Shown piece by piece: positions 1-64,000 of a stretch of DNA of 64,000 nucleotides (within the stretch, counting starts at the first letter, position 1; each line of letters begins with the position of its first letter). The notes beneath the pieces are model-generated. The model did not search any database, had not been told where the DNA came from, and saw only the letters and a list, made by a program, of their open reading frames with translations. The translations under genes and the position numbers were made by a program. Source of the DNA: Caballeronia concitans (lineage in GTDB: Bacteria; Pseudomonadota; Gammaproteobacteria; Burkholderiales; Burkholderiaceae); the NCBI RefSeq assembly GCF_001544615.1, contig NZ_FCNV02000004.1, positions 186,001 through 250,000 of the forward strand, written 5' to 3'.

Positions 1-215
1 CCATCGGCGGATTTCGAGCCGACCTTCCAGCCGCCGATCGCGCGGCTGTCGCTACTGTCGGCGCCGAGTGCGCGCAGCGTCGCTTCCTGCGTCGCGTAGG
101 CATCGTCGGCGCTCGCCGGACGAGCGGTCTCGGGCAAGTCGTCCAGCTTCGCGCGATGCCCGCGCGCCTCGGCAAAGAGACGCGCGAGCGCCGCTACATC
201 GAACGCCGCGCTCAT
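1..215 (-). CDS. 2-keto-4-pentenoate hydratase / fumarylacetoacetate hydrolase-family protein (partial)
   Basis: Only the first 71 residues lie in the window; the gene runs off the left edge on the minus strand. The N-terminus is mostly helical and leads to a GGWKVG motif, the start of the conserved core in MhpD-type 2-hydroxypentadienoate hydratases and related decarboxylases. The ATG overlaps the stop codon of the upstream aminotransferase gene by 4 bp (ATGA), so the two are almost certainly co-transcribed and translationally coupled. The family acts on 2-keto-enoic acids in aromatic or amino-acid degradation; the substrate cannot be told from this fragment. Confidence 0.75.
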   Translation of the reverse strand, partial: MSAAFDVAALARLFAEARGHRAKLDDLPETARPASADDAYATQEATLRALGADSSDSRAIGGWKVGSKSAD

Positions 216-1432
216 GCCGCGACCTTCAGTTCGGGCTTGGCGACGTGCTTCGTCAGATAGTCCATCGCGGCCGTGACGCCGCTGCCCTGCAACGGAATGT
301 GCGCGAGCTTGAGGCCCATTTCGCAGCCGCAAAGCGCGGCCATCAGCGTGAGATCGTTGCAATCGCCGAGATGTCCGATGCGGAACATGCGGCCCTTCGC
401 CTTGCCGAGCCCCGTGCCGAGCGACAGATCGAAATGTTCGTAGATGAGCTTGCGCACCGAATCGGCATCGACGCCTTCGGGCGTCATCACGCCCGTGAGC
501 ACCGGCGAATACACGGACGGGTCCGCGCACTGGATCTCCAGACCCCACGCCGTCACGGCCGCGCGGCAGGCAGCCGCGAGCCGCTGATGCCGTGCGAACA
601 CGTTGTCGAGCCCTTCGCCGAGAATCATGTCGAGCGCTTCAGCCAGGCCGTACAGCAGATTCGTGTTCGGCGTGTAGGGCCAGTAGCCCTGCTTGTTCAT
701 CTCGATGATCTCTTTCCAGTCCCAGAACGCGCGCGGCAGCTTCGCCTGCTTCGACGCTTCGATCGCCTTCTGCGACACCGCATTGAAGCTGATCCCCGGC
801 GGCAGCATGAGGCCCTTCTGCGAGCCTGAAACGGTCACGTCGACACCCCACTCGTCGTGGCGATAGTCGGCGGATGCGAGACCCGAGATGGTATCGACGA
901 GCAGCAACGCAGGATGACCCGCTGCATCGATCGCGCGGCGCACGGCGGCGATGTCGGACGTGACGCCCGTCGAAGTCTCGTTATGCACGACGCAAACGGC
1001 CTTGATCGTGTGCTGCGTATCGTCGCGCAGGCGCTTTTCGATCATGTCCGGCTGCACACCGCGACGCCATCCTTCGATGCCCGGCAAGCCGAGGAACTCC
1101 GGCTTGAGTCCCAGGTTCTCGGCCATCTTCTTCCATAGCGTCGCGAAGTGACCGGTTTCGTACATGAGGACGGTATGGCCGGGGCTGAGCGTGTTGGACA
1201 GCGCGGCTTCCCATGCACCCGTGCCCGATGCCGGATAGATCACGACCGGCTGCGTCGTCTTGAAGATCTTCTTGATTCCATCGAGCACCTTCAGCCCCAG
1301 CGCGCCGAACTCCGGGCCACGATGGTCGATGGTCGGATAGCTCATTGCACGCAGTATGCGATCGGGCACCGGGCTAGGGCCGGGAATGCCCAGGAAGTGA
1401 CGGCCAGCGGGATGGAAATCGAGCTTCAGCAT
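212..1432 (-). CDS. Class V aminotransferase (serine/alanine-glyoxylate type)
   Basis: A PLP-dependent aminotransferase of about 406 residues. The N-terminal GIPGPSPVPDRILRAM resembles the start of serine-glyoxylate aminotransferases, followed by YPASGTGAWEAA (cofactor phosphate region), VDTISGLAS (Asp contacting the pyridine ring) and SGSQKGLMLPPG, whose Lys should form the Schiff base. An in-frame extension of 12 residues upstream exists, but the ATG at 1432 is preceded by an AAGGA ribosome site and is preferred. It is the first gene of an operon with the hydratase-family gene, overlapping it by 4 bp, and is divergent from a GntR regulator. The amino donor and acceptor are inferred from the family only. 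Confidence 0.87.
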   Translation of the reverse strand: MLKLDFHPAGRHFLGIPGPSPVPDRILRAMSYPTIDHRGPEFGALGLKVLDGIKKIFKTTQPVVIYPASGTGAWEAALSNTLSPGHTVLMYETGHFATLWKKMAENLGLKPEFLGLPGIEGWRRGVQPDMIEKRLRDDTQHTIKAVCVVHNETSTGVTSDIAAVRRAIDAAGHPALLLVDTISGLASADYRHDEWGVDVTVSGSQKGLMLPPGISFNAVSQKAIEASKQAKLPRAFWDWKEIIEMNKQGYWPYTPNTNLLYGLAEALDMILGEGLDNVFARHQRLAAACRAAVTAWGLEIQCADPSVYSPVLTGVMTPEGVDADSVRKLIYEHFDLSLGTGLGKAKGRMFRIGHLGDCNDLTLMAALCGCEMGLKLAHIPLQGSGVTAAMDYLTKHVAKPELKVAA

Positions 1433-1455
1433 GGGTGCGCATCCTTTTAAATTGA

Positions 1456-1471
1456 ATTTTGCATGCAAAAT
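1456..1471. promoter_or_regulatory. 16-bp perfect palindrome, candidate operator
   Basis: The sequence ATTTTGCATGCAAAAT is a perfect 16-bp inverted repeat 24 bp upstream of the aminotransferase start, in the gap shared with the divergent GntR-family gene. Its size and symmetry suit a dimeric GntR/FCD repressor, so it may be that regulator's operator. However, TTTTGCATGC recurs in unrelated intergenic regions of the window (3557, 4969, 16103), so it may instead belong to a dispersed repeat. Confidence 0.5.
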
Positions 1472-1595
1472 ACTCTAACGCAGTGTTTCGGCCGAGCAAA
1501 GGATTTATTAGGCCGAATGGCCTAGGGATAACCCGTTGGCGGTTTTTTCCGCTTTCCTTGAGCTAAAATTGCCGAAACGAATTTCGAGGTATTGA

Positions 1596-2339
1596 ATGCA
1601 AAATCCCGACATCCCGGAATCGCGCCTGTCGCCGGCGCTGCTCCCCAAGCTGGAACGTCTCCGCCTGCACGACACGGTGGTGGACAATCTGCGCACGTTC
1701 ATCGTCGAGGGGACGCTCGCGCCCGGCGTCAAGCTGAACGAGCGCAAGCTGTGCGAAACGCTCGGCATCTCGCGCACGCCGTTGCGCGAAGCGTTGAAGG
1801 TGCTGGCGGCCGAAGGGCTGATCGAGATCGCGCCGAACCGGGGCGCGTCGGTATCGCAGATGAGCGACCTCGAGATCCGCGAGATGTTCGAACTGATGAG
1901 CGGCCTCGAAGCGTTCTCCGGCGAGTTGGCGTGCGAGCGCATCACGCCCGCCGAGATCGACGAGATCAAGTCGCTGCACGAAGCGATGATCGCTTGCCGC
2001 GCGAACAACGATCTTTCGGGGTACTACGCGCGCAATCGCGCCATCCACGACAAAATCAACGAAGCGGCGCGCAATACCGCCTTGCGGCAGACGTACACGT
2101 CGATCAATCGCCGTTTGCAGGCGCTGCGCTTCCGTTCGAATTTTCAGACGCCGAAGTGGGACAGCGCCATACGCGAACACGAAGAGATGATCGCGGCGCT
2201 CGAGACACGCGATGGTCCGCGCATGGCCGCGATTCTGCGCCGGCATTTGCTGAGCAAGCGCGATGCGGTGCTCGCGGAGCGCACGCTGACGACGGTGAAG
2301 CCCGCCGCCGTCACGAAGCGTGGGACTAAAGAGGCATAG
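1596..2339 (+). CDS. GntR-family transcriptional regulator, FCD domain
   Basis: A 247-residue regulator. Residues about 25-90 form the winged helix (VVDNLRTFIVEGTLAPG, LCETLGISRTPLREALKVL, then LIEIAPNRGASVS), the typical FadR/GntR pattern. Residues about 95-230 form the all-helical FCD ligand-binding domain, with the acidic and histidine positions (RNRAIHDKI; IREHEEMIAALE) that usually bind a metal and a carboxylate effector. It is divergent from the aminotransferase-hydratase operon and probably represses it in response to an organic acid intermediate. The upstream gap carries a perfect palindrome at 1456-1471. Confidence 0.9.
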   Translation: MQNPDIPESRLSPALLPKLERLRLHDTVVDNLRTFIVEGTLAPGVKLNERKLCETLGISRTPLREALKVLAAEGLIEIAPNRGASVSQMSDLEIREMFELMSGLEAFSGELACERITPAEIDEIKSLHEAMIACRANNDLSGYYARNRAIHDKINEAARNTALRQTYTSINRRLQALRFRSNFQTPKWDSAIREHEEMIAALETRDGPRMAAILRRHLLSKRDAVLAERTLTTVKPAAVTKRGTKEA

Positions 2340-2373
2340 ATCGTGAACCGTGCGGCATCTCGCTGCCGTTTCT

Positions 2374-2499
2374 TCAGCCGCGCGAAACCAGCGCGGCGAC
2401 GTGACCGCTCTCATGCGGGACATGGCGCGTGACGGGTGCGACGAAAGCGAGCGCAGCCGTGATAACGATGGCGATGACACTGATAGTGATGGCATTCAT
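2374..2499 (-). CDS. 41-residue single-pass membrane protein
   Basis: A small reading frame starting MNAITISVIAIVITAALAFV, a single hydrophobic segment of about 18 residues followed by a short tail with His and Arg (RHVPHESGHVAALVSRG). The ATG at 2499 has a strong GGAGG Shine-Dalgarno 6 bp upstream, the main reason to call it real. An in-frame extension to 2604 lacks such a site. It is flanked by the GntR regulator and the divergent glycosylase gene. I do not recognise the family; it may be a small inner-membrane or stress-related peptide. Confidence 0.55.
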   Translation of the reverse strand: MNAITISVIAIVITAALAFVAPVTRHVPHESGHVAALVSRG

Positions 2500-2623
2500 G
2501 TTGACCTCCGTTTCGATGAAGCCATTGTCGTCGCGCAGAGTTAGCTGGAAATGAGCCGGGCTGCGGTGCGATCGCGTTCGCGCCACCGAGAGTAACATCG
2601 GCATTCTTTATTCCGCATTCAGA

Positions 2624-3556
2624 ATGCAATCGATGCACTCGACGTACGCGACCACGGCTACAACGCTCGAACTCCCCTTCAAACGTCCCTTCGACTGGAC
2701 GCGCCTCATCGCCTTCATCGGCGGGAGGGCGTCGGCGGGCGTGGAGTCCGTGGAAGGCGGCGTGTATCGACGTGCGATCGAATGGCGCGGCGACGACGGC
2801 ATCGTCGAAGTGCGGCCACATGAACGCAAGCATCGCCTCATCGTGACCGTTCAAGGCGATGCGGCTCGCCACGCCGACGAACTCGCCGCCCCGCTTTCAC
2901 GAATGTTCGACGTGCATGCAGATCCTCACGCCATCTCGCAATGCCTCTCGCGCGACCCGATGCTCGCGCCGCTCGTCGAGGCCGCGCCCGGACTGCGCGT
3001 GCCGGGCGCGTGGTCCGGCTTCGAACTCGTCGTGCGGACGATCGTCGGGCAGCAGGTGAGCGTGAAAGGCGCATCGACGATCATGGGACGCATCGTGCAG
3101 CGCGCCGGGCGGCGCATCGACGGTCATGCGCACGAAGGCACGGCCTGGCGCTTTCCGACGCCATCCGAACTCGCAGCGGCAGACCTCGAAAAGATCGGCA
3201 TGCCGGGCAAACGCATCGAGACTGTGCAGCGTTTCGCGCATGCGGTGGCGACGGGCGCCCTGCCGATCGACACGCCCGGCGCGGACCCTGAGCACGTGAA
3301 ATGCGAACTGCTCGCGATGCCGGGCATCGGACCGTGGACGGTCGGCTATGTCGCGATGCGCGCCTTGCGCGACCCCGACGCATGGCCCGATGCCGATCTC
3401 GTGCTGATGCAGGCCATCGCTGGACGCGAGCCGTCACTCATGAAACCGGCCCAGCGGCGCGCGTACACCGAACGCTGGCGTCCGTGGCGCGCTTATGCGG
3501 CAATGCACTTGTGGAACGGCGTGGCGGCCGAGACCGGACTCGCACGAGGCGGTTGA
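2624..3556 (+). CDS. DNA-3-methyladenine glycosylase II (AlkA-like)
   Basis: A 310-residue base-excision DNA glycosylase. An N-terminal AlkA-type domain (about 1-110) precedes the helix-hairpin-helix fold: FELVVRTIVGQQVSVKGA at about 133-150, then the hairpin LLAMPGIGPWTVGYVAMRAL at 229-248 and the catalytic aspartate expected in WPDADL (Asp258). The C-terminal RWRPWRAYAAMHLW matches the end of AlkA proteins. It should remove alkylated purines such as 3-methyladenine. No Ada domain is fused or adjacent. The start could also be the Met three codons later. It is divergent from the 41-residue membrane protein. Confidence 0.92.
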   Translation: MQSMHSTYATTATTLELPFKRPFDWTRLIAFIGGRASAGVESVEGGVYRRAIEWRGDDGIVEVRPHERKHRLIVTVQGDAARHADELAAPLSRMFDVHADPHAISQCLSRDPMLAPLVEAAPGLRVPGAWSGFELVVRTIVGQQVSVKGASTIMGRIVQRAGRRIDGHAHEGTAWRFPTPSELAAADLEKIGMPGKRIETVQRFAHAVATGALPIDTPGADPEHVKCELLAMPGIGPWTVGYVAMRALRDPDAWPDADLVLMQAIAGREPSLMKPAQRRAYTERWRPWRAYAAMHLWNGVAAETGLARGG

Positions 3557-3588
3557 ATTTTGCATGCGGTCGATTGCATGCAGCATGC
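3556..3588. repeat. GCATGC-rich dispersed intergenic repeat, copy A
   Basis: Directly after the glycosylase stop codon, three GCATGC cores occur in 27 bp (3562-3567, 3576-3581, 3583-3588), preceded by AATTTT and with CGATT before the second core. The same arrangement recurs near 13401-13430 and 16102-16136, so this looks like one copy of a dispersed element. Confidence 0.6.
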
Positions 3589-3686
3589 CGAATCACAGGA
3601 AATGGGCTAGTCTGGGCTGAGATGCGGTCCTCGCCCCTCGCCTTCGCGCACAGATTGCAGCGGCTCCGTTTGCAAAGGAGACTCCT

Positions 3687-4133
3687 ATGACCGATGTACC
3701 GAGCGACAAGTGGCAATACCAGGTCCGCATTCGCCTAAGCCCCCGATACGCGGACCTCGCGCGCAAAGATCCGTCCAACGCGGAACTATCATCAATCAAC
3801 ACGCTGCTCGTCAAATACCAAGCCTCGTTGAACTGCCAGTTCGATGCATTCGCCGACTACGTCGCGCAAGCCGAACGAGAAGGCACGGAGCATTACCCGC
3901 TGTACCGATGGACACGCGAGACCATCGAAGATCCCGTCAAAAAGGCAAAGTATCTGGAGGCGTTCACGCTATACGTGCATGACGATGAGGTCTACGACAA
4001 GGCCATCGCCGACGCGCTCGAAACCGACCTCCACGGACTCGCGCGCCATTGGAACGGGGCCATCACCGACATTCGCAAGTTCGATACGAACCCCGCGCAT
4101 AACCCGCAGCCGCCGTCCTACGACAAGCGCTGA
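3687..4133 (+). CDS. Conserved hypothetical protein, 148 residues
   Basis: A soluble acidic protein without signal peptide or membrane segment. The ATG is preceded by AAAGGAGA at good spacing, supporting it as a real gene. The sequence is mostly helical with aromatic-rich stretches (NCQFDAFADYVAQAE, EHYPLYRWTRETIEDP, FTLYVHDDEVYDKA) and a Pro/Asn-rich tail. I do not recognise the family. It stands alone between the glycosylase gene and a TetR regulator; the 12-bp gap before that regulator's longest possible frame leaves weak support for co-transcription. Confidence 0.6.
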   Translation: MTDVPSDKWQYQVRIRLSPRYADLARKDPSNAELSSINTLLVKYQASLNCQFDAFADYVAQAEREGTEHYPLYRWTRETIEDPVKKAKYLEAFTLYVHDDEVYDKAIADALETDLHGLARHWNGAITDIRKFDTNPAHNPQPPSYDKR

Positions 4134-4172
4134 AGTGCGTATGGTTGACGGTGCGGGCATCGCAAGATAAGG

Positions 4173-4192
4173 TCTTGGTCAACCAACCAAGA
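4173..4192. promoter_or_regulatory. 7-6-7 inverted repeat, candidate TetR operator
   Basis: TCTTGGT and ACCAAGA form perfect 7-bp arms around a 6-bp centre (CAACCA), ending 22 bp before the GTG proposed as the start of the TetR-family gene. The position and symmetry suit autoregulation by that protein. The dyad would lie inside the coding region if translation began at 4145, which favours the downstream start. Confidence 0.6.
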
Positions 4193-4213
4193 TCACGATG
4201 CGAGGCAGCCAGC

Positions 4214-4780
4214 GTGCAGGATCGTCGACAAACCATTCTCGAGGCCGCCCTCGCCACCCTGCGCGAAGAAGGCTATTCGGGCTTCACGCAGCCGCGCGTC
4301 GCCAAACGCGCGGGCGTGCGGCAAAGCCACCTCACTTACTATTTCCCCACGCGTCTCGAACTGATCGAAGCGGTCGCGCGCGCCGCCGTCAACGGTCAGC
4401 TCGACGCACTCGACGCCTTCGCGGGAGAGACGTCGCCGAAGGTCACGGCGGCGTCCATTGCCAACGTCGCCATGCGGCACGAGAACACACGCGTGCTGAT
4501 GGCGCTCGCGCAGGCTTCCGACGAAGAGCCTTCGATACGCAGCCTGTTTCGCGAGTTCGCGGATGCCATCGCTCTGCGCATCACACGCATGCTCGAATCG
4601 ATGGGACTCGCCGTGAGCAAGGAGCACGTCGCGATGATTCATGCGCTCGTCGTGGGACTCGCGGTGGTCGAACTCGCGGTCGGACGCAGTGACGGCAAGC
4701 GGCGTGCGAGCGCGGCCATCGAAGCCCTTTTCGCGATGCTGCCGCGCACCGGCGAGCGCACCGTTCAACCCTCGCGCTAA
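4214..4780 (+). CDS. TetR-family transcriptional regulator
   Basis: A 188-residue repressor from GTG at 4214. The helix-turn-helix occupies about residues 4-50 (RRQTILEAALATLREEGY, then RVAKRAGVRQSHLTYYFPTR). The rest is the all-helical ligand-binding domain with no recognisable effector motif. The frame extends upstream to 4145, but that would place the dyad at 4173-4192 and a non-conserved N-terminus inside the gene, so the GTG is chosen. No enzyme or pump is adjacent in the same operon, so the target beyond itself is unknown. Confidence 0.85.
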   Translation: MQDRRQTILEAALATLREEGYSGFTQPRVAKRAGVRQSHLTYYFPTRLELIEAVARAAVNGQLDALDAFAGETSPKVTAASIANVAMRHENTRVLMALAQASDEEPSIRSLFREFADAIALRITRMLESMGLAVSKEHVAMIHALVVGLAVVELAVGRSDGKRRASAAIEALFAMLPRTGERTVQPSR

Positions 4781-4952
4781 ATTGCATCGTTGCCGCGATT
4801 GCATCTTGCGTTTTGCATATCGCATTCGATTGCACCGTCAGCGTGACATCGCGTGAAACAAGTCTGAGCGAGACTCTGCGAAAGCCTTCTCCTATAGTGA
4901 GCACGTCGCCACACACAACGCCACGTGGCCCACGCACCGAGAGGACGCTTCC

Positions 4953-5771
4953 GTGAACGACAGATCGAATTTTGCATGCAAGCTTGTTTCATCCGCTGCG
5001 AAGACGGGACTGCGCCGGACGCTGATCGTCGTCAGTGCCGCGGCGCTCGCGCTGTCGAGCGGTTCAGCCTTCGCGGGCTGGGGGCGCGGCGGCACTGCTT
5101 ATACCGGGCGTGGCGAATATAACGGCGCACATTTCGGCTCGTGCGGCGGCGGGAGCTGCTCCCACGCGGGCGGCGTGATGAACCCGTGGGGCGGCGTCGC
5201 GACGAACTCAGGCACGGTCACGCGCACCGCGCCGGGCCAGTTTTCGAACGCCGGCACCGCGTACGGCCCCAACGGACGCTCGATGCAGCACGCGGGCGAC
5301 ACGAGTTGCGCGGGCGGATCGTGCTCGCACACCGGCAGCATGACCGGCCCCAACGGCAACACCGCAACCGGCGCGGACACCGTCACGCGCAGCGCGCCGG
5401 GTCAGTTTTCGTCCTCCGGCTCCGTGACCGGGCCGTACGGGAACACCTCGACGCACAGTGCATCCACCAACTGCGCCGGTTACACGTGCAACCGCTACGG
5501 CACGGTCAACACAGCCAGCGGCGGCACCGTCGCGCATTCTGGCAGTGCGACGAGCGTCGCGCCGGGCGTCGTCGTGACCTCGGGCACCGCCGTCGCGACG
5601 ACCGGTTCGCATGGCACGACGGTGATCGCGGGCAGCGCCACGACGTCGAGCGCGGTGGTCGTGATGCCGCCGCCACCCGCCACCGTATATGTCGCGCCCG
5701 CGCCGGCGCCCGCCGTATGGGTTCCCGGCCACTGGGCCGGCGCCGTCTGGATTCCGGCGCACTGGGCCTGA
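4953..5771 (+). CDS. Secreted Gly/Ser/Thr-rich repeat protein with paired cysteines
   Basis: A 272-residue exported protein. A long n-region leads to a hydrophobic core (LIVVSAAALALSSGSAFAG), with cleavage likely after AFA near residue 41. The mature part has degenerate repeats: CGGGSCSHAG and CAGGSCSHTG, TVTRTAPGQFSNAG and TVTRSAPGQFSSSG, then NCAGYTCNRYG, giving three Cys-x4-Cys pairs. The C-terminus ends with VWVPGHWAGAVWIPAHWA, a doubled W-x-P-x-H-W motif found in many proteobacterial envelope proteins. The start is GTG after GAGAGGA. Function unknown; cell-surface or metal-binding roles are conceivable. Confidence 0.8.
   Translation: MNDRSNFACKLVSSAAKTGLRRTLIVVSAAALALSSGSAFAGWGRGGTAYTGRGEYNGAHFGSCGGGSCSHAGGVMNPWGGVATNSGTVTRTAPGQFSNAGTAYGPNGRSMQHAGDTSCAGGSCSHTGSMTGPNGNTATGADTVTRSAPGQFSSSGSVTGPYGNTSTHSASTNCAGYTCNRYGTVNTASGGTVAHSGSATSVAPGVVVTSGTAVATTGSHGTTVIAGSATTSSAVVVMPPPPATVYVAPAPAPAVWVPGHWAGAVWIPAHWA
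4968..4981. repeat. TTTTGCATGC motif inside the 5' end of a gene
   Basis: AATTTTGCATGCAA lies 15 bp inside the proposed reading frame of the secreted repeat protein. It matches 13 of the 16 bases of the palindrome at 1456-1471. Its presence in a poorly conserved signal-peptide n-region may mean the motif was tolerated or acquired there. Confidence 0.4.
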
Positions 5772-5917
5772 ATGCAAAATGCCAAAGCGTCGTCGCCGCC
5801 GTAGTCGTTGCCATCGACCCGGCGGCTGGCGCACACTGCGAGTCAACGCCGCCGCCAGGGAAGGCTCGACATGCTCAGTGTCTCGTTCGACGTAGACGGA
5901 TCGAAGGCAATCCGCTC

Positions 5918-7273
5918 ATGACGCGGGATCGCATGCAGCGTCCGCATCTGCCGCAGGATCACGCGAAAGGCGTCCTGCACGACCTCACATGGACGGTCGG
6001 CCCTGTGTTGCTGGCCTTTGCGCTGGCGACCGCGCTCGTCATCTGGCTCGTCGATCCCGCGCCGCCCAAGACCATCACGATGAGCGCCGGCCAGCCCGAC
6101 AGTTCGCTTTATCAAACCGCCCAGGAATACGCAAAGATCCTCGCGCGCAACGGCATCACATTGAAGGTGCTTCCCTCCGATGGCTCCGTGCAGAACCTGG
6201 AACGCCTCCTCGACCCGAAACAGAAGATCGATCTCGCGCTCGTGCAGGGCGGCATCGCGACTAAAGAGCAGGCATCGTCGCTGATGTCGCTCGGCAGCGT
6301 GGCGTACGTGCCTATCGTCGTGTTCTATCGCGGCAAAGGGCTCACGTTGCTGTCTCAGCTGGAAGGCAAACGCATCGCGATCGGGCGCGAAGGCAGCGGC
6401 ACACGCACGCTGTCGCTGAAACTGCTCGAAGCAAACGGCATTACGCCTGGCGGCAGCACGCAGCTTCTTCCAACCGACGGCCTGCAAGCTGCAACGGAAC
6501 TCGTCAGCAACGAAGCGGACGCCGTGTTTCTTAGCGGCGATTCGGCCACGCGCGGGCTCATGTTGCGCCTGCTCAAGGTGCCCGGCATATCGGTGATGGA
6601 CTTCAACGAAGCGAGCGCTTATACGCGGCTCTTTCCGTATCTCGACGATATCGAATTGCCGCCCGGCGTGCTCGATCTGGGCCGCCGCATTCCGCCGGCG
6701 ACCGTGCATCTCATCAGTCCGACGGTTGAGTTGGTTGCGCGCACGAACCTGCATCCCGCGTTATCGGATCTATTGATCGAAGCCGCGCAGGAAGTGCATG
6801 GCACGGCGGGATTGCTGCAGCGCGCGGGTCAGTTTCCGAGTCCCGTCGCGCATGAGTTCCCAATCAGCGAGGACGCGAGCCGCTATTACCGTTCCGGCAA
6901 GAGCTTTCTTTATCGAACGCTGCCGTTCTGGCTCGCGAATATTGCGGATCGCGCGCTCGTGTTGCTGCTGCCCGTCGCGGTGCTTGTTTTTCCAGCGTTG
7001 CGGGTCGTACCCGCGTTATATCGATGGCGCGTGCGCTCGCGTATCTATCGCTATTACGGTGCATTGATTGCAATCGAACGCGGTGCAATGCATATGTCGA
7101 GCGATGAAGAGCGCCGTGCGCTGCTGGTCGAACTCGACCACATCGAAGAATCACTCGATACGCTCAAGCTGCCGCTTGCCTATACCGATGCGCTCTATGT
7201 GCTTCGCGAGCATATCGGCTTCGTGCGTTCGCGATTGAGCGGCTCTGTACGCAGGGAACACAGCACCGTTTAG
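5918..7273 (+). CDS. Membrane-anchored TAXI-family (TRAP solute-receptor-like) protein
   Basis: A 451-residue protein. A transmembrane segment at about 27-46 precedes a periplasmic TAXI-type binding domain (TITMSAGQPDSSLYQTAQEYA; VPIVVFYRGKGL; GKRIAIGREGSGTRTLSLKLL; EADAVFLSGDSA), then a second segment at about 345-368 (ALVLLLPVAVLVFPALRVVP) and a cytoplasmic helical tail of about 80 residues. Classic TAXI receptors are free periplasmic proteins feeding a TRAP permease; this one is anchored at both ends and no permease gene is near. The ligand is unknown. It ends 12 bp before the phospholipase D-like gene, so the pair is likely an operon. Confidence 0.83.
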   Translation: MTRDRMQRPHLPQDHAKGVLHDLTWTVGPVLLAFALATALVIWLVDPAPPKTITMSAGQPDSSLYQTAQEYAKILARNGITLKVLPSDGSVQNLERLLDPKQKIDLALVQGGIATKEQASSLMSLGSVAYVPIVVFYRGKGLTLLSQLEGKRIAIGREGSGTRTLSLKLLEANGITPGGSTQLLPTDGLQAATELVSNEADAVFLSGDSATRGLMLRLLKVPGISVMDFNEASAYTRLFPYLDDIELPPGVLDLGRRIPPATVHLISPTVELVARTNLHPALSDLLIEAAQEVHGTAGLLQRAGQFPSPVAHEFPISEDASRYYRSGKSFLYRTLPFWLANIADRALVLLLPVAVLVFPALRVVPALYRWRVRSRIYRYYGALIAIERGAMHMSSDEERRALLVELDHIEESLDTLKLPLAYTDALYVLREHIGFVRSRLSGSVRREHSTV

Positions 7274-7285
7274 GAGGCGATGCCC

Positions 7286-8854
7286 ATGCTCAAGCAAGCG
7301 CTGACGAGATTGCATTGCGCGATCATCATGCTCGCTTTGATGACGGCATGCGCGAGCCTTCCGCCTCAGAGCGGCCGCACGCCGAGCCACGCTTCCACAC
7401 AGACAACCGATACGCGCTTAAGCAAAGCCTTTAATGCAAGTGAATTGAATCATCCCGGCGAGAATGCATTTCATCTCTTGTACGACGGAATGGATGCACT
7501 CGTCGCTCGCGTCGTGCTTTCCGAAACCGCAGAGCGATCGCTCGATGTCCAGTACTACATCTGGCACGACGATCTCACTGGCCGTGCGATGGCCGCATCG
7601 GTATTGCGCGCGGCGGATCGCGGCGTGCGCGTGCGATTATTGCTCGACGATCTCGGCACCAACGCCGACGACAATCTCCTGCTCGCGCTCGCCTCGCATC
7701 CGAACATACAGGTACGGCTTTTCAATCCGGTGGCGAATCGTACTTTCAAGCGGCTCGGCTCCGCAGTCGAGTTCTTCAGAGTGAACCGGCGCATGCATAA
7801 CAAGTCGCTCGTCGCCGATAACCAGGCGGCGATTCTCGGCGGCCGCAATATCGGCGACGAATATTTCGGCGCGTCGAGCACGGTGGCATTCGGCGACCTC
7901 GATGTGCTCGTGCATGGCCCTGTCGTGCGCGAAGTATCGGATGCGTTCGATCTCTACTGGAATTCCGATGCGGCCTATCCCATCGACAATCTCATGGGCC
8001 GCCGTGCGGATACCAACTCACTCGCAACATATCGAAGCCGGCTCGATGCGTATCTGCTTTCGGAAACTCACTCGCCGTATGTCGCGCAGGCAAGTCAACG
8101 TATCGCGCAAGCGATCGAATCGCACGATGCATCGTTCGTGTGGGGCAAAGCTACTTTGCTCTACGACGATCCCGCCAAAATCACTCGCAAGCCGGACGAC
8201 AGCGAAGGCCGCCTCATGTCGCGGTTCAGGGCGCTCAAGCTCGAGCCGCAGCATGAATTGCTGATTGTCTCGCCCTACTTCGTGCCGCGCGAAGCGGGCG
8301 TCAAGTGGCTGCAAGCGATGACTGCGCGCGGCGTACGCGTGACCGTGCTGACCAATTCTTTAGCCGCAACCGATGTAGCCGCCGTCCACGCGGGATATCA
8401 GCGCTATCGCAAGGACATGCTTGAGGCCGGCGTGCGGCTCTATGAACTCAAGCCTGTGGCTTCCAGCGATAAAAATGACAAAGAAAATAAAACGATGTTC
8501 GGCTCGTCGAAGGCCTCGTTGCATGCGAAGACCTATGTATTCGACCGCGAACGCATCTTTATCGGCTCGATGAATCTGGACCCGCGCTCCGTCGAACTGA
8601 ACACGGAGATAGGCGTCTATTGCGAGAGTCCGCAAGCGGCGCAGCAAGTGGCGGATGGTATCGGGACGAATATCGATCGTATTGCGTGGCGTGTGGAACT
8701 GCAGCCGAATGCCGATGGCGGTCAACGCATGGTATGGATAGACACTGACGCGAACGGCGCGGTCACAACGCTGGAGAAAGAGCCCGATGTCTCGACGTTC
8801 AGGCGCGCGACGATATGGATGCTGGGCCTTTTGCCGATCGAGTCGCAACTATGA
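7286..8854 (+). CDS. Phospholipase D-family lipoprotein (cardiolipin synthase-like)
   Basis: A 522-residue protein beginning with a lipoprotein signal whose lipobox is MTACAS. It has two HKD motifs: HNKSLVAD (His171) followed by GGRNIGDEYF, and HAKTYVFD (His413) followed by GSMNLDPRS. These form the catalytic pair of phospholipase D enzymes, including ClsC/YmdC-type cardiolipin synthases. AGGAGG at 7272-7277 is 8 bp from this ATG and only 2 bp from another in-frame ATG at 7280, so 7286 is preferred. It probably acts on phospholipids from the envelope side. The preceding TAXI-like gene is probably co-transcribed. Confidence 0.88.
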   Translation: MLKQALTRLHCAIIMLALMTACASLPPQSGRTPSHASTQTTDTRLSKAFNASELNHPGENAFHLLYDGMDALVARVVLSETAERSLDVQYYIWHDDLTGRAMAASVLRAADRGVRVRLLLDDLGTNADDNLLLALASHPNIQVRLFNPVANRTFKRLGSAVEFFRVNRRMHNKSLVADNQAAILGGRNIGDEYFGASSTVAFGDLDVLVHGPVVREVSDAFDLYWNSDAAYPIDNLMGRRADTNSLATYRSRLDAYLLSETHSPYVAQASQRIAQAIESHDASFVWGKATLLYDDPAKITRKPDDSEGRLMSRFRALKLEPQHELLIVSPYFVPREAGVKWLQAMTARGVRVTVLTNSLAATDVAAVHAGYQRYRKDMLEAGVRLYELKPVASSDKNDKENKTMFGSSKASLHAKTYVFDRERIFIGSMNLDPRSVELNTEIGVYCESPQAAQQVADGIGTNIDRIAWRVELQPNADGGQRMVWIDTDANGAVTTLEKEPDVSTFRRATIWMLGLLPIESQL

Positions 8855-8884
8855 GGCGAGCTTGCGACTCGATCGTCGATTGGC

Positions 8885-9862
8885 TTATTTGAAGCCCGCG
8901 ACCGCATGCGGCACATACGGCGCTTCGAGCTGCGCGATCTCGTCGGCCGTGAGATTCAGCGACAGCGCCGCGACCGCATCGCTGACGTGATTCGGCTTCG
9001 ATGCCCCGATGATCGGCGCACTGACGGGCGACTTTTGCGCGACCCATGCAAGCGCCACTTGAGCGCGCGGCACACCACGCGCCTTTGCGACCGTTGCCAC
9101 GGCCTCGACCACGGCTTTGTCTGCATCATGCGTCTGGTACAGCGTGCTGCCGAACGCATCGGTCTGCTGACGCTCGCTCGTCGCATCCCACTCGCGCGTA
9201 AGACGGCCGCGCGCGAGCGGGCTCCACGGCAACACGCCAATGCCCTGATCCTTGCATAGCGGTAGCATCTCGCGCTCTTCTTCGCGATAGAGCAGGTTCA
9301 AGTGATTCTGCATCGTCTTGAACTCGGTCCATCCCTTTGCGCGCGATGTATAAAGCGCTTTGCTGAATTGCCAGGCGTACATCGACGACGCACCGATATA
9401 ACGCGCCTTGCCCGCCTTGACGACATCGTGCAACGCTTCCAGTGTCTCTTCGATCGGCGTCGTGTAGTCCCAGCGGTGAATCTGATAAAGATCGACGTAA
9501 TCGGTGCCGAGGCGCCTCAGGCTGTTATCGATTTCATTGAAGATCGCCTTTCGCGAGAGGCCCGCGCCATTGGGACCGGGCCGCATGCGATTGAATACCT
9601 TCGTCGCGATCACGATGTCATCGCGCTTCGTCATTTCGCGCAATGCACGACCGACGATCTCTTCCGACGTGCCGTCGGAGTAAGTATTCGCGGTGTCGAA
9701 GAAATTAATGCCTGCATCCAGCGCCTGCTGGATGATGGGACGGCTCTGCTCTTCATTGAGCGTCCAGGGATGCGTGCCGCGTTCAGGCACGCCGAAGGTC
9801 ATGCATCCAAGGCACAGCCGCGACACGTCCAGGCCGGTCGTGCCGAGTTTCACGTAGTCCAT
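8885..9862 (-). CDS. Aldo/keto reductase
   Basis: A 325-residue NADPH-dependent oxidoreductase with a complete family core: LGTTGLDVSRLCLGCMTFG at the N-terminus, the catalytic Asp and Tyr in FFDTANTYSDG, Lys in IATKVF and His in YQIHRWD, then WSPLARGRL and the C-terminal cofactor region SAPIIGASKPNHV. This is the YajO/Tas-like subgroup. An AAGGAG site 7 bp upstream of the ATG fixes the start. It is convergent with the phospholipase gene and stands alone, so its carbonyl substrate is not indicated. Confidence 0.92.
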   Translation of the reverse strand: MDYVKLGTTGLDVSRLCLGCMTFGVPERGTHPWTLNEEQSRPIIQQALDAGINFFDTANTYSDGTSEEIVGRALREMTKRDDIVIATKVFNRMRPGPNGAGLSRKAIFNEIDNSLRRLGTDYVDLYQIHRWDYTTPIEETLEALHDVVKAGKARYIGASSMYAWQFSKALYTSRAKGWTEFKTMQNHLNLLYREEEREMLPLCKDQGIGVLPWSPLARGRLTREWDATSERQQTDAFGSTLYQTHDADKAVVEAVATVAKARGVPRAQVALAWVAQKSPVSAPIIGASKPNHVSDAVAALSLNLTADEIAQLEAPYVPHAVAGFK

Positions 9863-10036
9863 CGGGGAATCTCCTTGCCGTCGACTGCTTTTCTGAGGAT
9901 GTGCACGAAGGCTTTGGTGTCTTCATGCGCGAGAGACGAAAAGCATAGACATTAGCGCAGGTTGGCTGCTCTTGCTTGTCTTACAGTCGTTAAGCAACGC
10001 AATCATTACTTGCAAGGAATCGATGCAAACTTACTC

Positions 10037-10060
10037 GCACAGCGCCGCGCGGCGCTGTGC
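10037..10060. terminator. Strong hairpin downstream of the MFS gene
   Basis: GCACAGCGCC and GGCGCTGTGC form perfect 10-bp arms around GCGC. It lies 18 bp beyond the stop of the minus-strand MFS gene. The T-rich side (GTTTTCTCT) follows it on the plus strand, while on the minus strand only a short GTTT follows, so it may act as a transcript-end stabiliser rather than a classic intrinsic terminator. Confidence 0.5.
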
Positions 10061-10077
10061 GTTTTCTCTAGCGAAGC

Positions 10078-11421
10078 TTAGGAGCGCGCGGGCTCGCCCT
10101 CCTCCATGTCATGTCCGTGCGAAATGGCCTCCAAGGACGGATCGTGATGAAGCAACAGGACCGCCGCTACACCGACCATGCCCGCGCCCGCGAGGCAAAG
10201 CAGGCCCGCACCGAAGCCGCCCGTGCTGTCCTTGATCCAGCCCATTGCGTAAGGCCCGAAGAAGCCCGCGAGATTGCCGAGTGAGTTGATCGCCGCGATC
10301 CCGCCCGCCGCAGCCGCACCCGAGAGGAACGATGCAGGCAGCGTCCAGATCACCGGCAGACAGCCAAAGATACCGAAGCCTGCAATCGACAGCGCAATCA
10401 TCTTGAGCACCGGATTGTCGAGGCCCGCCGACGCAGCGATGCCGCCCGCCGCGACCATCAGCGCGATGGCAACGTGCCAGCGTCGTTCGAGCTTGCGATC
10501 CGAATGACGGCCCCAGAGCACCATGCTGACGACACCGACTGCATACGGCAAGGACGTCACGAAGCCCGTCTGAAGATTCGTCAGTCCGAACGCCTTGACG
10601 ATCTGCGGCAAGAAAAAGCTCAAGCCGTAATTGGTCGCATTTGCCCCGAAATAGATCAGCGCGATGGCGAGCACGCGCGGATTGAAGAGCGCTTCTTTCA
10701 CGCTAAACGAATGCACCGACTCGCGATGCGCGCGTTCATGCGCTTGCCGATTGACGAGCCAGTTACGTTCGTCGTCTGCGAGCCAGTGTGCGTTCGCGGG
10801 CTTGTCCGTGAGATAGAAGAACACGACGAACGCGAGGATGAGCGCGGGAAACGCTTCGATCAGATAAAGCCACTGCCAGCCCTGCATTCCGCCGATGCCG
10901 TCCATTTGCAGCAACGCACCCGAGATGGGGCCGCCGATCACGGTGGACAACGGAATAGCCGCCATGAAATAGCCGACGACGCGCCCGCGATATTTCGCCG
11001 GGAACCACAGCGTCAACAGGTAAATGATGCCGGGGAAGAAGCCCGCTTCCGCGATGCCCAGCAACACGCGCAGTCCATAGAACACATATGCGTTCGACAA
11101 GCCCGTTGCTTGCGCGATATGCGGAATGTACGCCATCAGCGCGGCGAGAATGCCCCACGTGAACATGATCCGTGCGATCCACTTGCGCGCGCCGAATCGT
11201 TCGAGCAACAGGTTGGACGGGACTTCGAAAAAGAAATAGGCGATAAAGAAAATGCCCGCACCAAAGCCAAAGGCGCTCGCCGAAAAGCCGAGCGCCTTGT
11301 TCATTTGCAGTGCAGCAAAGCCGACGTTGACGCGATCGAGATAGGCGATGAAGTAGCAGAGAATCAGAAACGGCACGAGACGTAGCATCACGCGCTTCAT
11401 GGTGCGAGTTTCAAGGTCCAT
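10078..11421 (-). CDS. MFS transporter, anion:cation symporter family
   Basis: A 447-residue permease with 12 predicted membrane segments. YLDRVNVGFAALQM in the first helix region, FFFEVPSNLLLERFGARKW after helix 2, and GIAEAGFFPGIIYLLTLWFP are hallmarks of the ACS group that carries sugar acids, tartrate or aromatic acids with protons. The ATG at 11421 follows GGAGGAGA; a TTG one codon upstream is less likely. It lies on the same strand as and about 155 bp downstream of the lactonase gene, separated by a hairpin, which suggests uptake of a uronate or aldarate. The substrate is inference. Confidence 0.87.
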   Translation of the reverse strand: MDLETRTMKRVMLRLVPFLILCYFIAYLDRVNVGFAALQMNKALGFSASAFGFGAGIFFIAYFFFEVPSNLLLERFGARKWIARIMFTWGILAALMAYIPHIAQATGLSNAYVFYGLRVLLGIAEAGFFPGIIYLLTLWFPAKYRGRVVGYFMAAIPLSTVIGGPISGALLQMDGIGGMQGWQWLYLIEAFPALILAFVVFFYLTDKPANAHWLADDERNWLVNRQAHERAHRESVHSFSVKEALFNPRVLAIALIYFGANATNYGLSFFLPQIVKAFGLTNLQTGFVTSLPYAVGVVSMVLWGRHSDRKLERRWHVAIALMVAAGGIAASAGLDNPVLKMIALSIAGFGIFGCLPVIWTLPASFLSGAAAAGGIAAINSLGNLAGFFGPYAMGWIKDSTGGFGAGLLCLAGAGMVGVAAVLLLHHDPSLEAISHGHDMEEGEPARS

Positions 11422-11546
11422 CAATGTCTCCTCCGTTATAGGGAACAGGCAGATCGTTGACTTGCAATCGACTTGCGCAGCCTACTCTTTACGGAGGAAT
11501 TGCATAACTGGTGTTTAGCCTGTGTTTTGCCGAAAAACACCGGCAA

Positions 11547-11566
11547 GAGGCGCTTCCACGCGCCTC
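11547..11566. terminator. Hairpin between lactonase and MFS genes
   Basis: GAGGCGC and GCGCCTC form 7-bp arms with a 6-bp loop, 10 bp after the lactonase stop on the minus strand; a second potential hairpin (GTGTTTT/AAAACAC-like) follows near 11522-11540. No immediate T-run is present, so this may be a partial terminator or processing site that lowers expression of the downstream transporter. Confidence 0.35.
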
Positions 11567-11576
11567 CTTGTGACGT

Positions 11577-12485
11577 TTATGCGACCGGTAACATTCCGGC
11601 GTAGCCGGGTTCCGGTAATCCTTGCACGCCGGGCCGCAAAGCGAACACGGAGCCGTCGTTGTCGGTGGCGTTGGAAGCGGGTCGAATCGATGTCACATAG
11701 AGCGTGGAAAGATCGTCTCCGCCGAATGCGCACATCGAAGGCTTGACGGCCGGCACCGCGACGGTGCGATCGAGCTTGCCCTCCGGCGTGAAGCGCAAGA
11801 GGCAGCCGGCATCGTTTGCGCAGGTCCAATAGCAGCCGTCGGCATCGACCGCCGCGCCATCCGGACGCCCCATGTGATGATTCAGATCCGCGAAGAGGCG
11901 ACGGTCATGCGGCATGCCCGTGTCGGTATCGAGATCGAAGGCCCAGATCAGGCGCCGCTGCGGATGTGAATCGGACAGATACATGATCGCGCCATCCGGC
12001 GAAAACGCGAGCCCGTTCTGCGTGATGAGCCCGTCGACGATCGGCGCGGACAGCGTGCCGTTTGCATCGAAGCGATAGAGCGCGCCTGCGGTACTCGCCT
12101 GCGCCATGTCCTGCACCATCGTGCCGGCCCAGAAGCGGCCCTGCCGGTCGCAGCGGCCATCGTTGAAGCGCATGCCGGGTGCATCGAAGCGCGGCGCGGC
12201 GAGCTTCGTCACACGCACATCGCCCGCGTCTTGCAGCGTCACCGCGAAGAGCCCGCTTTCCATGCCGGCGACGATGCTGCCCGCCGCATCGAATGCAAAA
12301 CACGCGACCTGCTCGGGCAGCGTCCATTCGCTGCGCTGTCCGCTTTCGGGGCGCAGCCGCACGATGCGCCGCGCGGGAATGTCGACCCAATACAGCGCGC
12401 GGTCTTTTGCATGCCAAACAGGGCACTCGCCGACAGCAGCGCGCCCTGCCGCTTCGATCCGCTCCACGCGAGGCGCGCTCGTCAT
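11577..12485 (-). CDS. SMP-30/gluconolactonase-family lactonase
   Basis: A 302-residue six-bladed beta-propeller lactonase. Family features are the N-terminal VGECPVWHAKDRALYWVDI (metal-ligand Glu), FNDGRCDRQGRFWAGTM, ITQNGLAFSPDGAIMYLSDS and GRPDGAAVDADGCYWTC, which carry the Asn and Asp ligands for a divalent metal. Its start overlaps the stop codon of the uronate dehydrogenase gene by 4 bp. In this context it most likely hydrolyses the aldarolactone made by that enzyme, giving galactarate or glucarate. The specificity is inferred from context, not from diagnostic residues. Confidence 0.9.
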   Translation of the reverse strand: MTSAPRVERIEAAGRAAVGECPVWHAKDRALYWVDIPARRIVRLRPESGQRSEWTLPEQVACFAFDAAGSIVAGMESGLFAVTLQDAGDVRVTKLAAPRFDAPGMRFNDGRCDRQGRFWAGTMVQDMAQASTAGALYRFDANGTLSAPIVDGLITQNGLAFSPDGAIMYLSDSHPQRRLIWAFDLDTDTGMPHDRRLFADLNHHMGRPDGAAVDADGCYWTCANDAGCLLRFTPEGKLDRTVAVPAVKPSMCAFGGDDLSTLYVTSIRPASNATDNDGSVFALRPGVQGLPEPGYAGMLPVA

Positions 12486-13312
12486 CGGCTGCGCTCCATC
12501 GGCTCGCCGAGCACGAACGCGCCGCCCTGGAAGCGCTGCGCCGGATCGTCGTGATCGTCCGTGGGCGCGCGCACCGGAAAGCGGTCACTGAATTCGGCTG
12601 AGCTATCCTGCGGATTGAAGCCGAGGAAGCCCGCCTTCGTGTTGTCCCACCACTTGAGCGGATTGTTCGACGCGCCATACACCACGGTATGCCCGACGCG
12701 ATTCGTGAACAGCGAGCAGCGCACGAGTTCGATGAAATCGCGGTAGCTGAGATAGGTCACAAGCATGCGCGGATTCTTGGGCTCTTCGAACGACGACCCG
12801 ATGCGCAGGCACACCGTCTCGATGCCGAAGCGGTCGAAGTAATAGCGCGACAGCGATTCGCCGAAGCACTTCGTCACGCCGTAGAGGCTGTCGGGGCGCT
12901 GCGGCGCGTCGGCGTCGAGCACTTCCGTCACGGGATGAAAGCCGATCGCATGGTTCGAACTCGCGAACACCACGCGCTTCACGCCGTGACGCCGCGCCGC
13001 TTCATAGATGTTGTACGTGCCGCGGATGTTCGCCTCGATCAGATCGTCGAACGGCGCTTCGACCGAAATGCCGCCGAGATGCACGATGGCATCGACGCCC
13101 TCCACCAGACGCATGACCGCGTCGCGGTCCGCGAGATCGACCGCGCTCACTTCTTCGTGCGCGGCTGCGTCGTCGATCGGCGCAATGTCGGATGCGCGCA
13201 CGACATCGGCCCATTGCGCGAGCGCGCCGCGCAGCTGACGGCCCAAATTGCCGGCCGCGCCGGTCAGAAGCAGGCGTTTGAACGGCTTGCCCGCTGCTGT
13301 TGACTGGTTCAT
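12482..13312 (-). CDS. udh: Uronate dehydrogenase (NAD-dependent, SDR/epimerase fold)
   Basis: A 276-residue extended-SDR protein. It carries the Rossmann motif LLLTGAAGNLGRQLRGAL, VDAIVHLGGISVEAPF, ASSNHAIGFHP and the active-site Tyr-x3-Lys in LYGVTKCFGE, the pattern seen in known uronate dehydrogenases, and it is close to their usual length of about 265. The enzyme oxidises D-galacturonate or D-glucuronate to the aldarolactone. The ATG at 13312 follows GAGGAG; a longer in-frame extension has no such site. First gene of the operon with the lactonase (4-bp overlap), divergent from a LacI regulator, with candidate operators at 13353 and 13487 between them. Confidence 0.88.
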   Translation of the reverse strand: MNQSTAAGKPFKRLLLTGAAGNLGRQLRGALAQWADVVRASDIAPIDDAAAHEEVSAVDLADRDAVMRLVEGVDAIVHLGGISVEAPFDDLIEANIRGTYNIYEAARRHGVKRVVFASSNHAIGFHPVTEVLDADAPQRPDSLYGVTKCFGESLSRYYFDRFGIETVCLRIGSSFEEPKNPRMLVTYLSYRDFIELVRCSLFTNRVGHTVVYGASNNPLKWWDNTKAGFLGFNPQDSSAEFSDRFPVRAPTDDHDDPAQRFQGGAFVLGEPMERSR

Positions 13313-13352
13313 CGGAACACTCCTCTCGAATGCGTGAAAAGCAGAATGGGGT

Positions 13353-13362
13353 AAAACGTTTT
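13353..13362. promoter_or_regulatory. LacI-type operator upstream of udh
   Basis: AAAACGTTTT, a perfect 10-bp palindrome with a central CG as in LacI/PurR-family operators, lies 40 bp upstream of the uronate dehydrogenase start. The same core occurs at 15949-15958 before the hexuronate transporter and in a half-degenerate form at 13487-13495, so the neighbouring LacI regulator is the likely ligand. Confidence 0.75.
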
Positions 13363-13411
13363 CCGCACTATAACGATCCGCGCAACCCGCCGTCAAATGG
13401 CATTTTGTCGA

Positions 13412-13428
13412 TTGCATGCCGCATGCAA
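13412..13428. repeat. GCATGC-rich dispersed intergenic repeat, copy B
   Basis: TTGCATGC and GCATGCAA flank one C, forming a 17-bp near-palindrome preceded by CATTTTGTCGA. Exactly the same 17 bases occur at 16120-16136. It lies in the udh-lacI divergent gap but apart from the two LacI-type sites. Confidence 0.65.
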
Positions 13429-13486
13429 AAAACATTTCGACTGCGTCGTTTTCTGCGACAATCCGAAAATCTTGGAAAAGCCAGAG

Positions 13487-13495
13487 AAAACGTTA
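13487..13495. promoter_or_regulatory. LacI-type operator adjoining the lacI-family start
   Basis: AAAACGTTA, an imperfect version of the AAAACGTTTT site, ends 5 bp before the ATG of the LacI-family gene. A repressor bound here would block its own transcript, indicating autoregulation. Confidence 0.55.
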
Positions 13496-13500
13496 CCTCG

Positions 13501-14511
13501 ATGAAGAAAAACTCCCCGACCATTCGCGATGTCGCCGCCGCAGCGGGCGTTTCGGTCGCGACGGTGTCCAAATACATCAACGGCGCGCAGCGCTTCTCGG
13601 CGCCGGTCGAAGCGAGGCTCAAGGAGGCCATCGAATCGCTCGGCTATCGCTCGAATCCGCTTGCGCGCTCAATGATCACCGGCCGCACGCGCACCATCGG
13701 CCTCACGATTCTCGACATCAGCAATCCGCACTTCACCAACGTCGTGAAAGGCGCGAACCGCATCGCGCTGCGGCACGACTACACGCTGCTTCTGGTCGAT
13801 ATCGACGAACAGCAGGCACGCGAGCGGCCGCTGATCGAAGCGTTGTCGCAGCGCGTGGACGGGCTGATCGTGAGTTCGCGTCTGCCCGACGAGGACGCGC
13901 GCTGGATGCTCGATCTCGACAAGCCCGTCGTTCTGTTGCGTAACGCCGAGGCGCTGCCGATTCCGAGCGTCGGCATCGACAACCGCCTCGCCGCGCATAT
14001 GCTCGCGCGGCATCTGCTCAATCTCGGGCATCGGCATATTGCATACCTCGGCTTCGGCCAGGCGCGCATCAACGATGAACGCATTCGCGGCGTGCGCGAG
14101 TGCCTCGAAGAAGCCGGCCTCGAACTCGACGTGCATGACGCCCACGCTCCGACCGCGCTCGCCGGCGAGCATGCCTGCTCGCGCGTGATGCTCGGCCCGA
14201 AGCGGCCGCAAGCGGTGATCTGCTACAACGACCTCATCGCGCTCGGCTTCATGAAGGAAGCCGCGACGCTCGGCATTCGCGTGCCTCAGGATGTGTCGGT
14301 GACCGGCATCGACAACGTGCCTTACGGCGCCTACGCCGCGCCCGGCCTCACCACCGTCGACATCCAGAGCGAGAAGATGGGCGAGCTTGCGATGCAGAAA
14401 CTCATCGACGCACTCGCCGGTCATCCCGATCCCGGCAACTCCATGTTCGAGCCGCGCCTCATCGTGCGTGAATCTACTGCTGCGGCCGCAGCGACCGCAA
14501 CGAGCACGTGA
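13501..14511 (+). CDS. LacI-family transcriptional regulator of the uronate locus
   Basis: A 336-residue repressor. The N-terminal helix-turn-helix reads TIRDVAAAAGVSVATVSKYI, followed by the hinge helix region SNPLARSM and a periplasmic-binding-protein-like effector domain (TIGLTILDISNPHF; VDGLIVSSRLPD; HRHIAYLGF; VICYNDLIALGFMKEA; VSVTGIDNVPYG). It sits between the udh-lactonase operon and the ExuT-like transporter, with matching AAAACGTTTT sites before each. A uronate or its oxidation product is the probable inducer. The ATG lacks a good Shine-Dalgarno, but conservation begins exactly here. Confidence 0.9.
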   Translation: MKKNSPTIRDVAAAAGVSVATVSKYINGAQRFSAPVEARLKEAIESLGYRSNPLARSMITGRTRTIGLTILDISNPHFTNVVKGANRIALRHDYTLLLVDIDEQQARERPLIEALSQRVDGLIVSSRLPDEDARWMLDLDKPVVLLRNAEALPIPSVGIDNRLAAHMLARHLLNLGHRHIAYLGFGQARINDERIRGVRECLEEAGLELDVHDAHAPTALAGEHACSRVMLGPKRPQAVICYNDLIALGFMKEAATLGIRVPQDVSVTGIDNVPYGAYAAPGLTTVDIQSEKMGELAMQKLIDALAGHPDPGNSMFEPRLIVRESTAAAAATATST

Positions 14512-14540
14512 AGCGCGGCGCATGATCTCGGCGCTCGCAA

Positions 14541-15830
<1,290 letters not shown>

Positions 15831-15948
15831 GAAAGTCTCCGGGTACGCGGCGGCGCTCGTCGAACCGCGTGTCTTGTTCATGGACGGCGACGAGCGCCGT
15901 GAGCGTGGCGTCGCTCGAAGGCATGCACGCCACTGGAGTTTTTCTTGG

Positions 15949-15958
15949 AAAACGTTTT
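15949..15958. promoter_or_regulatory. LacI-type operator upstream of the hexuronate transporter
   Basis: AAAACGTTTT within GGAAAACGTTTTTC, 119 bp upstream of the transporter ATG. It is identical in its 10-bp core to the site before udh, linking the two transcription units to one repressor. Confidence 0.72.
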
Positions 15959-16101
15959 TCTGAAGGATATAGACGATGGCGGGAAGGCGGTAGCCTAGGA
16001 CTTTCCCTAGCGCCCCGTCGGAGCAGGCAGGTATGGGCTTCGCGCGGCAGAACGAAAATTATTGAACGGGCGTTAATCGTTTTCTGTCGCACGGGAAACG
16101 G

Positions 16102-16136
16102 CATTTTGCATGCCGCCTGTTGCATGCCGCATGCAA
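16102..16136. repeat. GCATGC-rich dispersed intergenic repeat, copy C
   Basis: CATTTTGCATGCC followed 5 bp later by TTGCATGCCGCATGCAA. The last 17 bases are identical to copy B at 13412-13428. Overall spacing resembles copy A at 3556-3588. It lies in the 410-bp gap between the hexuronate transporter and the chemoreceptor; the rest of that gap (15831-16240) holds the LacI site, the sigma-28 promoter and no convincing gene. Confidence 0.65.
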
Positions 16137-16167
16137 ACGACAGCCCCATGCGAGAAGCATGTCCACC

Positions 16168-16194
16168 TAAAGTCCAGGCCCCTGTTGCCGATAT
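16168..16194 (+). promoter_or_regulatory. Sigma-28 (FliA) promoter for the chemoreceptor gene
   Basis: TAAA at 16168-16171, a spacer of exactly 15 bp, and GCCGATAT at 16187-16194 match the flagellar sigma-28 consensus TAAA-N15-GCCGATAA at all but one base. The expected transcript start is near 16200, about 40 bp before the chemoreceptor ATG at 16241. This supports both the start codon and co-regulation with motility genes. Confidence 0.85.
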
Positions 16195-16240
16195 AGAGAC
16201 GACAACGTTTCAACTCTTCGGCAACTCTCCCGTACTTCCC

Positions 16241-18196
16241 ATGCCTCACATCTCTCTGGCCCGCACGAACGTCGGGGCCAAATTTGCCGCTTTCGCGTGT
16301 GCGCTTGCGGCAATCGTCGTTGCTAGCTTCACGGTCGCTGTCACCCACTCTGCCGGCGATCAAATCAACGCGCATGCGATGGCCCGCGTCCAAAGCGACA
16401 ACCGTTCGATCGGCACGATGATCGGCCTCTACGACACGGCCGTCAGCGCCGAAGTCTCGCGTTTCATGACGATGTTCTCGCGTCGCATGCAGGACGGCTT
16501 CACGCTCGATGAAGCGCATGCCGTCGATATCGGCGGTGTCGCGACGCCGACCCTCCTCACGGGCGACAAGCCCTTGAACGGCGACTTCTCGATTCCCGAT
16601 GCGTTCCTCGCGGAAAGCGGCGCCATCGCGACGATCTTCGCGCGCACCGGCGACGACTTCGTGCGCGTGACGACCTCGCTCAAGAAGCAGGATGGCGCGC
16701 GCGCCATCGGCACGCTGCTCGATCGCAAGGGACCGGCGTATGGGCCGGTGCTGAACGGCAAGTCGTATATCGGCATTGCCGCGCTCTTCGGCAAGCAGTA
16801 CATCACCGAGTACAAGCCCGTGACGGATGCGTCGGGCCGCGTGATCGGCGCGCTGTTCGTCGGCGTCGATGTTTCGTCGGAGATGACCGCGCTGCAGGAC
16901 GATATTCGCAAGCTCACCATCGGCGAGAGCGGCTATCACTTCGTCGTCGACGCATCGAATGGCGCGAATCGCGGCAAGCTGCTCGTGCATCCGGGCGGTG
17001 AAGGACAAATGGCGGACGAGCGCGTCGCGCCCTTCAAGCACATGCTCGATACGCGCGAAGGCAAGCTCGCATTCGAAGGCGAGGACATTGCCGGCGCCAA
17101 CGCGCGCGTGCATGGCGGCGCGAAGGAAATCGTCTATATGACGGTGCCGCAATGGAACTGGGTGATCGGCGGCATTGCGTATCGCGATGAGTTGCTCGCC
17201 AGCGTGCACGCGAGCCGCAATCGCTTCCTGCTGCTCGGGCTCGCGGTCATCGTCGCGCTCGTCGGCGTGCTGCTGTATGCGGTGAAGCGCCTCATTGGCC
17301 GTCCCATCGATGAAGTCACGCGCGCATCGGAACGTATCGCAGCGGGCGATCTCACCGTGCGCATCGATACCGATCGCGAAGACGATATCGGCCGCCTCAT
17401 GCGCGCGATCGACGGCATCGCGCAAGGGCTCGCGGGCATCGTCGCGCAAGTGCGCAGCGCATCCGCCGACATGACGGACGGCACGGCGCGTCTTGCTTCG
17501 GGCAGCACCGACATTGCATCGCGCATCGCGACGCAGGCGGCAAGCGTCGAGGAAACCGCGGCCAGCATGGAAGAGATCACATCGACCGTGCAGCACAACG
17601 CCGCGAATACCGCGCAGGCGGGCACGCTCGTGGCATCGGCGTCCGATGCCGCGCGTGAAGGCGGCGAAGCAGTGAGCCGCGTCGTCGAGACGATGAGCGA
17701 GATCGACGCATCCTCGCGTCGCATTGCGGACATCACCGCGACGATCGAAGGCATCGCGTTTCAAACGAACATTCTCGCGCTCAATGCGGCCGTGGAAGCT
17801 GCGCGTGCGGGCGAGCACGGCAAGGGCTTCGCGGTGGTCGCATCCGAAGTGCGAGCGCTTGCGCAACGAAGCGCGGGCGCAGTGAAGGAGATCGAAGCGT
17901 TGATCGCCGAATCCGCAGCCAACGTTTCGCGCGGATACAAGATCGCCGAGCAGGCCAGCAGCACGATGAACGGCATCGTGGAACGCGTGACGCAAGTCAA
18001 TGCGATCGTCGGTGAGATCGGCGTCGCGTCGCGAGAGCAGGCAAGCGGCATCGAGCAGGTCAATAGCGCGGTCATGCTGATCGGCGAAGCGACTCAACAG
18101 AACGCGGCCCTCGTCGGCGAGGCGGAGCATTCGACCGCCGAATTGCGCGACCATGCCGAGCGTCTTGCGCGTGCCGTCAGCATGTTCCGCGTTTGA
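16241..18196 (+). CDS. Methyl-accepting chemotaxis protein with a Cache sensor domain
   Basis: A 651-residue chemoreceptor. Transmembrane helix 1 (about 8-34) is followed by a periplasmic Cache_3/Cache_2-type sensor of about 270 residues ([34 protein letters not shown]), helix 2 ([19 protein letters not shown]), a HAMP domain ([20 protein letters not shown]) and a long signalling coil. The hairpin tip carries [16 protein letters not shown] and [17 protein letters not shown]. There is no C-terminal CheR/CheB pentapeptide (it ends MFRV). A sigma-28 promoter lies just upstream. Cache ligands are often amino or organic acids; the ligand here is unknown. Confidence 0.93.
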
Positions 18197-18289
18197 GTTT
18201 GCTTCGTCGAGCGCTAGCTCTTCAGCAATCGATAGCGCATGACATGCACAGGTTTCGTGCCTGATTGCATGAAGCCTGTGTTTCACGTT

Positions 18290-18321
18290 AATGAACGCCC
18301 TCGCGGCGTTCATTCTTTTTT
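18290..18321 (+). terminator. Intrinsic terminator after the chemoreceptor gene
   Basis: AATGAACGCC and GGCGTTCATT form perfect 10-bp arms around a 5-bp loop, followed by C and six T. It lies about 95 bp beyond the chemoreceptor stop codon. Confidence 0.8.
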
Positions 18322-18676
18322 GTACGGCTAAGATGCATCGTACCGCGCGATCAATGAGCGCGGCACCGTTCTTGCGAAAGCATCTCACAGCACGTTTCCA
18401 AGCAGCAGGTCGTACCAAAGCGATTCGGGGGAACCCGCTTCGGCAAACCCGATCTACTGCGATTCGCCATCACATCCAGCGCATCACATCGGGGCTCAAG
18501 GCCCGATGAGACGGCTCAACGTAGCCCTTCCATCGCATTCGATGCAATGACCGGGCTCGCCGCAGACATCATCGACAGACATTCGACCCAAGCACTCGTC
18601 TGGGGCGCGCGCAGCTTCGCGCGCCATTGCGTCAACCACGCGACGCAACCCTAACCCTCAACGACGGAGCGTCCAT
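18322..18676. other. Intergenic stretch before the glycosyltransferase
   Basis: About 355 bp with no convincing gene. It holds two potential hairpins: CATCGGG/CCCGATG at 18487-18508, and a GCGCGC/GCGCGC pair near 18606-18625. These may form a structured leader for the downstream gene. I see no tRNA-like fold. Confidence 0.4.
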
Positions 18677-19759
18677 ATGTCCTTTGAACGTGACTCTGTG
18701 CAGTACAAAAGTCCGCTGCTCACCATCGTGGTGGCAGCCTATGAAGTCGAAGGCTATATAGAGGAAGCACTCGAATCCCTGCTTTCGCAGCCTCATATCG
18801 ATGCAATGAAGATCGTCGTCGTCGACGACGGCTCTCATGACGAAACCTATGCAGCGGCGCAAGCCGTGGCCGATCGCGACGGCGGCAGACATATCGAAGT
18901 CATGCGGCAGGAGAATGGCGGCGTGAGCGCCGCGCGCAACACGGGCCTTGCCGCCGTGCGCACGCCTTATGTCGGCTTTCTCGATGGCGACGACATCTAT
19001 CTGAAGAACTTCACGCAAGCGGTCATTCCGCGATTAGCCGAAGACCAGTACGACCTCGTCGAATACAACGTCAAGATCATCGACGACGACGGCCACGAAC
19101 TCGAGGACCTCGACCTCGTGAACGCCGGCGAAGACGGCGGCCATCCGATGAATCGCGATGCGCTAGAGCAGTTCGCGGACACGTTTCACACTTTCGTGTG
19201 GGCGCGCGTGTATCGCACCGCGATGTTCAGGGACATGCCGTTCCCGGTTCGCAGACAGTACGAGGACATGGCGGTCATACCGTCGATGTACCTTCGCGCC
19301 ACGCGATATTTCCGCGTGAGCGAGCCATTGCTCGGCTATCGGCGGCGCTTCGGCAGCATCACGCAGAAAGCAACCTTGCACGACATGCGCGACTTGCGCA
19401 TCAATGGGCAGGAAGCGCTTGCACGCTGCAATGGCGGCGAAATGGACGACTTCTGGCTGACCGTCTTCGACAAAGTGTTCCAGCGCGCCTGCCATGTGTG
19501 CGCACGCGTCGATCGCGCATCGTTCCGGGAAGCGTCGGAAACGCTGTCGGAGATGGCGGCGGATCATCGCGAAACGCGGGCGAGACTGGCCGAGCGCAAT
19601 GGGCGCGAAGTCGTCCAACTCAAGCCATTCGATTTGAACGTGCGTGCGGATCGGTCGGTACACTTTCTCAAATCGCTCGTCAAGAAAGTCTTGCGACGCA
19701 GCCTCGATCATCATCAGCGCGCGCGCCGGCCGGCTCCGTCGAATCAGTTGAGCGGCTGA
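18677..19759 (+). CDS. Family 2 glycosyltransferase
   Basis: A 360-residue GT-A fold enzyme. LLTIVVAAYEVEGYIEEALESLL begins the nucleotide-binding domain, IVVVDDGSHDET carries the first Asp pair, ENGGVSAARNTGL is the usual family helix, and GFLDGDDIYL holds the DXD-type metal site. The C-terminal part is basic and helical, without membrane segments. The gene stands alone, not in a polysaccharide cluster, so acceptor and product are unknown. The predicted start follows a GGAG site. Confidence 0.88.
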   Translation: MSFERDSVQYKSPLLTIVVAAYEVEGYIEEALESLLSQPHIDAMKIVVVDDGSHDETYAAAQAVADRDGGRHIEVMRQENGGVSAARNTGLAAVRTPYVGFLDGDDIYLKNFTQAVIPRLAEDQYDLVEYNVKIIDDDGHELEDLDLVNAGEDGGHPMNRDALEQFADTFHTFVWARVYRTAMFRDMPFPVRRQYEDMAVIPSMYLRATRYFRVSEPLLGYRRRFGSITQKATLHDMRDLRINGQEALARCNGGEMDDFWLTVFDKVFQRACHVCARVDRASFREASETLSEMAADHRETRARLAERNGREVVQLKPFDLNVRADRSVHFLKSLVKKVLRRSLDHHQRARRPAPSNQLSG

Positions 19760-19809
19760 GTGGCCGGGCGCACGGGCGGCAGGCGTACATTTCGCAGTAA
19801 ACTGCACGA

Positions 19810-20067
19810 ATGGAAAAGTGCCCTTACTGCGAAAGAATCCGCGACGAATGGGACTGTCACGGACAAGACTGCCGAACCGCCATCGCACGTGCGCTGCGCA
19901 GACAGCGCATGGGCCTGCCCATGGTTCCGAACGTCATACGCAATGAAATCGCGGCAGGCGCGAGCACCGGCGAAGTGATCGCGCAACTGTCGCGTCAACG
20001 CTTGCGCGCTCGACGCGCCAATGAAGAGCGTCGCGCGCGAAAGGCTGCGGAAGACATGGATCTGTAG
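19810..20067 (+). CDS. Small Cys-containing, Arg-rich protein
   Basis: An 85-residue soluble protein. The N-terminus MEKCPYCERIRDEWDCHGQD and the following CRTA give a Cys-x2-Cys ... Cys-x4-Cys pattern that could bind zinc. The rest is a basic helical stretch (SRQRLRARRANEERRARKAA). No good ribosome site precedes the ATG, and the family is not recognised. It is convergent with the CheY-like gene. The composition suggests nucleic-acid binding, but this is a guess. Confidence 0.5.
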   Translation: MEKCPYCERIRDEWDCHGQDCRTAIARALRRQRMGLPMVPNVIRNEIAAGASTGEVIAQLSRQRLRARRANEERRARKAAEDMDL

Positions 20068-20089
20068 CTGAAGAAAAGCGTCAAGCGCT

Positions 20090-20434
20090 TTAGCACGCGT
20101 TCAGCACCGCTCTGAAGCCATCCGCGGTGAATGGCTTGAGGAAAAATCCGTCGAAGTGCTCGTGCGCATCATTCTGGTGCCGGTCATCGCCCGTGACCGC
20201 CACGACACACGCGAGCCTGCTCGGCCCCGCCGCGCGCAAACGCCGGCATAAATCCCGACCGTCGACATCGGGCAAGCCGAGATCGAGGAAGATCGTGTCG
20301 TAGCTGTGGGCGGCGGCGAGCAGCATCGCCTGATGACCGTCATAAGCGACGTGCGCGACGTGACCCAGCGACACCGCGAGGTCTCTGAATGCATCGCAAA
20401 GATGGGTGTCATCTTCTACAAACAAGACAAGCAT
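20090..20434 (-). CDS. Single-domain response regulator (CheY-like)
   Basis: A 114-residue receiver domain with no output domain. The acidic pair is in LFVEDDTHL, the phosphoacceptor is Asp51 in IFLDLGLPDVDGR, Thr81 lies in AVTGDD and Lys100 in FFLKPF, so all catalytic positions are present. It is on the same strand as and 96 bp downstream of the EAL-domain gene, a pairing suggestive of a shared signalling role. No cognate kinase is adjacent. Confidence 0.85.
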   Translation of the reverse strand: MLVLFVEDDTHLCDAFRDLAVSLGHVAHVAYDGHQAMLLAAAHSYDTIFLDLGLPDVDGRDLCRRLRAAGPSRLACVVAVTGDDRHQNDAHEHFDGFFLKPFTADGFRAVLNAC

Positions 20435-20530
20435 GATCGGTCATCCGGAAGCGTTGGTTCCCTTCCCATGCAAGGGCGTTGCCTTCGCGTTTTCAGGTCA
20501 CGCAACATTCACGCAAAAAGCGAGCCACGC

Positions 20531-21325
20531 TTAAAGAGCGAAAGATTGCGCGCTCAACGAAGGAACTGCCGCAAAAGCGGGCTTGGCAAAGAAGTAGCCC
20601 TGCATCAGTTGCACATCGTTGGCGACGAAGAAGTCGCGCTCGCCCTTGGTCTCGATGCCTTCCGCGATCACGCGAACGCCGAGATCGCGGCAGATGGCGA
20701 GCACGCCGCGCACGATGCGTTGCCGCACCGTATCCGTATCGATGCCGCGCACGAGATCCATGTCGAGCTTGATGAGATCCGGCTGGAAATCGGCGAGCAG
20801 CGTGAGGCCCGAATAGCCCGCGCCGAAATCGTCGATAGCCGTCTGGAAACCGAAACGCTTATAGGCGCGAAAAATATCGACGAGATGCGGCCGGCTGATG
20901 ATGTCCTCGCCCTCCACCGTCTCGAAGATGATTCGCTCGATCGGAAAGCCGTGCTTGTCCGCCGCTTCGAAGGTACTGCGAATGCAGGCCTCGGGCCGAT
21001 ACACCGCGTTCGGCATGAAGTTGATCGAGAGGAAGCCTTCCATCCCGAGTTGCGCGGCCTGCGCGATGGCCGTCGTGCGGCAGCGCTGGTCGAAGTGGTA
21101 GCGATTCTCGGCGTTCACCTTCCCCAGCACCGTGCCTGCCGGTTCGCCTTGCGGTCCGCGAACGAGCGCTTCGTGTGCATAGGCGACGCCGGCCTTGACA
21201 TCGACGATCGGCTGAAACGCGAACGCAAGCGCAATCGTCGAATCGGGATCGGTCTTGCATCCCGCGCAGCCCGGCGAAGCCGAGTGAATTGCAATCGTGC
21301 TGGCAGCGCCTTTAGCATCGCTCAT
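20531..21325 (-). CDS. EAL-domain protein (c-di-GMP phosphodiesterase)
   Basis: A 264-residue, EAL-only protein. Key residues are all visible: the signature as EALVRG, Asn in SINFMPN, Glu in FETVEGE, the Asp pair in IDDFGAGYSG, Lys in DLIKLDMDLV, AEGIE, and the loop ending in QGYFFAKPA. It should therefore be an active phosphodiesterase. The first 25 residues include CAGCKTD, a Cys-x2-Cys pair that may bind metal or respond to redox. A CheY-like gene follows. The start is supported by AGGAT 7 bp upstream. Confidence 0.9.
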   Translation of the reverse strand: MSDAKGAASTIAIHSASPGCAGCKTDPDSTIALAFAFQPIVDVKAGVAYAHEALVRGPQGEPAGTVLGKVNAENRYHFDQRCRTTAIAQAAQLGMEGFLSINFMPNAVYRPEACIRSTFEAADKHGFPIERIIFETVEGEDIISRPHLVDIFRAYKRFGFQTAIDDFGAGYSGLTLLADFQPDLIKLDMDLVRGIDTDTVRQRIVRGVLAICRDLGVRVIAEGIETKGERDFFVANDVQLMQGYFFAKPAFAAVPSLSAQSFAL

Positions 21326-21434
21326 GAATGAATCCTGTATCTTTATCCGATGCCGCGTTTCGACAAGTCAACATGACCGATCATGCAAGCGCGCATCAAG
21401 ACCTTTAACGGCACGCGCGTTCCAGTCCTTTAAC

Positions 21435-22004
21435 TTACTTGCAGCGCTCCCGCATGGCCTGAAGGCGAATCTCGTCGACGATACCGCGCTTCGTCATTTC
21501 TTCGAGCGCCTGCAATGCGGGCCGCGCGCCGCAAATCAAGGCGGCTTTGGCGTCGGCATCGAGTTCGAGTGCAATCGCGCGCCTCGCGCCATGCGCTCGC
21601 CACGCTTTGAAGAACATCGCCACGACGAACGCAAACACAGCACCAGGGACGGACACGCGCCACAGGTCTTCATCGGGCCACGCCGCGAACATGACGCACG
21701 GCCCCGCGATGAGCGCCGCCACGCCGAGCACGGTCCACGCGAAGTCGAGCAAAAGCGCCCGTCGTTGCGTGGCATGCGCCACTTCATGCGCGATCACGAG
21801 CCGCAGCAAAGGCTCGGGCAACAGAAGCGTGCGTGCATCGACTTCAATGCGATCGAAGAGCGCTTCATAGCATGGCCCCGAATTCGTCGCGACGAACCGC
21901 ACGACGGGCGGCGCGATGCCGAGCGCCGCCGCATCGTTCGCGACGAGACGCGACACATGTTGCTCGGCCGTTTCCATGATCGATGCAAAGACGAACGCCG
22001 TCAC
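21435..22004 (-). CDS. M48-like membrane metalloprotease
   Basis: A 189-residue protein with a zinc-protease signature: HEVAH at residues 73-77 in LVIAHEVAHATQRR, and the third-ligand motif ELDAD (Glu147). Between them lie two hydrophobic segments (FAWTVLGVAALIAGPCVMFA; VSVPGAVFAFVVAMFF), a layout like small M48/HtpX-type proteases. It starts with GTG in a GTGA overlap with the stop codon of the upstream SDR gene, so the two are co-translated. Shorter than HtpX (about 290), lacking the N-terminal membrane pair. The substrate is unknown. Confidence 0.75.
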   Translation of the reverse strand: MTAFVFASIMETAEQHVSRLVANDAAALGIAPPVVRFVATNSGPCYEALFDRIEVDARTLLLPEPLLRLVIAHEVAHATQRRALLLDFAWTVLGVAALIAGPCVMFAAWPDEDLWRVSVPGAVFAFVVAMFFKAWRAHGARRAIALELDADAKAALICGARPALQALEEMTKRGIVDEIRLQAMRERCK

Positions 22005-22855
22005 TCGATGGGGTTATCGCTCCACGCGCTGCGTTCCTGCCATGCGTCGAGGTCCGTATTGAGCCGCGCGAGCTTGCCGCGCACGAGGTCCATGCCCGCA
22101 TTGCCGAGCACGAGATGCGCAGGCGGTTGCGGCGCGAGCACCGCTTCGATGATGACTTGTGCCGCACGCGCGGGATCGCCCGGTTGCTTGCCGCTCTTCT
22201 CTGCGATGCCCGCGCGGCGGCGGCCCGCGACTTCCGCGTAATCGTCGATGGCCTGTTGCGTCTGCTTGAGCGAGCGCCCCGCCCAATCGGTGCGAAACGG
22301 TCCGGGTTCGACCGCCGTGACCTTGATGCCGAGTGCTTCCGTTTCGCGGGCAAGCGCTTCGCCCAGGCCCTCCAGCGCGAACTTCGTCGCCGCGTAGTAA
22401 CCGCTGCCGGGATTGCCGACGAGCCCGCCCACCGACGTGATATTGACGATATGCCCAGAGCGGCGCTCGCGCATGCCGGGCAACACGGCGCGGATCATCG
22501 CGGCCGCACCGAAGAAGTTCGCTTCGAACATCGCGCGCACCTCGTCGTCCTCGCCTTCTTCGACGGCGGCGAGATAGCCGAAGCCCGCGTTGTTGACGAG
22601 CACATCGACATGACCGAACGCCTCGCGCGCATCGCTCATCGCGGCCGCAATTTCGTCGGGGCGCGTCACGTCGAGACGAACGGCGATCGCGCGGCCGTCC
22701 GCACGCTCGACGAGATCCGTCACGCTATCCGGGTTTCGCGCGGCAACGACTGCGCGCCAGCCGCGCTCGATAACGGCAGCGGCCAGTTCCCGGCCGAAGC
22801 CGGTCGAGCAACCCGTGATGAACCAGACAGGCGATTCGTTCGACGACAATGACAT
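22001..22855 (-). CDS. Short-chain dehydrogenase/reductase
   Basis: A 284-residue classical SDR: WFITGCSTGFGRELAAAV (nucleotide binding), VLVNNAGFGYLAAVEEG, the serine in IVNITSVGG, and YYAATKFALEG with the catalytic Tyr-x3-Lys. The C-terminus is longer than the usual 250 residues and resembles oxidoreductases annotated as YbbO- or retinol-dehydrogenase-like. It precedes and overlaps the M48-like gene. The substrate is unknown. Confidence 0.88.
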   Translation of the reverse strand: MSLSSNESPVWFITGCSTGFGRELAAAVIERGWRAVVAARNPDSVTDLVERADGRAIAVRLDVTRPDEIAAAMSDAREAFGHVDVLVNNAGFGYLAAVEEGEDDEVRAMFEANFFGAAAMIRAVLPGMRERRSGHIVNITSVGGLVGNPGSGYYAATKFALEGLGEALARETEALGIKVTAVEPGPFRTDWAGRSLKQTQQAIDDYAEVAGRRRAGIAEKSGKQPGDPARAAQVIIEAVLAPQPPAHLVLGNAGMDLVRGKLARLNTDLDAWQERSAWSDNPIE

Positions 22856-23166
22856 TGCGAGTCTCCGTGAGAGGACATTGACTCACTCATTGTGGACGCA
22901 AGTTCGCCAATCTGCCCGGATGCCAGCCGACGCATTCAGTTGGGTTAGTTCGTACGAAACCGAACAGACTCGCGAAACGCAAAGAGGAAAAATGAACCGG
23001 TATATTGCGAGCGGCCAAGTAATTTTGGCTTTTATGACGACCGTGCGGCAATAAGCTAAGCAAAAACGCTTATTGGACCAAAATAGCAAGCCGTGGTAAA
23101 AATCACTGTCGCTCGAAACGGCGAGCGCATCTTCAACGTTTAATTCGTCTCATAGGGTTTGGAAAA
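22856..23166. other. Divergent regulatory region between SDR and cold-shock genes
   Basis: About 311 bp without a convincing gene. It must hold the SDR promoter (CGGAGA ribosome site next to its ATG) and a long leader for the cold-shock gene. A hairpin CGCTCG-AAACGG-CGAGCG at 23110-23127 lies about 40 bp before the cold-shock ATG and could take part in temperature-dependent leader folding, as in other csp mRNAs. Confidence 0.4.
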
Positions 23167-23370
23167 ATGGCAACAGGTACGGTCAAGTGGTTCAATGATG
23201 CAAAGGGTTTTGGTTTCATCACGCCGGATGACGGCGGCGAAGACCTGTTTGCACATTTCTCCGAAATCCAGTCCAAGGGTTTCAAGTCGCTCCAGGAAAA
23301 CCAAAAGGTGAGCTTCGAAGTCAAGCAAGGCCCGAAGGGCAAGCAGGCTTCGACTATCCAGCCGCTGTAA
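23167..23370 (+). CDS. Cold-shock protein, CspA family
   Basis: A 67-residue single cold-shock domain. Both RNA-binding motifs are intact: KGFGFIT (RNP1) and DLFAHFS (RNP2-type), with GTVKWFNDA at the start and [12 protein letters not shown] at the end. Such proteins bind single-stranded RNA and DNA and melt RNA structure. It is monocistronic, followed by a strong terminator, with a long 5' leader. Confidence 0.97.
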
Positions 23371-23395
23371 TACAAGCGGTCTAGCCTCGGTGCAC

Positions 23396-23423
23396 AACGG
23401 CCCTTCGGGGCCGTTTGTTTTTT
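23396..23423 (+). terminator. Intrinsic terminator after the cold-shock gene
   Basis: AACGGCCC and GGGCCGTT form 8-bp arms around a short loop, followed by TG and a run of six T, 26 bp beyond the cold-shock stop codon. Confidence 0.88.
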
Positions 23424-23521
23424 GCGCGTGCGTTATCCGGCGTCGCGATAAATCAGTAGAATCGCGCATCGGCCCCGGCGCCGTGAACCTCCGAAGCGTC
23501 CAACTCTTTCTCTGTACCTGC

Positions 23522-24025
23522 GTGAAGCCGCGAAGCAATCGACAAGAATTCCGTGCATGGGCACGGCCTACAACAAGTGCATTGCTCGTCATGCTCTGGT
23601 GCGTGATCGTCAACGCGCATGCGCAATCGTTTGCGGCGAATGCACGCGCGGTTCGCTTCGTGACTGCCGTCGTCATGGACGACTTTCACACGGCGCAAGC
23701 AGGCGGCGGCTATGTCTTCTCCTATGAGAAGCAGGAAACGGAAGCGACGCTGACGGCCAAGCTGGAACGCTGGCTTTCCGGCACCGCGCCCGATGCCATC
23801 CACATGGAGCCCGCTGAAAAGCAGACGCTCTTCAGCTTCTATTGGGCGGCGAGCATGATGCCCGCGAACTCGCCGTGTTTCGATTCCATCGCGCAAGCGG
23901 CTTGCAGCGACGAACTCGCCAAGTGGATGGCGCGCGAACTCGCCGACGATCCCCGCTTCATTCGCGCCTATGAATCGGCGGCCAAACCGCTCGGATTACC
24001 GCCGCTCGTGCGCAACGCGCGCTGA
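23522..24025 (+). CDS. Putative secreted hypothetical protein
   Basis: About 167 residues from a GTG at 23522. A basic n-region is followed by SALLVMLWCVIVNAHAQSFA, a plausible signal peptide cleaved after AHA. The mature part has a helical domain with two conserved-looking cysteines (NSPCFDSIAQAACSDEL). The reading frame is open further upstream through the cold-shock terminator; starts at 23483 (GTG) or 23582 (ATG) are possible. I do not recognise the family. It overlaps slightly, tail to tail, with a doubtful minus-strand frame. Confidence 0.55.
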   Translation: MKPRSNRQEFRAWARPTTSALLVMLWCVIVNAHAQSFAANARAVRFVTAVVMDDFHTAQAGGGYVFSYEKQETEATLTAKLERWLSGTAPDAIHMEPAEKQTLFSFYWAASMMPANSPCFDSIAQAACSDELAKWMARELADDPRFIRAYESAAKPLGLPPLVRNAR

Positions 24026-24220
24026 GTCACGTTGCCTGCATCGACGATGCCGCGCAGCGCCACGCTTCGCATGTTCGACGCGCGCGCATTGCGGGCGGCG
24101 CGTCGGCGAGGCAGTGTGATCGGCCACGTCTTCACGATGCTCGCGCATCCATGCAATCTTCGCGGCCACGCTTGCGAGCACCGAAAGCGCACCGACGGTT
24201 TCGAGCAAGGCATCGATCAT
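23996..24220 (-). CDS. Doubtful small membrane protein
   Basis: A 74-residue frame starting MIDALLETVGALSVLASVAA, with one hydrophobic segment and an Arg-rich tail. It follows the TSUP permease gene on the same strand by 26 bp. There is no clear ribosome site, and the tail overlaps the 3' end of the opposite-strand gene, so this may be a frame-shifted or spurious ORF. Its hydrophobic N-terminus is the only positive evidence. Confidence 0.3.
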   Translation of the reverse strand: MIDALLETVGALSVLASVAAKIAWMREHREDVADHTASPTRRPQCARVEHAKRGAARHRRCRQRDSARVAHERR

Positions 24221-24246
24221 GATGGTTCGATAAGGAACATGACGCG

Positions 24247-25014
24247 TCATCGATGCGACAGCATCGGCCCGTAAGTCTTCACGAAGAACGCGACCGTGAT
24301 GCCTGCGCTCACGAGCAGCGTCCCTGTCCTGATGAGCGCGGGCGATGCGCGCCGGCCCACTTGCGCGCCGCTGTATCCGCCGGCAATGGCGGCCACGAGC
24401 ATCGCGATGGTCTCGGGCCAGCGCACGGCATGCGCCACGGCGAACGTGATCACCGCAACCGAATTCGCCGCGCTCACGAGCAGCGTGCGCGGCGCATTGA
24501 GGCTCTTCAGGTCGCGCGTGTCGAGCAAGCCCCACACGGCCATCATCATGATGCCGACCGCGCCGCCGAAATAGCCGCCATAGACGCCCAGCGCGAATTG
24601 AATAGCGAGCACGGCGGGCGCGCCGATGCGCCAACGCCTGCGCAACGCTTCGCCGAGCCGTCGCCCGAAGGCCAGCGTCAGGCTCGCGCATAGCAGCAGC
24701 CAAGGCAAGACGAACGAAAATGTCGATGACGATGTCGACAGCAACAGCACTGCGCCGGCCAGGCCGCCGAATAGCGTCGCGACGAGCAGCTTGCGCATCG
24801 ACACGGAGCCGACAGGACCCAGGCCATCGCGATACGCCCATGCGCTCACGGCGCCGCCGGGAAAGAGCGCGACAGTCGACGATGCGTTCGCCTGGACCGG
24901 TGGCACCCCCGCCGCAATGAGCGCGGGCAGGCTCACGAACGATCCGCCGCCGGCCAGCGCATTCATTGCCCCCGCGACGAATCCCGCGAAGATCACTACG
25001 ATGAGAGGTTCCAT
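24247..25014 (-). CDS. TSUP-family permease (TauE/SafE)
   Basis: A 255-residue membrane protein with about eight helices in two repeated halves. The N-terminal GFVAGAMNALAGGGSFVSLPAL and the second-half GVYGGYFGGAVGIMMM are the twin TSUP motifs. Members export or import sulfite, sulfoacetate and other small organic anions. It is divergent from a LysR gene 81 bp away, which probably controls it. The anion is not identifiable. Confidence 0.9.
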   Translation of the reverse strand: MEPLIVVIFAGFVAGAMNALAGGGSFVSLPALIAAGVPPVQANASSTVALFPGGAVSAWAYRDGLGPVGSVSMRKLLVATLFGGLAGAVLLLSTSSSTFSFVLPWLLLCASLTLAFGRRLGEALRRRWRIGAPAVLAIQFALGVYGGYFGGAVGIMMMAVWGLLDTRDLKSLNAPRTLLVSAANSVAVITFAVAHAVRWPETIAMLVAAIAGGYSGAQVGRRASPALIRTGTLLVSAGITVAFFVKTYGPMLSHR

Positions 25015-25095
25015 GCGGCAAATCGTAGCGAGCGCGGTGCGCGCTTACAATCTGGCATTTCCTTTGCGAGGCTTCGGCGCGGCCGAAGGCACGGC

Positions 25096-25980
25096 ATGCG
25101 TTTCGATCTCACCGACATGCGTCTCTTCCTGACCGTGATCGAACGCGGCAGTATCACAGCAGGCGCGCAGGCCATGCATCTCGCGCTGGCATCGGCGAGC
25201 GAGCGGATCGCGGGCATGGAAGCGGCGTTGGGCGCGCCGCTTCTCGAGCGCAATCGGCGCGGCGTGCAAGCGACGGCCGCAGGCGAGAGCTTCGTGCGGC
25301 ACGCGCGCATGATTCTCGGGCAGGTCGAACAGATGCGCGGCGAATTGCGGACCTACGCAACGGGCCTCAAAGGCCGCATCAAATTGATGTCGAATACGGC
25401 GGCATTGGCGGCCTATCTGCCGCCGCGGCTCACGCGTTTCCTTGCGGCGCACCCCGACTTGTCGATCGATCTCGATGAGCGGCCCAGTTCAGAAATCGTG
25501 CAGGCCGTGATGGAAGGACGCGTGGACCTGGGCATCGTCGCCGATATCACGGACCTGGCGAGCCTCAAGACGCATGTGGTGGCGCAGGATCAGCTTGTCG
25601 TGGTGACGAGCCGCACGCATCGCGTGGCGAACGAAAGCGCGGTGGCGTTCGCGGATATCGTGGGCGAAGCGTTCGTGGGACTCGCGGACGCCGCGCTGGA
25701 GATGCATCTTGCCGAGCGCGCGTCTCGGCTTGGCCGACAGCTCAATTACCGCATTCACATGCGCAGCATCGACAACGTGGGAATGCTCGTCGAAGCGGGC
25801 ATTGGCATCGCCATTCTTTCGCGTGCGTCGGCGCAATTGCTCAAGCGCCCCGGGCTCGTGATGGCGCCGCTATCCGAGCCTTGGGCCACGCGTCGCCTGC
25901 ATCTATGCGCCCGCTCCTTCGATGCGCTCACGCCGCAAGCAAGCCTGCTTGCGCACGAGTTGGTGACAGCCGACGCTTGA
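25096..25980 (+). CDS. LysR-family transcriptional regulator
   Basis: A 294-residue LTTR. The winged helix-turn-helix covers residues 3-62 (DMRLFLTVIERGSITAGAQAM; ASASERIAGMEAALG; LLERNRRGVQATAAGE), and the effector domain starts near residue 90 (IKLMSNTAALAAYLPPRLT; GRVDLGIVAD; GIGIAILSRASAQLL). Divergent from the TSUP permease, so probably its activator or repressor with the transported anion as effector. Convergent with PPK2; the stops are 3 bp apart. Confidence 0.92.
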   Translation: MRFDLTDMRLFLTVIERGSITAGAQAMHLALASASERIAGMEAALGAPLLERNRRGVQATAAGESFVRHARMILGQVEQMRGELRTYATGLKGRIKLMSNTAALAAYLPPRLTRFLAAHPDLSIDLDERPSSEIVQAVMEGRVDLGIVADITDLASLKTHVVAQDQLVVVTSRTHRVANESAVAFADIVGEAFVGLADAALEMHLAERASRLGRQLNYRIHMRSIDNVGMLVEAGIGIAILSRASAQLLKRPGLVMAPLSEPWATRRLHLCARSFDALTPQASLLAHELVTADA

Positions 25981-25983
25981 AGA

Positions 25984-27099
25984 TCAGAACGCACGCCCGA
26001 CGATAAATGGATCGACAGGCCCGATGGTCTGGACATCGCGATTCGCATACGGCAAGCGATGCAGCACGTAGCGCATGGCATTGAGCCGTGCGCGCTTCTT
26101 GCAATCGGAACGCACCACGGTCCAGGGCGTATCGGCGGTATCGGTGTGAGCGAACATCGCTTCCTTGGCGGCGGTGTAGTCCTCCCACTTGTCGAGCGAT
26201 GCGAGGTCGACCGGACTCAGCTTCCATTGCTTGAGCGGATGCACTTCACGTTCCTTGAAACGGCGACGCTGCTCCGCGCGGCTCACCGAAAACCAGAACT
26301 TGATGATGTGCACGCCGCTCTGCGTGAGATGACGCTCGAACGCGGGCACCTGTTGAATGAACGCGTCGTACTCCTGGCTCGAGCAGAAGCCCATCACGCG
26401 TTCGACGCCCGCGCGGTTGTACCAGGAACGGTCGAACAGAACGATCTCTCCCGCTGTCGGCAAATGCTCCACGTAACGTTGAAAGTACCACTGGCCGCGT
26501 TCACGTTCTGATGGTTTTTCCAGCGCAACGACACGCGCGCCACGCGGATTCAGATGTTCCATGAAACGCTTGATCGCGCCGCCCTTGCCCGCCGCGTCGC
26601 GACCTTCGAACAGAATGACGACACGCTGGCCCGTTTCCTTGACCCACGCCTGCAGCTTGAGCAATTCCACTTGCAGCCGATACTTCTGCTTCTCATACGC
26701 CTGCCGCGACATGAGATGCTTGTACGGGTAGCCGCCATGACGCCAGCCCGGCGCAAGCTCTTCGTCCTGACGCTGACGGCGCGAACCCTGCGCACCGATC
26801 GGCGATGCGCCTTCCAGCAAATACGCGCGCAACGTTGCGATCTCATCCGGCGACAGGCCGCCCATCATCGCCTTCAACGTATCGAGCCGCGTTCCGACGC
26901 TGCCGGATGCGGCGCTCACGAGAATGTCTTCCATGCTGCTGGAAATCAGTTCGTTCGCGGCATCGACCGCCTCTTGCGTTTCGCGCCTGATCACATGCTC
27001 CGACGCTTCGACGACGCTGACGTCGCCGTCCAGATCGTCCTTCGCGGATCGTTGCACAGTCTTGCTTCTGTTTCCCTCGGATGGGTGCGCGGTTTTCAC
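25984..27099 (-). CDS. ppk2: Polyphosphate kinase 2
   Basis: A 371-residue PPK2, which transfers phosphate between polyphosphate and nucleotides. The Walker A motif is FEGRDAAGKGGAIKRF, Walker B is VLFDRSWYNRAG, the lid module contains RRRFKEREVHPLKQWKLSP, and the family block YPYKHLMSR precedes. An N-terminal extension of about 100 residues (acidic, helical) matches longer single-domain PPK2 proteins. The GTG at 27099 is 6 bp after GGAGAGA; the TTG two codons upstream abuts that site and is rejected. It is followed by the LysR gene in the opposite sense. Confidence 0.92.
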   Translation of the reverse strand: MKTAHPSEGNRSKTVQRSAKDDLDGDVSVVEASEHVIRRETQEAVDAANELISSSMEDILVSAASGSVGTRLDTLKAMMGGLSPDEIATLRAYLLEGASPIGAQGSRRQRQDEELAPGWRHGGYPYKHLMSRQAYEKQKYRLQVELLKLQAWVKETGQRVVILFEGRDAAGKGGAIKRFMEHLNPRGARVVALEKPSERERGQWYFQRYVEHLPTAGEIVLFDRSWYNRAGVERVMGFCSSQEYDAFIQQVPAFERHLTQSGVHIIKFWFSVSRAEQRRRFKEREVHPLKQWKLSPVDLASLDKWEDYTAAKEAMFAHTDTADTPWTVVRSDCKKRARLNAMRYVLHRLPYANRDVQTIGPVDPFIVGRAF

Positions 27100-27141
27100 G
27101 TTCAATCTCTCCCTGGCATGCTGCGGTGTTGGCTTGAATTT

Positions 27142-27363
27142 TTAAGCGGCTTGCGCGGCTTTTCGCAGCACGACGTACATCTTGTCCTTCAACAACAGCT
27201 TTTCCTTCTTGAGCGATTCGATGGCGAACGCATCCGCGGGCGTCACGCCGCTTTCCATGTTCTGAATCTCATGGTCGAGTTGATTGTGACGCTCGAAGAG
27301 CCTGGCGAAATGCGCGTCTTCTGTCTTGAGGCGGGAAATGAGGTCACGGTATTCGGGAAACAT
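27142..27363 (-). CDS. YdcH-like DUF465 protein
   Basis: A 73-residue helical hairpin protein: FPEYRDLISRLKTEDAHFAR, LFERHNQLDHEIQNME and a Lys-rich LKKEKLLLKDKMY, matching DUF465/YdcH in sequence and length (E. coli YdcH is 74 residues). GGAGAG before the ATG at 27363 fixes the start; an upstream TTG is less likely. The family's function is unknown. It lies 42 bp upstream of the PPK2 gene on the same strand, so co-transcription is possible. Confidence 0.88.
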   Translation of the reverse strand: MFPEYRDLISRLKTEDAHFARLFERHNQLDHEIQNMESGVTPADAFAIESLKKEKLLLKDKMYVVLRKAAQAA

Positions 27364-27625
27364 GGAGCTCTCCAATGCAAAATCGGCTAGGTACTGCGTA
27401 GTACATCTTACCGATTGAGTGCAGCGCTTTCGTCCGGATATTGCACTCTGCTCATGCGTGATATCGCCGCAGTTCGAGCGTCGGGCATCGACCGCGCATG
27501 TAGGCGAAAGGCGAATCGTGGTGCCTTGTCACCGTAAGCAGAAACCCTCCTGCACGCAGGCAAGCTACTTGCGCACAATGGACAGGCTGTCCGGGCGCAT
27601 CGAGCGTCCCTTGTGGAGGATCATC

Positions 27626-27946
27626 ATGAAGACAAATCGCATTGCCGCCGCCGCACTGTCGATGGCCGTGGCCGCCGTTTGCATGGCCGATGCCGCGCAT
27701 GCCGACAGCAGCGCCGCCCATAAACTCGGGCAAATAGGCGTCATCAACCAGACGCTTCAGCCGAAGCCGCCGAGATCATCGCCTGGAGCCAATACCAATT
27801 CGACGACCCAAAGCCCGGCCACATCGGGATATTCGGCCAATCCATCAAACAGCGGGGCATACAACGCCAATGCAGCGAACGCCGCGAATTCAGCGAATTC
27901 AGCGAACGCGGCCAATGCTGCTGCGGGAGCGCGCAACGGCCGTTAA
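27626..27946 (+). CDS. Secreted Asn/Ala/Ser-rich low-complexity protein
   Basis: A 106-residue exported protein. GGAGGA lies 5 bp before the ATG. The signal peptide IAAAALSMAVAAVCMADAAHA is probably cleaved near residue 24. A short conserved-looking region (HKLGQIGVINQTLQPKPP) precedes a low-complexity tail with repeated NAANAANSANSANAAN triplets. Function is unknown; such tails suggest an extended, perhaps surface or matrix, peptide. The repeated AAC/GCG/AAT codons could expand or contract by slippage. Confidence 0.65.
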   Translation: MKTNRIAAAALSMAVAAVCMADAAHADSSAAHKLGQIGVINQTLQPKPPRSSPGANTNSTTQSPATSGYSANPSNSGAYNANAANAANSANSANAANAAAGARNGR

Positions 27947-28067
27947 AAAACAGCAAGCTCTGTCTGGTGCAAGCGCGCGGTGCCGCTCGCTATCATGTTG
28001 CGTTGACGAGGGTGATGTCCTCGTCCGTCATCGAAAAAAAAATGCACCGCCGCAGGAGCGCCACGCA

Positions 28068-28961
28068 ATGAATTTACGGGGATTGCAATGCTTCATCGTG
28101 CTTGCTGAAGAGCTGAACTTCAGCCGCGCGGCGGAGCGCCTTCATATCGCGCAACCTGCGCTTTCGCAGCAAATCCGCGCGCTCGAGGCGCGGCTCGGCA
28201 GCCAGCTCGTCGATCGCGGCAGCCGGCCGCTGCGGCTGACCGAAGCGGGCAGCTACTTTCATACCGAAGCACGCGAGATACTGCAACGCTGCGAGCAGGC
28301 GACGCTCGGCGTGCGCGACATCGGCGCGGGCACGCATGGCTGGCTCGCCATCGGCTTCACGCGCTCCGCGATGTATAGCGTGCTGCCGCCCGCGCTCAAG
28401 GCCTTTCATTCGGCGTATCCGAAAGTCGAATTAAAGCTGTTCGAAATGTTGACCGAGGAACAGGCCGATGCCTTTCGCGACGCGCGCATTCATGTCGGCA
28501 TCGGCAGACAGGCGCCCGATGTGCCCTCGTGCACCACGCGCACGCTGCTGAACGAACGCGTGATGGCGGTGCTCGCTTCCGATCATCCGCTTGCGAAACG
28601 CAAGACCGTGCGCATCGGCGAACTCGCGACGACGCCGCTGATCGTCTATCCGAAGCATCCCGCTGCGCAGTTCCCTCGTCTGATCGCTTCGCTGTATCGC
28701 GATGCAGGCGTCGCGCTCAACATCGCGCATGAAGCTTACGAGATTCAGACGGCCATTGCGCTCGTCGCTGCGGGGCTCGGCGTGACCTACGTGGGTGAAT
28801 CCGTCGCGCGCCACGGGCGATCCGATGTGGTGTATCGGCATCTCGCGGGGCCTGGCGCGGCGCAGATCACGTCGCTGACAGCGAGCTTTCGAACCGGCGA
28901 TACATCGCCTCATCTGCAAGCGTTCCTCGCGTGTCTTCCATCGGTCGATACGCCACGCTAA
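28068..28961 (+). CDS. LysR-family regulator of the aromatic-acid locus
   Basis: A 297-residue LTTR of the CatR/BenM-like branch. The DNA-binding domain reads LRGLQCFIVLAEELNFSRAA, LHIAQPALSQQIRALEARLG, LVDRGSRPLRLTEAG; the effector domain has GWLAIGFTRSAMYSVLPPAL, IHVGIGRQAPD and ALVAAGLGVTYVGES. AGGAG lies 9 bp before the ATG. It precedes, in the same direction, an MFS gene and the LigJ/LigK-like genes, and probably activates them from the 180-bp gap. Position and targets recall GalR of gallate degradation, but that is inference. Confidence 0.9.
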   Translation: MNLRGLQCFIVLAEELNFSRAAERLHIAQPALSQQIRALEARLGSQLVDRGSRPLRLTEAGSYFHTEAREILQRCEQATLGVRDIGAGTHGWLAIGFTRSAMYSVLPPALKAFHSAYPKVELKLFEMLTEEQADAFRDARIHVGIGRQAPDVPSCTTRTLLNERVMAVLASDHPLAKRKTVRIGELATTPLIVYPKHPAAQFPRLIASLYRDAGVALNIAHEAYEIQTAIALVAAGLGVTYVGESVARHGRSDVVYRHLAGPGAAQITSLTASFRTGDTSPHLQAFLACLPSVDTPR

Positions 28962-29141
28962 AGCGCTGCCCAAGCGTTCGCGCACGCTATAAGCAAAAGC
29001 CTATACAAGGATACGCAATCCGTCTTGGACGACTGCGCCTCGCGTCCCTATGATCGTCGTTCGTGACCGGGCGAATCAATGCGCCCGCATCACGCCATCA
29101 CATAGACGCGGGCAAAAAGCCTGCGCAGCATGGAGACGAAG

Positions 29142-30503
29142 ATGAACCAGGCGCTTTCATCGGAAAGAGAATCAGCCATCGCGTCCGCGACGATGCGCAA
29201 GGTCTACGGCCGCCTCATGCCGTTGCTCTTCGCGATGATGTTCTTCAATTACCTCGACCGCATCAACATAGGGTTCGCCGCGCTGGACATGAATCACGCG
29301 CTGAACTTCAGTCCCGCGGTATTCGGTTTCGCAGGCAGCGTGTTCTTCGTCGGCTACATGCTGCTCGAAGTGCCGAGCAATCTCTTGTTGCATCGCGTGG
29401 GCGCACGGCGATGGATCGCGCGCATTCTCATTACATGGGGCGCGGTCGCGGCCGCCACCGCGTTCGTCTTCAACGATACGAGCTTCTATGCCGTGCGCTT
29501 TCTGCTCGGCGTGATGGAAGCGGGCTTCTTGCCGGGCGTCGCGGTGTACCTGACGAAGTGGTTTCCCGAGCGCTACCGCGCGCGCGCGGTGGGCGGCTAT
29601 ATCATCGCGGGCTCGTTTTCAGCGGTGCTCGGCGGTCCCGTTTCGACCGCATTGATGACCTACGCGAACGGCGTGCTGGGTCTCGCGGGCTGGCAATGGA
29701 TGTTCATCTGCGAAGGCGTACCCGCGATGCTGCTTGGCGTCATCACATTGCGCGTGATGCAGGAACGTCCCGCGGATGCGACGTGGCTCACCGCCGACGA
29801 AAAGCAATGGCTCGAAAGCACGCTGCAAGCGGAGCGCAATGCGTTGGGCGGCCACACGCATGTATCGATGTGGCGCGTGGCGGGCGATATCCGCGTCTGG
29901 AGCCTCGCCTGTCTCTTCGGCTGCGCGCTCGTCGGCATCTATGGGCTCTTTTTGTGGCTGCCGCAGATCGTCAAGAGCCTGGGTCATCTGAGCAACATGG
30001 AAGTGGGTTTTCTCTCGGCTGCGCCGCCCTTGCTCGGCGTACTCGGTACGTTCGTCATCAGCCGCAGTTCGGACCGCACCGGCGATCGCAAGAAGCACCT
30101 CGCATTCGTCTATGGCATGAGCGCAGTGGCGATCGCGGCAAGCGCGTATGCACCCTCGCCTGTCATCGCGTATGCGTTGCTGTGCGTGACCGGCCTCTTC
30201 ATCTATGCCGGCAATCCGCTCTTCTGGAGTCTTGCCGCTTCGTTTCGAACGGGCGCGGCGGGCGCTGCGACCATCGCGCTCATCAACACGATTGCGCAAT
30301 TCGGCGGGCTCGTCGGGCCGTGGAGCATCGGCCTCGTGCGTAATGCAACCGGCAGCTTCAAGCTCGCGCTGGTGACCATCGCTGCATTCCTTGTCGTTGC
30401 AACGCTCATTGCGCTCGTGATGCGCGTGCGTCCGTCCGAAGACGAAGCGGCGCATGCGGACGAAAACGCCGATGCGCGCAGCGATGCCAGCCAATCCATT
30501 TGA
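29142..30503 (+). CDS. MFS transporter, probably for an aromatic or dicarboxylic acid
   Basis: A 453-residue, 12-helix ACS-type permease. It contains NYLDRINIGFAALDMNHAL, GYMLLEVPSNLLLHRVGARRW and GVMEAGFLPGVAVYLTKWFP. The ATG at 29142 follows GGAGA at 5 bp; an in-frame ATG at 29130 overlaps that site and is less likely. It lies 19 bp before the LigJ-like hydratase gene in one operon, which suggests that the permease imports the aromatic acid, for example gallate, or a pathway intermediate. Confidence 0.87.
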   Translation: MNQALSSERESAIASATMRKVYGRLMPLLFAMMFFNYLDRINIGFAALDMNHALNFSPAVFGFAGSVFFVGYMLLEVPSNLLLHRVGARRWIARILITWGAVAAATAFVFNDTSFYAVRFLLGVMEAGFLPGVAVYLTKWFPERYRARAVGGYIIAGSFSAVLGGPVSTALMTYANGVLGLAGWQWMFICEGVPAMLLGVITLRVMQERPADATWLTADEKQWLESTLQAERNALGGHTHVSMWRVAGDIRVWSLACLFGCALVGIYGLFLWLPQIVKSLGHLSNMEVGFLSAAPPLLGVLGTFVISRSSDRTGDRKKHLAFVYGMSAVAIAASAYAPSPVIAYALLCVTGLFIYAGNPLFWSLAASFRTGAAGAATIALINTIAQFGGLVGPWSIGLVRNATGSFKLALVTIAAFLVVATLIALVMRVRPSEDEAAHADENADARSDASQSI

Positions 30504-30522
30504 CACACACGCGAGTCATTTC

Positions 30523-31563
30523 ATGATCATCGATTGTCACGGCCATTACACGACGTCGCCCCCCGAACACGAAGCATGGCGCACGCGCCAGATCGAAGCG
30601 CTCGCCAACGGCACGACGGTTCCGCCGCGCCCGAGCATAAGCGACGAGCAGATCAGCGAGACGATACGCAACGCGCAATTGCGCGTGCAGCGCGAGCGCG
30701 GCATCGATCTCACGATCTTCTCGCCGCGCGCCGCGGGCATGGGTCATCACCTCGGCGATGCGAATGCCAACGCGCTATGGTCGGCTGAATGCAACGACCT
30801 CATTCATCGTGTCGTTTCGCTCTTTCCGCAGGACTTCATCGGCGTATGTCAGTTGCCGCAAGCGCCCGGCGTGAATCCCGCCAATTGCATTCCCGAGTTG
30901 CGGCGCTGCGTTGAAGAGCTGGGCTTCATAGGCTGCAATCTGAATCCCGATCCTTCGGGCGGTCATTGGTCCGGTCCGCCGATGACGGACCGTCACTGGT
31001 ATCCGCTTTACGAAGCGCTCGTCGATCTCGATGTCCCCGCGATGATTCACGTGTCGTCGTCGTGCAACCCGAACTTCCATGCAACGGGCGCGCATTACAT
31101 CAATGGCGATACGTCCGTGTTCATGCAATTGCTCACGGGTAATCTGTTCGCGGACTTTCCCACGCTGAAGTTCATCATCCCGCACGGCGGCGGCGCGGTG
31201 CCGTACCACTGGGGACGCTATCGCGGTCTTGCGCAAGACATGAAGCAGCCGCTCTTGTCCGAGCATCTGCTGAACAACGTGTTCTTCGATACCTGCGTCT
31301 ATCACCAGCCCGGCGCGGAACTGCTGGCTCGCGTGATACCGGCGAAGAACATCCTGTTCGCATCGGAGACGATCGGTGCGGTGCAAGGGATCGACCCGGA
31401 GACAGGACATCATTTCGACGATACGCGCCGCTATATCGACGGCATCGCGTGGCTCGCGACCGAAGACAAGCAGCGCATTTTCGAAGACAACGCGCGCGCC
31501 GTTTATCCGCGCCTCGGCGCAAGACTCGAACAACAACTCTCGATGCAAGGAGTCGCATCATGA
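30523..31563 (+). CDS. 4-oxalomesaconate hydratase-like amidohydrolase (LigJ type)
   Basis: A 346-residue amidohydrolase-superfamily enzyme. IIDCHGHYTT supplies the N-terminal His-x-His metal motif, then PAMIHVSSSCNPNFHATGAH, FIIPHGGGAVPYHWGRYRG and NILFASETIGAVQGIDP carry the later metal and acid positions. This pattern matches LigJ, which hydrates 4-oxalomesaconate to 4-carboxy-4-hydroxy-2-oxoadipate in protocatechuate 4,5-cleavage and gallate breakdown. The next gene encodes the matching aldolase, which strengthens the call. The start lacks a clear ribosome site; a Met at 30484 is possible. Confidence 0.85.
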   Translation: MIIDCHGHYTTSPPEHEAWRTRQIEALANGTTVPPRPSISDEQISETIRNAQLRVQRERGIDLTIFSPRAAGMGHHLGDANANALWSAECNDLIHRVVSLFPQDFIGVCQLPQAPGVNPANCIPELRRCVEELGFIGCNLNPDPSGGHWSGPPMTDRHWYPLYEALVDLDVPAMIHVSSSCNPNFHATGAHYINGDTSVFMQLLTGNLFADFPTLKFIIPHGGGAVPYHWGRYRGLAQDMKQPLLSEHLLNNVFFDTCVYHQPGAELLARVIPAKNILFASETIGAVQGIDPETGHHFDDTRRYIDGIAWLATEDKQRIFEDNARAVYPRLGARLEQQLSMQGVAS

Positions 31564-32228
31564 ATGCTCCCGGATGGCGGCATCACCCGTCCGCCGCTCA
31601 AGCCAGCCCTCAGACGCTCGACGCGCTGAAGGCGCTTGCCGTGTCGCTTCTCTCGGACAACATGGCGCGCGCATCGGGCGCCGTGGGTCTCACGCCGTTT
31701 CATCGGCCAAAAGCGATGGCCGGCACGGCCGTCACGGTGCGCACGCGCCCCGGCGACAATCTCGCGATTCACGCGGCCTTCGACGACTGCCGCCCCGGCG
31801 ACGTGCTCGTGATCGATGGCGGCGGCGACCTGCATCAGGCGCTCATGGGCGACATCATGGCGAGCTATGCGGAAAGTATCGGCATTGCGGGACTTGTGAT
31901 CGACGGCGCGATCCGCGACGTGGCCGCGCTGCGTGCGCGCGACTTTCCGGTCTATGCGAAAGGCGTCACGCATCGCGGACCTTACAAGAACGGTCCCGGT
32001 GAGATCAACGTGCCGGTGACGGTCGGCGGCATGGTGGTGCATCCGGGCGACATCGTCGTGGGCGACGAAGACGGCGTGCTAGCGATTCCTCAAGCCGATG
32101 CAACGGACGTCATCGAACGTGCGCGCGCGCAGGAACAAAAGGAAGCGCAAGCGTTGCGTTCCATCGCAGCCGGCGCGTTCGACCGCTCATGGGTGACCGC
32201 TCAGCTCGAACGCGCGATGAAGGGTTAA
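31560..32228 (+). CDS. 4-carboxy-4-hydroxy-2-oxoadipate aldolase-like protein (RraA fold, LigK/GalC type)
   Basis: A 222-residue RraA-like protein. Key stretches are VSLLSDNMARASG, GTAVTVRTRPGDNLAIHAA, GDVLVIDGGGDLHQALMGDI and GLVIDGAIRDVAALRARDFPVY, including the Asp and Arg of the class II aldolase active site (DGAIRD). It would split the hydratase product into pyruvate and oxaloacetate. The ATG overlaps the LigJ-like stop by 4 bp, and AGGAG is 8 bp upstream. Related RraA proteins regulate RNase E, but this context indicates the aldolase role. Confidence 0.88.
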   Translation: MNAPGWRHHPSAAQASPQTLDALKALAVSLLSDNMARASGAVGLTPFHRPKAMAGTAVTVRTRPGDNLAIHAAFDDCRPGDVLVIDGGGDLHQALMGDIMASYAESIGIAGLVIDGAIRDVAALRARDFPVYAKGVTHRGPYKNGPGEINVPVTVGGMVVHPGDIVVGDEDGVLAIPQADATDVIERARAQEQKEAQALRSIAAGAFDRSWVTAQLERAMKG

Positions 32229-32436
32229 CCCTTTCCACCGCTTTTCTTCACGAACCGACGCTTAAGGCTTGCTTAGCGCAGGCCAGTAAAACGTTCCTGC
32301 GGCCGATCGGCGCTTAGCCGTGCGTGGCGGGCGTTGGCTCAAAAAAGGCACGACTGTCAGCCGTTTTTATGAACGCCCGTTCCGCAAAATATGCGCAGGC
32401 GTTTTCAATCGGGTTGCGGTCGCCAATGTAAACATT

Positions 32437-32467
32437 AAAAAGCCGCATATCGTTTGCGCGGCTTTTT
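32437..32467. terminator. Bidirectional intrinsic terminator
   Basis: AAAAAGCCGC and GCGGCTTTTT form 10-bp arms around an 11-bp loop, with T- and A-runs built into the stem. It lies about 210 bp after the aldolase gene and 60 bp before the sigma-54 activator. The sequence before it, 32229-32436, shows nothing I can name. Confidence 0.8.
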
Positions 32468-32526
32468 ACCCCGACGAATCCAAAGGATACTGTGTCCACA
32501 AACACACAATATCTGAGAGAAGAATC

Positions 32527-33900
32527 ATGTACGGGGAATCCAGGACGCTCTATTTCGCCGGACGCGCAGTGTCGGAAGACTTGGCCGAACGCCTGCACGC
32601 ACGCGGCTGGAATATCGAGTACGTCAATCCGGCCAAGCTGCCGAGATTGTCGAGGCATGGCAAGGGCGTCGCTGCGGGCATCGTCGACATGACGAGCAGC
32701 GGGTTCATCAAAGACATCGAAGCGCTCACCGCTTTGCTGTCGGGCTATCGCATCGGCTGGGTCGCCACCGTCACCGCCGATCACACGGACGACCCGGAGC
32801 TGTGCCGCCTGATCCGCGATTTCTGCTTCGATTACGTGACCGTGCCTTCGTCGGCGGACCGCATCGTCGATGCCGTGGGCCACGCTTACGGCATGGTCTC
32901 GCTGCACGATGTCGCCAGCAACGATCCGCAAAAGTCCGATGGCACCGAAGGCGGCATGGTCGGCAATTGCGAAGCGATGAAGGCGCTTTATCGGTCGATC
33001 CGCAAGGTCGCGATGACCGATGCGCCCGTCTTCATCTCCGGCGAATCGGGCACCGGCAAGGAACTCACTGCGCACGCCATACACGAACGTTCGGCGCGCC
33101 GCTCGCAGCCTTTCGTCGCGATCAATTGCGGCGCGATTCCACCCCATCTTTTGCAGTCCGAACTATTCGGCTATGAGCGCGGCGCGTTCACGGGCGCGAA
33201 TCAGCGCAAGATCGGCCGCGTGGAAGCGGCGGACGGCGGCACGCTCTTTCTCGATGAAATCGGCGATTTGCCGCTGGAAAGCCAGGCGAGCCTGTTGCGC
33301 TTCCTTCAGGAGCGCAAGATCGAACGGCTGGGCGGACAAGGCTCCACGTCGGTGGACGTCCGCATCATCTCGGCGACGCACGTCGACATGCAGACCGCGA
33401 TGCTCGAAGGACGCTTTCGCGCCGACCTGTATCACCGTTTGTGCGTGCTGCAGATCGACGAACCGCCGTTGCGCACGCGGGGCAAGGATATCGAACTGCT
33501 CGCGGATCACATGCTCGAGCGCTTCAGGAAGGATGCAAGCCGGCGGCTGCGCGGTTTCTCGCCTTGCGCGATCGCCGCGCTTCATAACTATGGATGGCCC
33601 GGCAACGTGCGCGAACTCATCAATCGCGTACGGCGCGCAATCGTCATGTGTGAAGGACGGCAAATTCTCGCAAGCGATCTCGAACTCGGCGATTACGTCG
33701 AAGCGGCACCGACTACGCTCGCCCAGGCGCGCGAGGCGGCGGAGCGGCAGGCTATCGAAGTGGCGCTGTTGCGTCATCGCGGACGGCTTGGCGAAGCCGC
33801 CGACGAACTCGGCATTTCGCGCGTCACCCTTTACCGCATGCTGACGGCTTACGGATTGCGCGGCAAAGAGGAGCGGCCATTGCGGGTTTCGGGCGGCTGA
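32527..33900 (+). CDS. Sigma-54-dependent activator, VpsR-like
   Basis: A 457-residue enhancer-binding protein. The N-terminal ~125 residues (TLYFAGRAVSEDLAERLHARGWN) are receiver-like but lack an obvious phosphoacceptor cluster, as in VpsR-type activators. The AAA+ domain has Walker A GESGTGKE (Gly172), the sigma-54 contact loop GAFTGA (from Gly219) and Walker B GGTLFLDEIGDLP. The Fis-type helix-turn-helix is at the end (GRLGEAADELGISRVTLYRML). Such proteins often control exopolysaccharide or biofilm genes, some through c-di-GMP. No target operon is adjacent. The start follows GAGAGAAG. Confidence 0.9.
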   Translation: MYGESRTLYFAGRAVSEDLAERLHARGWNIEYVNPAKLPRLSRHGKGVAAGIVDMTSSGFIKDIEALTALLSGYRIGWVATVTADHTDDPELCRLIRDFCFDYVTVPSSADRIVDAVGHAYGMVSLHDVASNDPQKSDGTEGGMVGNCEAMKALYRSIRKVAMTDAPVFISGESGTGKELTAHAIHERSARRSQPFVAINCGAIPPHLLQSELFGYERGAFTGANQRKIGRVEAADGGTLFLDEIGDLPLESQASLLRFLQERKIERLGGQGSTSVDVRIISATHVDMQTAMLEGRFRADLYHRLCVLQIDEPPLRTRGKDIELLADHMLERFRKDASRRLRGFSPCAIAALHNYGWPGNVRELINRVRRAIVMCEGRQILASDLELGDYVEAAPTTLAQAREAAERQAIEVALLRHRGRLGEAADELGISRVTLYRMLTAYGLRGKEERPLRVSGG

Positions 33901-34016
33901 ATTAGCGCTCACGGTCCGCACGCTTTAACATGGCAGGCAATGGCATCGCGTGCATGACGTAGTGCATTCGCACCGCATGCCTCGATGCCGACCTTCTCTT
34001 TTGCGGAAATCCTGCC

Positions 34017-34898
34017 ATGACAACCACTTCTTCCCGCCGCCGCGCCGCGTTTCGTGAACTGGTCAATGCGCGTCGCGGCCTGCTTCTGCCGGGCGCATTC
34101 AACGCGATGAGCGCGCGCGTCGCCGCCGATCTGGGCTTCGAGGCGCTCTACATTACCGGCGCGGGCGTCACGAACATGTCGCTCGGCATGCCGGATCTCG
34201 GCTTCATCGGCCTCGCGGAAGTCGCGGAACATACGACGCGCATTCGCGATGCAGTCGATTTGCCGCTCGTCGTCGATGCGGATACGGGCTTCGGCAATGC
34301 GCTCAACGTGCGCCACACCATCCGCACGCTGGAACGTGCGGGCGCCGACGCGGTGCAACTCGAAGATCAGGTGATGCCCAAGAAATGCGGCCATTTCGCG
34401 GGCAAAGGCGTGATTTCGACGAACGAGATGGTCGGCAAGATACACGCCGCCGTCGACGCGCGTGAGGACGAGAACTTCCAGATCATCGCGCGCACGGATG
34501 CCTGCGCGGTCGAGGGCTTCGATGCCGCGATCGAACGCGCGAATAAATTCGTCGAAGCGGGCGCGGACATTCTCTTTATCGAAGCGATCGAAACGCAAGA
34601 GCAGATTGCGTCGTTGAACAAGCTGGTGAATGCGCCGCAACTGATCAACATCGTGATCGGCGGAAAGACGCCCGTGACGGGCCGGGATGAATTGCAGCGA
34701 CTCGGTTTCAGCCTCGTGCTGTATGCGAACGCGGCTTTGCAAAGCGCGGTGCGCGGCATGCAAACGGCGCTCGGCGCGCTCAAGGAGCATGGACGGCTGG
34801 ATGAAGATCCTGCTGTCGTCGCGCCTTTTGCAGAACGCCAAAGGCTCGTGAACAAACCGCTGTTCGACGAGCTCGATCGCAAATACGCTGCGGACTAA
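34017..34898 (+). CDS. Isocitrate lyase/PEP mutase-family lyase
   Basis: A 293-residue TIM-barrel enzyme. LLPGAFNAMSARVAADLGF begins the barrel, YITGAGVTNMSLGMPDLGF and DADTGFGNALNV carry the substrate and Mg sites, and the loop signature is KKCGHFAGK. The family includes 2-methylisocitrate lyase, oxaloacetate decarboxylase and carboxyphosphonoenolpyruvate mutase. The length and KKCGH motif favour a C-C lyase or oxaloacetate decarboxylase. It stands alone, so the substrate is unresolved. Confidence 0.87.
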   Translation: MTTTSSRRRAAFRELVNARRGLLLPGAFNAMSARVAADLGFEALYITGAGVTNMSLGMPDLGFIGLAEVAEHTTRIRDAVDLPLVVDADTGFGNALNVRHTIRTLERAGADAVQLEDQVMPKKCGHFAGKGVISTNEMVGKIHAAVDAREDENFQIIARTDACAVEGFDAAIERANKFVEAGADILFIEAIETQEQIASLNKLVNAPQLINIVIGGKTPVTGRDELQRLGFSLVLYANAALQSAVRGMQTALGALKEHGRLDEDPAVVAPFAERQRLVNKPLFDELDRKYAAD

Positions 34899-34949
34899 CT
34901 TACTTCACCGGCAGCGTGGCTCGACGCCGCGCCGCCGGATGAGATGCGC

Positions 34950-35249
34950 TTAGCGGGTGTACATCGCGTTCCAGTCGGCTTTCGAAACGCTATTGCCCGA
35001 TTGCGTCGTGCCATTCACAGCACCGCCGTAAGCGGTCGCGCCTTGCCGCGCGGCGAGCTTGGCTTCGGCTTGCTGAATGGCATCGGGATAATGCGCCTGA
35101 TCGCCGTCGCCGACGTGATAACCCACGCTTTGCAGTTCCACGAGTTCCGCACGCACCTGGGCGCGCGTGATCTGGCTGCCTTGCGCGAACGAGAGAGCGG
35201 GAACGATCAGAGCGGTGGCGACAACTGCTGCGCGAATCAAAGACTTCAT
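34950..35249 (-). CDS. DUF4148 secreted protein
   Basis: A 99-residue exported protein with signal peptide SLIRAAVVATALIVPALSFA, then ITRAQVRAELVELQSVGYHVGDGDQAHYPDAIQQAEAKLA, the DUF4148 core common in Burkholderia and Paraburkholderia, often in many copies. The tail ends in SVSKADWNAMYTR. Function is unknown. GGAG lies 8 bp before the ATG. It is one of the taxonomic indicators in this window. Confidence 0.9.
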   Translation of the reverse strand: MKSLIRAAVVATALIVPALSFAQGSQITRAQVRAELVELQSVGYHVGDGDQAHYPDAIQQAEAKLAARQGATAYGGAVNGTTQSGNSVSKADWNAMYTR

Positions 35250-35487
35250 TTTCTTAACTCCAGTGACTTGGGTGCTTGCTTGAACGTTTTCCGAGGACCC
35301 CCGGAGTGTCGAAGCAGTGAGTGAAGTCTAGGCCTGTAAGGGTTTCGGGTTAACCCCTAGACACGGAAAGCACTCTTCACTGAAATACGTGGAATCGGCG
35401 GAAAGAAGTCTTGGGCGATTATTTGCTATGCTCGCCTTCGCATCGGCGCATCGCGCCAGGTCGCTCAACAAAAAACAGGAGAATCAG

Positions 35488-35781
35488 ATGGCAAAGGCAT
35501 ATTGGGTTAGCGCATATCGCAAGATCAACAAGCCCGACCAGGTCGCCGAGTATTCGAAGCTCGCGACGGTCGCGATCAAGGAAGGCGGTGGCCGGCCGCT
35601 CGCACGCGGCGTCGCTTCGATGGCGCATGGCGCGGGCATCGCGGAGCGCACGGTGCTGATCGAATTCGATTCGCTGGATCAGGCACTCGCCACGTTTAAC
35701 GGCGACAAGTATCAGGAAGCATTGCGCGTGCTGGGCGATGCATGCGAGCGCGATTTCCGCGTCGTCGAAGGCCTGGAATAA
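35488..35781 (+). CDS. DUF1330 (NIPSNAP/ferredoxin-like dimeric barrel) protein
   Basis: A 97-residue small alpha/beta-barrel protein: AKAYWVSAYRKINKPDQVAEY, then GGRPLARGVASMAHGAG, RTVLIEFDSLDQALATFNGDKYQEAL and DFRVVEGL. All are DUF1330 hallmarks. AGGAGA precedes the ATG at 35488. The biochemical role of the family is unsettled; members often accompany oxidoreductases or lyases. Here it stands alone, 50 bp from the convergent trehalase gene. Confidence 0.88.
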   Translation: MAKAYWVSAYRKINKPDQVAEYSKLATVAIKEGGGRPLARGVASMAHGAGIAERTVLIEFDSLDQALATFNGDKYQEALRVLGDACERDFRVVEGLE

Positions 35782-35831
35782 GCATCGAAATGCGAGGTGG
35801 CGAACGAGCCGCCTCGCTGCGTCAACTTCGG

Positions 35832-37472
35832 CTATTGGCCCGGCGCGTAGAGATCGAGCAAACGCAAGGTCACGCCATTGGTCCAGCCGAACCCATCCTG
35901 CAGCGGATATTCTCCGCCCCCGCCGCCGCCCGTCCCCGTCCCTTCCACGACGTATTTCTCCACGAGCTTTTGCTCCGTGGCATAGACATGATTCACGTCG
36001 GCCAGGAAACGCGTGCCAATGGGCTGCGCAAGATCGGCGCGGCCATAACGACGCAGACCCTGAATTGCGATCCAGTGCAGCGGCGCCCAGCCGTTCGGCG
36101 CATCCCACTGTTGCGTGGTGTTGTGCGTAGTTGTCGTGAGACCGCCCGGCTTCAGAAGCAAAGTCTCGACCGTCTGTGCCGTGATATGCGCGCGATCGGG
36201 CCACGCGGCTCCTGCGAACAAGGGATAAAGCATCGCCGCCGATGGATTGTTGCGCGGCTGCGCGAGCTTCCAGTCATAGTCACCGTAATAGCCGTTGCTG
36301 TTCCAGAGATACTTGTTGATGCCGATCGCGCGCCTGGCCGCCTTGCCGATGAACTCCGCCACGCAGTGGAAGTCGTGCGCTTCGCCACAGCCGCGTGCGA
36401 TCGTGGTTTCGAGGTGGAACATGAGGCTATTGAGATCGATGGGAACGATCGATGTCGTGCGAATGGTCGCTAGCGTCTGGTTGTCGCCGAACCAGCGCGA
36501 GCTGAAGTCCCAGCCACTTTCAGCCGCGGCGCGCAGATCGCGATAAACCTCGTTGGCGGGACGGCTCGACACTGAACTCGCGGTCTGCACGTCTTCGAGA
36601 TACGACTCGTCGCGCGGCGTATCGCGTTCGTCCCAGTAGCGATTGAGGACGGTGCGATCCGGCAGCATCACAACGTTGCGCACGGCCTCGCCCGCTTGCA
36701 GCGTATGCGCGCCCTTCATCCAGTAGCTGTATTCGCGGCGCATCTGCGGCAGGTACTTCTGATATACGCGCCCGCCTTCCTTGTGCGCGGCGAGTTCGAC
36801 CATATAGGAAAAGAACGGCGGCTGCGAGCGGCTCACATAGTAAGTGCGATTGCCGTTTGGAATATGGCCGATCGTATCGATGAGATAAGCGAAGTTGTCG
36901 AGCATGTCGTCGACGAGATCTTCGCGGCCCGCTTCCTGAAGGCCGAGCATCGTGAAATAGGTATCCCAGTAGTAGCCTTCGCGAAACCGTCCGCCGGGCA
37001 CGACATACGGCTTGGGCATGGGAATGAGCGTGCTGTACGGGGGCACCGTGGATGTATTGCGCGTCAGCGCCGGCCAAAGCCAGTTGATATGCTCGCGCAG
37101 CGTTTGGTTCGGTGGCGGCGTGATGACCTGATCCGTCGGCGGCGTGAAGTATTGCGCGACGAAAGCGGATAGACTGAAGCCCGGCACCGTGCGCTGCTGA
37201 AGATACAGCGCGTTGATTTGCGCGGGGTCCATCTTCGGCGTGGCATCGACGAAAGTCTTTTGATCCGGATAAATCTGCTGCGTTTGCACTGCGACGAACA
37301 GTTCGCCATATAACTCACTCGGCGGCGGCGGCACGACATAGCCGCTTTGCGTATCCGCATGAGCGACACTCGCCGCGCTCAAGAAGATCCACGCGCCAAC
37401 AAGACGACGCGCATTGAACGGGATGTGTTGCGACGCATCACGCGTCTTGCCATACTGCGACAGTACGAACAT
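35832..37472 (-). CDS. treA: Periplasmic trehalase (GH37)
   Basis: A 546-residue glycoside hydrolase that splits trehalose into two glucose molecules. The N-terminal signal sequence ([16 protein letters not shown]) predicts export. Both GH37 signatures are present: [14 protein letters not shown] at about residue 160 and [13 protein letters not shown] at about 460. A glycine run ([22 protein letters not shown]) precedes the C-terminal family block, as in TreA. AAGGAG lies 5 bp before the ATG at 37472; a GTG two codons upstream is less likely. The aldose epimerase gene lies upstream on the same strand, 235 bp away. Confidence 0.95.
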
Positions 37473-37707
37473 GTCCACTCCTTCGAAGGATGATGACTCG
37501 GACTGGTCCCGCTCGTGCCGCGCTCGCGTTTTTTGGAATATGCAGCAGAGCGAAGCATCTCACGCGCTTCAGGGGAGTGGCAATGGTTTGCTTGAGGGAT
37601 TCTCGCGAATAGAAGAGACCATTCGACTCGCTCGTAATGCGAAAGCCAAACGTAATGGCGTTGGTCTCAACACTCAAGCCCGTGCGTACCGACGTAAAAG
37701 CCAGTGT

Positions 37708-38883
37708 CTAGCGCACGCTGAACTTCCATACCGTGATTTCATGATATTCATCGCCGGGCCTAAGCTCGGTCGACGGAAACGATGGACGGTTAGGCGAATC
37801 CGGAAAGTGCTCGGCCTCCAGCGCAAAGCCATCGGTCTGGCGGTACGCGCTGCCCGATGCACCGGTCACGCTTCCGTCCAGCCCGTTCGCCGTATAGAAC
37901 TGCAAGCCGGGCTGCGTCGTATAGACATCGAGGACGCGGCCGCTCGACGGGTCATAAGCGCGCGCAGCGAACGAGGGTTCGCCGTCACGCTGGCCCGACT
38001 TGTTGAGCTTGTAGTTCTGATCGTATCCACGCGCATAACGTAGCTGAGGAAACGACGAACGCAAGCGCGCGCCGATCGGCGTAAGCGCACGCAAATCGAG
38101 TGGCGTGCCTTCCACCGATGCGGTCTCGCCCGTGGGTATCGAATCCGCGCGCATGGGCGTATAGCTCGATGCGGCGATCATGATGAGTTGGTCTTCAACG
38201 CTTCCACTGCCCTCGCCCGCCAGATTGAAATAGCTGTGATTCGTGAGATTCACGACAGTCGGCTTGTCCGTCTTCGCGCGATAGTCGATGCGCACTTCGT
38301 TGTCGTCGGTGAGTGTGTAGGTGACGTCCACCGTGAGCGCGCCCGGAAAGCCGTTTTCATTATCGGGACTCACATAACGCAGTTGCACGCCCGCGCCGGC
38401 CGCGTTCTGGAATGTCCGCACGACCGTCCAAACTTTCTCGTCGAAGCCATGCGGCCCGCCATGCAGCGTATTAGGCGGATCGTTAATAGGCAGTTGATAC
38501 GTATGTCCGTCGATGGTGAATCGTCCCTGCGCGATGCGATTCGCATAGCGCCCGATCAGACTGCCGAAATGGATGTTGCCGTTATACCGCTCGTAATCGG
38601 TGAGCGACGCGAAGCCGAGCACCACGTCCGCACGCCGTCCGCGTCTGTCGGGAACGTCGATTCTCGTGACGATACCGCCATATGTCATGCAACTCACTGA
38701 CACGCCGCGCGCATTGGAGAGCGTGTATTGCACGACCGGCTGCCCTTGCTGCGTGGCGCCGAAGGGAGCCGATGTGATCGTCGCGGCATGCGCGTTCGAT
38801 GAAGCGAGCGCTACAAATCCCGCACATAGCGCGACCGTGTTGCGATGAAACATGGTCATGAACGTTCGAATGACAGAAGGCAT
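37708..38883 (-). CDS. Periplasmic aldose 1-epimerase (galactose mutarotase)
   Basis: About 391 residues including a signal peptide (NTVALCAGFVALASSNAHA). The GalM-type features are YGGIVTRIDVPDR, FGSLIGRYANRIAQGRF, NTLHGGPHGFDEKVW, the catalytic His in NLTNHSYFNLAG, and the catalytic Glu region GFALEAEHFPDSPN. It interconverts alpha and beta anomers of aldoses in the periplasm. The start is unclear among four in-frame Met codons at 38904, 38883, 38859 and 38853; none has a strong ribosome site. Its position upstream of trehalase, which releases glucose anomers, fits. Confidence 0.9.
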   Translation of the reverse strand: MPSVIRTFMTMFHRNTVALCAGFVALASSNAHAATITSAPFGATQQGQPVVQYTLSNARGVSVSCMTYGGIVTRIDVPDRRGRRADVVLGFASLTDYERYNGNIHFGSLIGRYANRIAQGRFTIDGHTYQLPINDPPNTLHGGPHGFDEKVWTVVRTFQNAAGAGVQLRYVSPDNENGFPGALTVDVTYTLTDDNEVRIDYRAKTDKPTVVNLTNHSYFNLAGEGSGSVEDQLIMIAASSYTPMRADSIPTGETASVEGTPLDLRALTPIGARLRSSFPQLRYARGYDQNYKLNKSGQRDGEPSFAARAYDPSSGRVLDVYTTQPGLQFYTANGLDGSVTGASGSAYRQTDGFALEAEHFPDSPNRPSFPSTELRPGDEYHEITVWKFSVR

Positions 38884-39008
38884 TTGAAGCGTTCGTTCAA
38901 GCATCGGCCATGCCCAAGGCTATCGAAGCGTTGTCGGCCATCAGGCATGACGGATGCAAACACCGTTCGACGAACCGCTTTCTTTTCAACACAACAAAAG
39001 GAACTCAC

Positions 39009-39185
39009 ATGACCGAACAAACCGATCGTTCGACACCGCCCAAGCAAACCGATAGCGATCCGACCGCAGCAGATCGTCGCTTGAGCGACGAACAAAAACA
39101 GAACGCAGCAAATGAGCCCGCACCGCCTGACGCAGACAAGGGCCCACCCTTACCGGATCCGAACGCAGTCGGCGAGGATGGCTAA
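39009..39185 (+). CDS. Small hydrophilic Pro/Asp-rich protein
   Basis: A 58-residue, probably disordered protein: EQTDRSTPPKQTDSDPTAAD, then PPDADKGPPLPDPN. It has no hydrophobic segment. AAGGA lies 7 bp before the ATG. The family is unknown to me. Its make-up resembles the 85- and 44-residue proteins at 42019 and 43271, which flank the same histidine-kinase region. Confidence 0.6.
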   Translation: MTEQTDRSTPPKQTDSDPTAADRRLSDEQKQNAANEPAPPDADKGPPLPDPNAVGEDG

Positions 39186-39327
39186 CTTAAGCGAAGCACT
39201 CATGGCGCACGGGCGTGCGTTCGTGCGCCATTGAATGCGGTATGGTATCCGTAGGTAGAAAAACAATACCAAGCAAAGAAAGCCGCGCCGGCGACGCGCT
39301 CGCCGTTCAACCGCAGCAAGGACGCCC

Positions 39328-41961
39328 ATGTACGATCCTGCTCACTTTCTTCCGTCCTTCGTGTGGCGCGCGGCGCGCGACGGCTTCATTCAGTACGCGA
39401 ATCCGTGGGCGTGCCGCTACCTCGGCATCGAACTGGATGAATTGATCGGACGACATTGGCGTGAATTCATTCATCATCAGGATGAAGAATGCGTACTCAA
39501 CGCTTTGCGTCAAATGCGCGATACGCTCCTGAGCAATGTCGATGTCCGGCTCCTGCGAGTGGATCATGAATTCCGCTGGCATACGCTGCACCTTCAGGCG
39601 ACACGCGACCAGGAAGGCCGGATTGCCGACACGGTAGGCGTGGCCATCGACATACACGAATGCCGGCACGCGTGGGAGTTATACGAAGCGAGCGAACGCC
39701 GCTTGCAGGCCGCATTCGCGGGCGCACGCATGGGCGCGTGGGAATGGGACATGACCACGCGCGTGGTGCGCATGACGGCGCAACTCGCGGAGATGTACTC
39801 GTTTCCGCCGGGCACCGAGTCCGCGATGCTCTCGGAGATATGGGATCGCGTGGCGCCCGAACATCGCGAGCCGTTTCAGCGCAAGCTCGCAGAAGCATTG
39901 CACGAACGCGGCCCATTCGAATTCGACTTCGTCCTCGACGGCGTAGCAACTTCTCGGCGATGGGTGCGCATGCGCGGCAATCCCGAATACGACGCGCGCG
40001 GCGTCCTCACGCGCGTGTATGGCGTGAGTTTCGATATCAGCGATCATCGCGCGGACGAAGAACGGCTGAGTCTTAGCGAACGCCGTTATCGCGCGCTGGT
40101 GGAATCGACGGGTGCGCTCATCTGGTCCGCCGATGCGAACGGCGAGATTCATCCTTCGAGCGGCGACTGGCAGAACTTCACCGGCGCGCCTCGCGACCGG
40201 CTATCGCGCTGGGGCTGGCTCGATTTCATTCATCCCGATGACCGCGAGCAGACGCGTAAAGCATGGCTCGCCGCGTTGCGTCAGGGCGGCCCATGCACGC
40301 TCACGTTTCGCATGTATCGAAGGGATGGGGTTTTTCGCATGGTGCAGGCGCAAGCCGCGCCGCTCTACGACGAGCGCGGCAATCTGCAGGAATGGTTCGG
40401 CACGACAACCGACGTCACGCCGCGATACGAAGCGCAAGCCGCGATCGAAGCGCGCAGTCTTCGCCTCACGGTGGCAATGCAGGCAGCGAAGATCCACATC
40501 GTTTCGCTGGAGCTGGCCACGTGGTCGCTCATGTTCGAGATCGTCGGCAAGCAGCGGCCCGAGCCTGCCGAAACGGTCACGTACGAAGCAGCGCTCGCCC
40601 GCATTCATCCCGACGATGCACCGACGCTCGATCGCTACGTGCGTCGGCTCGCTGCCGGTGATGCGCCCGGCGAGCAGTTCGAATTCCGCGTGAAGGACTC
40701 GGACGGCGAGCGATGGATGCAAGGCAGCGCCCTGCTTCAACGCAGCAACGACGGCAAGCCGCTGCGTATCATCGGCAGTCTGATCGACATCACCGAGCGC
40801 AAACATATGGAGCTGGTGCTGCGCGAATCGGGCCGGCGCAAGGACGAATTCCTCGCGATGCTCGCGCATGAGTTGCGCAATCCGCTCGCGCCCTTGCGCA
40901 CGGCCATCGCGCTGTTGCAGAAAGACGAAACGCTCTCGACGCGCACGGACGATCTCATCGAGTTGATGCGCAGACAGGTCGAGCATATGACGCGCATCGT
41001 CGATGACCTGCTCGAAGTGTCGCGCATCACGCAGGGGCGCATTGCGTTGAAGACCGAGCCGATTCTCGTCGGCACGGCGGTGTATCACGCGGTCGAAGCG
41101 ATTGCGGGCATGGTGGAATCGCGCAAGCAGCACATACAGGTCGATGTTCCCGATGCAACCACCTGGGTCTGCGCCGATGTCACGCGTCTCTCACAAATCC
41201 TCGTCAACGTACTCAACAACGCAACGAAATACACGCCGGAACAAGGGCAGATATCGGTGAGCGTGGAAGCGGACCAGGACTGGGTATCGATCGTGATTGC
41301 GGATACGGGAACCGGCATCTCGGCGGACCTGCTGCCGAAGGTTTTCGAATTGTTCTCGCAAGGCGAGCGCACGCTGGACCGGTCGAATGGCGGGCTCGGC
41401 ATCGGGCTATCGCTCGTGAAGAAACTGGTCGAGATGCATAAAGGGACCATCACCGTGCAAAGTCCCGGGCCGGGTCTCGGCACGACCGTCACCGTGCGAT
41501 TGCCGCGTCTGCATCATCATGAAAGGCATTCGGCGATGGCGCTAACGGATGGCAGCGGGCTCGAAACGCAAGCTGCGCTGCGCGTGCTGGTTGTCGATGA
41601 CAATCGCGACGCCGCCGATTCTCTCGCCATGCTGTGCGAATCCGAGGGACATGTCACGCGTGTCGCGTATTCGTCGGAAGAAGCGTTGGCGGCAACGCAA
41701 TTCGACGCGGACGTCGCGTTGCTCGATATCGGCTTGCCGGACATCGACGGATACGAGCTTGCGCGACGCTTGCGCCGCAAGGGCGCTAGCGCGCCGCTGC
41801 TCGTTGCGATCACGGGCTATGGGCAAGCCGAAGACCGCTTGCGCGCGCAGTCGGCGGGCTTCGATTATCACTTCGTGAAGCCGGTCAACGTCGAGAGTCT
41901 GTTGAAGCTATTGTCGTCGCTGACGACGGAACGCCCTGCCGGACGCATCGCGGAACAGTGA
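39328..41961 (+). CDS. PAS-repeat hybrid histidine kinase
   Basis: An 877-residue cytoplasmic hybrid kinase with no membrane segment. It has four PAS-type sensor units over about residues 5-490 (for example QYANPWACRYLGIELDELIG, WLDFIHPDDREQTRKAW), each ending in a PAC-like region such as GSLIDITERKHMEL. The HisKA phospho-His is His514 in MLAHELRNPLAPLR. The ATP-binding domain has NVLNNATKYTP, ADTGTGI and GGLGIGLSLVKKL. A C-terminal receiver carries Asp800 in LLDIGLPDIDGYEL and Lys in HFVKPVN. The signal is unknown; redox, light or small ligands are options for PAS proteins. Confidence 0.94.
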   Translation: MYDPAHFLPSFVWRAARDGFIQYANPWACRYLGIELDELIGRHWREFIHHQDEECVLNALRQMRDTLLSNVDVRLLRVDHEFRWHTLHLQATRDQEGRIADTVGVAIDIHECRHAWELYEASERRLQAAFAGARMGAWEWDMTTRVVRMTAQLAEMYSFPPGTESAMLSEIWDRVAPEHREPFQRKLAEALHERGPFEFDFVLDGVATSRRWVRMRGNPEYDARGVLTRVYGVSFDISDHRADEERLSLSERRYRALVESTGALIWSADANGEIHPSSGDWQNFTGAPRDRLSRWGWLDFIHPDDREQTRKAWLAALRQGGPCTLTFRMYRRDGVFRMVQAQAAPLYDERGNLQEWFGTTTDVTPRYEAQAAIEARSLRLTVAMQAAKIHIVSLELATWSLMFEIVGKQRPEPAETVTYEAALARIHPDDAPTLDRYVRRLAAGDAPGEQFEFRVKDSDGERWMQGSALLQRSNDGKPLRIIGSLIDITERKHMELVLRESGRRKDEFLAMLAHELRNPLAPLRTAIALLQKDETLSTRTDDLIELMRRQVEHMTRIVDDLLEVSRITQGRIALKTEPILVGTAVYHAVEAIAGMVESRKQHIQVDVPDATTWVCADVTRLSQILVNVLNNATKYTPEQGQISVSVEADQDWVSIVIADTGTGISADLLPKVFELFSQGERTLDRSNGGLGIGLSLVKKLVEMHKGTITVQSPGPGLGTTVTVRLPRLHHHERHSAMALTDGSGLETQAALRVLVVDDNRDAADSLAMLCESEGHVTRVAYSSEEALAATQFDADVALLDIGLPDIDGYELARRLRRKGASAPLLVAITGYGQAEDRLRAQSAGFDYHFVKPVNVESLLKLLSSLTTERPAGRIAEQ

Positions 41962-42018
41962 TTGCTCGAGGCTGTCACCAAACTCACTCGAATCGATTCG
42001 AATCACCAGGATATTGAA

Positions 42019-42276
42019 ATGAATCCCGAACCATCCGATCCGGTCGAACGCGCGGACAAGCGGCGCGAAGCCATCGGCGAAGGCGACGTCAAAGAGAAAG
42101 CGGACGGCACGATCGAACAGCGCGAGCACGGCAACATGGACCCTTCGCTCGTACCGAAGGGCAAGGATCATCCGGAGCAAGGCGCTTATACGCCGGAGGA
42201 CGATCACATCGATCCCGACGTCGATCCGGCCGCGAGCAGCGATCATCCGCGCAGCAAGCCGGATTCCGAAGCGTGA
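42019..42276 (+). CDS. Small acidic hydrophilic protein
   Basis: An 85-residue, highly charged protein: NPEPSDPVERADKRREAIGE, then GTIEQREHGNMDPSLVPKGKDHPEQGAY and a Asp/Pro/Ser-rich tail. It is predicted to be disordered, with no cysteine and no membrane segment. AGGA lies 8 bp before this ATG; an in-frame upstream start (41962) immediately abuts the kinase stop and is weaker. Downstream of the hybrid kinase and possibly co-transcribed. Family unknown to me. Confidence 0.6.
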   Translation: MNPEPSDPVERADKRREAIGEGDVKEKADGTIEQREHGNMDPSLVPKGKDHPEQGAYTPEDDHIDPDVDPAASSDHPRSKPDSEA

Positions 42277-42343
42277 ATGCTTGAGGCGAACCGAGGCGCG
42301 CGTGCAGTAAGATGCGCGCTCTCCCTTTCGCTGAAGACGCTTC

Positions 42344-42799
42344 ATGCAAATTCTCGTCGATGCCGACGCGTGCCCCGCCGTCGTGAAAGACATACTCTTT
42401 CGCGCAGGGCCGCGCGTGAGCGTGTGCGTGACGCTCGTTGCAAATCAATTCCTGCGCACGCCGCCCTCGCCTTTCATCAAGGCTATTCAAGTCCCTTCGG
42501 GCTTCGATGTCGCCGATGCGCGCATCGTCGAACTCACTCAACCGGGCGATCTCATCATCACCGCGGACATTCCGCTCGCCGCCGCCGTGCTGGCAAAAGC
42601 CGCGCATGCGCTCGATCCGCGCGGAGAATGGTTCAGCGCCGAGAACATCGAGGAACGTCTCACCATTCGCGCGATGATGGATCAGCTTCGCGGGAGCGGC
42701 GTCGACACAGGCGGACCGTCCCCTTACAGCCCGCGCGACAGCAAGCATTTCGCTGCGCAACTCGATCGCTTTCTTACGCGAGTGCGCCGCGTTTCGTGA
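42344..42799 (+). CDS. YaiI/YqxD family protein (DUF188)
   Basis: A 151-residue protein with the complete family pattern: [21 protein letters not shown] at the N-terminus with its invariant Asp pair, [25 protein letters not shown], and [21 protein letters not shown], then an Arg/Lys-rich end. The fold is PIN-like, and nuclease activity has been proposed but not proven. Convergent with the 103-residue gene downstream. Confidence 0.94.
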
Positions 42800-42814
42800 C
42801 CGTTCACGCTTATT

Positions 42815-43126
42815 TCAAGGACACGGACCTTCGCTGTCAGGTCCCGGCATTCGATGCTCACCGCTCGGACTATTCGAGTAATGGTCCGGAAAACCCTTTC
42901 CGACGAGTGAATCGTAGTCGTCCGGCGGCGTCCTCACGATGGCATGCAGCATCTTGATGAACGCATTGCCGTCAGCGAGATTGTCGACGATCACCCGCGC
43001 CGTTCTCAGTGAAATGGATTCCGTCAGCGGCGGCGCATTGCCGTCGTCCAGCTTGAATTTGAAGCGATGAATCTCGGCCGCGCCCGATTCAGGCGGCTTC
43101 TCGTGCGACACGATCGTGGCTTTCAT
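42815..43126 (-). CDS. Hypothetical protein, 103 residues
   Basis: A soluble protein starting MKATIVSHEKPPESGAAEIH, followed by FKFKLDDGNAPPLTESISLRTARVIVDNLADGNAFIKML and a Pro/Ser-rich tail. No signal peptide. The N-terminal half looks like a small beta-rich domain with a helix. An AAGAC-like site near the ATG is weak. The frame extends far upstream, but only this part looks protein-like. Family unknown to me. Confidence 0.5.
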   Translation of the reverse strand: MKATIVSHEKPPESGAAEIHRFKFKLDDGNAPPLTESISLRTARVIVDNLADGNAFIKMLHAIVRTPPDDYDSLVGKGFPDHYSNSPSGEHRMPGPDSEGPCP

Positions 43127-43270
43127 GGTCTTGATTTCTTGTGTGTGGCGATTCTTATTTAGCAAGGAATGCGCCACGAACGCGCGCCGGCACATCGCCT
43201 GCTGAGCGCTTGCGGGAACGCGGAATGCGTCTCTGAAAGTCCCAACCATCTTTGCAGAGGAGTTAAGCCG

Positions 43271-43405
43271 ATGCCTGAATCCAAGCAAGGTAATACGAAC
43301 CCGACCAACCCGCGTAACGATCAAGGAAAAGGAAAGGCACAAGGGCAATTGCAGCAGAACCAGCAAAAGCAACCGATGCATCAAGGTGGTCAACGGCAAC
43401 CGTGA
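43271..43405 (+). CDS. 44-residue Gln/Asn/Lys-rich protein
   Basis: A very small hydrophilic protein: PESKQGNTNPTNPRNDQGKG then KAQGQLQQNQQKQPMHQGGQ. AGGAG lies 8 bp before the ATG, the main support. Its composition (no hydrophobic residues to speak of) suggests a disordered stress-type peptide, such as desiccation-protective proteins, but I know no homologue. Confidence 0.55.
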   Translation: MPESKQGNTNPTNPRNDQGKGKAQGQLQQNQQKQPMHQGGQRQP

Positions 43406-43496
43406 GTCAGTTGCCATGCAGTGACCCGTCTGCGCCGCACCGTCAGCAATGGCGGCGCGACCGGGTCACGCATCAGCCGTGTTAGGGAGACTTCGC

Positions 43497-43808
43497 ATGA
43501 ACGCGCGAACGATTGGAACGATCTCTGCCGTGCTTGCGCTCGGCCTGTCCAGCGCCGTTTTCGCAGCGGACACAGGCGCTTCTTCATCGCAGAACAACAC
43601 CAACGCGGGACAGGGTTCCGCAGGCGGCATGCAACCGCGCACGCCGGGCGGCGGAACGGGCGGTGCGGGTGACGGCATGCGCACGCCGGGGCAAGGCTCC
43701 TCAGGCGGCATGCAACCGGCGACACCCGGCGGGCATGACGATGCATCGCGTCAGCCAGGCGCGCCGATCGGTTCATCGTCCGTTGGCGGCGGCAACAAAG
43801 GCCAGTAA
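43497..43808 (+). CDS. Secreted Gly-rich repeat protein
   Basis: A 103-residue exported protein. The signal peptide TIGTISAVLALGLSSAVFA is cleaved near residue 23. The mature part contains a repeated unit, GSAGGMQPRTPGGGTGG and GSSGGMQPATPGGHDD, with GDGMRTPGQ between, and ends in SSVGGGNKGQ. GGGAGA precedes the ATG. Likely disordered; family unknown. Confidence 0.65.
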   Translation: MNARTIGTISAVLALGLSSAVFAADTGASSSQNNTNAGQGSAGGMQPRTPGGGTGGAGDGMRTPGQGSSGGMQPATPGGHDDASRQPGAPIGSSSVGGGNKGQ

Positions 43809-43868
43809 GTCGCACGGCTCTCCGGCATACTGCATGACCGAGTCACTCGACTTCATGACGGAGAGACC

Positions 43869-44456
43869 ATGCCGAACCCGCTCATCAGCCGTTATCCCGT
43901 TCCCGATCCGCAAGACTGGCCCGCGGATATTCGCGCCCGCATTCTCGAAGTACAGGAAAAGGCCGGCTTCGTGCCTAACGTTTTCTTGACGCTCGCGCAC
44001 AGGCCCGATGAATTCCGCGCGTTTTTCGCGTATCACGATGCGCTCATGCTCAAGGAAGGCGGGCTCACCAAAGGCGAACGCGAGATGATCGTCGTGGCGA
44101 CGAGCGCAGTGAACGACTGCCTTTATTGCGTGGTCGCGCATGGTGCGATTCTGCGCATCTATGAAAAGAATGCGCTTCTTGCGGACCAGGTGGCGGTGAA
44201 TCATCGCAAGGCGGATATCACGCCGCGTCAAAAGGCCATGCTCGATTTTGCGCTCAAGGTGTGCCGCGCGTCGGGCAGTATCGGCGATGCCGACTTCGCC
44301 GCACTACGCGAGCACGGCTTCAGCGATGAAGACGCGTGGGACATCGCCGCCATTACCGCATTCTTCGGCTTATCGAATCGCATGGCCAATGTCATGTCGA
44401 TGCGGCCGAATGACGAGTTCTATCTGATGGGGCGGCTGCCCAAAGAGGCGAAGTAA
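43869..44456 (+). CDS. Peroxidase-related enzyme, AhpD/CMD family
   Basis: A 195-residue alkylhydroperoxidase-like protein. NDCLYCVVAH carries the redox Cys-x2-Cys plus downstream His of the AhpD/carboxymuconolactone decarboxylase fold. It starts with NPLISRYPVPDPQDWPADIRA and ends with DEFYLMGRLPK, as in proteins named uncharacterised peroxidase-related enzyme. It probably reduces peroxides using an unknown thiol donor. GGAGA precedes the ATG. Confidence 0.9.
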   Translation: MPNPLISRYPVPDPQDWPADIRARILEVQEKAGFVPNVFLTLAHRPDEFRAFFAYHDALMLKEGGLTKGEREMIVVATSAVNDCLYCVVAHGAILRIYEKNALLADQVAVNHRKADITPRQKAMLDFALKVCRASGSIGDADFAALREHGFSDEDAWDIAAITAFFGLSNRMANVMSMRPNDEFYLMGRLPKEAK

Positions 44457-44614
44457 AACCCTCCTCTGCCTGAAAGACTGAATTGTTAAAGAGACTTATG
44501 CGTCACTGCAATTCGTCGGCGCGATGCGCGACTGACCGTTAGCTGCGTTTCGCCAAGATACGCGCTCTTTCCGCGATAAACTGCTCCAGCCGACACCGAT
44601 ATAAAACAACTCGA

Positions 44615-45505
44615 ATGCGCCTGCCTCCGCTCAAATCGATCATCGCGTTCGAAAGCGTCGCGCGGACCAAGAGCGTCAACCGCGCCGCCGACGAACTCGG
44701 CCTGACGCCATCGGCGGTCAGCCATCAGCTTGCGAATCTCGAAGGCATCGTGGGCCGCCCGCTCTTCACGCGGCTCGGCCGCGGCCTCGTACTGACGCCC
44801 ACAGGCACGCAATATCTCGCGGACGTGACCGGCGCGCTGGCTGAACTCAATCGCGCGACGGAACGTGCATCGAGCGAAACGTCCGTTGAAATTCTGCGCA
44901 TTCATTCGAGCCCGAGCTTCGGCCTCATGTGGCTGCTGCCGCGCCTCGCAGCGTTTCAGGAGGCCAACGGCGATATTCAGATGAACCTCGCGTGTTCGTA
45001 TGAAGACGTGTCGTTCACATCGGGCTTTTACGATGTCGATGTCCGTCACGGCTATGCGCACTGGACCGACGTCGAAATCAAGACGCTGCGCCATGAAACC
45101 ATCGCGCCGCTCGCGTCGCGTGAATATCTCGAGCGCTTTCCGGTTGCATCACCGGACGACCTGCTCGAACGACGACTGATCTTCTCGGAGTCGCCGCTCG
45201 TGCAATGGCAGCAGTGGTTCGGCAAGTTCGGTGTCGCCGCGAAACGCAAGGCGTTCGACTTCACGTTCGATCGTTCTTACATGTCAATTGAAGCCGCCGC
45301 GCTCGGACACGGCATCGCGCTCGAAAGCACCATGCTCGCCTCAGTGCATCTCGAACGCGGCTCGCTCGTGCCGGTATTCGGCCGCGAGTTCGCGATGGAC
45401 GTCGGCGCGCATCATCTGGTTTACCCGAGCCAGAACGCGCAATTACCGCGCGTCGCGAAGTTTCTTGCGTGGATGGACGAGCAGATTGGCCGCCGCGCCG
45501 TCTGA
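44615..45505 (+). CDS. LysR-family regulator, GcvA-like
   Basis: A 296-residue LTTR. The DNA-binding part reads PLKSIIAFESVARTKSVNRAADELGLTP in two blocks, then SAVSHQLANLEGIVGRPLF. The effector domain has FGLMWLLPRLAAFQEAN, YDVDVRHGYAHWTD and AALGHGIALESTML, the GcvA-type pattern. It precedes the SDR-MFS-transketolase genes in the same direction with a 100-bp gap, and is the likely local regulator of that operon. Confidence 0.91.
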   Translation: MRLPPLKSIIAFESVARTKSVNRAADELGLTPSAVSHQLANLEGIVGRPLFTRLGRGLVLTPTGTQYLADVTGALAELNRATERASSETSVEILRIHSSPSFGLMWLLPRLAAFQEANGDIQMNLACSYEDVSFTSGFYDVDVRHGYAHWTDVEIKTLRHETIAPLASREYLERFPVASPDDLLERRLIFSESPLVQWQQWFGKFGVAAKRKAFDFTFDRSYMSIEAAALGHGIALESTMLASVHLERGSLVPVFGREFAMDVGAHHLVYPSQNAQLPRVAKFLAWMDEQIGRRAV

Positions 45506-45605
45506 TAGCTGAAAAATTCTCAGCAATAGTTGAGGCGAACTGCGTTGATCGTCAGGTCGAAGCCAACGACACTGCGTCTACACCAGACAATCAACGGAGA
45601 CAGCC

Positions 45606-46355
45606 ATGTTGTTAGAGAATCGTGTAGTGATCGTCACAGGCGCGGCTTCGGCGCGCGGCATCGGCAAGGCCACGGCCAAGGCGCTCGCTGCACAGGGCGC
45701 GCGCATCGTCATTCTGGATCTGCGTGAAGCCGACGCTCACGCCGCCGCACGCGATATCGGCGAAGGCCACCTCGGCCTTGCCTGCGATGTCACCGACAAA
45801 GCCGCTTGCGTTGCCGCCGCGAACGCAGCCATCGAAAAGTACGGGCGCATCGATGCCCTCATCAACAACGCAGGCATCACGCAGCCCATCAAGACGCTTG
45901 AAATCAGCAGCGATAACTTCGATGCCGTCATCGACGTGAATCTGCGCGGGACGCTCTACATGTCGCAAGCAGTCATCGCACAGATGAAGAAGCAGCAGAG
46001 CGGTAGCATCGTGTGCATGTCGTCGGTATCGGCGCAGCGCGGCGGCGGCATCTTCGGCGGACCGCATTACAGCGCGGCGAAAGCAGGCGTGCTCGGCCTC
46101 GCCCGCGCGATGGCGCGTGAGTTCGGCGGCGACCATATCCGCGTCAATTCCATCACCCCCGGCCTCATTCAAACCGACATCACCGGCGACAAGCTCACGC
46201 CCGAGATGCGCGCGGACATCATCAAGGGCATTCCGCTCGGCCGGCTCGGCGATGCAGCGGATATCGCCAATGCATGCCTGTTCCTCGCAAGCGATCTGTC
46301 GGGCTATCTCACCGGCGTCACGCTCGACGTGAACGGCGGCATGCTGATTCATTGA
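45606..46355 (+). CDS. SDR-family dehydrogenase (polyol/sugar type)
   Basis: A 249-residue classical SDR, FabG-like: VVIVTGAASARGIGKATAKAL, then LINNAGITQP, MSSVSAQRGGG with the catalytic Ser, HYSAAKAGVLGLARAM with Tyr-x3-Lys, and the C-terminal YLTGVTLDVNGGMLI. GGAGA precedes the ATG. As first enzyme before an MFS permease and a two-part transketolase, it probably oxidises a polyol or sugar alcohol to a ketose; this is inference from order. Confidence 0.9.
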   Translation: MLLENRVVIVTGAASARGIGKATAKALAAQGARIVILDLREADAHAAARDIGEGHLGLACDVTDKAACVAAANAAIEKYGRIDALINNAGITQPIKTLEISSDNFDAVIDVNLRGTLYMSQAVIAQMKKQQSGSIVCMSSVSAQRGGGIFGGPHYSAAKAGVLGLARAMAREFGGDHIRVNSITPGLIQTDITGDKLTPEMRADIIKGIPLGRLGDAADIANACLFLASDLSGYLTGVTLDVNGGMLIH

Positions 46356-46440
46356 TGTTGCCCGGGCCCCTCGCTCGGGCGTTTCACGCGCACCCGGATG
46401 AACCGGGGCGCAACCCGCCGCATCATGGTAGGAGACACGC

Positions 46441-47769
46441 ATGAAAACCAGACTCAACGCGCCGCATATCGCGGCCGAGCGTTCATCGTCGACAGACACC
46501 GCGACCTTCGAAGCGCAGACTTACGCAAAGGTTGGACGACGCCTCATTCCCTTTCTGATGCTGTGCTATCTCGGCGCGTATCTGGATCGCGTGAACGTGG
46601 GCTTCGCGAAACTGCAAATGCTGAACGACTTGCGCTTCTCGGAGACCGTGTACGGCATCGGCGCGGGCATCTTCTTTCTCGGCTATTTCCTGTTCGAAGT
46701 GCCGAGCAACGTCATTCTTCATAAGGTCGGCGCGCGCAACTGGCTTGCTCGAATCATGCTGACGTGGGCGGTCATTTCGGCTTCCTTCGTATTCGTCAAG
46801 TCACCCACGACGTTCTATGTATTGCGCTTCCTGCTCGGCGTCGCGGAAGCGGGCTTCGCGCCTGGCGTGATTCTTTATCTCACGTACTGGTTCCCTGCCG
46901 CGCGACGCGCGAAGGCGCTGTCCCTCTTTTTCATGGCGATTCCGCTCGCGGGCATCGTCGGCGGGCCGCTGTCGGGCTACATCATGCATGCGTTCCAGGG
47001 CGCGCACGGCCTTGCCGGATGGAAGTGGCTGTTCATGCTCGAAGCGTTGCCGTCGCTCGTGCTTGGCGTCGTGATCCTGTTCTATCTCGACAACGGCATT
47101 GCCGGCGCGAAGTGGCTCACGGATGCTGAAAAGGCGCTCTTGACGCGCAACGTGGAGAAGGACAGATCGCAGACGGTCGAGCATGTGTCGATCCGTGCGT
47201 TCATCGGCGATCGCCGTCTGTGGCTCATGGCTTCGATCTATTTCTGCGTCGTGCTCGGACAATACGGCCTCACGTTCTGGCTGCCGACGATCATCCGCCG
47301 CGCGGGTGTCGCGGACCCGCTGTGGGTCGGCATCTTCACCGCCATTCCGTATCTGTGCGCCATCGTGGCGTTGCCGCTGATCGGTGCGAGCGCCGACAAG
47401 CGCCGCGAACGCCGCCTGCATCTGGCCATTCCGATGCTCGTCGCCGCAGCCGGCTTCGCCACCTTGCCGATGCTCGGCAGCGTGGGCGCATCGATCATCT
47501 GCGTAAGCGTGGCCGCAGCGGGCATCCTGGCCTCATCGTCGCAATTCTGGTCCTTGCCGACCGCGGTGCTGGGCGGCATGTCGGCAGCCGCGGGCATCGC
47601 CGCCGTGAACTGCTTCGCCAATCTCGCGGGCTTCTTCTCGCCCGCCATCGTCGGCTGGCTCAACGATCTCACGGGCAAGTCCACTGCGGGCCTGATCTTC
47701 ATCTCGACGGCAATCGTCGTGGGCGCGGGACTCGTGTTCCTCGTCCCGGCCAAGACCATTAATCGCTAA
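46441..47769 (+). CDS. MFS transporter, ACS family
   Basis: A 442-residue, 12-helix permease. YLGAYLDRVNVGFAKLQML, GYFLFEVPSNVILHKVGARNW and GVAEAGFAPGVILYLTYWFP place it with the sugar-acid/aromatic-acid ACS transporters. GGAGA precedes the ATG. It lies 85 bp after the SDR gene (with a weak GCCCG/CGGGC hairpin at 46360-46380 between) and 30 bp before the transketolase N-subunit, so it probably imports the operon's substrate. Confidence 0.88.
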   Translation: MKTRLNAPHIAAERSSSTDTATFEAQTYAKVGRRLIPFLMLCYLGAYLDRVNVGFAKLQMLNDLRFSETVYGIGAGIFFLGYFLFEVPSNVILHKVGARNWLARIMLTWAVISASFVFVKSPTTFYVLRFLLGVAEAGFAPGVILYLTYWFPAARRAKALSLFFMAIPLAGIVGGPLSGYIMHAFQGAHGLAGWKWLFMLEALPSLVLGVVILFYLDNGIAGAKWLTDAEKALLTRNVEKDRSQTVEHVSIRAFIGDRRLWLMASIYFCVVLGQYGLTFWLPTIIRRAGVADPLWVGIFTAIPYLCAIVALPLIGASADKRRERRLHLAIPMLVAAAGFATLPMLGSVGASIICVSVAAAGILASSSQFWSLPTAVLGGMSAAAGIAAVNCFANLAGFFSPAIVGWLNDLTGKSTAGLIFISTAIVVGAGLVFLVPAKTINR

Positions 47770-47798
47770 GCATTCCTATCATCTTCAAGGAGACACAC

Positions 47799-48635
47799 AT
47801 GAGCACACCCGTCATCGAGGAGGTGACGCTCGCCGAGCGCGCCTATCGCATTCGCCGCAACGCCCTTCTGATGGGCGAAGTGCAAGGTCAAGGCTACATC
47901 GGGCAGGCGCTCGATATCGCCGATGTCCTCGCCGTCGCTTACTTCGGCGCGATGAACTATCGCCCCGAAGATCCGGAATGGGAAGGCCGCGACCGCTTCC
48001 TGCTGTCGAACGGTCATTACGCAATCGCGCTGTACGCCGCGCTTTTCGAAGCCGGCATCCTTCCGCAAGACGAACTCGAAACCTATGGCAGCGACGACAG
48101 CCGCCTGCCGATGTCCGGCATGGCGAGCTACACGCCCGGCATGGAGATGTCCGGCGGATCGCTCGGACAGGGGCTCACGATCGCGGTCGGCCGATGCCTG
48201 GGCCTCAAACGCAAGCAGTCGAAGTCCTTCGTCTACACGCTGTTTTCGGATGGCGAGCTGGACGAAGGCGCGATCTGGGAAGGGCTGATGTCGGCGGCGC
48301 ACTGGAAGCTCGACAACCTGATCGCGATGATCGACGTGAACAATCAGCAAGCCGATGGCCCATCGACGCAGATCATGGCGTTCGAGCCGCTCGTGCCGAA
48401 GCTCGAAGCGTTCGGCTGGTACGTGCAGCGCGTGAACGGCAACGACATCGACGCGGTGAAGGAAGCCTTCGACAACGCGCGCAATCTGAAGGAAGCGAAG
48501 CCGCGCATCATCGTGTGCGATACGAAGATGGGCTGCGGCGTGCCGTTCCTCGAACAGCGCGAGAAGAACCACTTCATCCGTGTCGATGCACATGAATGGA
48601 AGCTCGCGCTCGAAGCACTGAAAGCGGGCAAATAA
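47799..48635 (+). CDS. Transketolase, N-terminal (thiamine-diphosphate binding) subunit
   Basis: A 278-residue subunit. FLLSNGHYAIALYAALFEAG, GMEMSGGSLGQGLTIAVGRCLG and the ThDP motif FSDGELDEGAIWEGLMSA...DNLIAMIDVNNQQADG are diagnostic of the transketolase PP domain. It is roughly the first half of a full transketolase (about 660 residues); the second half is the next gene. AGGAGA precedes the ATG. Split transketolases occur in catabolic operons and archaea; here it joins an SDR and a permease. Confidence 0.93.
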   Translation: MSTPVIEEVTLAERAYRIRRNALLMGEVQGQGYIGQALDIADVLAVAYFGAMNYRPEDPEWEGRDRFLLSNGHYAIALYAALFEAGILPQDELETYGSDDSRLPMSGMASYTPGMEMSGGSLGQGLTIAVGRCLGLKRKQSKSFVYTLFSDGELDEGAIWEGLMSAAHWKLDNLIAMIDVNNQQADGPSTQIMAFEPLVPKLEAFGWYVQRVNGNDIDAVKEAFDNARNLKEAKPRIIVCDTKMGCGVPFLEQREKNHFIRVDAHEWKLALEALKAGK

Positions 48636-48680
48636 CTTTGCATGGGCACGAGCGGACTCGGGCCCACACAGGAGACAAGC

Positions 48681-49679
48681 ATGAGCACTATCGAAAAGAA
48701 GCCGCGTTTGAAGACCTCGGCGATGATCGCATCGATTGCGGGCGAAGGACAAGTCACGCGTTCCGCGCCGTTCGGCCACGCGCTTGCCGAACTGGCGCGC
48801 ACGAAGACGAACGTCATCGGCATGACGGCCGATCTCGGCAAGTACACCGACCTGCATATCTTCGCGAAAGAATTTCCCGAGCGTTACTATCAGATGGGCA
48901 TGGCCGAGCAACTGCTGATGGGCGCGGCGGCGGGCTTCGCACATGAAGGCGCGCAGCCGTTCGTCACGACGTATGCCGTGTTCGCCACGCGCCGCGCGTA
49001 TGACTTCATCCATCAGACCATCGCGGAAGACAATCTGGATGTGAAGATCGTCTGTGCATTGCCGGGCCTCACGACGGGCTACGGGCCGAGTCATCAGGCG
49101 GCGGAAGATCTCGCACTGATGCGCGCGATGCCGAACATGACCGTGATCGATCCGTGCGATGCGCTCGACATCGAGCAGATGGTGCCCGCCATTGCCGCGC
49201 ACAAAGGCCCGGTCTATGCGCGTCTGTTGCGCGGCAACGTGCCCGCCGTGCTGGACGAATACGACTACACGTTCGAACTCGGCAAGGCGAAGCTGCTGCG
49301 CGATGGCGCGGATGTGCTCGTGATCGCGTCGGGCATCATGACCATGCGTGCGCTCGAAACCGCGAAGGCGCTCGAAGCGGATAACGTGGATGTCGCGGTG
49401 CTGCACGTGCCGACCATCAAGCCGCTCGACACCGAGACCATCATTCGCGAAGCGAGCCGTTCAGGCAGGCTCGTAGTGGTCGCGGAGAATCACACGGTCA
49501 TCGGCGGACTGGGCGAAGCCGTCGCGACGACGCTACTGAGCGCGGGCGTCACGCCGGCTTACCGACAAATCGCGCTGCCCGATGCGTTCCTCGATGCAGG
49601 CGCGCTGCCGACGCTGCACGACCGCTATGGCATTTCGACGAACATGATGGCGAGCACCATCAAAGGCTGGCTCGCCTGA
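48681..49679 (+). CDS. Transketolase, C-terminal (pyrimidine-binding) subunit
   Basis: A 332-residue partner subunit. YQMGMAEQLLMGAAAGFAHEG contains the catalytic Glu that activates ThDP, followed by PFVTTYAVFATRRAYDFI, GPSHQAAEDLALMRAMPNM and the C-terminal domain (VVVAENHTVIGGLGEAV). GGAGA precedes the ATG at 48681, and the gap to the N-subunit gene is 45 bp. The pair would form a heterotetramer that moves a two-carbon unit from a ketose to an aldose. It converges on the DUF2894 gene with a 4-bp gap. Confidence 0.93.
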   Translation: MSTIEKKPRLKTSAMIASIAGEGQVTRSAPFGHALAELARTKTNVIGMTADLGKYTDLHIFAKEFPERYYQMGMAEQLLMGAAAGFAHEGAQPFVTTYAVFATRRAYDFIHQTIAEDNLDVKIVCALPGLTTGYGPSHQAAEDLALMRAMPNMTVIDPCDALDIEQMVPAIAAHKGPVYARLLRGNVPAVLDEYDYTFELGKAKLLRDGADVLVIASGIMTMRALETAKALEADNVDVAVLHVPTIKPLDTETIIREASRSGRLVVVAENHTVIGGLGEAVATTLLSAGVTPAYRQIALPDAFLDAGALPTLHDRYGISTNMMASTIKGWLA

Positions 49680-49683
49680 TGCA

Positions 49684-50241
49684 CTAACGCGCCCCACTGC
49701 GCGCGGACTTCTTACCGCGCGGCGCATCACGACCGACAGGCGCATTCGCGCCTGTCATCGCTTCCATCCAGGAAAGCGTATCGACGTAAGAAAGGAAGTG
49801 CTGAAGATACGCAGGCGATACTTCGCGCATCAACGCCAAAGACCGATGCACGAGGCTGCTCGAATTGAGTGGCCCCGCATTTTTCGGCACCTGTTCCAGC
49901 GATTCGCGCAACTGACGCTCCGCGCTGACCTTCGACCAAACCGCGCGAAAGAATTCGAGTAGTTCGGCGTGCGAAGCGTATGACGCCGCGTGGTGCGTCA
50001 TGTCGTCGAGCAAACGCGCGAGCGGTGTCTTGTCGGCCTGCGCTTCATGTGTACGCGCAGCGGCTTCGACCTCGCGCGCATAGTCTTGCATGAGCGCTGA
50101 AAGCCTTGCATCGATGATGCGCCGCGCTTCGCCTTCATGCGTCATCGCGCGGCGCGCTAAAGCGTCGATCAACGCGAAACGCACGGGATTCACGCGATCT
50201 TCGCCGCGTGCACGCCATGCATCGATGATCGCGTTATCCAT
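49684..50241 (-). CDS. DUF2894-like protein, last gene of the MotAB-like operon
   Basis: A 185-residue soluble helical protein: MDNAIIDAWRARGEDRVNPV, SALMQDYAREVEAAARTHEA, LLEFFRAVWSKVSAERQL, NSSSLVHRSLALMREVSPAYLQHFLSYVDTLSWME in several blocks, and a Lys/Arg-rich tail. I assign it to DUF2894 from memory of this conserved Burkholderia gene order. It starts 8 bp before the end of the OmpA-like gene, so expression is coupled. No enzymatic motif is visible; the final helices might dock on the membrane complex. Confidence 0.7.
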   Translation of the reverse strand: MDNAIIDAWRARGEDRVNPVRFALIDALARRAMTHEGEARRIIDARLSALMQDYAREVEAAARTHEAQADKTPLARLLDDMTHHAASYASHAELLEFFRAVWSKVSAERQLRESLEQVPKNAGPLNSSSLVHRSLALMREVSPAYLQHFLSYVDTLSWMEAMTGANAPVGRDAPRGKKSARSGAR

Positions 50242-50881
50242 GCCGCTTCACCGGTGCGTTCGTCGGACGCGGCACCGGCGATATCTCCACGCGACGATTC
50301 TTCGCGCGGCCTTCGTCATCGGCGTTGGAACTCACCGGCTGCTCCGAACCGAAGGCGGCCGCGAATACCGACGACGGCGGCACGCCCGCATCGATCAGCG
50401 CGCGCGTGACGGTCAACGCGCGCTTCGCCGACAACTCCCAGTTATCCGCGAAACGGCGATTGCCTTCGCGCACTTGCTGGTCGTCGGCGAAACCGCTGAC
50501 CATCAGAATCTCTTCATGCGACCCGAGGTACGCGGACAGCGGCCCGGCTAGCGTCTTCAAGAGATCGCGTCCCTGCGGCTGCAACTGGTCCGAATTCAAC
50601 GCGAACAAGACGCTGCCGCTAATGCCGATGCGCCCGTTCACCAGCGTCACGCGCCCCGACGCGAGCGGTCCCGCGAGCGCCTCTTCGAGTGTCTTGCGGC
50701 GCTGCGTTTCCTGCTGCTTTTCCTTGACGGCCTGTTCGAGCTTCGTGGACAACTGCAATTGCACGCCGATGACCGCGACGAGAATCAGCACGAACGCGCC
50801 GAGCAACACCGACATCAGGTCCGCGAACGCGGCCCAGATGGGCGCGGCGGCTTCGGCGCCGACATCGAGTTCGTCGTTCAT
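50234..50881 (-). CDS. MotB/OmpA-like stator protein
   Basis: A 215-residue protein. One membrane helix (IWAAFADLMSVLLGAFVLIL) carries an Asp in the place of the proton-binding Asp of MotB and ZorB. A short coiled linker follows (LSTKLEQAVKEKQQETQRRK), then an OmpA-like peptidoglycan-binding domain: GSVLFALNSDQLQPQGRDLL, LMVSGFADDQQV, NWELSAKRALTVTRAL and KNRRVEISP. It overlaps the stop of the MotA-like gene by 4 bp. It is the likely partner that anchors a proton-driven complex to the wall. Confidence 0.85.
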   Translation of the reverse strand: MNDELDVGAEAAAPIWAAFADLMSVLLGAFVLILVAVIGVQLQLSTKLEQAVKEKQQETQRRKTLEEALAGPLASGRVTLVNGRIGISGSVLFALNSDQLQPQGRDLLKTLAGPLSAYLGSHEEILMVSGFADDQQVREGNRRFADNWELSAKRALTVTRALIDAGVPPSSVFAAAFGSEQPVSSNADDEGRAKNRRVEISPVPRPTNAPVKRHG

Positions 50882-53343
50882 TCGCGCGCTCCCGCCAGCT
50901 CGCGTTGCGCCGCGATCTGCTGCAAGTTCTCGATGATCTGCTTCTGCGACATCATGCTGAGATCGATCACTTCTCTCGCCTGCGCGACGTAATACGCGAG
51001 CTGTTCGTCGCTGCGTGCGAGCGTCTTGTCGAGCGCGGTTTCAATGCGCTGCAGATGCGCAACGAGCGTCTCGTTCGATGCGCCGAACGCATCCACCGCG
51101 GCGCCGAAGGCTTCGCCGAGACTCGCCACTTCCACCGCGCTGCCCGTGATGTGCGCGGCCACCGCGCCGATCTTCCCGCTCTCGGCTTCGACCTTCTCGG
51201 TGAACTGCGTGCCCGCGCGCGTGAGCATGTCGGCGGACGTCGCGACAAGCGCATCGATCGCCACGCGCTGTTCGTTCGACGCATGATTGACCGCATCGAG
51301 CAGCGTCTCGACGGTGGCGAGCAAGCGGCTGCGCTCGTCGAGCATCGCGGTGTCGCGGATCATTGAATCGGAGAGCTTCTGGCGCAATTCGGCGATGACT
51401 TCCGCCGCGGCCTTCGGCGCTTCGGATGCGGCCTGCACGAGCCGCTCGATTTCGGCGATGGTGCCGCTCGCGTGCGAACGCGCTTCCTCGGACATCTCGC
51501 GTGCGGTGCGTGCGAGCGTCTCCAGAATCTCGCGCTCACGCTGCTCGGCCAGCGCGCCCGACTGCTGCCATTCCTCGCGCAATGTCGCGGCCATCGCGGT
51601 GAGCGCGTCGGTCCATGCCGACAGGCGCGCTTCGTTGGCCGACGCCGCGTCCGTGCGCAGCTTCGCGTGGGCGTCGTCGATCGAACGCAGCAGCGAAGCC
51701 GAATGCTGTTCGAAGCGCTGCGCGGCGGCGTCGAGTGCGTCGCGATGCTGCATGGCGAGTTGCTCACCCGAGCGCTGTTGCTCGGTGAGTGCGTTGCGCC
51801 ATGCGTCCGACATGCCCGCCGACGTGCTTTCGAGCCGCGACGAAAGCGCATCGAGCAGATGCGTCGAGCGTGCTTCGATGCTCGCGGCGAAGCGATCCAG
51901 CGATGCGCCCGCTTGGCTTGCGAGCGCGGCGCTCGTCTCATCGTGCTTCTCGACCGACTGACTCAATGTGTCCGCGATCTTCGCGACCGAAGCGTGCAGT
52001 TCGCCCGACACATCGTTCAAACGCGCGGCGACGTTATCGACGAGATTCGTCGAGCGTTGCTCGAATGCGAGTGCGAAGCCATCGAGCGATGCGCCCGCCT
52101 GCGTGACGAGCGCGGCGCTTGCCTGTTCGTGCTTTTCAAGCGACTGCCCGAGCGTATCCGCGACCTTCGCGACCGATAAGTGCAATTCACCGGAGACATC
52201 GTTCAAACGCGCGGACACGTTATCGACGAGGCTCGACGAGCGTTGCTCGAATGCGAGTGCGAAGCGATCCAGCGACGCATCCATCTTGCCGACGAGCGAT
52301 TCGTTGGCCGCCTGATGCCCCGCCAGCGAGCGGTTCCAGATGTCCGCGACATTCGCCGTCGAGGCTTCGAAGCCGCTCGACAAGCCATCGAGTTGCCGCG
52401 CCACCGCGTGTTCGATGTTCGCGTGCAACGAAGCCGTTTCGCGCGCGATGCCGTCCATCGTCGCCTGCATGACGGGCTGCAATGCGGCGCTCGCGGCGCG
52501 CGCGCTGTCGGCCACGCTTTGCTTCAACGACAGTTCCACCGACGTCGCCAGCCGCCGATACGCCGTCTCCGTGTTCGCATGAAACGCGGTCTGATTCGCG
52601 ACTTGCCGCTCGTTCGCGGCCACGCTTTGCTGTTCGATGGCGGTCATCATCGCGTTGAGACGATCGACCAGCTTCGGCATGATCTCGGTCTGACGTTGCA
52701 ACAGCCTGAAGCTCTCCTCGCGCTGATGCGACTGCGTGAAAGTGCGCAGCGTCGTCGCGATCTTTGCGTCCAGCGCCTGCGCGACGTGCAGCCTTTCGCG
52801 TCGGCATAGCGTGGACAGCAGGCCCAGCATCGCCGATGTCGCGACGCCCGCGATCGACGTGCCGAACGCAAAGCCAAGCCCCGTCACCGGCGCGGCGAGC
52901 GATGCGCGGATCGCCGCGAGATCGGTCGAGCTTTCGAGCGCCGCGCCCGTGCCGCGCAGCGTCGCGACCATGCCGAGCAGCGTGCCGAGCATGCCGAGCA
53001 GCACGAGCAGACCCGCGAGATACGGCGCGAGCGCCGGTCCGGGCAACGCAATGCGCTCGCCCTCGATGCGCAGACGCACCGCATTGCGCAGGCTCGCGGG
53101 CACCTGATCGAGCCACACGCCGAGGCTTTTCGGCGCACTCGTCGATTGATCGATGGCAACGGCGAGCGCCTGCGTCGTCTGTTGGTAACGCTGCAATTCC
53201 CACGCGCCTGCGAGATAGCACGCACCGATCACGAGCGTGACGGCGAACGCGAGCGCGTTCGAGCCGATATAACCAATGGCAATACCGCAGACGGCCAGCA
53301 GGCCCGCCAGGAAGACGGCTAGATTCAGAAGATATCGGGGCAT
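50878..53343 (-). CDS. MotA/ExbB-like membrane protein with a long coiled-coil tail (DUF802)
   Basis: An 821-residue protein. Four membrane segments lie in the first ~180 residues; the last two (YLAGLLVLLGMLGTLLGMVA and GLGFAFGTSIAGVATSAML) match the pore helices of MotA/TolQ/ExbB proteins. The remaining 640 residues are alpha-helical coiled coil, Ala/Glu/Gln/Arg-rich, with a near-exact 62-residue tandem repeat (residues 354-415 and 416-477). This layout, short MotA core plus long cytoplasmic tail, recalls ZorA of Zorya anti-phage systems. The ATG lies 5 bp after the DUF3348 stop; a GTG at 53367 would add 8 residues. DUF802 naming is from memory. Confidence 0.8.
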   Translation of the reverse strand: MPRYLLNLAVFLAGLLAVCGIAIGYIGSNALAFAVTLVIGACYLAGAWELQRYQQTTQALAVAIDQSTSAPKSLGVWLDQVPASLRNAVRLRIEGERIALPGPALAPYLAGLLVLLGMLGTLLGMVATLRGTGAALESSTDLAAIRASLAAPVTGLGFAFGTSIAGVATSAMLGLLSTLCRRERLHVAQALDAKIATTLRTFTQSHQREESFRLLQRQTEIMPKLVDRLNAMMTAIEQQSVAANERQVANQTAFHANTETAYRRLATSVELSLKQSVADSARAASAALQPVMQATMDGIARETASLHANIEHAVARQLDGLSSGFEASTANVADIWNRSLAGHQAANESLVGKMDASLDRFALAFEQRSSSLVDNVSARLNDVSGELHLSVAKVADTLGQSLEKHEQASAALVTQAGASLDGFALAFEQRSTNLVDNVAARLNDVSGELHASVAKIADTLSQSVEKHDETSAALASQAGASLDRFAASIEARSTHLLDALSSRLESTSAGMSDAWRNALTEQQRSGEQLAMQHRDALDAAAQRFEQHSASLLRSIDDAHAKLRTDAASANEARLSAWTDALTAMAATLREEWQQSGALAEQREREILETLARTAREMSEEARSHASGTIAEIERLVQAASEAPKAAAEVIAELRQKLSDSMIRDTAMLDERSRLLATVETLLDAVNHASNEQRVAIDALVATSADMLTRAGTQFTEKVEAESGKIGAVAAHITGSAVEVASLGEAFGAAVDAFGASNETLVAHLQRIETALDKTLARSDEQLAYYVAQAREVIDLSMMSQKQIIENLQQIAAQRELAGARE
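51913..52284 (-). repeat. 186-bp tandem repeat within the coiled-coil gene
   Basis: Two adjacent 186-bp units (52099-52284 and 51913-52098) encode 62-residue segments with about 47 identical residues, both containing FALAFEQRS and ARLNDVSGELH. A third, more diverged unit follows from 51912 (ASLDRFAASIEARSTHLLDAL). In-frame expansion or contraction by recombination would change tail length without breaking the frame. Confidence 0.85.
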
Positions 53344-53348
53344 AGCGT

Positions 53349-54041
53349 TCAGTGAGCGGCTTGACACGCCGCGAGCAAACCTTCGACCGGTTGAAAACGT
53401 ACGTCCAGTTCAGCGAGCAGGACGCTTTGCATGTCCTTCTCGAATGCGTCCAGCCATGCGGACGGCGCGCCCTCGGCTTCCTGCGCGCGGCGCATGCGCT
53501 CGAAATGCTTGCCGAGCAGCGCGGGCACTTTCGCGAACAGCGTGCGCTCGCGGGCGAAAAGCGCCTGCTCCATCACGGCATCGACGACAGCCAGCCGCGC
53601 CGTGCGATCCGACTTCGCGGCCAGCACCGCGCGCAGCCGGCCGCGCAACGCGCCGATGTCGGATTCCATCGTCTGTTGCAGGGACAGATAACGCTGGCGA
53701 TACACCGCGTAGTCGACCGGCACCTCGACGATCGGCGTCTGTACCGGCGCACGATGCCGCGCGGGCGCGGCCGTCTTCGCCGGAGCGATGGCGTTCGCGA
53801 GCGACGCGCGCACGCGCGCGCAGGCCTCGCGTTGCGCGGCCCCTGCGGATCGCGCGCCGGAGATGGCGGGCGGATCGCCGCTGAGCGCGGTCGAGAGCGC
53901 GATGGCGTCGGTCCAGCCGAGCCACTGGCTCAGCCGGTCGGACAGCGACGCGCCGGGTTCATCGACGTCGAGATCGGCAAAGCGCGCCAGCAGGCGCACG
54001 AGCGCCGGGCCGCTGGCCGCCGTGCGCTTCCTGGATTGCAC
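53349..54041 (-). CDS. DUF3348-like protein, first gene of the MotAB-like operon
   Basis: A 230-residue soluble protein from a GTG at 54041. ALVRLLARFADLDVDEPGAS and LSDRLSQWLGWTDAIALSTAL begin the conserved part, then a Pro/Ala linker and a helical C-half (QRYLSLQQTMESDIGALRGRL, AKSDRTARLAVVDAVMEQAL, AWLDAFEKDMQSVLLAELDVR). The assignment to DUF3348 is from memory of the usual Burkholderia gene order. No catalytic motif is visible. It heads a compact operon of four genes, divergent from the acetyltransferase gene. Confidence 0.72.
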   Translation of the reverse strand: MQSRKRTAASGPALVRLLARFADLDVDEPGASLSDRLSQWLGWTDAIALSTALSGDPPAISGARSAGAAQREACARVRASLANAIAPAKTAAPARHRAPVQTPIVEVPVDYAVYRQRYLSLQQTMESDIGALRGRLRAVLAAKSDRTARLAVVDAVMEQALFARERTLFAKVPALLGKHFERMRRAQEAEGAPSAWLDAFEKDMQSVLLAELDVRFQPVEGLLAACQAAH

Positions 54042-54166
54042 GATTTCACCGGAGGCAAAAACCCGCTAGTTTACACGGCCATGACCTGCTGCCTAGATTT
54101 GAGGCGGATTCGTCATAGTTTGAGCATCGCCGATGCCGCATTCCTCACGCTACCGTCCCATCCGAC

Positions 54167-54673
54167 ATGATCCGACGCCTCCACCCCGCCGATGCCGCCG
54201 CCTTCCGCGACATCCGTCTCGAAGGCCTGCGCCTTCACCCCGCCGCCTTCGGCGCTTCCCACGACGATGAAAACGCGCAGCCGCTCGACTGGTTCGCCGC
54301 GCGCATCGCGGATCACGCGGTGTTCGGCGCGTTCTCGGGCGCGGAAAATCTTGAAGGCGTCGCGGGGCTGATGGTGCCGGCCGCCCGCAAGACGCGCCAT
54401 AAGGGCGTGCTGTGGGGCATGTACGTGCGGGAAAGCGCGCGCGGGTCCGGGCTCGCCGCCGCGCTGCTCGGGCGGGTGCTGGAACATGCGGCGAGCGTGG
54501 TCGAAGAGGTGAAGCTCGAAGTGTCGCCGGACAACCGCGCCGCGATGCGCCTGTACGAAGCGGCGGGCTTCGGCGTCTATGCGCGCGAGCCGCGTGCGCT
54601 GAAGATAGGCGACGCGTACCACGACTCCCTTTTCATGACGCTGCGCCTGACGCGCCCCGACGACGCGCACTGA
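54167..54673 (+). CDS. GNAT-family N-acetyltransferase
   Basis: A 168-residue acetyltransferase. MIRRLHPADAAAFRDIRLEGL opens the fold, GVLWGMYVRESARGSGLAAALL holds the acetyl-CoA pyrophosphate-binding R-x2-G-x-G/A loop, and VSPDNRAAMRLYEAAGFGVYAREP is the C-terminal core. The acceptor is not indicated. Divergent from the DUF3348 operon, followed by an intrinsic terminator. Confidence 0.9.
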   Translation: MIRRLHPADAAAFRDIRLEGLRLHPAAFGASHDDENAQPLDWFAARIADHAVFGAFSGAENLEGVAGLMVPAARKTRHKGVLWGMYVRESARGSGLAAALLGRVLEHAASVVEEVKLEVSPDNRAAMRLYEAAGFGVYAREPRALKIGDAYHDSLFMTLRLTRPDDAH

Positions 54674-54789
54674 CTGATGCGCGCACGCAATCTTTTAGGA
54701 GTTAACTGGTTCGTTAGAATCGTTCGAACGCGTAGACTTCGCGTGGGTTTGAAGCACCCAACTCAGTGTCCTAGTCACACACTGAATTC

Positions 54790-54816
54790 GCCCCGCGCAA
54801 GCGGGGCATTTTTTTT
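54790..54816 (+). terminator. Intrinsic terminator after the acetyltransferase gene
   Basis: GCCCCGC and GCGGGGC pair around GCAA, followed by A and eight T. It lies about 115 bp past the acetyltransferase stop, between convergent genes. Confidence 0.88.
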
Positions 54817-54845
54817 CGTACACCTTTCAAATTTCCTTCCGTGCA

Positions 54846-57541
<2,696 letters not shown>

Positions 57542-57668
57542 GTAGGGTGTCCATTTTCTGAAGTCGATCCGGCGAAGTCTATGAGACCGCGTGATAATCT
57601 GCCAATGAAATGTTCGACGTTTCCGATACACGAATCGGCATTCGTGCAAACCCCTAGAAAACCGCTAG

Positions 57669-58625
57669 ATGTTGCTGAATTCGAGTCCCTGGTATGTCCG
57701 CAACCGGCTGAAGACGCGGCAACTGATGCTCCTCGTCGCGCTTGCGGACGAAGGCAATATTCATCGCGCGGCGGCGGTGCTTCATATGACGCAGCCCGCC
57801 GCGTCCAAGCTCTTGCGTGAACTCGAAGAGACGCTCGGCGCGACGCTGTTCGAACGCGAGCCGCGCGGCATGCGTCCCACGCTTTATGGCGACGCGATGG
57901 TTCGTCACGCGCGCGCCGTGCTCGGCAGTCTGGATCAGGCGCAGGAAGAGTTGATCGCGTTGAAGTCGGGGCGGCTCGGGCATGTGGCCGTCGGCGCGAT
58001 CACGTCGCCGGGCGTGCGCCTGTTGCCCGCGGCGGTCGCCGCCGTGAAGCGCGCGCACGCGGATATCCGCGTATCGGTCGAGATCGACGCGAGCAACGTG
58101 CTGCTCGAACGGCTCGCGCAAGAGAAGCTCGATGTGGTCATCGGCAGGCTCTCGGCGGAGCATGACAAGCTGCGGCTGCGTTACGAGCCGCTCGCCGGCG
58201 AGCCGGTGCGCGCGGTCGTGCGTACGGGGCATCCGCTGCTCGCGGGCCCTGCGCTCACGCTCGCCGATGTCCAGCCGTGCGCGTGGCTCGTGCCGCCTGC
58301 GGGCAGCGTGCTGCGGCATCGCTTCGAGTTGATGTTTCAGCGCGCGAGTCTCGCGCCGCCGTCGAACGTGGTCGAGACGGCCGCGATTCTTTTCATCACG
58401 CGCCTGCTCGAACAAAGCGACATGATCGCGGTGCTGGCCGAGGACGTCGCGCTCTATTACGCGCGTCACGGCATCGCGCAGATGCTTCCTTTGCCGATGG
58501 ATTGCCAGATGGACGACTTCGGCATCGTCACGCGCGCGGACGGCTTGCCCACGCCCGCCGCGAACGTGATGATCGATGCATTGCGCACGACGGCGCTCGC
58601 CGTCTATCAGGACGAAGCGCGCTAA
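57669..58625 (+). CDS. LysR-family regulator, GbpR-like
   Basis: A 318-residue LTTR. It starts with SSPWYVRNRLKTRQLMLLVAL then DEGNIHRAAAVLHMTQPAAS and LFEREPRGMRPTLYGDAMV, the pattern of the GbpR subgroup that senses galactose or arabinose. The effector domain has LGHVAVGAITSPGVRLLPAA and VLLERLAQEKLDVVIGRL. Divergent from the dehydratase-dehydrogenase operon (127-bp gap), so the probable controller of it. Its stop overlaps by 4 bp the stop of the convergent beta-lactamase gene. Confidence 0.91.
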   Translation: MLLNSSPWYVRNRLKTRQLMLLVALADEGNIHRAAAVLHMTQPAASKLLRELEETLGATLFEREPRGMRPTLYGDAMVRHARAVLGSLDQAQEELIALKSGRLGHVAVGAITSPGVRLLPAAVAAVKRAHADIRVSVEIDASNVLLERLAQEKLDVVIGRLSAEHDKLRLRYEPLAGEPVRAVVRTGHPLLAGPALTLADVQPCAWLVPPAGSVLRHRFELMFQRASLAPPSNVVETAAILFITRLLEQSDMIAVLAEDVALYYARHGIAQMLPLPMDCQMDDFGIVTRADGLPTPAANVMIDALRTTALAVYQDEAR

Positions 58626-59806
58626 CGGCCGGGCTTCGCATCGAGCAGCGGCGTGAGAATGGCATACGCCGCGCTCACGCGCTCCGCGTTCGGGATGTTC
58701 TTGTTCGCCAGCATCACGATGCCCACATGCCTGCCCGGCACGAACGCGACGTACGTGCCGAAGCCGTTCGTCGAGCCGGTCTTGTTGATCCACACATCGC
58801 CGCGCGGCGCTTCAGGCGGATCGAAGCGCTCGACCGGTTTCGCATCCAGCGCCATCGAGGACGAATTGCCGTCGAGCAAATCCTGCAATCGCGCGGGATA
58901 CGCATACTGCTCCCAGATGAGGTCCTGCGTCATCTTTCCGGCGCGGAAGTACCCGGTATGCGTCGCGTTGATCGCGCGTTGCAGCGTGGCGTCGATATTC
59001 GCGGCATCGTTCATGTTCGCTTGCAGAAAGCGCGTCATGTCCGCAATGCTCGCCTTCACGCCATACGCTTCGGACGAGAGCACGCCCGGCCTCATGCGAA
59101 TCGGCGCGCCGTCTTTCGTGTAGCCCTGCGCATAGTCCTTCATGCGCGCCGCCGGCACCTGGATATAAGCGTTCGTCAGACCGAGCGCGGGAAAGAGGCG
59201 CTGCTGCATGAGCGCGTCGAAGTCCTGCGCCATGCTCTTCGCGGTGATCAGCCCCAGCATGCCGATGCCCGGATTCGCGTACGTGCGATACGTGCCCGGC
59301 GCATGACGCGGCTTCCACGACTTCAAGTACTGCATGAGTTGCGCGTCGTCGTGGATGTCGTCGGGCACTTGCAGCGGCAGGCCGCCCGGCGTGTGCGTGC
59401 CGAGTTCGAGGAGCGTCACGTCGTCGCCGAACGGCGTGCCGCGCAGTTCGGGCAGATGCTTGCTCACCGGATCGCTCAGGGAAAGATGGCCGTTCAGTTG
59501 CGCGTATTCGGCAAGCGTCGCGGTGAAGGTCTTGCTGACCGAGCCGAGTTCGAAGAGCGTATTGCGCGTGACGGGCTTCTTCGTCTCCTTCGACGCCAGC
59601 CCGTAGCCGAACACGCGTGTCTCGCCATTCGCGACGATTCCCACCGCCATGCCCGCGATGCCGTCGCGCTGCATCAAGGGCGTGATCGCCGTATCGACGA
59701 GATGTTTGATGTCGTCGCGGGGCGGGACGGTTGCCTGGCTAAAGACCGGGATCGAACAAGTGGAAAGGATGGCGGCCGCCAACAGGTGCAGCGTACTGAG
59801 CTTCAT
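58622..59806 (-). CDS. Class C beta-lactamase (AmpC-type)
   Basis: A 394-residue exported serine beta-lactamase. The signal peptide (LHLLAAAILSTCSIPVFSQA) is followed by all class C motifs: the nucleophile Ser89 in SVSK, Tyr176-Ala-Asn178, and Lys342-Thr-Gly in NKTGSTNGFG. It should hydrolyse cephalosporins in the periplasm. No AmpR gene is divergent; the neighbouring LysR is convergent and belongs to the sugar-acid locus, so expression may be constitutive or controlled elsewhere. Confidence 0.94.
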   Translation of the reverse strand: MKLSTLHLLAAAILSTCSIPVFSQATVPPRDDIKHLVDTAITPLMQRDGIAGMAVGIVANGETRVFGYGLASKETKKPVTRNTLFELGSVSKTFTATLAEYAQLNGHLSLSDPVSKHLPELRGTPFGDDVTLLELGTHTPGGLPLQVPDDIHDDAQLMQYLKSWKPRHAPGTYRTYANPGIGMLGLITAKSMAQDFDALMQQRLFPALGLTNAYIQVPAARMKDYAQGYTKDGAPIRMRPGVLSSEAYGVKASIADMTRFLQANMNDAANIDATLQRAINATHTGYFRAGKMTQDLIWEQYAYPARLQDLLDGNSSSMALDAKPVERFDPPEAPRGDVWINKTGSTNGFGTYVAFVPGRHVGIVMLANKNIPNAERVSAAYAILTPLLDAKPGR

Positions 59807-59922
59807 CGGTTGAATCCTTCATGGTGCAGGTGATAAACGACGCGGAAGGATTCTATTGGACGAGACGCATCGAAACATCCGCCGGTGGCATTGCGCTTTC
59901 TGCCGTCGCAGTGGCGCCAACG

Positions 59923-60684
59923 CTATCTGCGCGCCCGCCGCCGCCCCGCCGACAGGTCATCCACCAAAGGCACCGATGAAAACAGCAGCAGCATCACCGC
60001 GAGCGGGACCGTCGTCATGAAGCCGAGATGCGCGAAGCCTACCGCGCCGGCAAAACCGCCCGCGACGAACATGCCGAGCAGCGAAGCGAGCAGGCCGAGA
60101 CGCGCATGATTCGCGCTCACATATCGCGCGTCGCCACGCGCCACGCCACGGTTCCAGTAAAGACTCTTGCCCAGCTCGATGCCGATATCGGTCACGAGCC
60201 CCGTCACGTGCGTGGTTCTGATCTCGGCCTTCGACATCTTCGTGATCATCGCGTTCTGCAGGCCCATCACGAAGCACAGCAGCGCGACCGTCGCCGGCAC
60301 GTCCCACACGCGATGCGTCTCCAGGTTCGCGCCGAGCATCCCGAACACGAGCAGCAGGCAGGCTTCGAGCAGGAGCGGCGTGGCGAAGACGCTCTGCGCG
60401 TCGCGCTGCCGCCCCCAGTTGATGAGCAGCGCCGACGTCGCCGCGCCGAAGAGGAACGCGAGCACCGCGCCGATCGCGGAGAACACGAGCGCCACCTGAC
60501 CGAGCACGAGGTTGTCCGCGACCGACGACACCAGCCCCGACATATGCGACGTGTACTGTCCCACCGCGAGGAAGCCGCCCGCGTTGGCCGCGCCCGCGAC
60601 GAACGCAAGCGCGCAGCCGAGGCGGCGATTGGCGGAATGGGTGCGGCTCGGCGAGGTCAGGCCCCTGAGGTAGCTGATCGGCAT
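59923..60684 (-). CDS. DUF1275 (YoaK-like) membrane protein
   Basis: A 253-residue protein with about six membrane helices. LGCALAFVAGAANAGGFLAVGQYTSHMSGLVSS is the family N-terminal signature, followed by LLCFVMGLQNAMITKMSKAEIRTTHVTGLVTDIGIELG in the second half. Members may be small-molecule permeases, but no substrate is established. The ATG at 60684 opens the conserved part; longer in-frame starts exist. It is divergent from the MarR gene. Confidence 0.9.
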   Translation of the reverse strand: MPISYLRGLTSPSRTHSANRRLGCALAFVAGAANAGGFLAVGQYTSHMSGLVSSVADNLVLGQVALVFSAIGAVLAFLFGAATSALLINWGRQRDAQSVFATPLLLEACLLLVFGMLGANLETHRVWDVPATVALLCFVMGLQNAMITKMSKAEIRTTHVTGLVTDIGIELGKSLYWNRGVARGDARYVSANHARLGLLASLLGMFVAGGFAGAVGFAHLGFMTTVPLAVMLLLFSSVPLVDDLSAGRRRARR

Positions 60685-60831
60685 GGCTGGCCCGGCGGGA
60701 TGGTCGAATCGGCAAGATATCACGACATTGTTTTCAACTGCGCCGGTCATCGCACGACACATTGCAACACTTGTCGAAAACCCCAATTGAATAGGACGCT
60801 AACGAATGAATAGCCGCTATAATCCCGGCCC

Positions 60832-61299
60832 ATGATTTCCCTCGATCTCTTGCGCCGTTCCGTCAGCAGCGCGCTCGTGCTCGCCGCGCGCCGCTGGCGC
60901 CGCACGAGTCACGACGTGCTCGCGTCGTATGGCGTGTCGGAAGCGTGCGCCATGCCGCTGCTCGTGGCCAACCGGCTGGGCGAAGCGGTGCGGCAGGTCG
61001 TGCTCGCGGAGCGCGTGGGAATCGAAGGACCGTCGCTCGTCAGGCTGCTGGATCAGTTGTGCGCGGCCGGCCTCGTGCGCCGCGACGAAGACCCCGAGGA
61101 CAAGCGCGCCAAGACCATCACGCTCACCGACGAAGGCCGCGCCGTCACCGCGCGCATGGAAGAGCGGCTCGTCGCGCTGCGCGCGCGCGTCCTGAAGGAC
61201 GTCAGCCGCGAAGATCTCGAAACGACACTGCGCGTGCTCGACGTGTTCAACGCATCGCCCGATGCGTCGGGCGGCAAGCGCAACCACAACGCTCCATGA
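60832..61299 (+). CDS. MarR-family transcriptional regulator
   Basis: A 155-residue winged-helix regulator: SYGVSEACAMPLLVANRLG, AERVGIEGPSLVRLLDQLCAAGLVRR and the wing DPEDKRAKTITLTDEGRAVTARM. Its last codons overlap the FUSC gene start by 4 bp, so it is the first gene of the efflux operon and probably represses it until an aromatic acid or related compound is bound. Confidence 0.92.
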   Translation: MISLDLLRRSVSSALVLAARRWRRTSHDVLASYGVSEACAMPLLVANRLGEAVRQVVLAERVGIEGPSLVRLLDQLCAAGLVRRDEDPEDKRAKTITLTDEGRAVTARMEERLVALRARVLKDVSREDLETTLRVLDVFNASPDASGGKRNHNAP

Positions 61300-63407
61300 A
61301 CTTTCCGTCGGCACGCGAATGGCTGTTCTCCACGCGGACCTTCGCAGCCGCGATGATCGCGCTTTACATCGCGCTTGCGCTCGAACTGCCGCGCCCGTAC
61401 TGGGCCATGGCCACCGTCTATATCGTCTCGAATCCGTTCGTCGGGGCGACGCGTTCGAAGGCGCTGTATCGCGCGCTCGGCACGATGATCGGCGCGTCGG
61501 GCGCGGTGCTGATCGTGCCCCCGTTCGTCGAATCGCCGTTCTTCTTCAGCGTGCTCGTCGCGCTATGGACGGGCACGCTACTCCTCCTCTCGATGTTCGA
61601 CCGCACCGCGCGCAGCTACGTCTTCCTGCTCGCGGGCTACACGCTGCCGCTGATCGCGCTGCCGGCGGTCACCAATCCCACCGCCGTGTTCGATCTCGCG
61701 ATCTCGCGTACCGAAGAGATCACGCTCGGCATCGTGGTGGCGAGCATCGTCGGGACGGTGTTCTTTCCGAGCCGTCTCGCGCCCACGCTCGTCGAGCGCA
61801 CCGACGCCTGGTTCCGTGACGCCGCCTTCTATGCGAGCGAAACGCTGTCGGGCCGGCTCGCGGGCGCGCAGGTTTCGGCCGCGCGACAGCGTCTGGCGAC
61901 GACCGTCAACGGCCTCGAAGTGCTGCTCAGCCAGTTGACCTACGATCACACGCGTCCCGATATCGTGCGCCGCGCGCGTGCGTTGCAAGGCCGCATGCAG
62001 ATTTTCCTGCCGCTGATTTCGTCGCTCGCCGATCCGCTCATCGAACTGATCGAGAAGCGCGGCACGCATCCCGAAGGCCTCGAGGCGCTGCTCTCCGATG
62101 TCGCGAAGTGGGTCGCGCTGCCCGTTCCGAAGGCGCACGATCCCGCCGAATCCGAGCGCGAGCCCGATGCCTTGCGCGAGCGCATCACGGCGATGCGGCC
62201 ATCGGCTGAAGCGCTCGCGAGCGTCGATGGCGCGCTGCTTTCGAGCGCGCTGTGGCGTCTGTCTCAGGTGGTCGATCTGTGGCGCGACATCCGCACGCTG
62301 CGCGCCGCGATCCTGCACGACGAGCACGACTGGCGTCCGCGCTTTCGTCACTGGCGGCTCGGCGGCACCGAGCGTTTCTTCGACCTGGGCATGATGCTGT
62401 TCGCGACGGCGGTCGCGGTGGGCGCGATCATCGTCGCGTGCGTCTTGTGGATCGAATCCGGCTGGGCCGATGGCGCGAGCAGCGTCGCGCTCGCCGCCGT
62501 TGCGTGCTGCTTCTTCGCCGCGCTCGACGAGCCCGCGCCGCAAGTGTTCACGTTCTTCCGCGCGACCTTCATCAGCGTGGCGCTCGCGGGACTTTACGTG
62601 TTCGCGGTGCTGCCCCACGTGCACGACTTCGCGATGCTCGTCGTGATCTTCTCGGTGCCGTTCATCGCCATCGGCATTCTGATTCCGCGCCCGCGCTTCA
62701 CGCTCATCACCATGCTCGTCGCGGTGAACACGGCGACGTTCATCAGCATTCAAAGCGCCTACGAAGCCAATTTCTTCGTCTTTCTCAACAGCAATCTCGC
62801 GGGCCTCGCCGGTCTTCTTTTCGCGTTCGTGTGGACGCGCGTGACGCGGCCCTTCGGCTCCGAACTCGCGGTCGCGCGGCTCACGCGCTCGGCATGGCGA
62901 GACATTGTGGTGAGCGCATCGACGGCGACGCTCGCGGACCAGCGCAATCTGTACTCGCGCATGCTCGACCGTCTGATGCAGGTGCTGCCGCGTCACGCGA
63001 GCACGGACTCTCACAAGCATCCTTCCATCGAGAGTTTTCGCGATTTCCGCGTCGCGCTGAACGCGCTCGATCTGCGGCGCGCGCAACGCAAGCTCACGCT
63101 CGACGTGCAGTCTTCCATCGACGATGTGCTCGCCGGCGTGCGCGCGTACTTCGAGGAATGCATCGCGCGGCGGCATCGCCAGCCGGTGCCGCCCGCGCTC
63201 GTGCATACGATCGATGCCGCCGTCGCGCGCGTCGCGGCGCACACCATCGAAGAGGCCGGCAAGCATGCGCAAGCCGCGCTGCCGGGCGAACGCCTGTTGC
63301 GCGATACGCTGCACGCGCTCGTCGGCATGCGCCTCTCGCTGCATCCGCCCGCAACGGAAACGCAGCCGAATGCACGCGGCGGCGCGCCTCGCGAGGAGCC
63401 GGCGTGA
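61296..63407 (+). CDS. FUSC-family efflux membrane protein (AaeB-like)
   Basis: A 703-residue protein with two blocks of about five helices each, separated by a ~200-residue cytoplasmic region. PRPYWAMATVYIVSNPFVGATRSKALYRALGT in the first block and the repeat in the second (SGWADGASSVALAAVACCFFAALDEPAPQVFTFFR) are FUSC/AaeB features. It exports aromatic carboxylic acids or related compounds with a HlyD-type partner. The ATG overlaps the MarR stop (ATGA). Confidence 0.9.
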   Translation: MNFPSAREWLFSTRTFAAAMIALYIALALELPRPYWAMATVYIVSNPFVGATRSKALYRALGTMIGASGAVLIVPPFVESPFFFSVLVALWTGTLLLLSMFDRTARSYVFLLAGYTLPLIALPAVTNPTAVFDLAISRTEEITLGIVVASIVGTVFFPSRLAPTLVERTDAWFRDAAFYASETLSGRLAGAQVSAARQRLATTVNGLEVLLSQLTYDHTRPDIVRRARALQGRMQIFLPLISSLADPLIELIEKRGTHPEGLEALLSDVAKWVALPVPKAHDPAESEREPDALRERITAMRPSAEALASVDGALLSSALWRLSQVVDLWRDIRTLRAAILHDEHDWRPRFRHWRLGGTERFFDLGMMLFATAVAVGAIIVACVLWIESGWADGASSVALAAVACCFFAALDEPAPQVFTFFRATFISVALAGLYVFAVLPHVHDFAMLVVIFSVPFIAIGILIPRPRFTLITMLVAVNTATFISIQSAYEANFFVFLNSNLAGLAGLLFAFVWTRVTRPFGSELAVARLTRSAWRDIVVSASTATLADQRNLYSRMLDRLMQVLPRHASTDSHKHPSIESFRDFRVALNALDLRRAQRKLTLDVQSSIDDVLAGVRAYFEECIARRHRQPVPPALVHTIDAAVARVAAHTIEEAGKHAQAALPGERLLRDTLHALVGMRLSLHPPATETQPNARGGAPREEPA

Positions 63408-63441
63408 TGTTCACTCAACTTTCGTCACGGGACCTCTTCGC

Positions 63442-63651
63442 ATGATCGGCGAAATCGACATTCTCGGCGTGTTCGTGCCCGCGGTGCTCGTGCTGATGTT
63501 CATCGCCTATCTGCTGAATCTGGCGATCCGCACGGTGCTCGCGCGCATTGGCTTTTATCGCTTCGTGTGGCATCGCTCTGTTTTCGATCTCGGCATCTAT
63601 GTTCTGGTGCTGGGCTTTGTCGTCATCGTTTCGCACCGGCTCATCACGTGA
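63442..63651 (+). CDS. DUF1656 small membrane protein
   Basis: A 69-residue protein with two membrane helices: EIDILGVFVPAVLVLMFIAY and SVFDLGIYVLVLGFVVIVS, separated by RIGFYRFVWH. It matches DUF1656, found between the FUSC and HlyD genes of such efflux operons (as AaeX). Its stop overlaps the HlyD-family start (GTGA). Confidence 0.92.
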   Translation: MIGEIDILGVFVPAVLVLMFIAYLLNLAIRTVLARIGFYRFVWHRSVFDLGIYVLVLGFVVIVSHRLIT

Positions 63652-64000
63652 AAAAAACCTGGTTCTCCATCGGGCAGATCTTGCTCACGCTCATCGTCGT
63701 CGCGATTGCAGCCGTCGTGCTGTGGAAGCTGGTCGATTACTACATGTTCGCGCCCTGGACCCGCGACGGCCACGTGCGCGCCGATGTCATCCAGGTCGCG
63801 CCCGACGTGTCCGGTCTCATCACCGACGTCAAGGTCATCGACAACCAGCAGGTGAAACGCGGCGACGTGCTCTTCGTGATCGATCAGGCGCGCTACACGC
63901 TCGCGCTGCGCAACGCCGAAGCTACCGCTCAACAGCGCCGCGCGACGCTCGATCAGGCGCGGCGCGAAGATGCGCGCAACCGGGCGCTCGGCAATCTCGT
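63648..64000 (+). CDS. HlyD/EmrA-family periplasmic adaptor (AaeA-like, partial)
   Basis: The first 117 residues of a membrane-fusion protein, cut by the window end. One anchor helix (ILLTLIVVAIAAVVLWKLVDYY) is followed by APWTRDGHVRADVIQVAPDVSGLITDVKVIDNQQVKRGDVLF, the lipoyl/barrel-sandwich start of HlyD proteins, then the coiled hairpin (ALRNAEATAQQRRATLDQAR). GTG start overlapping the DUF1656 stop. It should bridge the FUSC pump to an outer-membrane channel. Confidence 0.92.
   Translation, partial: MKKTWFSIGQILLTLIVVAIAAVVLWKLVDYYMFAPWTRDGHVRADVIQVAPDVSGLITDVKVIDNQQVKRGDVLFVIDQARYTLALRNAEATAQQRRATLDQARREDARNRALGNL

Follow-up and report, generated by a model that had tools for sequence, protein, structure and literature searches.

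A four-gene operon on the minus strand of a Caballeronia genome raises the question of what a MotA/MotB-like pair of membrane proteins does together with two further conserved partners. MotAB, ExbBD, TolQR and ZorAB are proton-driven stators, and the original prediction, made from a stretch of 64,000 nucleotides (the window), described the operon as a related but uncharacterised motor with two soluble partners of unknown type, for which defence was only one option. Based on sequence comparisons, the operon is very probably an intact anti-phage operon of Zorya type III (zorF-zorA-zorB-zorG). The system itself is already known; what may be new is its family-level pattern, quasi-core but exchanged, and the block-wise rod of ZorA.

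Operon layout and assignment to Zorya type III

A frame check confirmed the predicted arrangement of the four genes, which run from 54041 to 49684 (Table 1) with no internal stops. A 5-bp gap separates zorF and zorA, while zorA and zorB overlap by 4 bp and zorB and zorG by 8 bp; the gap is counted from the zorA ATG, and a start at the GTG at 53367 would instead lengthen zorA by 8 codons, into overlap with zorF. Beyond the operon's end, at a distance of 4 bp, a transketolase pair runs convergent to it (47799-49679), one gene for the N half and one for the C half. A divergent GNAT gene lies upstream, and the neighbours also include metabolic genes. The nearest named relative of ZorB belongs to C. 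grimmiae (97%).

Table 1. Genes of the operon and segments of ZorA, in window coordinates
Feature	Position	Strand	Description
zorF (DUF3348)	53349..54041	-	230 aa, GTG start; all-alpha predicted fold
zorA	50878..53343	-	821 aa: MotA/ExbB-type core, rod with DUF802 repeats, conserved C-terminal tip
ZorA membrane core	52699..53343	-	about residues 1-215
ZorA rod	51106..52698	-	residues 216-746, with 62-residue internal repeat
ZorA C-terminal tip	50881..51105	-	last 75 residues, RSDEQLAYYVAQAREVIDLS region
zorB	50234..50881	-	215 aa: Asp21 (AFADLM) in its one N-terminal helix; OmpA-type domain at residues 92-196
zorG (DUF2894)	49684..50241	-	185 aa: helical model, NxGPLNxxxLVHR patch, basic C-terminus

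The predicted DUF3348-DUF802-OmpA-DUF2894 make-up also held, with each of these four Pfam matches above its cut-off: DUF3348 in ZorF (281.5 bits, cut-off 25), DUF802 in four stretches of ZorA (130.5 bits, cut-off 22.6), OmpA in ZorB (64.1 bits, cut-off 27.2) and DUF2894 in ZorG (176.6 bits, cut-off 25). The Pfam profile MotA_ExbB stayed under its cut-off in ZorA (17.8 versus 22.9 bits), as did MotB_plug in ZorB (13.2 versus 24 bits). Therefore, the MotA/MotB-type assignment rests on the ZorA and ZorB models and on the match of the core profile to the structure 8vvn_C.

The best PADLOC models were those of type III for all four proteins. ZorA scored 1277 bits with ZorA3 and 37 with ZorA1, ZorB scored 385 bits with ZorB3 and 64 with ZorB1 (other types at most 64 bits), and the DUF3348 and DUF2894 models gave 302 bits for ZorF and 242 bits for ZorG. 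The PADLOC-DB 2.0 models (PDLC00652-00658) exchange the names ZorF and ZorG relative to PMC8565338 and PMC11890865; we follow the papers, in which DUF3348 is ZorF and DUF2894 is ZorG.

Zorya type III was named by Payne et al. 2021 for zorAB genes flanked by DUF3348 and DUF2894 genes (PMC8565338), is described by its genes in Mariano et al. 2025 (PMC11890865) and is listed in a Variovorax paper. The label uncharacterised is wrong: DUF3348 and DUF2894 are ZorF and ZorG, the markers of type III, and the partners of supposedly unknown type are its defining genes (PMC8565338). Nor is the reading of defence as just one option among several supported: in E. coli, a type III operon from Stenotrophomonas nitritireducens significantly lowered plaque formation by at least one phage (PMC8565338). 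The original prediction was right that ZorC, ZorD and ZorE are absent, both from the operon and from its neighbours, and a search of the whole genome G000 with the EH_Signature (ZorC) profile found nothing; it erred in reading this absence as weakening the case for defence, as type III has ZorF and ZorG instead.

We compared the proteins across 132 rows, which represent 129 distinct operons (duplicates L007/L103, L013/L059 and L030/L116). The set is not random: 38 loci were picked by hand among the matches in the genus and family, 13 come from the 20 matches in the phylum, and 80 are the top-ranking of 352 relatives of this ZorB. The Asp at the predicted proton site, within AFADLM, is Asp21. 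The original prediction had named a non-conserved Asp as one ground for refutation, but the Asp is present in all 132 ZorB rows: as Asp21 in 131 (128 of the 129 distinct operons), and in the remaining row, L026, in a first frame that still reads AFADLM ahead of a frameshift further on. ZorB is 208-225 residues long in the 132 rows.

When the ZorA core profile was searched against the PDB, the single chain under E 0.01 was 8vvn_C (E 4.9e-5), and the N-terminal region of ZorB matched 8qyd_F (1.6e-4) and 8vvn_B (2.4e-4); we take 8qyd and 8vvn to be ZorAB structures. The best PDB match of the OmpA domain was MotB (3khn, 2.5e-17). A single-sequence search with the whole ZorA returned no stators from the PDB, only apolipophorins aligned to the rod (E 0.003 and 0.024). 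Together with the PADLOC ZorA3 and ZorB3 matches, the 8vvn_C match makes the predicted kinship with ZorAB sound. The length of 8vvn_C, 696 residues, fits the Shewanella ZorA of PMC11890865. In all 25 aligned ZorA cores, residues T121, T162 and S163 are unchanged, a sequence pattern consistent with the ring of Ser/Thr residues reported for ZorAB and MotAB (PMC11890865). For types I and II, the same work determined ZorAB structures, which are ion-driven 5:2 motors that carry a rod; ZorB Asp24, binding to the wall and the rod itself proved important in these types (Mariano et al. 2025, PMC11890865).

The two partners are predicted to be helical. The AlphaFold model of ZorF is all-helical (pLDDT 79, pTM 0.73), as is that of ZorG, in which the arrangement of the helices is not reliable (pLDDT 74, pTM 0.38). 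Enzyme-family profiles from Pfam and NCBIfam matched neither protein, leaving no recognisable effector signature, and profile searches of the PDB gave best E-values of 0.025 for ZorF, to a coiled-coil construct, and 0.2 for ZorG. Kinship of ZorF and ZorG with each other or with ZorC was rejected (profile probabilities 2.2%, 0.7% and 0.4%, with 10 ZorC-like proteins as the ZorC set). In ZorG, the last 20 residues carry a net charge of at least +4 in 128 of 132 rows, and the motif NxGPLNxxxLVHR is invariant across 54 aligned sequences.

Length and repeats of the ZorA rod

The long coiled tail predicted for the MotA-like protein is present, at 606 residues after a core that we cut at 215, rather than the 640 claimed. 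Across loci, ZorA measures 643-1229 aa (129 of the 132 rows; L011, L036 and L075, each under 600 aa, were left out of the length counts), with 428 to 1014 residues after the core. The rod would span 64 to 152 nm if all post-core residues formed one continuous helix (0.15 nm per residue). Mean pairwise identities are 0.73 for the core, 0.58 for the rod, 0.76 for the last 75 residues, 0.77 for ZorB, 0.57 for ZorF and 0.52 for ZorG; judged by these values, the ZorA tip is about as conserved as the core. A profile of the tip had no relative in the PDB (best E 0.18).

Rod length differs even between close relatives. Among 125 loci, 51 have a ZorA at least 30 residues longer or shorter than that of the closest relative, as judged by core and ZorB; the count was 46 of 122 when duplicates were removed and the nearest relative was chosen by all four proteins. 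Where the nearest relative was less than 10% distant (67 loci), 22 still showed a length difference of at least 30 residues. We aligned 12 ZorA pairs, the relatives being chosen for differing length. With costs that favour long gaps, every pair aligned with one gap (51, 51, 55, 58, 80, 87, 87, 131, 160, 160, 174 and 174 residues) and with 86-97% identity outside it; with ordinary gap costs, 10 of the 12 pairs had one gap and both 160-residue gaps split into 80 + 80. As aligned, the members of these 12 chosen pairs differ in length by a single block or by two of equal size, each spanning approximately whole helix turns and placed between the conserved core and tip.

Repeats are common within the tails: 87 of 129 (86 of 126 distinct) contain a 40-residue window that recurs elsewhere in that tail with 50% identity or more, compared to 0 of 129 shuffled tails. 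The ZorA length equals 698+87n (n 0 to 3, within one residue) in 53 of 126 distinct rows and, without the 697-699 class, in 28 of 101 versus about 3 in 87 by chance, a figure that relatedness inflates. Hydrophobic residues of the ZorA tail (216-821) recur with a period of 3.66 residues, versus 3.5 for a heptad. For 17 distinct repeat distances, several of them multiples of others so that the effective number is lower, the best fit to whole helix turns occurs at 3.635 residues (mean cosine 0.875); random sets, each scored at its own optimum, stay below 0.55 in 95% of cases. At the period of the hydrophobic residues the fit is weaker (0.44, matched by 0.5% of random sets).

As a control, we used presumed type I ZorA proteins encoded beside ZorC-like genes in the same family (16 loci, L201-L216; 652-844 residues), which were picked by position and size. 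Comparing seven of these with their nearest relatives revealed blocks of 80, 66 and 44 residues between pairs that are 36-55% identical, and no block in three other compared pairs. The block differences involve L203, L209, L210 and L214. Presumed type I rods also differ by blocks, and block change is therefore not confined to type III; the type III length range is wider, however, and its blocks are seen between much closer relatives. A literature search on tail length returned no paper. One natural ZorA pair (785 versus 872 residues, 95% identical elsewhere) differs by one block, which makes a role for rod length testable.

Distribution and inheritance in the Burkholderiaceae

In the survey of gene order proposed in the original prediction, 115 of the first 118 loci showed hits to all four genes, collinear and on a single strand, an agreement beyond chance; zorF was not found in the other 3. 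In other families, the order, read by eye, is kept in 13 of 14 loci, and the 14th is a weak hit that lacks these genes altogether. Distances calculated for the core, tip, ZorB, ZorF and ZorG correlate at 0.85-0.91 (125 of 132 loci), indicating that the four genes largely travel together.

DUF3348 is found in 48 of 58 Caballeronia whole genomes. All 47 genomes of 5.5 Mb or more have it, and so does 1 of the 11 that measure at most 5.1 Mb (one of the 11 is only 60% complete). The 10 small genomes without it would fit reduced symbionts. In the family sample, 171 of 249 genomes have DUF3348, usually as one match per genome. It is present in 159 of the 171 genomes that reach 5.0 Mb and in 12 of the 78 below this size, a split counted by hand with rounded sizes. 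The frequency is 37/119 and 30/120 in two other families and 20/398 in a phylum sample. One of these 20 matches, in G370, is false, lying below the cut-off at 21 bits in a genome with none of the four genes. The control domain EH_Signature, which we take to be the ZorC domain, is found in 17 of the same 249 genomes.

We then built one tree from ZorA core, ZorB, ZorF and ZorG and another from GyrB for 28 genomes from 11 genera (28 of 30 used; G107 and G196 have partial or missing GyrB, and the frameshifted ZorB of G239 was left blank), and compared the two. Among the eight genera with at least two members, seven are monophyletic in the GyrB tree and two in the Zor tree, while the patristic distances correlate with r 0.59, a value that 0 of 2000 permutations reached. 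AU tests on Zor reject monophyly for g10 (p 0.0009), g20 (0.008) and all genera jointly (0.0002), and do not reject it for g1, g3, g11 (0.07), g13 and g25; the seven single tests are uncorrected, and g20 becomes borderline on correction. In fast searches, g24 is monophyletic and the joint monophyly of GyrB is not rejected (p 0.135). The genus g20 is also the one that is not monophyletic in the GyrB tree, without support. The AU tests thus reject strict vertical inheritance for two genera and jointly. According to these gene trees, transfer is clearest for g10 and for all genera jointly, with many branches unresolved. Taken together, the genome counts and trees suggest that Zorya III is quasi-core in large genomes of the family yet exchanged between genera. 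In Payne et al., each new type occurs in multiple phyla, with a genus-level patchiness that suggests horizontal transfer (PMC8565338).

Gene neighbours are mostly unshared beyond Caballeronia-type loci. In 24 of 118 loci, the flank that was retrieved includes the transketolase N-half; these are 21 Caballeronia-type loci (three of them named Burkholderia) and 3 Paraburkholderia loci, in which the gene is on the opposite side at a distance of kilobases. At L007 (G010, 4001-11630; the same operon as L103, Caballeronia glathei), a more distant Zor lineage (ZorB 80%) sits beside the window's LysR, SDR and MFS genes, inverted in order and orientation; the transketolase pair was not seen there, and the contig ends about 550 bp past the MFS gene. 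Rearrangement or local replacement is possible. Broken copies, due to either decay or assembly error, occur at L011 (G056; ZorF and ZorA in pieces), L036 (G270; short ZorA) and L026 (G239; frameshifted ZorB).

Carriage by phages was rejected: of 50,697 phage records, 15 gave a match at E 1e-5, all at less than 60% identity and none extending across 80% of ZorB. ZorB matches at E 1e-30 occurred in 27 of 72,556 plasmid records, 7 of the 27 being called mobilizable by MOB-suite; the 25 of these 27 records that were listed are each 588,872 bases or longer and are taken as secondary replicons.

Mechanism, rival explanations and known systems

Type III has no nuclease that we could recognise. By analogy with types I and II, five ZorA and two ZorB subunits would form an ion-driven motor tethered to peptidoglycan. 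A phage that disturbs the wall would open the ion flow and cause ZorA to turn or rearrange, and the rod would pass the signal into the cytoplasm. More weakly, we infer that the conserved ZorA tip may be a docking end and the rod a spacer of adjustable length. ZorF and ZorG might dock at the tip as an adaptor that replaces the ZorCD or ZorE nuclease module, and the basic ZorG C-terminus might touch nucleic acid or membrane. Candidate final steps are a recruited host nuclease, phage DNA binding or an ion leak. Our tentative overall picture, possible rather than probable as a whole, is that Zorya III would be a standing, quasi-core immune motor of the Burkholderiaceae whose alleles are swapped between genera; its modular rod would change by whole-turn coiled-coil blocks between close species while the tip stays fixed and, with no nuclease of its own, a ZorF-ZorG adaptor would bring the tip to nucleic acid or a host enzyme.

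The last of these steps has a rival that leaves the type III identity untouched, in which ions leaking through an open ZorAB would act as the effector, the role of ZorF and ZorG being only to gate this leak. Payne et al. propose that ZorF and ZorG regulate ZorAB and cite a proton-channel, abortive-infection model (PMC8565338); the two proteins also belong to no enzyme family that we could match and are unrelated to ZorC. Recruitment of a nuclease module has been proposed for types I and II (PMC11890865), however, and is the better match for a ZorA tip that is conserved at a great distance from the membrane and for a ZorG with a basic C-terminus. We consider the leak somewhat unlikely, and it stays a serious rival for the final step. 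A different objection concerns function as a whole. Near-universal presence is unusual for a defence system and counts against an anti-phage reading; the family might have co-opted Zorya III for a housekeeping role in the envelope or nucleoid, with incidental phage protection. The size-dependent presence in the family and in Caballeronia, the usual single copy and the rarity of EH_Signature would all agree with this, as would a CRISPRi screen in B. cenocepacia K56-2, a host whose list includes a Zorya III: with phage Bcep176 only, and with too few guides for 3 of 34 genes, the screen found no fitness effect of any predicted defence gene (PMC12584637). In favour of the anti-phage reading, the same source reports that the first one or two Zorya III genes of B. 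cenocepacia change expression during infection (PMC12584637). Against a housekeeping role stand the smaller number of monophyletic genera in the Zor tree than in the GyrB tree, the AU rejections (though monophyly of five other genera was not rejected), the mostly unshared neighbours, the 12 large family genomes without DUF3348 and the lower frequencies in two other families, and we judge it improbable.

It is far less probable still that the operon encodes an ordinary flagellar or Tol/Exb-type stator. The resemblance of the OmpA domain to a MotB structure would suit this identity, but profiles and partners led us to reject it: MotA_ExbB and MotB_plug fall under their cut-offs, ZorB passes the NCBIfam equivalog PRK09040 (389 bits, cut-off 194), which is a hypothetical-protein model and not MotB, hundreds of residues follow the ZorA core, and the linkage to ZorF and ZorG is fixed. 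A defence locus that is near-universal in large genomes yet exchanged provides a useful case for separating core immunity from housekeeping.

Compared to the flagellar stators MotAB and PomAB, the operon shares a MotA-like core, an Asp helix and an OmpA-like domain, but lacks a plug above cut-off and has a long rod and two extra conserved partners. With Zorya types I and II (ZorABCD and ZorABE; PMC11890865) it has in common the stator core, the ZorB Asp, the OmpA-type domain and the long cytoplasmic rod, while lacking ZorC, ZorD, ZorE and any recognised nuclease or helicase. All four genes and the type III models are shared with Zorya type III of Payne et al.; beyond sequence divergence we found no difference, the host here being Caballeronia and the tested system coming from Stenotrophomonas nitritireducens. 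Type III Zorya is also conserved within the species Ralstonia solanacearum, where it is among the highly conserved anti-MGE systems, or HCADS (PMC13064858). There the conservation is within a species, whereas here it extends to the family level with exchange between genera.
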